24,384 nt of DNA from a virus, in IMG/VR virus record IMGVR_UViG_3300035698_004330, positions 1 through 24,384 of that record. One strand, given 5' to 3'. A program made the translations under genes and the position numbers. Positions 1-24,384 of this stretch are shown here, piece after piece. Every line of letters begins with the position of its first letter. Positions within the stretch are counted from its first letter, which is position 1. The notes under the pieces were generated by a model. The model did no database searches. It was given only the letters and a program-made list of their open reading frames with translations, and was not told the origin of the DNA.

Positions 1-67
1 ATTTTTTCGCATACCAGCCTGCCGTCTTTTGTTTTATACAGATTGTCATCGGATGATTGCTCATTTT

Positions 68-127
68 TTCGTGCCGCTCGTGCAGATGCGGTTCAATTTC
101 GTGGCGTTCGTGCAGATGCGATTAAAA
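68..127. repeat. Two tandem 30-bp imperfect repeats
   Basis: Two adjacent 30-base units (68-97 and 98-127) share a core of CGTGCAGATGCG preceded by TTCGTG. Differences are a few substitutions and the divergent last bases. The unit length is a multiple of three, so the repeat is in phase in any frame. It lies immediately upstream of the extended -10 promoter and could be a protein-binding site pair or a small coding duplication. Confidence 0.7.
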
Positions 128-132
128 AGCGC

Positions 133-158
133 TTGCACACACTGTACTGTGCTATAAT
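133..158 (+). promoter_or_regulatory. Extended -10 promoter upstream of the virion operon
   Basis: A perfect TATAAT at 153-158 is preceded by TGC at 150-152, giving an exact extended -10 (TGnTATAAT). A TTGCAC at 133-138 resembles a -35 box but is only 14 bases away, so the extended -10 probably carries the recognition. A dyad, GCACA (135-139) with TGTGC (148-152), overlaps the promoter and could be an operator. Transcription would enter the terminase gene at 212 after a leader of about 45 bases. Confidence 0.6.
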
Positions 159-211
159 GACACACAAGTAGCACCTTTCAAAGTATTTTTTTGTAACAGA
201 GTTAAAACAAA

Positions 212-1867
212 ATGGCTGGAATTTTACAATGGGAAAATTTAGATGCAGCGCACAAAGCGGCGATTAAAGTCGCGTGCGAGGCCAGTTTTGAAGCCTTTTT
301 GAGACTATTTTTTCAGCTCATTCAAGGGCAGCGTTTTTTAAAAAATTGGCATCATACGTTTTCGTGTCAATTAGTCGAGCGCGTTGTGCGCTGCGAACTT
401 GATCGAGCGATTATTAATGTGTCTGCTGGTTCGACCAAAACTGAAATATGGAGTATCCATTTTCCAGCATGGGGGATTATCCAGTGCTCGATTAATAAAA
501 CACCGAGTCGATGGTTTCCTTTGTCTTATTCTGCTGATCTTGTCGGCGAAAATGCAGGTCGAGTTAAAAGCATTATTGACTCAGAGCCGTTTCAAGCCAT
601 GTGGCCTATGGGCGCTAACAAAATGCAGGGCGCAAAAAATAACTGGCTGTATAAAGATCGAAGCGGATGTGACCACCGATTGTATGGCACGAGCATATCA
701 GGACAAGTCACGGGCCGACGAGCAGGTTATATGATATCAAATGACGATGGTAGTCCAAAATTTACCGGCGCTTTGATACTTGATGACCCGTTGCCGCCCA
801 AGGATGCCGACTATAAAAAGATTATGGACACGGCGAATAAAAAGTTAAATAGGGTGGTCAGATCAAGACTCGCGCACGATAAAGTGCCTATAATAATGGT
901 TCAACAGAGAATCGCCAGTGGTGATTCGACTGATTTTTTGATGAGTGATAAAACACCGGATGATTATGAGCTGTTCAAGGTGCCGGCGTTGATTGATCGA
1001 GAGTATATCGAATCGCTTGATGATGATAATAGGGCGGCTTGTATTAAAGACACAGGATTCACGGGCGATAAAGTGAGTTATTGGCCACACAAAGAGCCGA
1101 CCGAGGTATTAATCAAGATGCAGATAGCAGACAACTATATGTTTAGCGCACAGTATATGCAAGCACCCGATGACGCTTTGGTCGAGGGTGTGATTTTTAA
1201 GCGTCAAGTTGATCAAATGATTAAAGATGATAGATTCTGCAATCTGCCGATTGAGCCAAGTCTTGAAGTTCACACGAGTTGGGACATAGGCATTAATGAC
1301 GACATGGTAGTTTGGCTTTTGCAGCTTCACAGGTTCGAGATTCGCGCAATAGCGTGTTACGGCAATTCAAATGAAGGCATGGAGCACTATATAAATTGGC
1401 TACTCGACTTTCAAAATGAGCACAAAATTCGTTTTGGCAAACACTACGCCCCGCACGACATTAGCGTGCGTGATGTAATGACAAAGCAATCGCGCAAGGC
1501 CACTGCAAAATTGATGGGTATCGATTTTACGATGGTAGAGCGTTGTTCGAGCAAGCGCGAGTCGATTAATGCGCTTAAAAAAGTCATGCCAAGGATGTGT
1601 ATCGATAAAAAAAGATGCGACACGGATTTGTCGGGTACGACCGGCGATCTCGCTAAAAATACCGGCTGGCAAGCGTTAAAAACGCTCAGGCGGCAGTGGG
1701 ATCACGATAACGAGACTTTTAAAGATCAAGTGGGTCCAAAGTGGGCGACCAACTACACGGACGCTTTACAGCAATTTGCGCTGTATTTTAAACAGCAAGA
1801 CGATAAAGCCGACAAAAAAACCAAGCCAAAAAATAGGCGCGATGCTGGTGGGTGGATGAAAGGATGA
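212..1867 (+). CDS. terL: Terminase large subunit (packaging ATPase/nuclease)
   Basis: This is the DNA-packaging motor ATPase and headful nuclease that docks on the portal. At 551 aa it has the usual size. The N-terminal ATPase shows a P-loop-like SAGSTKTE at residues 71-78, where the usual Gly before Lys is Thr, and a Walker B ending in LDDP (Asp191-Asp192). The C-terminal RNase H-fold nuclease is seen as SWDIG (Asp358), YAPHD (Asp416) and YTDAL (Asp517), three acidic residues spaced as expected for metal binding. The architecture resembles the psiM2-ORF9 type of phage terminase. The ribosome binding site is weak (CAGAG at 197-201). It is the first gene of the packed plus-strand block, downstream of the extended -10 promoter. 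Confidence 0.93.
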   Translation: MAGILQWENLDAAHKAAIKVACEASFEAFLRLFFQLIQGQRFLKNWHHTFSCQLVERVVRCELDRAIINVSAGSTKTEIWSIHFPAWGIIQCSINKTPSRWFPLSYSADLVGENAGRVKSIIDSEPFQAMWPMGANKMQGAKNNWLYKDRSGCDHRLYGTSISGQVTGRRAGYMISNDDGSPKFTGALILDDPLPPKDADYKKIMDTANKKLNRVVRSRLAHDKVPIIMVQQRIASGDSTDFLMSDKTPDDYELFKVPALIDREYIESLDDDNRAACIKDTGFTGDKVSYWPHKEPTEVLIKMQIADNYMFSAQYMQAPDDALVEGVIFKRQVDQMIKDDRFCNLPIEPSLEVHTSWDIGINDDMVVWLLQLHRFEIRAIACYGNSNEGMEHYINWLLDFQNEHKIRFGKHYAPHDISVRDVMTKQSRKATAKLMGIDFTMVERCSSKRESINALKKVMPRMCIDKKRCDTDLSGTTGDLAKNTGWQALKTLRRQWDHDNETFKDQVGPKWATNYTDALQQFALYFKQQDDKADKKTKPKNRRDAGGWMKG

Positions 1868-2070
1868 GAAAAAAAGGCAGAACAGCGACAGGCGCGAGGT
1901 TTCTCTTGCTCGGATGGTGTATTGAAAGGCTGGCATATCACTATAAAATCACCAAGGACGGCGAGACAAAAAGAGTGTATATTGACACTATGAAAGAATT
2001 ACGTGACGAAATGGCTGATTTTGAGCTAGAATTAGCACGAGAATACGACGAATCAATGACTCAAGGATGA
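1864..2070 (+). CDS. Small hypothetical protein between terminase and portal
   Basis: A 68-aa, helix-rich charged protein starting at an ATG whose ATGA overlaps the terminase stop, which suggests translational coupling; an in-frame GTG at 1852 is the alternative start (72 aa). Its own stop overlaps an ATG of the portal reading frame in the same ATGA arrangement. The N-terminus is very basic (MRKKGRTATGAR) and the C-terminal half is an acidic helix (roughly residues 40-65, ELRDEMADFELELAREYDE). No family is recognised. Its position between large terminase and portal is compatible with a packaging accessory role, but a role as small terminase would be a guess: it is short for that family and no helix-turn-helix is obvious. 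Confidence 0.75.
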   Translation: MRKKGRTATGARFLLLGWCIERLAYHYKITKDGETKRVYIDTMKELRDEMADFELELAREYDESMTQG

Positions 2071-2072
2071 GT

Positions 2073-4169
2073 ATGTCAAATCAATTGGCAAAACTGTACG
2101 CACCACGTCGCGGCACAGGTGCAGGCGATTGTGAAAGCGCACTGCTACGCAAGATACGCGAGCGATCAAGTGCAGGCGATACTTATTGGTCTAAAAACCG
2201 CGAGAATGCAGAAGACGACCTTCGATTTTTAGGTGGTGAGCAGTGGCCGGCAGGTGTTCGAAACGAGCGTGAAGCTGATGGTCGTCCGTGTCTTGTCAAT
2301 AACATCCTTCCTACTTTTGTCGATCAAGTGCTAGGCGATCAGCGTCAAAACCGACCTCAAATCAAAGTCACGCCGGTTTCAATGCGAGAAATTCACGGCG
2401 AAGAGCAAAAAATTCAAAACAAATCGGGTAAACAAGACTATTCTTATGCTGAAATAATGACAGCGCTTGTTCGCAATATCGAATATCAGAGTGATGCTGA
2501 TACGGCGTACGATATGGCTTTTCAGGCAGCGGTTGAGAGTGGATTTGGTTGGCTGCGAGTAAGAACAGACTATTTAACAGACGATGCTTTTGAGCAAGAT
2601 TTAATCATAGAGCATATTGACGATCAATTTTCGGTCACGATTGACCCGTCTGCCCGCAAATTCGACCGATCGGACGCAATGTGGTGTTTGCTTGATGACA
2701 TGATGAATAAAAAAGAGTTTCAAGCGAAATACCCGAACGTATCGACCGATCCGGTTGATGCGGGCGGCGAAATGGCGGCGTGGTTTGGCGAACACACAGT
2801 CAAAGTGTCTGAGTATTTTGAGCGGGTGCCAGTCGATAAAGAGTTGGCATTATTAAGTGATGGTCGAATTGTCGGGCTTAAAGAGCTTGAGCTCATTGTC
2901 GATGAGCTGTACGCGCAAAACATACGTATTGTTCGTACCCGAAAGATCAAAACACACAAAACAATATGGCGCAAAGTCTGCGGTACAGCAGTGCTCGAAG
3001 GCCCTATTGATATTTGCTGTTCTTTTATTCCAGTCGTGCCAGTGTTTGGCAAAGTCAACACAATTCGAAAGACTAAAATATACCGCTCACTTATTCGTAA
3101 TTCTAAAGACTCGCAGCGTCAGCTTAATTTTTGGGATAGCGCGGCAACCGAAGCTGTAGCACTGGCACCCAAAGCCCCCTATGTGGCTGATGCAGAGTCA
3201 GTGGAAGGCTACGAGGATGACTGGGAAACGGCGAACACAAAAAATCATTCGATTTTGTATTACAACAAATTAACACCAAATGATACCGGACCGAGGCGCG
3301 AGCAACCGGCTCGGGTGGCCAGTGCTGAGATATCAAACTCATTGAATGCGTCTGAGAAAATCAAACAAACTATGGGTATGTATGATGCAAGTCTAGGGAG
3401 CCAAGGCAACGAAATGTCTGGCAAGGCGATACTGGCACGGCAACGTCAAGGCGATAAAGGCAGTTATGCGTTTATCGACAATCTGAGCAAAGCAATCGCT
3501 CAAATTGGTAAAATTCTGGTGCAGATGATACCAAAAGTTTACGACACGGAGCGTGTCGCACGGGTGCGATTTGAGGATGAGACAGAAGATTATGTGGTAC
3601 TGAATCAACAAGTGCTCGATGAGCAAACAGGGCAATACATCACAATACATGACTTGGGCGCTGCAAAATACGATGTGGTTGTCAAAACTGGACCGAGTTA
3701 TGCAACGCAGCGCATTGAATCAGTTGAAAATATGCTGTCTCTTGCGCAGTCAATACCGGCGCTGGCCGGTGCTATACCTGATTTACTCGTATCAGCCATG
3801 GATTTTCCAAACGCTGATGCACTCGCAAAGCGCTTGAGAAAGATGGTGCCTTTGAATTTATTGACCGGAGAAGAGCGTGAAGCGCTTGAACAGGACGTGC
3901 CAGAGCCAGCACCACCAACACCAGAACAGCAAGTGCAGCAAATGGAGCTTGAAACCAGAGCGAAAGAAGCACAAGCCGAGGCAGCGCGAGCGGTTGCAGC
4001 ACAAGAAAAAGCCAAAGCGGATATTATGATAGCAGAGTTAAAAGTTCAAGCTGAAACGATTAAAGCTCAACAAAGTGCGGTTGATTTTGATGAGCAAATA
4101 CAAGACACAGTAGCAACGGCGATTGCTGAATTGCTGCAATCGCAAATGCAAATGCAAAAGAGAGTCTAG
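2073..4169 (+). CDS. P22-like portal protein
   Basis: Forms the dodecameric portal ring at one head vertex, through which DNA is packaged and ejected. The length (698 aa from this start) is close to the P22 portal gp1 (725 aa). The N-terminal region contains the typical stretch with FLGGEQWP followed by NNILPTFVDQVLGDQRQNRP (residues about 80-100), characteristic of P22-type portals. The last ~100 residues form a long Gln/Ala/Glu-rich helix (PEQQVQQMELETRAKEAQAEA and onward), matching the helical barrel of P22-type portals. An upstream in-frame ATG at 2067 overlaps the preceding stop, but AAGGA at 2063-2067 sits 5 bases before ATG 2073, which is therefore preferred. It is followed by the scaffold gene. 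Confidence 0.93.
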   Translation: MSNQLAKLYAPRRGTGAGDCESALLRKIRERSSAGDTYWSKNRENAEDDLRFLGGEQWPAGVRNEREADGRPCLVNNILPTFVDQVLGDQRQNRPQIKVTPVSMREIHGEEQKIQNKSGKQDYSYAEIMTALVRNIEYQSDADTAYDMAFQAAVESGFGWLRVRTDYLTDDAFEQDLIIEHIDDQFSVTIDPSARKFDRSDAMWCLLDDMMNKKEFQAKYPNVSTDPVDAGGEMAAWFGEHTVKVSEYFERVPVDKELALLSDGRIVGLKELELIVDELYAQNIRIVRTRKIKTHKTIWRKVCGTAVLEGPIDICCSFIPVVPVFGKVNTIRKTKIYRSLIRNSKDSQRQLNFWDSAATEAVALAPKAPYVADAESVEGYEDDWETANTKNHSILYYNKLTPNDTGPRREQPARVASAEISNSLNASEKIKQTMGMYDASLGSQGNEMSGKAILARQRQGDKGSYAFIDNLSKAIAQIGKILVQMIPKVYDTERVARVRFEDETEDYVVLNQQVLDEQTGQYITIHDLGAAKYDVVVKTGPSYATQRIESVENMLSLAQSIPALAGAIPDLLVSAMDFPNADALAKRLRKMVPLNLLTGEEREALEQDVPEPAPPTPEQQVQQMELETRAKEAQAEAARAVAAQEKAKADIMIAELKVQAETIKAQQSAVDFDEQIQDTVATAIAELLQSQMQMQKRV

Positions 4170-4233
4170 TTGGCATATGTAATTGCTGGGCTTAAAATCG
4201 ACTTATAAAGAAAGCAAGGAAGGAGTACCGCTC

Positions 4234-5124
4234 ATGGATGGGCAACCTAATTTAGAAGCGCAAAACGTGACACAAGACGCGACACGTGACACGGAAACCG
4301 TAAAAAAAGTGGACCCGACTGCTCGTTTTGAGGTGAGCACTGATGATACGCCGCGAGTTGTCGAAAGACGAGATGAAGCAGACGAAGAAGAATCGACTTC
4401 AAAAGCAATTGCGGATTCAAAGAGCAAAGCGACAGAGCAAGCAGCAGAAAAACAAGAGACAGAAAACGCGGCGCTCGATACGGTCATAGAAGAGCGCGAG
4501 CGCGAACGAATTCGTGCTGAAAAATTGCAATATAAGCTCGATGAATCAAAAAAAACAGATTCAAAGGAAGCACTACAAGAGCAACTTGACGCACTTGACC
4601 CAAACACTTTTGAGTCTTACACGGATTACTTAGACAAAGAAGAATCGCTGCAAGCGCAGATTGAAAGCGCACCTGCTCAAGCTGAATCAAAGACTGAATT
4701 ATCAGACGATGCACAAGTGGCCTTAGCCGTTGTGCAGGATAAACTTAAACGCGAAACGAAACCAGATGATTTTGACGCGGTGGTCACGCAAAGTGATGTG
4801 CCAATAACGTCTGAAATCATTGAAGCGTTGCGCGATTGTCCAAACCCCGCACAAGTGCTCTATCACTTAGGGATCAACAAAGATCAGTGTCACGATATCG
4901 CAAAACTGAGCGCGGTACGCATTGGTAAAGCGATTGATGAGTTATCAAAAACGCTCTCAAAGCCAGCACCTCAAAAGCCAGTTCAGATATCAAAAGCGCC
5001 AGAGCCTATATCGCCAGTTTCAGGCGTGGGCAGCACGGCGCAAAAAGCACCGGAACAAATGAGTTTTTCTGAATACGCGATTTTTCGCGCAAGTCAGAAA
5101 AAAACGATCAAAGCATGGAAATAA
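4234..5124 (+). CDS. Scaffolding protein
   Basis: Directs procapsid assembly and is expected to leave the head before DNA fills it. The 296-aa product is extremely charged and coiled-coil rich: Glu/Lys/Arg/Gln runs from about residue 60 to 175 (for example IEERERERIRAEKLQYKLDE). A middle helical domain includes NPAQVLYHLGINKDQCHDIAKL, a pattern I associate with phage scaffolds. The protein ends in a short basic tail (SQKKTIKAWK), comparable to the basic coat-binding C-terminus of P22 gp8. The open frame extends upstream to a TTG at 4183, but an excellent AAGGAAGGAG at 4216-4225 sits 8 bases before ATG 4234, which decides the start. Gene position between portal and coat matches P22. Confidence 0.88.
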   Translation: MDGQPNLEAQNVTQDATRDTETVKKVDPTARFEVSTDDTPRVVERRDEADEEESTSKAIADSKSKATEQAAEKQETENAALDTVIEERERERIRAEKLQYKLDESKKTDSKEALQEQLDALDPNTFESYTDYLDKEESLQAQIESAPAQAESKTELSDDAQVALAVVQDKLKRETKPDDFDAVVTQSDVPITSEIIEALRDCPNPAQVLYHLGINKDQCHDIAKLSAVRIGKAIDELSKTLSKPAPQKPVQISKAPEPISPVSGVGSTAQKAPEQMSFSEYAIFRASQKKTIKAWK

Positions 5125-5136
5125 GGATATTTCAAC

Positions 5137-6393
5137 ATGGCCGCAGAATCTAATAATTTACTCACGAATGACGTAATAGCGAAAGAAGCGCTTTTACTGT
5201 TAAAAAATAATCTTGTCGCTGCAAAGTGTGTGTATCGACAGTACGAAAAAACATTTGGTAAAGTTGGCGACACGATTCGTTTAGAATTGCCATACCGCGT
5301 CAAATCAGCCAGCGGTCGCGTTTTGGTTAAGCAACCAATGGTTGACCAGACCATTCCATTCACAATTCAAAACCAAGAACACGTTGGTCTTGAGTACACG
5401 ATGAAAGACTTAACGCTTTCTATTGAGCAATTTTCTGAAAAGTATTTGAAATCAGGTATGACGCAGATTGCGAATAAGATTGATTCCAGTCTTTTATTGA
5501 CGTTAAAGAATGCGTATCACTCTTATGGCACAGCAGGCACACGACCGGTTGATTATATCGACTATGCGAATGCAGCGGCGAAGCAAACCACCTATGGCGT
5601 TCCGCGCGATGGTATGCGTCATGCAATCCTAGACCCTTTCACACGAGCTGGATTAAGTGACGAAGTGACTCGATTGTTCAGCAAAAATGTTGACAGTGTT
5701 TACGGTGATGATTATGCGGGTAAAGTCGCAGGTTATGAGTCGTATGAGTCGCAAAACTTGCCCAAGCATACGGTTGGCGCTCATGGCGGCACGCCTTTGA
5801 TCGCAGGCACGATTGCAGAAGGCGCAACAAGCCTTACAACAGACGGTTGGGACACGAGTGTTACTGGCCTGCTTTTGGCGGGTGATGTAATTACACTGGC
5901 AGGCGTGTATGGTGTTAATCCACAAAATTACACGACTACTGGCATGTTGCAAGAGTTTGTCGTTCAAGCTGATGTTGATTCGGATGGTTCTGGTCTTGCG
6001 ACTATTACTGTAAGTCCAGCATTAAATGCTGGTTCTGCAACGACTACAAACGCGGACGGTGACACTATTTCACTGGCAGCGTATCAAAACATTACAGCAT
6101 TACCCGCTGATAATGCAGCGATTGTGGTCAAAGGTACTGCGGATACAACTTATGAGCAAAACTATTTGTTTCACAGGAACGCGATTGCATTAGCAATGAT
6201 TGATCTCGAATTGCCAAGATCAGCAGTGGTTAAAAGTCGTGCAGCAGACCCAGACACAGGTCTAAGCATTACAATGACCGCAGCGTATGATATTACCGAG
6301 CAGTCAGAAATCACACGACTTGATGCTGTTTGGGGTAGCAAATTGATTTACCCTGAGTTGGCGTTACGCATGTGGGGTGCAGCCGCAAGCTAA
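5137..6393 (+). CDS. Major coat protein, P22 gp5-like
   Basis: Main shell subunit, HK97-like fold. The 418 aa compare well with P22 coat (430 aa). The N-terminal part (residues 1-120) has the helix-rich arm and the VGDTIRLELPYRV segment. Residues about 220-310 look like an inserted beta-rich domain (GTIAEGATSLTTDGWDTSV, then GDVITLAGVYGVNP), as in the P22-type insertion domain. The C-terminus returns to the core with a YDITEQSEITRLDAVWGSK-like strand/helix block. AAGGA at 5123-5127, overlapping the scaffold stop, serves ATG 5137. A strong intrinsic terminator follows the stop directly, so coat is the last gene before a transcription drop-off. Confidence 0.92.
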   Translation: MAAESNNLLTNDVIAKEALLLLKNNLVAAKCVYRQYEKTFGKVGDTIRLELPYRVKSASGRVLVKQPMVDQTIPFTIQNQEHVGLEYTMKDLTLSIEQFSEKYLKSGMTQIANKIDSSLLLTLKNAYHSYGTAGTRPVDYIDYANAAAKQTTYGVPRDGMRHAILDPFTRAGLSDEVTRLFSKNVDSVYGDDYAGKVAGYESYESQNLPKHTVGAHGGTPLIAGTIAEGATSLTTDGWDTSVTGLLLAGDVITLAGVYGVNPQNYTTTGMLQEFVVQADVDSDGSGLATITVSPALNAGSATTTNADGDTISLAAYQNITALPADNAAIVVKGTADTTYEQNYLFHRNAIALAMIDLELPRSAVVKSRAADPDTGLSITMTAAYDITEQSEITRLDAVWGSKLIYPELALRMWGAAAS

Positions 6394-6401
6394 TTCCCTT
6401 T

Positions 6402-6437
6402 GCAGTCCCGTATGCCATTGTGCGGGACTGCTTTTTT
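6402..6437 (+). terminator. Intrinsic terminator after the coat gene
   Basis: Perfect 9-bp GC-rich stem, GCAGTCCCG (6402-6410) with CGGGACTGC (6423-6431), a 12-base loop and a run of six T at 6432-6437. It lies 8 bases after the coat stop and before the next gene at 6452. It probably limits read-through into the tail genes and keeps coat mRNA in excess; downstream genes need read-through, antitermination or a promoter I could not identify. Confidence 0.92.
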
Positions 6438-6451
6438 AACAGGACAACTTA

Positions 6452-6955
6452 ATGAAAGTGTTTTTATTCCACGAAGATGCGCCAGAAGGCCAAATTTTTA
6501 AACAAGACTATGTAAGAGCCAATTTTTCACAGCTTGAGCTTGACGGATGGCGCGATACGCCAAAAGATTTTAAAAAGACAGCACCCATTATTGAAGTTAA
6601 AAAAGCAGAAAACGCAAGCCCTGAGCAGTTGATTGATATGGTTAAAAGCATGGGCTTTGTTGTGATGACACCTGAGCAATTCCAAGCTGCAAAAGTGATT
6701 GCAATCCATGATGCAGCGACGACACGAGGCCAGATCGGCGATAGTGTGGACGCTATAAATGATGCGACACCAACACAAGAGCCAGCGCCAAAAGAAATCA
6801 ATGAATTACTAGCAACTTTTGAAGAAAATCCCCAGTGGCTCTTAAAAGAAGAGCTTATACAGATTGCAAATGAAGTGTACAGCGTGACAGACGTTAAAAA
6901 ATTCCACACCAAGATATCAATTATTGAAAAGATTCAAACCGCACAAGTCGCTTAA
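6452..6955 (+). CDS. Head-associated hypothetical protein with C-terminal helical fold
   Basis: A 167-aa acidic protein directly downstream of coat. The N-terminus (MKVFLFHEDAPEGQIF, then LDGWRDTPKDF at about residues 30-40) has the short GW-D-(S/T)P signature that I recall from small proteins encoded next to phage coat genes. The C-terminal ~45 residues (LLKEELIQIANEVYSV, then KKFHTKISIIEKI) look like a small three-helix SAP/HeH-like module, a fold often linked to DNA or nucleic-acid contact. The middle is a low-complexity linker. AGGA at 6441-6444 supplies the ribosome binding site. A head-decoration, head-completion or connector role is inferred from position; no specific family is claimed. 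Confidence 0.8.
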   Translation: MKVFLFHEDAPEGQIFKQDYVRANFSQLELDGWRDTPKDFKKTAPIIEVKKAENASPEQLIDMVKSMGFVVMTPEQFQAAKVIAIHDAATTRGQIGDSVDAINDATPTQEPAPKEINELLATFEENPQWLLKEELIQIANEVYSVTDVKKFHTKISIIEKIQTAQVA

Positions 6956-6976
6956 AACGACAAAAGGCAGGGTTCA

Positions 6977-7723
6977 ATGACAACAGTCCGTGACATTATC
7001 CAAAGCGCGTATCGAAAGATCGGTGTGTATTCCACCGGCGAAACGATGAGCGCAGACGAGGCCAGCGAAGCGCTTGAAGTTATGAATGCAATGGTCGATG
7101 CGTGGAGTAATGAGCAGCTTTTAATACCCGCTCTAACACTGGTTACGAAAGTGCTTGAGATTGGCGAGCGCCAGTACACGATTGGTGATTTTAACGCGCC
7201 CGTACCTGACCCATTGCCCGACAATCACATTGATAGTGTTCGGCCTATGCAATACGTTTCAATGTACTTGCGTGATTCTGGTAACGTGGATTGGCCGGTC
7301 AACCCGCTCGGGGCTAAGGGCTATGATTTAATCAGCGTAAAGCAGACGTTAAGACGACCCACTCGTTATTACATACGCGAAGGTTGGCCGCAAGACACGA
7401 TCTACTTTGACTCGCAGCCGGACGAAGCCTATACGCTTTACATGCAGCTTAAATTGCCTTTAAGTGAGCTTTTGACCGTGGCCACACTGGATGAGGTGAT
7501 TAATTTGCCGCAGGGCTATGAGAGGCTTTTGGCGTATAATTTAGCGCTTGAGCTTGGGCCTGAAAATGGCCGACAACCAGATCAAATGGTCATGGCTATT
7601 GCTGCAAAAACACTCAAACAGATTAAAAGGCGCAATACGGCACCGAGATTTTTAAGAGTTGATCGAGCCTTGACATCGGTTCGAGGCCAAACAGGTACTT
7701 ATGTGATTAACCAAGGACCTTAA
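6977..7723 (+). CDS. P22 gp4-like tail accessory factor (portal adaptor)
   Basis: Expected to bind below the portal ring after packaging and form the platform for the gp10 stabiliser. The N-terminus is the diagnostic all-helical core: TTVRDIIQSAYRKIGVYSTGE, then ASEALEVMNAMVDAWSNEQL (residues 2-50), typical of P22 gp4-like adaptors. The C-terminal helices include LPQGYERLLAYNLALELGP (from about residue 175). It is longer (248 aa) than P22 gp4 (166 aa), with extra material in the beta-rich middle and C-terminal tail. An AAGGCAGGG at 6964-6972 is the ribosome binding site. The next gene starts on the base after this stop codon, as expected for two proteins assembling consecutively. Confidence 0.88.
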   Translation: MTTVRDIIQSAYRKIGVYSTGETMSADEASEALEVMNAMVDAWSNEQLLIPALTLVTKVLEIGERQYTIGDFNAPVPDPLPDNHIDSVRPMQYVSMYLRDSGNVDWPVNPLGAKGYDLISVKQTLRRPTRYYIREGWPQDTIYFDSQPDEAYTLYMQLKLPLSELLTVATLDEVINLPQGYERLLAYNLALELGPENGRQPDQMVMAIAAKTLKQIKRRNTAPRFLRVDRALTSVRGQTGTYVINQGP

Positions 7724-9100
7724 ATGCAAAGACAAGTACCGTTGGCCATGACGGCAGCGAATGGAAATATTGCAGGACAAGAATCATTAATCAATTGCTT
7801 TGCTCAAAAAACGCAAGGTGGTAAGTATGCTTTTACGATTAAAAGCACCGAGGGCTTAGTGAGTCACACTGTATTGCCAGCATCCACCGGCGTGAAGGCG
7901 CTGCATCAAGTGGGTGATCGAGGTTTTGCAATCACCAGTGACGGCTTTTATGAGATTTTAGACACGGGCAGTTATGTCATTCGGGGCGCACCTGTTTTGA
8001 CGGGGACGCGAGTGGTTGCTGATGATAATGGCGCGGTGATTGTCATGGTGGACGGTTTGCGCGGTTATTCTTATGACCTTGTTACCAATATTTTGACTGA
8101 GATTACCGACCCCGCATTTTATCCAGCATCCACAGTCACTTATCAAGACGGCTATTTCATCTTTGATCGCCGTGGCACACGCCAGTTTTTCATCACCGGC
8201 GTGCTGGACGTGACCTTTGACCCGCTTGAGATTGCCAGCGCTAATGGTTCACCGGACAATCTGGTGGCAGTGCTATCAGACCACAGAGAATTGATCTTAT
8301 TTTGTGAAACGACAATCGAATTTTGGTACAACAGTGGCAGTTTAGATTTTCCGTTCCAAAGGTCCGAAGGCTCATTTATTGAGCGCGGGTGCGGCGCGAA
8401 GTATTCACCGGCCAAAATGGACAACATGGTTTTTTTTGTCGGTAATGATAAAAACGTCTACGTACTCCAAGGCTATCAAGACACAATGATCAGCACTAAA
8501 CCTGTTTCTGATGATCTTCAAAACGTCAATCTTAACGATACGTTCGGCTTTACTTACACGGATGGCGAAAATAAGTTTTATCAATTAACAATACCGGCGC
8601 GTCAAAAAACGTGGGTGTACAACCTTGGCACAGGTGCGTGGTTTCAGCGTGCTAGTAATGTGTTCAACAGGCATGTTGCTAATTGCTCAATTAATTTCAA
8701 CAACAAAATACTCGCAGGTGATTTTCAGGCTGGCGTGGTCTATGAAATGACTTATGCTACAAACACGGACGATGGTGAACCATTGCTCAAGCGCTTTGTC
8801 TTGCCAGTGATTAGTATTGGACGTGAGCGCAAATCAATATGGTCTTTCGAGTTGGATATGGGTGCCGGTGTTGGCTTGGCCAATGGAGTAAGTTCAGACC
8901 CAAGGGCCAGCTTGCGAGTCTCAAAAGACAATGCGAAAACGTGGTCAAGCAGCATGTCAGCCAAAATTGGCAAGATCGGCGCTTATTCAACCCGCGTTAA
9001 ATGGAATAAATTAGGGCTTGGGCGGCAATTTACGCTTGAAGTGACTATAACCGCTGATATAGATTTAGATATTGGCGGCGCGTATGTCGAGGTCAGTTAA
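7724..9100 (+). CDS. Packaged-DNA stabilisation protein, P22 gp10-like
   Basis: Plug/hub protein that closes the head-tail channel after packaging. At 458 aa it is nearly the size of P22 gp10 (472 aa). The N-terminus (PLAMTAANGNIAGQESLINCF) and the repeated beta-strand blades through residues 60-330 fit the beta-propeller-like fold of this family; motifs include LILFCETTIEFWYNSG, a hallmark of gp10-type sequences. The start codon directly abuts the previous stop, with AAGGA at 7714-7718. Its stop overlaps the next start (TAATG), indicating coupling. Its place after the gp4-like gene is the same as in P22. Confidence 0.9.
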   Translation: MQRQVPLAMTAANGNIAGQESLINCFAQKTQGGKYAFTIKSTEGLVSHTVLPASTGVKALHQVGDRGFAITSDGFYEILDTGSYVIRGAPVLTGTRVVADDNGAVIVMVDGLRGYSYDLVTNILTEITDPAFYPASTVTYQDGYFIFDRRGTRQFFITGVLDVTFDPLEIASANGSPDNLVAVLSDHRELILFCETTIEFWYNSGSLDFPFQRSEGSFIERGCGAKYSPAKMDNMVFFVGNDKNVYVLQGYQDTMISTKPVSDDLQNVNLNDTFGFTYTDGENKFYQLTIPARQKTWVYNLGTGAWFQRASNVFNRHVANCSINFNNKILAGDFQAGVVYEMTYATNTDDGEPLLKRFVLPVISIGRERKSIWSFELDMGAGVGLANGVSSDPRASLRVSKDNAKTWSSSMSAKIGKIGAYSTRVKWNKLGLGRQFTLEVTITADIDLDIGGAYVEVS

Positions 9101-9690
9101 TGGTTGATGAGAATTTAGTCAGTTCACCACCGATTAATGCAGAGGTGGTGAACAAAAATGGACGCATGACGCCAGTTTGGGCGAGATGGTTTCAAACGCT
9201 GTATCAAAGAACCAGCTTTCAGGGCGGTAACTCAATTGATGCAGCTTACACAACCGAGCAATACACAAATCAAGGCACAGTGCGTGCAGTTCAGGCGAGT
9301 TTTACAGGTGGCAGCGGAGCGCTAAGTGAAGTAATCCCGACGTTTTTTAGTTACAACTTGACGTTTTGCGTGCGCGTTGCAGTGGGTCGTTATTTTTTCG
9401 TGATGCAACAACCAACTTTTAACGGCCTAACAATGCTTGAAAAGTACATTCCGTTGACAAGCCACACGATTGCAGCAGGGCCAACGTCTGATATTGTCGG
9501 TGTTGATTACATACCAAATCTGGATGGCATCAATGATTTTGTCAGTTTTTTCCTAGAAATTTACGAGATAGTTCAAGGCACGCCGCCAGCGCTGAATAAG
9601 GTGTTGTTCGACCCGACAGCATCCGGTGATACAGTGACAGTGTGCGTGTTGTCTGATATCGGTGATGGTACTTTACCGCCTAGAAATTAA
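9100..9690 (+). CDS. Hypothetical virion protein in the tail-needle slot
   Basis: A 196-aa protein whose ATG overlaps the gp10-like stop. Residues 10-45 contain PPINAEVVNKNGRMTPVW followed by ARWFQTLYQRTS, an N-terminal segment of a type that recurs in short-tailed-phage tail-region proteins. The rest is predicted beta-rich with no transmembrane segment or signal peptide. P22 encodes its tail needle gp26 at this spot, but this protein lacks the long trimeric coiled-coil repeats expected of a needle, so it is either a different tip/plug protein or unrelated. No enzymatic motif is visible. Followed by the cupin-like gene with a good ribosome binding site between them. Confidence 0.75.
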   Translation: MVDENLVSSPPINAEVVNKNGRMTPVWARWFQTLYQRTSFQGGNSIDAAYTTEQYTNQGTVRAVQASFTGGSGALSEVIPTFFSYNLTFCVRVAVGRYFFVMQQPTFNGLTMLEKYIPLTSHTIAAGPTSDIVGVDYIPNLDGINDFVSFFLEIYEIVQGTPPALNKVLFDPTASGDTVTVCVLSDIGDGTLPPRN

Positions 9691-9701
9691 AAGGATTAAT
9701 G

Positions 9702-10235
9702 ATGCAGGCACAAGTAAGCGAGCAGCGCGAAGACCCTGACGATACACATCAGGGTGATATTGAGAGGGCGCTTGATCAGGTTTCACAACTCGATTGTGAG
9801 CAGCGCAGGGCCGCCATGATGGCGCTCGAATGTGACATGTTGCAGTTACCGCAAACCGAAATACCAGTTCGCCATGAATTTAATGGCAGCATGTATGCAC
9901 GGCAAATCTTAATCCCCAAAGGGACCTTAATCACCGGTCGAATCCACAAGTTCGATCATTTTGATGTCATGGCCTATGGTGATATCACATTAAGCACTGA
10001 TTCTGGCGGTGCGACACGATTAAAAGGCTATAATCTCATCAAGAGCAAAGCGGGCAAAAAGCGTGCTGCATTAGCGCACGAGGACACAATGTGGATTACA
10101 TTCCACAGTTCGCCCGAGAAAAACCCTGATGAAATGTATAATTACTTGTCGTGTGGCTCTTTTGAAGAGTACGACAACTTTCAAATAATGCTAGAGCACG
10201 CTATGAGCGGCAAGGATATAACAATATGGCCTTAG
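9702..10235 (+). CDS. Cupin-like phage protein
   Basis: A 177-aa protein with a charged helical N-terminus (residues 1-45) and a compact beta-barrel region (about 55-150). The barrel shows the cupin-type layout: YARQILIPKGTLITGRIHKF, then FDVMAYGDITLST, then a Gly-rich turn and KRAALAHEDTMWITFHSS. The His residues in GRIHKFDHF and in LAHED could form a metal site, but this is inference. Two ATGs are possible (9699, 9702); AAGGA at 9691-9695 is 6 bases from the second, so that is chosen. It occupies the position of the P22 morphogenesis gene 14. Role unknown; a virion or host-modifying component are both open. Its end overlaps the next gene by 10 bases. Confidence 0.78.
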   Translation: MQAQVSEQREDPDDTHQGDIERALDQVSQLDCEQRRAAMMALECDMLQLPQTEIPVRHEFNGSMYARQILIPKGTLITGRIHKFDHFDVMAYGDITLSTDSGGATRLKGYNLIKSKAGKKRAALAHEDTMWITFHSSPEKNPDEMYNYLSCGSFEEYDNFQIMLEHAMSGKDITIWP

Positions 10236-10906
10236 TTGTTTCAACTGTTGTAAATGTGGGTACAGCCCTATTGAGTGGCTATGTGCAAAACCGAGCTTCG
10301 AAGCGTGAAGCGGAAGCCATAACACAAGGTACAGCTCAAGAAATCGCCTATGGTGATCGAAATTTAGAGCTGCAAGAGCGATTATCAAACCAACAGCGCG
10401 AAGATTTTGCGCCGTGGCTGGCCTATGGTTTAGGCGCACAAGAGCGAATTAATCGCGGCATTGAGAGTGGTTCGTTTCAAGTTGGTGATTTTGATATCAG
10501 TCGTGACCCAAGCTATAACTTTCGACTCGCCGAGGGTGAAAAGGCTGTTACACGGGCCGCCAGTGCTGGTGGAAGGCTCGAAAGCGGGGCTTATGATAAA
10601 GCCCTAACACGCTTTGGTCAGGACTACGCAAGCCAAGAATATGCGAACCAATACGCTCGAAACGTTGAAGAGAAAAACCGCGAGTACAATATTCTAGCCA
10701 ACATGAGCAGCCAAGGCCAAGCCAGCGCAGCAGGTCAGGCCGGTGCTACTGCAACGCTTGCGAGCAATCAAGGTAATATTTTAAGCAATCAAGGTCGAAC
10801 GCAAAACCTAGGCACGCAAGGGTACGGCGCGACGCGAGCCAGAGGTTACACAAACGTGATGAAAGCGCTCAATACCGGCATGGAAAACTTTTTATCAACA
10901 CGATAG
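10226..10906 (+). CDS. DNA transfer/ejection protein, small (gp7-like position)
   Basis: A 226-aa protein beginning with a hydrophobic/amphipathic helix (ALVVSTVVNVGTALLSGYV, residues 2-20) suited to membrane insertion. The rest is Ala/Gln/Gly-rich, helical and hydrophilic. A conserved block at residues about 94-146 (DPSYNFRLAEGEKAV, then GGRLESGAYDKAL, then GQDYASQEYANQYAR) is typical of phage DNA-injection proteins. AAGGA at 10212-10216 lies inside the preceding cupin gene. Gene position equals P22 gene 7. Expected to be carried in the head and ejected to help DNA cross the envelope. Family assignment is from memory of the motif. Confidence 0.82.
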   Translation: MALVVSTVVNVGTALLSGYVQNRASKREAEAITQGTAQEIAYGDRNLELQERLSNQQREDFAPWLAYGLGAQERINRGIESGSFQVGDFDISRDPSYNFRLAEGEKAVTRAASAGGRLESGAYDKALTRFGQDYASQEYANQYARNVEEKNREYNILANMSSQGQASAAGQAGATATLASNQGNILSNQGRTQNLGTQGYGATRARGYTNVMKALNTGMENFLSTR

Positions 10907-10915
10907 GGTGTAATT

Positions 10916-11806
10916 ATGGCTGATGAATTCGGTTTTAATATGGGTAATGTGCTCAGAAACCAAGGGCAACGACAGCAAAACGAGATGTACAAGCAGAAAA
11001 ACGAGCTTGGCAGGATGGAAATTGACGCTTATAAAGCGCAAAGCAAAAACGCGCCAATGGTCAATCAATTAAAATTGAATGCAGCCGGCGGCAATGTGGA
11101 TGCTCAAAAGCAGTACCTTGCACTTGACCCAGTGAACGGGCCGGCGTTCATTGAAGCGCTCAATAAGATGGACGCTCAACAAAAAGAAGCCACACAATTG
11201 AAAGTCAATCAAATGGGCCAGCAGTTTGTGCGGATTCAGCAAGAGCCTAAGCCTGAAAACAGGGTTCGAATGTACGTCGAGCTGGTGTCGCAATTGCCCG
11301 AAGAGCGACGAGCGCAAGTGCCAAGTGAATACAATCCAGATTTTGTTGAGCTGCAAATCGCAAAGCTTAAAACGGTTGACCAGTTGATTAAAAGCCCAGA
11401 CGTTAAACAAGTTGGTGGTCAAGATCGAGTCTATAAAGACGGCAAAGAGATCGACAGGGCCACAAGACCCGTTAAATTAAGCAAAGAGGACAGGCCCAAA
11501 ACGCTCAAAGCGTCTGATGAGGCTCAGCTTTACAAGCAGCTTGCAGCGGTTGAGAGTGGGTTTCTTGACCCCGTCACTAACGAAATGTCGGGCTGGACAA
11601 CGGATGGACAAAAGCGAACAGCAGCACGAATGGACCAAGCATTAAAGTTGTGGAAAAAAAAGCCAGATATGTTGCTTGGCGAAGTAGCCGCAGAAGTCAT
11701 GCGAGGTTCGGGCGTTAACCTGCTCACGCCAGCTCAAATGACAGACCCAAAAGACCCAGCCGCGATTGGTGAGTTCTTATTGAGAAAAACAAACCGTTCA
11801 CCATGA
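10916..11806 (+). CDS. Probable internal virion/ejection protein (gp20-like position)
   Basis: A 296-aa hydrophilic, Gln- and Lys-rich, almost wholly helical protein. Residues 10-45 are strikingly Gln/Asn/Lys-rich (NQGQRQQNEMYKQKNELGRM). A central helical segment carries EPKPENRVRMYVELVSQLPEERRAQVP, and the C-terminal region (KRTAARMDQALKLWKKKPDML, then AAEVMRGSGVN) resembles the tails of phage ejection proteins. No signal peptide or transmembrane helix. It lies between the gp7-like protein and the giant polyvalent protein, as P22 gp20 lies between gp7 and gp16, so a role as co-ejected virion protein is inferred mainly from position and composition. A weak GGTG precedes the start. Confidence 0.72.
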   Translation: MADEFGFNMGNVLRNQGQRQQNEMYKQKNELGRMEIDAYKAQSKNAPMVNQLKLNAAGGNVDAQKQYLALDPVNGPAFIEALNKMDAQQKEATQLKVNQMGQQFVRIQQEPKPENRVRMYVELVSQLPEERRAQVPSEYNPDFVELQIAKLKTVDQLIKSPDVKQVGGQDRVYKDGKEIDRATRPVKLSKEDRPKTLKASDEAQLYKQLAAVESGFLDPVTNEMSGWTTDGQKRTAARMDQALKLWKKKPDMLLGEVAAEVMRGSGVNLLTPAQMTDPKDPAAIGEFLLRKTNRSP

Positions 11807-11843
11807 TTCTGTTACAAAAAAGAGTTGCTTAGTGTTCTTGTAG

Positions 11844-11880
11844 TGTACCATACTGGCACAAGTGCAGTGTGTACAAGCGC
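11844..11880 (-). repeat. Dyad element; inverted copy of the left-edge promoter motif
   Basis: Read on the minus strand, 11880-11856 matches the plus strand at 129-152 with two substitutions and one inserted base (shared blocks GCGCTTG, ACACACTG, ACT, GTGC); weaker similarity extends upstream (CAGAT and AAA blocks, near 11889 here and near 113 on the left). The element also contains a broken palindrome of 32 bases: TGTAC (11844-11848) pairs with GTACA (11871-11875), and GCAC (11856-11859) with GTGC (11862-11865). No T-run follows, so it is not a simple terminator. The rest of 11807-11986 shows no convincing gene or standard promoter. Confidence 0.6.
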
Positions 11881-11986
11881 GTTTGATCTGCGCGTAAAGA
11901 TCATGTAAAGAACGATAAAATGGGCATTACTAAAAAATACGAAGACATGTACTCGCATCAAATCAAGATCATAAAAAGCAACACGC

Positions 11987-12310
11987 TTGGCGTTTACGTG
12001 TACCAATGGTATTGGCTGTACAGTCGAATTTAGCAACGGCCTGAACGTCGATTATCAAAATGGCCACGCCTACTATGGTGGTGATTTTGGCGCACCATCG
12101 AATCGCTTTATCGCGTATAGAATCATCTTTGAAAATGACCCCGAAAATGAGCTGGATTTTGAAGAGCTTGATTTGGAGCTGCAAAAATTGATCGAAGATC
12201 ACGAGCCAACGTTGGCTGATTTTGGATTGACTGATGATATTGACGATCTCAGCGATGAGATACAAAACGAGCGAGAAGAACAAGGCTATTACATAGCCAT
12301 AGAGCCGTGA
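11987..12310 (+). CDS. Doubtful small acidic protein (TTG start or frameshifted gene)
   Basis: A 107-aa frame with clean coding character: TNGIGCTVEFSNGLNVDY near the N-terminus, then a strongly acidic helical C-terminal half (DFEELDLELQKLIEDHEP, then DDIDDLSDEIQNE). The only available start is TTG 11987; there is no internal Met and no visible ribosome binding site. An overlapping frame begins at ATG 11920 and ends at TAG 12031-12033 (37 aa, MGITKKYEDMYSHQIK...), in the frame one base off. The two could be one gene split by a frameshift, or the TTG start could be real. The acidic product before the giant gene could be a DNA-mimic or anti-defence protein, but that is speculation. No family is assigned. 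Confidence 0.45.
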   Translation: MAFTCTNGIGCTVEFSNGLNVDYQNGHAYYGGDFGAPSNRFIAYRIIFENDPENELDFEELDLELQKLIEDHEPTLADFGLTDDIDDLSDEIQNEREEQGYYIAIEP

Positions 12311-12377
12311 GTTCTTTTTGAAAAAAACAAAACGCTAAAAAGCCATTGACGGCGAAAACCACAGCAGGAGCGCAAGC

Positions 12378-15300
12378 GTGTCTGATATCTTACGCGAGTT
12401 TCGAACGCAATACCCAGAATACAATGGTATTGGCGACGACGATCTAGTCCAAGGTTTACACGGCAAGTATCAAGCCGAGGTAGCACCATCCATTACACTG
12501 GATGAATTCAAGTCCAGTATTGGCTATCAAGGTGTTCAAGCCCCGCTGCAACAGCCCGCAGCCGTGCCGTTCTCGCAAAACCAGTCAACACCACAACCAA
12601 TTCCACAAGCTGGACCGCCAGCATTGGCACAGCCCAAATCAATGCTTGAGCGTATCAATTCAAAGCTTGGCAATGTTGGCGCTAGTGTTGTGGAGCGTGC
12701 CGGTGATGTTGGTGGCGCTTTTCTCGAAGGTACTCGCATTGCAGCCAAGCCACTTGATGATTATTTTGGGACCGGCGCTATTGGCTTTGATAATGGCAAA
12801 CCAGCTTATTTTTCACAAGATGAAATGCAGCGCCGGAAAGTGCCGAATTACTCAAAAACCGCAGAGGACAGCTTAAAAGGTGTTGATTTAGGGTACCAAG
12901 AGCAAGTGTCGTGGGAGCAGGCCAAGCAGCAATTTGTTGATGACCCAGCTTCACTTAAAACCGTGGCGACGATGGCCGAGTTTGGCCTTGAGCAAGGCAT
13001 AAAATCATTGCCTGATATGGCAGCGGCCATGTTATTGCTCCCCGCACACATTGTTCAACGATCGGCAGAAATTGGCCAAGCCAGAGCGAATAACGACAAT
13101 CGCGAGCAAACAACCCCCTTAGATATGGCTATAGCAGCCCCGTTTGCGGTTGGCTCTGCTTTACTGGACCGGATTGGCGGCAAGGCCATTATGGGCGCGT
13201 TCAAGAAAGGGACAACAGAAGAGGCCGCAAAAGCAGCCGGTGAAGCCGTGATTAAAGCCGGTTTTGCCAGTGCTGCAAAGCGAGTTGGCGTGGCTGGCGG
13301 TAGTGCAGCACTCAAAGAAGCAGGCACGGAAGCGGTTCAAGAGGGTATGATTGAATATGTTGGCGAAACATTCGGCACTCAGGCTAAAATGGAATTCAAA
13401 GACGCACTAGATCGAGGTTTGGCTGGCGCAGTGGCTGGTGGTGTAACCGGTGGCACGCTTGGAGCGGTGGGTGCGACTACTCGTGAAGCACTACGACCAA
13501 GTGAGCAGGCAGAGCCATTATCACCAGCGGCGCAGGCTTTTATAGGTTTGTTTAAGCCAACAATTGATCAGCTTGAATTAAGGGACAAAGAAGGTGATAC
13601 GCTTGATGCGTTTCGACCAAGGCCAAACAATATCGACAGTGATTCACCGACCATGAATCCAAGCGATCAATTCTTTGGTGGTGATGGCGAGTTTCAGTCT
13701 GATTCAAAGATGCCAGCATTCGACCCCGTGGCGTTTGATGGCCCAAAGTCCCCAGCGGGTGTAATCGACAGCGAGGCCGATCGAGGGCCGGTAACAGAAG
13801 AGCCAAAGCGAGAGCCAAAGCCAGAGCCAAAGCCAGAGCCGAAACCTACAGAAAGCGATAAAGAAACAAGACAAGTTAAAAATCTTGAAGTGGTTGAGGC
13901 GCCGATTGATGACATTACAATCTCAAAAGACGTGCCGCAATTCAAAGATGGTGCTGATGAAATTGGTGTTGTTGAGCCATTAGGCGGTCGATTCGAGCGT
14001 ACAGGTGTTGGCCCTATTCAAATATGGGTTCGAAATGACGGTCGAAAAGAGGTGATATCTGGCAGGCACAGGCTAGACCTAGCCAAGCGATCAGGTGAAA
14101 AAACAATTCCAGCGCAGTATCATTATGAATCAGATGGCTTTGGTCAAGATCAGGCCGCTCTGCTGGATTCGTTATTGAATATTCGCGAAGGGCAAGGAAA
14201 GGTAAAAGATTATGTCGATTTCATCCAAGGCACCAAGCCAACCAAACCAGAAGCCGAGCAGCAAGGCTTATTGGGACGACAGACGGGGCGAAGGGCTTTC
14301 GCAATCGCAACTCAAGGCAGTGATACGCTCATTGCCGCCCACCGAAGCGATGAATTATCAGACCAAGCCGCTGAAAAAATAGCGCAAGCAGCCCCGAACG
14401 ATGAGGCGTTGCAGGCGGTTGGCATTCAGGCGATCAAGCAAGGTAAGAGTATAGCGCTGGCTGAAAACTTAGTGAAGGCAGTATCAGTGCTTGAGCCGGA
14501 GCCAACACAGGGCGACATGTTTGGCTTTGATGATAGCGCTATGGTTGAAGCTGTAAAGCTTGCAGAGGCGGCAGGTGCTAAGCAGCGCGATATTCAACAG
14601 TCATTGAGCGCTATTCGAGGGGGCGCTAAAAATCCAGAGCTGGCAGCAAAGCAAGGCGTGGACGTTAAAGACCCTGACGCAGTGCGCAAGCGTATCGCAA
14701 GGCTTTCAAAAGAAAAACAAGCTTGGGACAATTGGCCTACTCATCCGGTGATGGTTAAAGAACTCACCAAAGGCATTAAGCGTGATGATGAGGCTATTGG
14801 TTCACAACAAGAGATTGAGCCAAAGCCAGAGCCAGTTATTGACCAAAAACCAAAACCAACAACCGATCAAGAGCTGAAACCAGCACCCAGTGTGGCCCCA
14901 GCCGCTAAAGCGGTTGAAAAGCCCAAGACCGATCAAGAAAGCACGTACACACCACAAGACTTTGAGAGCTTTCAAAAAGCCATAGCGCAGCGAACATTAA
15001 CAGCCAAAGAGATCAAGCAAGACTTTGAAAGACTGGTGGCCAGTGAACAAGAGATATTGGCAACCTTAAATTCACGATCTTACACCAAGGCTATACTTCA
15101 AGAAATCGCCAGAACAGCAAGAACCGACCTTAAAAAAGCCCAGCTTGCAGAAGCAGCCTACCACCAAATGCTATCAAGCCATGTGGCGAAAGAATCCTAC
15201 ACGTTAAGTTGGAGCGCTAACACGCCTTATGCTGTAATGATTGGCAAGCTTGTTGATGCTCAGACACAAGAAGATGTTGAGCTATGGTATTCAGCGCTTG

Positions 15301-18300
15301 ATAAAAACAAGGCCGAGCGCATTAAAACTCTCGAGAAAACCAAGGCAGCGCTTGAAAACCCTAAAACACTCACGGATTTTAAAACCTTCATCCAGTACAA
15401 AGGTAAAAACAAACTCACGCCAGAGCAGTTGGCACGTTATGACGAGTTAGTGGCCGATTCACTCAAAGATTCACAAAAGCCAGCAGTGATTAAAGCTGGC
15501 GACAAAAAGCTTGAATATGACGAGCATCAAACCGTCCACAGTAAAAAAGGCCATGACCTATTCGTGATTGTGTTACGGCGCAGGCTTGAGCGTGATGAAT
15601 ATAACGAGTTGAATAAGAGTGCCAAGGCCCTTGGCGGGTACTATTCCAGCTACACCAAAGACGGCGCTATTGCAGGCTTTCAGTTCACAACCCGTGAAGG
15701 TGTGGACGGCTTTAAGCAATTGCTTGACGGTAAAAGTGTGAATGCCAGTGATGCAGCCGAGGCCAAAGCATCCTTGGCACACGTTAAAAACGCTGAAAAG
15801 CTCAGTGAAATGGCCGACAAGATCACACAACGCGCAGAGAAAGCGCTGAACTCAAACCGCAAGACCAACACAGTCAAGCGGGCCAGAGAAGCAGGCTATC
15901 AGATCGAGCGGGCCGAGAGTGAGCTTGTGTTTGCGGCCAACTTACGAGTGATTGCAGCCGGTTTAATCAATGGTGATTTTAAGCATTTAAGCCAAATTTC
16001 AGCCATGACCCAATTAACCGAGCTGAACGGTATTTATGACTCAGCCAAGTATCAGTACAACCGCGACAACAAGCGCGATTCAAGAGCGACAGCAGAATCC
16101 AGCGATGTGATTGCAACCATTGGTATGCCAAAATTTAACGTCTGGACTGATGACGCTAAAAAGCACGCCAATACACTTACAGGTAAGCGAGGGTATGGCC
16201 CACTACGGGAAGCACTTCATTTAATTGCAAAATCAAATGACAATAAGCCGACACCAGTCAGTCGTGAAGTGGCTGAATTGATCGAAAAAGCCAAAGCGAG
16301 CGACTTGTTTGGAAGTCACGAGTTCTCCTGGATCAAGGATAAGCTTGAATCCACCAAGCGCCTTAACAGAATGGGCATTACTACGGATTCCGAGCTACGC
16401 GCCGCTCTGCGTGAGCTTGTGTCAATTGAGGTTAAAAAGCGCGAAAAGACCAAGGCCGATAAGGTTAAAGAGCTTGAGCGTGAGCTTGTTGGTCAAAAGA
16501 TTGAAGGCTTTTTTCCAACACCAAACGTCATTATTGATCAGATGATAGCCATTGCTGATATTCAACCCAATGACCGGATACTAGAACCAAGTGCTGGCAA
16601 GGGCAATATACTTGATCGCTTGGTTGAAACCGTACCGGATATCAATTTGAGCGTGCAGGTGGATGCAGCCGAGAAAAGCTATTCACTGCAAAAAATACTC
16701 GAATTCAAAGGCTACAACGTCACCAGTGGTCATTTTCTCGAAGTCACGCAAGAGTACGACAAGATTCTAATGAACCCGCCGTTTGAAAACTTTCAAGATA
16801 TAGATCATGTACGACACGCTTATTCACTGTTAAAGCCAAATGGCACTTTAGTGGCCATCATGGGGGCAGGCGTTAAAAATTCCAGAACCAAGGCCAAAGA
16901 ATTCATGCAATGGCTGGATTACAACGGTGGTTCAATAGAGGATTTGCCAGCTAATTCATTCAAAGATTCAGAGCGATCCACTGGTGTATCGACCGTTATG
17001 GTGGTCATGCACAAGCCCGACACCGGCATTGTTAAAATGCAGATTATGGAATCCAAGGGCCAGACTTACACGCCGGACACCTTCCAAGCCGCAGGCACTA
17101 ATCACTATCGGACCTATGGCGAGCTTGGCATCCCACCACGATCTGAAACCATGATTATTCGCGGCAAGGTCCACGAAATGCCAGAGAAAGCTCAAAGGCA
17201 CGAGCCGATCATGCAAAAGCTTGTGGAAATTATGGGACCAAGAATCTATTTCTCAAAAGTCAAAGGCCGATCAACCAATGGCTTTTACCGGCCAGCGGTG
17301 GGCGAGATCAGGACCAAAAAGAAAAACGATGTTGAGATACTGGCGCATGAGATGGCGCATTATCTTGATTTTTACTCGAATATATCATTGCCAAACTTTC
17401 AAGCCGCTTACAAAGACTCGCGCTTTCGTGATGAGGTTATGGCTTTAAGCTACACCGACAAGACTAAAGACCTGCAAGAAATCGAAGGTTTTGCGGAATT
17501 TGTACGCCTATGGCTAACCAATTCAGCCGAGTCAAGTCTATTAGCCCCGAAATTCAGTGAAGAATTTGAGCGTTTATTGTCAAGAGACAAAAAGCTTTTC
17601 AAAAAAATGATTGATTTGCAATTGATGATGCACAGATTCTATCTTCAAGGGCCTGAAAAGCTTGGTGAAGCCCTTATGGGTAAGAATGAGCCATTGATGT
17701 ACACGTTCCAAAAATGGAAGCTCAGACGCAATTCAAAGCTCAGACAAGCCATTATTGATTCAACACACGCTTATCGGCGTATTGAGCAGGATTTAACGGG
17801 CGGGATTGCCAGTGCGAACAAGTCAGCTTGGAAGTTGATGCGTATGGCGCAAGGCGGCAGCGATGGTGTGGCAGAACATATCTTAAATGTGGGTACTGTA
17901 ACCTATGGCCGAAATGGCGATTTAATCAAAACTGGCAAGGGCTTGTATCAAGTCTTTAAGCCGGTGAAAAAAATCAAAAGGCTCAAAAAGCACAAAAATA
18001 TCACTCAAGCTAATTTATTGATGCGTTATTTTGTGGGCTTGCGAGCGCAAGAGTTGCGAGGTCAAGGCCGCGAGCGATTAATCCCCAAAGAAGTATCAGA
18101 AGCTTGGATTCAATACGGTGAAGATTACCCGATTTTTAGAGGTATACACAAAGAATATCAAGAATTCAATGCTCGAAACCTTGATTTTTATGTGAGTGCT
18201 GGCATCTTATCAGAAGAAGGTCGCGCCACATTCCAAGAGCGCAATAAGAATTATGTGCCATTTTTCAGGATTCGTGAAGCCCTTGATTCTGATGTAAGCC

Positions 18301-20417
18301 CGACAAGCTCAGGTTTTAAAAAGCTTCTTGGTGGTACTGGCAACTTGAAAGACATTATGGTGAATATCCAAGAAGGGATTGCGAACAACACCAAGGCCGC
18401 CATGCAAAACAAAGCCAAGCAAGTGTTTTATAACATGATGGCTGGCAGTAAAGATTCAGCGTACTACGCGGTGCAGATCGGTACGGACACCAAGCCAGTT
18501 AAAGTGATGAAGCAGCAAATGGAGCAAAAGCTAAGCCAAGTTTTTGCAGCGCTTGAGCTTGACCTTGATGAGTATTTTGATCCGCTCAGCGATAAAGACA
18601 CCGGCATAGGCTTTGATGATTTGTTAACAGATGATTTATTAACGTTTTGGCAAGTGGGCCAAAAGCCAACACTGACAGCATCAGGCAACGCGCTCGACAC
18701 AGTGATGATTGCAGGGATGCCAAAATACTTTGAAGTGCAGGACGCAATGCTCAATGAAATGTTGTTGTCATTAAATCCTAAAGTCTATGGAAAAATCATT
18801 GGTTCAATGTTTGCCATTAAAAACTTTCACACGCGAACCATTGTACTGGCCCCGCAGTTTATGCCTTTTAACCTCATTCGGGACACATTGAGTGGTGCGA
18901 TTTTAACCAAAGGTAAGTTTATACCGCTCATAAGCAGCCTTACAGGCATGAAAGATTATCTGTTCAAGACGCAAGCTTACAATGATTGGTTAAGAGCTGG
19001 CGGCGCACACAGTTCAAGACTTGACGGTATCAACCAAGAATCTGGCGCAAGACGGCGAATTAAGCTTGATGAGTTCGGCGCAAGCACAATACCCTTGTCA
19101 ATGCTGCATTTTGTCGATCATATCGCGAGTGCGTTTGAAAATGGGACGCGAATCGGTGAATTCAAGCTGGCACGAAAAGCCGGTAATACCTTGATGGAAT
19201 CAGGTTTTCGAAGCCGTGAAATATCAACAGACTTTAGTGTCCGAGGCTCAAATGAGTTTTTGACAGGGCTTATTCGAACCATACCGTTTATGAACGCCAT
19301 GATTCAATCGCAGGACCGCTTATTCAGAGAGTTGTTCGTCAGTAAAAAATACGATGGCAACCCGACCAATGTGGCCATGAAAGGTATTTTAGGGATAGGC
19401 GTACCAACCATGATGTTGTGGTTACTCAATCACGACGATGAGGACTATATTAATCAAACAGACGTGACTAAAAAGCTCAATTGGTTGATTCCAATTGGTG
19501 ATGGTCGATTCATCAAGATACCAAAGCCGTTTGATATCGGCTTTATGTTTGGCACGGTGCCTGAAACCATGCTCGACTATTACAAGGACAAAAACGGCAA
19601 AAAGTTTGCTGAAAGTCTGGCGTGGATGGTTGTTCAAATGTATGGGGTAAGCTTGCCAAGCTTTATGCAAGGCCCAATGGACATTATCACGAATGAAAAG
19701 TGGACCGGCGCACCAGTCGTGCCAAGCGCTCTAGGTGATGAAAAGGTGAGCAGTGTGAACCAGTTCAATGCCAGTACGTCACAGGTGTTTATCGAGTTTG
19801 GCAAGGCAGTGGGCATGAGTCCCATGAAGGCGGAACACTTGTTTGATTCAGTGACCGGCTATTGGGGTGATATGACCAAGGCCATGATTGATACGGCGCT
19901 TTGGGATACCGAGCGCTTTGGTGAACCACCGGAAAAAGATATATCACGTAATATCTTTATGGGTCGGTTTATAACTTCACGGGTACCATACTCAAACGCG
20001 CCAATGGAGCGTTTTTTCAAGTTGCGCGAGGATGCTATGCGGTTTGCCGGTGATATGGCGCAAGCTCAAGGTGTTGAGGCGTATTTAAAGCGTGAGCCAG
20101 TCAATATGCAAGACTTTTTTAAAGATGATGCCATTGTAGCCACCGGCTACACGAAAGAAGAAAAGCAGACTATGGTAGCGCTTAACACGAAAATGACCAA
20201 ACTTGTGAATCTCATTTATGGCAAAAAGGGCATGAGGACACAAGAGCTTATGGCCAGACTTGATAAAAACCTCAATGCCGAACAAAAACGCGCCGCAATG
20301 GAAAAAATATGGTCAAGGCGTGCCGTTCTCTTTAATGACTACATGACCAATGTTGAAAGGCTACTTCAAGCGCAACGTCAAAAAGGGCTTGATCGAATCA
20401 AACGAGAAAAGGACTAA
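12378..20417 (+). CDS. Giant polyvalent virion protein (ParB-like, methyltransferase, zincin)
   Basis: 2679 aa; GTG start with AGGAG at 12366-12370. Order: N-terminal REFRTQYPEYNG motif (6-17) of virion-associated proteins; Pro/Gln linker (54-87); Ala/Gly-rich helices (about 230-365), possibly membrane-active; EPKP repeats (475-490); ParB/Srx-like domain (about 497-600) with SGRHR at 561-565; second Pro-rich linker (about 813-855); a conserved KKGHDLF...YYSSY...GFQF region (about 1055-1110); an adenine-specific methyltransferase-like domain (about 1375-1520) with FFPTP, EPSAGKG (1403-1409) and NPPF (1466-1469); a zinc peptidase-like region with HEMAH (1657-1661) and EGFAE (1703-1707); and a helical C-terminal ~900 residues of the large-polyvalent-protein type (NLIRD at 2165-2169). 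P22 gene 16 occupies this place, so delivery with the DNA is inferred. Plausible role: protecting incoming DNA from host defences. Confidence 0.9.
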   Translation: MSDILREFRTQYPEYNGIGDDDLVQGLHGKYQAEVAPSITLDEFKSSIGYQGVQAPLQQPAAVPFSQNQSTPQPIPQAGPPALAQPKSMLERINSKLGNVGASVVERAGDVGGAFLEGTRIAAKPLDDYFGTGAIGFDNGKPAYFSQDEMQRRKVPNYSKTAEDSLKGVDLGYQEQVSWEQAKQQFVDDPASLKTVATMAEFGLEQGIKSLPDMAAAMLLLPAHIVQRSAEIGQARANNDNREQTTPLDMAIAAPFAVGSALLDRIGGKAIMGAFKKGTTEEAAKAAGEAVIKAGFASAAKRVGVAGGSAALKEAGTEAVQEGMIEYVGETFGTQAKMEFKDALDRGLAGAVAGGVTGGTLGAVGATTREALRPSEQAEPLSPAAQAFIGLFKPTIDQLELRDKEGDTLDAFRPRPNNIDSDSPTMNPSDQFFGGDGEFQSDSKMPAFDPVAFDGPKSPAGVIDSEADRGPVTEEPKREPKPEPKPEPKPTESDKETRQVKNLEVVEAPIDDITISKDVPQFKDGADEIGVVEPLGGRFERTGVGPIQIWVRNDGRKEVISGRHRLDLAKRSGEKTIPAQYHYESDGFGQDQAALLDSLLNIREGQGKVKDYVDFIQGTKPTKPEAEQQGLLGRQTGRRAFAIATQGSDTLIAAHRSDELSDQAAEKIAQAAPNDEALQAVGIQAIKQGKSIALAENLVKAVSVLEPEPTQGDMFGFDDSAMVEAVKLAEAAGAKQRDIQQSLSAIRGGAKNPELAAKQGVDVKDPDAVRKRIARLSKEKQAWDNWPTHPVMVKELTKGIKRDDEAIGSQQEIEPKPEPVIDQKPKPTTDQELKPAPSVAPAAKAVEKPKTDQESTYTPQDFESFQKAIAQRTLTAKEIKQDFERLVASEQEILATLNSRSYTKAILQEIARTARTDLKKAQLAEAAYHQMLSSHVAKESYTLSWSANTPYAVMIGKLVDAQTQEDVELWYSALDKNKAERIKTLEKTKAALENPKTLTDFKTFIQYKGKNKLTPEQLARYDELVADSLKDSQKPAVIKAGDKKLEYDEHQTVHSKKGHDLFVIVLRRRLERDEYNELNKSAKALGGYYSSYTKDGAIAGFQFTTREGVDGFKQLLDGKSVNASDAAEAKASLAHVKNAEKLSEMADKITQRAEKALNSNRKTNTVKRAREAGYQIERAESELVFAANLRVIAAGLINGDFKHLSQISAMTQLTELNGIYDSAKYQYNRDNKRDSRATAESSDVIATIGMPKFNVWTDDAKKHANTLTGKRGYGPLREALHLIAKSNDNKPTPVSREVAELIEKAKASDLFGSHEFSWIKDKLESTKRLNRMGITTDSELRAALRELVSIEVKKREKTKADKVKELERELVGQKIEGFFPTPNVIIDQMIAIADIQPNDRILEPSAGKGNILDRLVETVPDINLSVQVDAAEKSYSLQKILEFKGYNVTSGHFLEVTQEYDKILMNPPFENFQDIDHVRHAYSLLKPNGTLVAIMGAGVKNSRTKAKEFMQWLDYNGGSIEDLPANSFKDSERSTGVSTVMVVMHKPDTGIVKMQIMESKGQTYTPDTFQAAGTNHYRTYGELGIPPRSETMIIRGKVHEMPEKAQRHEPIMQKLVEIMGPRIYFSKVKGRSTNGFYRPAVGEIRTKKKNDVEILAHEMAHYLDFYSNISLPNFQAAYKDSRFRDEVMALSYTDKTKDLQEIEGFAEFVRLWLTNSAESSLLAPKFSEEFERLLSRDKKLFKKMIDLQLMMHRFYLQGPEKLGEALMGKNEPLMYTFQKWKLRRNSKLRQAIIDSTHAYRRIEQDLTGGIASANKSAWKLMRMAQGGSDGVAEHILNVGTVTYGRNGDLIKTGKGLYQVFKPVKKIKRLKKHKNITQANLLMRYFVGLRAQELRGQGRERLIPKEVSEAWIQYGEDYPIFRGIHKEYQEFNARNLDFYVSAGILSEEGRATFQERNKNYVPFFRIREALDSDVSPTSSGFKKLLGGTGNLKDIMVNIQEGIANNTKAAMQNKAKQVFYNMMAGSKDSAYYAVQIGTDTKPVKVMKQQMEQKLSQVFAALELDLDEYFDPLSDKDTGIGFDDLLTDDLLTFWQVGQKPTLTASGNALDTVMIAGMPKYFEVQDAMLNEMLLSLNPKVYGKIIGSMFAIKNFHTRTIVLAPQFMPFNLIRDTLSGAILTKGKFIPLISSLTGMKDYLFKTQAYNDWLRAGGAHSSRLDGINQESGARRRIKLDEFGASTIPLSMLHFVDHIASAFENGTRIGEFKLARKAGNTLMESGFRSREISTDFSVRGSNEFLTGLIRTIPFMNAMIQSQDRLFRELFVSKKYDGNPTNVAMKGILGIGVPTMMLWLLNHDDEDYINQTDVTKKLNWLIPIGDGRFIKIPKPFDIGFMFGTVPETMLDYYKDKNGKKFAESLAWMVVQMYGVSLPSFMQGPMDIITNEKWTGAPVVPSALGDEKVSSVNQFNASTSQVFIEFGKAVGMSPMKAEHLFDSVTGYWGDMTKAMIDTALWDTERFGEPPEKDISRNIFMGRFITSRVPYSNAPMERFFKLREDAMRFAGDMAQAQGVEAYLKREPVNMQDFFKDDAIVATGYTKEEKQTMVALNTKMTKLVNLIYGKKGMRTQELMARLDKNLNAEQKRAAMEKIWSRRAVLFNDYMTNVERLLQAQRQKGLDRIKREKD
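13800..13847 (+). repeat. Four tandem 12-bp units encoding EPK(P/R)
   Basis: GAGCCAAAGCCA-type units repeat four times in frame inside the giant gene, encoding EPKR-EPKP-EPKP-EPKP at residues 475-490. It forms a rigid charged linker just before the ParB-like domain. Such tandem units are prone to copy-number change by replication slippage. A related but non-tandem Pro/Lys-rich stretch recurs at residues about 813-855. Confidence 0.9.
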
Positions 20418-20420
20418 GTT

Positions 20421-23027
20421 ATGGCTATACGATTATCAGGCCCACGATTTGAAGTTGACGACAACAACGGCAACCCACTCGCAGGCGGCAAAATATACTT
20501 TTACGAGTCTGGCAGCAATGAGGTGTTTAAAACCACTTACACGACCGAGGGCCAGAGTGTTGCCAATACGAATCCGGTGATTTTGGATTCCGCAGGGCGA
20601 GCCGCTATATTTCTGGAAGGCTCATATAATGTTGAAGTCTACGATGCAGACGACAGTTTGATTTACACCGAAGACCCGATCAGTTCAGGCATTTTAAACG
20701 AGTGGATTGGATGCAGGGCGGCCACTTATATAAGCCCTACCAGCTTTTCAGTGACCGGCAACCAGACCGACAGCTACACGCCTTCACGCCGAATCAGACT
20801 CTATGATGGTGTGAGCTATGTGTACACCAATGTATTGACCAGCGTGTTTGCAACGTCAATAACCACAGTAAACGTATCAAGTGGACCCGTGAGCGCTTCA
20901 CTTAATCAATCGTGTCTTTCAATCTTTGATCAAACCAGCTTTTTATCAAGTGTGTTTGACTCGGTTTCTCAGATGATATCCACGGATTTATCGAGCGGTG
21001 ATGATGCTAATACGCTTTCGTATTATTCAGCCACGAGCGCTGAGGAATTTAAGGGTGGCGCATCTTACAAGATTATGACCGTGAGTGATTACACGACTTT
21101 GACTGGCAGTGGTACGCCTTATGCAGGTGTAGATCATTTGTTGAATAATGGTAACGTGGCAAGATTAGTTGCGGAAAAAGGTATGAATGCCCTTCAATGT
21201 GGTGCGACAGGGGATGGTACTACTAACGATTATCTTGGCATACAGCTATCAATGGACTATGCCAGCCTTAATAATTTCAAGTTAGAGCCAATTGGATATG
21301 AATTCAATATAACAGACCCATTAACAATCAACGAAAACCAACTGATGACTGGTTTAAACATGCTTGGACAAAACAACCCTGGCTTCCAGTTCAATGACAA
21401 GAACAGTATGTTAGTTGGAAATTTTCTTGGAGTTCAAACTTCTGGAAGCCTTTCACAAACGGCGTATTTCTTGGAAGGTTCAGAATCGCCTTTGGTTGCA
21501 TTTAATAGGTTTGATAGAAATGGCTATCAATGTATACAGGCGACAGGGCAAAAAACATTTGGTCAAAGGATCATAGGCAACTATAGCAGTGACTGTCCTA
21601 ATGACTTCTTATTGCAAAACAATGACTTTGAAAATGGTATTACTCACTCGTGGATGATTCTTGGCAACTACGTAGATGCCACTAATAATGGTGTTGCTTA
21701 TGGTGCTACTGAATCAAGAGGGATAGGTTTTACTTCTTGTTATGGTGGTATGGCTATTGGGAATTCTTTAGTAGGCATTAAGGGCGATAGTGCAACCCAT
21801 TTAGAGAACGTACAAGAAACAATGTTTATTGGGAATTATTACCGAGATAACTTAGTGGATGTATTGAACAGTGGTGACGGGACCAGAAAACTAATAAGGC
21901 TAACAGTTTCAAGTGGGGCGATATCTTATTTAGATGTTATTACAGACTCTATCTCAGGTGCTACTGGCACGATACTATTCTGGCTGGCTGATGGGGCTAT
22001 TGCTCAAGTGTATTTGATAACAGGTACATTTGGTGAAGGCAACGCATTTACCACAAGTGCTGGCGCTACTGGTACTGTAGGTTATGTTAATAGTACCCAA
22101 GTTCACACGAATCATATTGGTAATGTATACCACAAAACGAACAGTGATACTGCCGTTAGTTGGGATACTGGTGGAAATTATTATTCATTAAAAAACTTCA
22201 ATATAGCGAATAGCTGGAACAATCAAGGACCGCGATCTGGGCGGTCTGCTGCCGCTATTAATGGCCCGCTTGATGCTACAATTTCAATGAGTTCCTTTAC
22301 TGGTTGGGGCAATGCGCTTGTAGCCAATGGTCAAGTGGTTAACAACGAGTTTAGTTTCAACAAATACTGGGGTAATGAGTATAATGTCAACCATTCAGCA
22401 AGTGTTATGCAGAATTGTAGTTTTATACGAGAAAAATTCTATGATGGTATTTTTAGAACTGTAGATTTACAGAATTCTGAAATATCAGATTGTGTGTTTA
22501 GTGATGGGGCTATTAATATAGCTTCTACAACAAATGACAATATCTGGAAGAACAACAAAGTCTCAACTGATGTCACTTTAACCTCTTTGAACCCTGCTGA
22601 ATTTAGTGTTTGGGAGTCAAGAGTTTACAATAAAAATGGGCAGAAAAGTCAAATTATACTTGAAGATGATTTCTTAAATGGTATTGCTTTTGTTCAATTG
22701 TTAGGCACTTTAACCCCATTCGGCGGAAACACTTCCGCTGTAGTGTCTTGGCAGTGGACCTCGCGGTCAAGCGGCAGACGGTACGGTCAGATGGGTAGAG
22801 CAATTGTGAGTTGGGATGGATCGAGTGTATGTGCTGTCACAAATGACCCCAATAATATTACAAATGGAACTGTATCAACAAGCTTACTGCTTACGGTATC
22901 GGGTACAAACTTACTGCTTGAAGCGAATTATGCTCATGCGGGGGCTTTTTCATATGTCACTGCAACAATAGATATCCATGTGAATGGAGTTTCAGTCACA
23001 CCGGTTGAATTTTTAGACAGACCTTAA
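20421..23027 (+). CDS. Tailspike with beta-helix (pectate-lyase-like) domain
   Basis: 868 aa. The N-terminal ~90 residues (GNPLAGGKIYFYESGS, then NPVILDSAGRAAIFLEGSYN, then VEVYDADDSLIY) have the layout of a virion-anchoring head-binding domain, as in the P22 tailspike. A linker follows. At about residues 258-270, NALQCGATGDGTTND is the entry motif of pectate-lyase-type beta-helices, and the following ~450 residues are Asn/Gly/Ser-rich with short strand repeats. The C-terminal ~110 residues form a separate beta-rich module (VSWQWTSRSSGRRYGQM...). Likely role: receptor binding and cleavage of surface polysaccharide; catalytic residues cannot be named. AAGGA before ATG 20421 is in the giant gene's last codons. 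GC content falls inside the beta-helix part, suggesting exchange. Its stop overlaps that of the opposite NinG-like gene. Confidence 0.88.
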   Translation: MAIRLSGPRFEVDDNNGNPLAGGKIYFYESGSNEVFKTTYTTEGQSVANTNPVILDSAGRAAIFLEGSYNVEVYDADDSLIYTEDPISSGILNEWIGCRAATYISPTSFSVTGNQTDSYTPSRRIRLYDGVSYVYTNVLTSVFATSITTVNVSSGPVSASLNQSCLSIFDQTSFLSSVFDSVSQMISTDLSSGDDANTLSYYSATSAEEFKGGASYKIMTVSDYTTLTGSGTPYAGVDHLLNNGNVARLVAEKGMNALQCGATGDGTTNDYLGIQLSMDYASLNNFKLEPIGYEFNITDPLTINENQLMTGLNMLGQNNPGFQFNDKNSMLVGNFLGVQTSGSLSQTAYFLEGSESPLVAFNRFDRNGYQCIQATGQKTFGQRIIGNYSSDCPNDFLLQNNDFENGITHSWMILGNYVDATNNGVAYGATESRGIGFTSCYGGMAIGNSLVGIKGDSATHLENVQETMFIGNYYRDNLVDVLNSGDGTRKLIRLTVSSGAISYLDVITDSISGATGTILFWLADGAIAQVYLITGTFGEGNAFTTSAGATGTVGYVNSTQVHTNHIGNVYHKTNSDTAVSWDTGGNYYSLKNFNIANSWNNQGPRSGRSAAAINGPLDATISMSSFTGWGNALVANGQVVNNEFSFNKYWGNEYNVNHSASVMQNCSFIREKFYDGIFRTVDLQNSEISDCVFSDGAINIASTTNDNIWKNNKVSTDVTLTSLNPAEFSVWESRVYNKNGQKSQIILEDDFLNGIAFVQLLGTLTPFGGNTSAVVSWQWTSRSSGRRYGQMGRAIVSWDGSSVCAVTNDPNNITNGTVSTSLLLTVSGTNLLLEANYAHAGAFSYVTATIDIHVNGVSVTPVEFLDRP

Positions 23028-23665
23028 TGACAAGTAATCACCCTAAGCGCTCGAATACTCGCATTGCATTCTTTGCGAAGCGCTTCCAAGTCTTGCCACA
23101 GCCATTTCACTGTCTCGTGGTGGGCGCTTAAATAATCAAGTCGTCTTTGCCCGTCAATATCACCAAAACGCGCTAACAGGCCAGTGGTGAATCCTCTTGT
23201 GGTTGGCGTACCGCCTATATCGCCCGATAGATGCATGTTGCACCTGTGATTGTGCTGCAAGTAGGTATTCAGACGATCATAGCGCAAGGCCCCGCTTGCA
23301 CCCCTTGACACATAATGACCGCACGCCCATTGGTCCCGACCTTTGGGTTGGTTGCAGCTTATGCAAGTTGGTACAAGGCCCCGCTCTTTAAACCATTTTT
23401 TCTCTTCAAGCACGCGCAGCTTATTAAATGCCGCTTGTGTTCGCTTGTGTTGCCAGCTCAAATCGGTGCGCCGCGACTCGCGGGCGGCCTTGTGTGTGGC
23501 CTTTAATCGCGTCTCTTCGGCCTTGTGTCGGTTTTTGATTCTTTGGTCTTGTGCGAAAAACACAGCATGGTCAAACGTACAAAAAAACCCCGCTGGCAAT
23601 TGAACGCCAGTCGCCACCATGGCATTGGTTTTGCAATGCTTACACCGCTTTCGTTTATGAGCCAT
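23024..23665 (-). CDS. ninG: NinG-like recombination endonuclease
   Basis: 213 aa, minus strand. NinG (Rap) of lambda acts on recombination intermediates/Holliday junctions and supports phage recombination. Here the N-terminal Zn-knuckle is CKHC at 8-11 with Cys29 (LPAGFFCTFDH). A long basic helix follows (about 40-95). The core has CISC at 101-104, WACGHYVSRG (Cys115, His117) and HNHRCNMH at 138-145, an HNH/zinc-ribbon arrangement like NinG. The AAGGA for this gene is the complement of TCCTT at 23672-23676, 6 bases from the ATG. It is the only convincing minus-strand gene; it converges on the tailspike and diverges from the ERF gene across the DnaA-box region. Confidence 0.88.
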   Translation of the reverse strand: MAHKRKRCKHCKTNAMVATGVQLPAGFFCTFDHAVFFAQDQRIKNRHKAEETRLKATHKAARESRRTDLSWQHKRTQAAFNKLRVLEEKKWFKERGLVPTCISCNQPKGRDQWACGHYVSRGASGALRYDRLNTYLQHNHRCNMHLSGDIGGTPTTRGFTTGLLARFGDIDGQRRLDYLSAHHETVKWLWQDLEALRKECNASIRALRVITCH

Positions 23666-23721
23666 ATATCATCCTTGATTAATTTTTACCCAACCTTTTA
23701 TAGCTCAATTTAATTCAATGC

Positions 23722-23765
23722 TTATCCACCTTATCCACAAGCTTATCCACAGCCTGTGTTGATAA
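23722..23765 (+). promoter_or_regulatory. Cluster of four DnaA-box-like 9-mers; candidate origin
   Basis: Within 44 bases: TTATCCACC (23722-23730, one mismatch), TTATCCACA (23731-23739, perfect consensus), TTATCCACA (23743-23751, perfect), and an inverted TTATCAACA (minus strand of 23757-23765, one mismatch). An AT-rich stretch (about 23677-23720) adjoins them and could be an unwinding region. The cluster lies in the divergent gap between the NinG-like and ERF genes. Host DnaA recruitment at a phage replication origin, or DnaA-dependent control of early transcription, are both possible. Confidence 0.7.
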
Positions 23766-23771
23766 CTTTGA

Positions 23772-23800
23772 TTGATTTAGTCACTTGCATAGTGTATATT
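23772..23800 (+). promoter_or_regulatory. Sigma70-type promoter for the ERF gene
   Basis: TTGATT at 23772-23777 (four of six consensus bases), exactly 17 bases, then TATATT at 23795-23800 (five of six). It lies just downstream of the DnaA boxes and ~37 bases before the ERF start, which has GGAG at 23827-23830. Occupation of the boxes by DnaA could influence this promoter. Called from sequence pattern only. Confidence 0.6.
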
Positions 23801-23836
23801 TAAGAACCATTAATAACACTTAACTTGGAGATTCAA

Positions 23837-24384
23837 ATGAATGAATTAGCAGCATTTGACTCGCATTTAATCAATGCAACTGATATTGATACCGTTGAAC
23901 GTTTAATGATTTTGAGGCGCGAAATTGAATTATCAGAATCAAAAAAAGCGTTTCAAGCTGATTTTAGCCGTTTGCAGTCTGTCTTGCCCGTGATTCAGAA
24001 AACCGGCAAGGCCAGCTTTAAATCGAAAAGTGGCGGCAATATCAGTTATGCGTATACAAAAATTGACGATATTACCGAAGCTGTCAAACCGTTGCTCAAT
24101 CAATATGGCTTTGCATTTGTGTTTCGTCAAAAGAAAATTGGCGAAGATATAGCCGTGGCATGCGTCATCATGCACGTAGGCGGCCACAGAGAGAGCAGCG
24201 AGTTTTCGGCACCAAGTGACAGATCAGGCACAAAAAGCCCACTACAAGCTATGAGTTCAACCATAAGCTATCTTAAGCGCATCACATTTATGTCAGCGCT
24301 TGGATTAAGTGCCAGCGAGTCACCAGCTCGTCCGTTGAACCCGCAACCCGAGCATTACAGTGATGCAAGATTTAAAACTTATTA
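23837..24384 (+). CDS. erf: ERF-family single-strand annealing recombinase (3' truncated)
   Basis: The first 182 codons are visible and the gene continues past the right edge. It begins MNELAAFDSHLINA after GGAG at 23827-23830, 6 bases before the ATG. The sequence shows the ERF core: AFQADFSRLQSVLPVIQKTG (residues 39-57), a Lys/Gly loop, ISYAYTKIDDITEAVKPLL (69-87), YGFAFVF, and SPLQAMSSTISYLKR (134-148) followed by ITFMSALGL. ERF proteins, first described in P22, anneal single strands and promote circularisation or recombination of phage DNA. Transcribed from its own promoter, divergent from NinG; together they form a recombination block next to a candidate origin. Confidence 0.9.
   Translation, partial: MNELAAFDSHLINATDIDTVERLMILRREIELSESKKAFQADFSRLQSVLPVIQKTGKASFKSKSGGNISYAYTKIDDITEAVKPLLNQYGFAFVFRQKKIGEDIAVACVIMHVGGHRESSEFSAPSDRSGTKSPLQAMSSTISYLKRITFMSALGLSASESPARPLNPQPEHYSDARFKTY

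Follow-up and report, generated by a model that had tools for sequence, protein, structure and literature searches.

A giant polyvalent protein at the gene-16 position of a P22-like gene order, with an exchangeable payload in its middle

The window analysed here is the entire 24,384-base virus record IMGVR_UViG_3300035698_004330, and the question that it raises is what a protein of 2679 amino acids does at the place where P22 has gene 16. The initial annotation of this DNA had described a single-frame giant protein at the ejection position, replacing P22 gp16 and joining a ParB-like nuclease, a methyltransferase, a zincin and a C-terminus of the large-polyvalent type in a domain order judged worth comparing with described architectures. 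Comparisons of polyvalent proteins have usually been made between distantly related phages, none of which share the same order of domains. The general idea that such proteins are counter-defence enzymes injected by the phage comes from Iyer et al., 2017 (PMC5512222, cited throughout from part of its text).

Gene neighbourhood and class of the giant protein

The giant protein is encoded in one intact frame, as first annotated, and its GTG start matches residue 1 of the orthologues in the alignment. Genes for terL, portal, scaffold, coat, the head-tail adaptor (Ad3) and head closure (Hc3) lie 5′ of it, and Hc3 is followed by a short tail fibre-type gene, a 'DNA ejection' gene (phrog_598) and one further gene; on the 3′ side there are a gene at the tailspike position, NinG and an Erf-like gene. 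This is the order of P22, with the giant in the place of gene 16, after the gp7 and gp20 positions and before that of the tailspike (Table 1), which agrees with the ejection position originally assigned. Genes 7, 20 and 16 of P22 encode ejection proteins (PMC8402733, from the available part of the text). In the relatives, the giant gene also sits in the virion block, between the ejection genes and the tailspike. The replacement of gp16 holds for the position and fails for the sequence. Neither BLAST nor hhalign found similarity between the giant and P22 gp16, a protein of 609 aa; because of this, both its standing as a gp16 analogue and any gp16-like function are read from position only. Homology to P22 gp20 was likewise not found for the gene at that position.

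Two observations were made on the flanks. The 868-aa gene at the tailspike position had no strong PHROG match. On the other side, the giant gene is preceded by a gap of 571 bp (11807-12377), compared with about 20-50 bp in the relatives, containing an acidic 107-aa ORF (11987-12310) and an overlapping short ORF (11920-12033), which may be a single small gene broken by a frameshift. No RNA family was matched in the window, this gap included.

A tblastn search with the giant protein returned 242 phage records, 17 of which cover at least 80% of it. Near-full-length orthologues were found in Shewanella phage X14 (genus Bocovirus), Thalassomonas phage BA3 and Vibrio phages D478, 1.183.O, 1.211, 41E34.2 and FGH, with 43-49% identity over the full alignment, and VvAW1, whose protein is annotated as DarB-like antirestriction, is a more distant member of the family. 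The giant falls in an existing PHROG family, phrog_15406, and belongs to the known class of phage polyvalent proteins, combining two or more dissimilar domains in a single chain (here a ParB fold, a methyltransferase, a zincin and LPD38) that is encoded among the late virion genes. Its domain order turned out to be nothing special: N-ParB-methyltransferase-zincin-LPD38 is also the module order of the cultured phages X14, D478, 1.183.O and 1.211, whose orthologues are 46-49% identical to it, and ParB folds fused to methyltransferases have been published as frequent in phages (PMC12704722).

Table 1. Features of the giant protein and of its neighbouring genes in the window
Feature	Position	Strand	Evidence
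gp7-like DNA ejection gene	10226..10906	+	phrog_598, E 6.5e-30
Gene at P22 gp20 position	10916..11806	+	position; without detected homology to gp20
Giant polyvalent protein, 2679 aa, GTG start, P22 gene-16 position	12378..20417	+	ORF, tblastn orthologues, PHROG context, P22 order
N1, conserved N-terminal ~60 aa, candidate capsid-targeting stretch	12378..12557	+	orthologue alignment; P1 DarB precedent
N2, conserved N-terminal chassis region, aa 195-364, common to VvAW1-type members	12960..13469	+	homologue comparison
Exchangeable slot, aa ~485-860, P/E/K-rich linkers at bounds	13830..14957	+	orthologue alignment, DNA comparison
ParB/Noc-type cassette, aa 500-786; GRHR 14061-14072	13875..14735	+	homologue alignment, profile, AF2 model, Foldseek
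Conserved region before methyltransferase, aa 860-1310	14955..16307	+	homologue comparison
Predicted N6-adenine-type methyltransferase, aa 1311-1555; EPSAGKG 16584-16604, NPPF 16773-16784	16308..17042	+	motifs, PHROG, PADLOC, Pfam in orthologues
Zincin metallopeptidase-like domain, aa 1572-1800; HEMAH 17346-17360, EGFAE 17484-17498	17091..17777	+	invariant residues, model, Foldseek
C-terminal chassis region without assigned fold, aa 1801-2353	17778..19436	+	homologue comparison
LPD38 domain, aa 2354-2522	19437..19943	+	Pfam, E 1.7e-36
Gene at tailspike position, 868 aa	20421..23027	+	position in window and relatives

Constant ends and predicted enzymes

The two ends of the protein, aa 1-364 and aa 1565-2679 (the zincin, the region at aa 1801-2353 and LPD38), are conserved and syntenic and are its constant parts, referred to here as the chassis. 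When the N-terminal 60 aa were compared with other phage proteins, the matches were orthologues and two insignificant hits. At the opposite end, the large-polyvalent C-terminus that had been proposed proved to contain an unambiguous LPD38 domain. A second polymorphic block was noticed inside the N-terminal chassis (aa ~100-340). It exists in two forms, ~10% and 35-45% identical to the window protein, which separate loci L004 and L005 from L002, and the downstream backbone DNA of these phages is 93% identical.

The peptidase domain is by its residues and its model probably a gluzincin-like zincin (HExxH...E) with predicted activity. HEMAH is located at aa 1657-1661 and EGFAE at aa 1703-1707, and all 29 homologues compared, some as little as 19% identical and some with the payload nearly absent, keep both the HExxH motif and the Glu downstream of it. 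Since the zincin is intact across the chassis family, it is assigned to the chassis, not to the cargo. The top Foldseek matches of the confident model (pLDDT 86) are gluzincin-type peptidases and ArdC; they are consistent with a zincin fold and moderate in strength (best E-value 0.007 at probability 1.0, with a TM-score of 0.33 relative to the query length).

Profile support was obtained for the methyltransferase region (PHROG E 1e-24; PADLOC E 1.8e-12; Pfam in orthologues), and the motifs EPSAGKG (aa 1403-1409) and NPPF (aa 1466-1469) are invariant in eight aligned orthologues. Together with FFPTP, they agree with what Iyer et al. give for the gamma-class adenine enzyme (PMC5512222). The domain is therefore a predicted methyltransferase of the gamma-class adenine type with NPP(F/Y) present. 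Pfam matched no helicase family in the giant, in contrast to VvAW1 and others, which do carry a helicase. Because separate DNA methyltransferase genes, one or two of them, are annotated elsewhere in several relatives, methylation is not the task of the giant alone. One relative lacks the domain (L185), and in another (L167:6701-13273) it is degenerate, with motif I changed to NIYTGKG, NPPF gone and the rest of the chassis intact, which suggests that the payload of this phage is decaying.

The ParB-like nuclease of the initial annotation was supported as a fold and not as a nuclease. GRHR (aa 562-565, a GxxR motif) is invariant in 42 homologues of the ParB domain. Pfam gave no match on the window's own cassette; 19 of the 42 homologues matched ParB_N weakly, and a sequence profile of the cassette homologues reached Noc at E 0.0016. 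The AF2 model (pLDDT 87) matches ParB, Noc and KorB structures in Foldseek over ~210 columns, including the helix-turn-helix part (best E 1.7e-6, probability 1.0). TM-scores by target length spread over ~0.32-0.63, with 0.63 for the Noc chain 7nfu_B, from which we infer that the two sub-domains may be placed differently between crystal forms. By profile and model, the cassette is a two-domain ParB/Noc-type fold, with a predicted NTP-binding part and a helical part predicted to bind DNA. The possibility of a DdrB-like nuclease was considered and rejected, given the matches to the ParB/Noc/KorB fold and the absence of ddrB-ParB (PF18763), a family that does match in phiARM81mr, from those matched by the 42 homologues. 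Nuclease activity is on record for ParB folds of other proteins (PMC5512222); for this cassette it is conceivable, though nothing specific supports it. A search for a palindromic parS-like site shared by the ParB-bearing phages and the window found none.

The exchangeable slot and the range of payloads

The region at aa ~485-860, which contains the ParB cassette, has no counterpart in the alignment of BA3, 41E34.2 and FGH. The comparison of two isolates, D478 and 41E34.2, is the clearest case of exchange. Their DNA is 92% identical before the slot and 93% identical after it, and nothing is alignable between the ~1,040 bases of the first and the ~840 bases of the second, which encode the ParB module and a HEVGH domain, respectively. 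The other backbones, several of which are metagenomic assemblies, display the same pattern. L018 and BA3, with flanks 89% and 90% identical, differ by ParB versus an unannotated domain, and BA3 and L017, with flanks 88% and 89% identical, differ by this unannotated domain versus a GNAT domain above the Pfam cut-off. In FGH and L015, the slot holds an unannotated domain that reads as largely helical, L016 combines ParB with a HELIH domain that has a weak SprT-like match, and L103 combines ParB with two GNAT matches. In X14, D478, 1.183.O and 1.211, the ParB module is followed by additional sequence, including a ~75-aa block, which is missing from the window. The slot domain of BA3 (giant ORF 14001-21893 of L006, aa ~555-660) is also present in the metagenomic phages L167 and L185 and has no Pfam or PADLOC match in any of the three. 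A likeness of this domain to ADP-ribosyltransferases, seen by eye alone, is not claimed.

The range of payloads was surveyed by a profile search with the N2 and zincin regions, which gave 109 ORF entries; overlapping loci on shared contigs account for many of them. Between the two regions, 30 distinct payloads of 189-2560 aa were found, in a sample of the best-scoring loci whose counts are not frequencies. A DarB-type methyltransferase together with an SNF2 helicase was present in 10 of the 30, one of which adds an inorganic pyrophosphatase (InPase) domain, and the longest payload (2560 aa) is again a DarB-like methyltransferase with helicase. At the other extreme, three of the 30 (L205, L174 and L202) consist of 189-280 residues that read as linker alone. 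The middle of the giant is thus an exchangeable payload, which in the window phage is a predicted ParB/Noc-type module followed by an N6-adenine-type methyltransferase, and the ParB module is one of several interchangeable occupants of the slot.

The same cassette, at 29-64% identity, is found in dozens of further giant proteins that are otherwise unrelated to this one or related to it only distantly. Examples outside the chassis family are L148, where it accompanies LPD39 and an SNF2 helicase, and L106, where it accompanies a different LPD38 protein. The plasmid collection contained no relatives of the cassette; two were present in the genome collection, each in a metagenome assembly. For the window protein, ParB identity is 72% versus 55-60% for the zincin and the methyltransferase, a difference that does not settle recent transfer because other pairs often show ParB equally or more conserved.

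Possible roles of chassis and cargo

The giant probably serves a short-tailed phage of the P22 type as the ejection protein of the gp16 position, acting as a delivery chassis with exchangeable counter-defence cargo. Its N-terminus would direct it into the capsid, following the precedent of P1 DarB, which like DdrB is a virion protein and is packaged via an N-terminal targeting signal of which 30 residues suffice (PMC9024508). It would then leave the virion together with the DNA, and the zincin would cleave it, either inside the virion or once in the host, a processing that has been proposed for the polyvalent class (PMC5512222). The target of the payload would be either the entering DNA or the defences of the host, and the ParB module may hold or regulate the methyltransferase on DNA, most likely via NTP binding. 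P1 DarB protects in cis, and the methyltransferase of the giant would comparably mark phage DNA ahead of restriction enzymes.

Three other explanations were weighed. It is unlikely that the giant is chiefly a structural ejection protein, with a chassis essential for DNA entry and payloads that are minor, largely neutral insertions in low-complexity linkers. The near-empty chassis, two of which (L205 and L174) keep synteny with head and ejection genes, and the lost motifs of the L167 methyltransferase are what such a protein could be expected to show; however, the invariance of the methyltransferase motifs (n=8) and of the key ParB residues (n=42) indicates that the modules are under purifying selection, and the payloads are of types known from conflict systems (GNAT, DarB-like methyltransferase-helicase, InPase). 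An improbable reading makes the ParB module the functional core, an injected ParB/Noc-like clamp on host parS or Noc-like sites that would disturb chromosome handling, while the methyltransferase would have a subsidiary role. It fits the two-domain resemblance to ParB/Noc, DNA-binding part included, the lack of a parS-like site common to the phages themselves and the many otherwise unrelated giant proteins that carry the cassette, and it is opposed by the sister phages without ParB and by other phage ParB folds, which bind ATP or CTP (PMC12704722). Very improbable is a cytoplasmic enzyme made during infection, acting on the host and staying unpackaged. Presence in the virion is deduced for the giant, which leaves room for this reading, but the place of its gene in the virion block and the packaging of P1 DarB and DdrB (PMC9024508) argue against it.

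The interpretation as a delivery chassis with cargo can be compared with known systems. The giant resembles the polyvalent proteins of Iyer et al. (PMC5512222) in its multidomain size, virion gene block, LPD38, zincin and adenine methyltransferase; it departs from what the available text describes in that its methyltransferase lacks a helicase, although an SF2/SNF2 helicase nearly always follows there, and in a ParB module of the ParB/Noc type instead of the DdrB type. With P1 DarB it shares large size and a gamma-class adenine methyltransferase, and it differs in having no helicase, in the type of phage and in that packaging and protection are predicted here; VvAW1, of the same chassis family, has the DarB-like methyltransferase with helicase. 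With P22 gp16 it shares the gene position, and not the length or the sequence. Both the polyvalent class (PMC5512222) and ParB-methyltransferase fusions in phages (PMC12704722) are already published. Iyer et al. brought up the variation of cassettes by recombination at loci that carry a kinase and have small genes alongside; the available part of that paper contained no description of exchange within one slot on nearly identical backbones (PMC5512222). The word 'polyvalent' does not occur in PMC12704722, and, as distinct from the ParB-CTPase fold fusions reported there, the module of the giant sits in a slot where unrelated domains replace it in close relatives. The literature searched, which took in few subscription papers, yielded no account of a single protein at the ejection position that has a swap slot on nearly identical backbones, a weak indication that the slot is new.

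Beyond the window phage, it is quite possible, and tentatively proposed, that a constant ejected chassis (N-terminal targeting/translocation region, zincin and LPD38) serves P22-like phages as a general vehicle. Recombination would refill its central slot with unrelated domains for counter-defence or host takeover, and its zincin would free the cargo after entry, by analogy with polymorphic toxins and T4 internal proteins. D478 and 41E34.2, with more than 90% identical DNA around the slot and one module differing, ParB versus HEVGH, are matched natural variants in culturable phages, which could show what an injected module does, on which hosts it has an effect and whether the cargo is set free by the zincin. 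Members that are nearly empty, in turn, show which parts infection needs and which parts resemble cargo.
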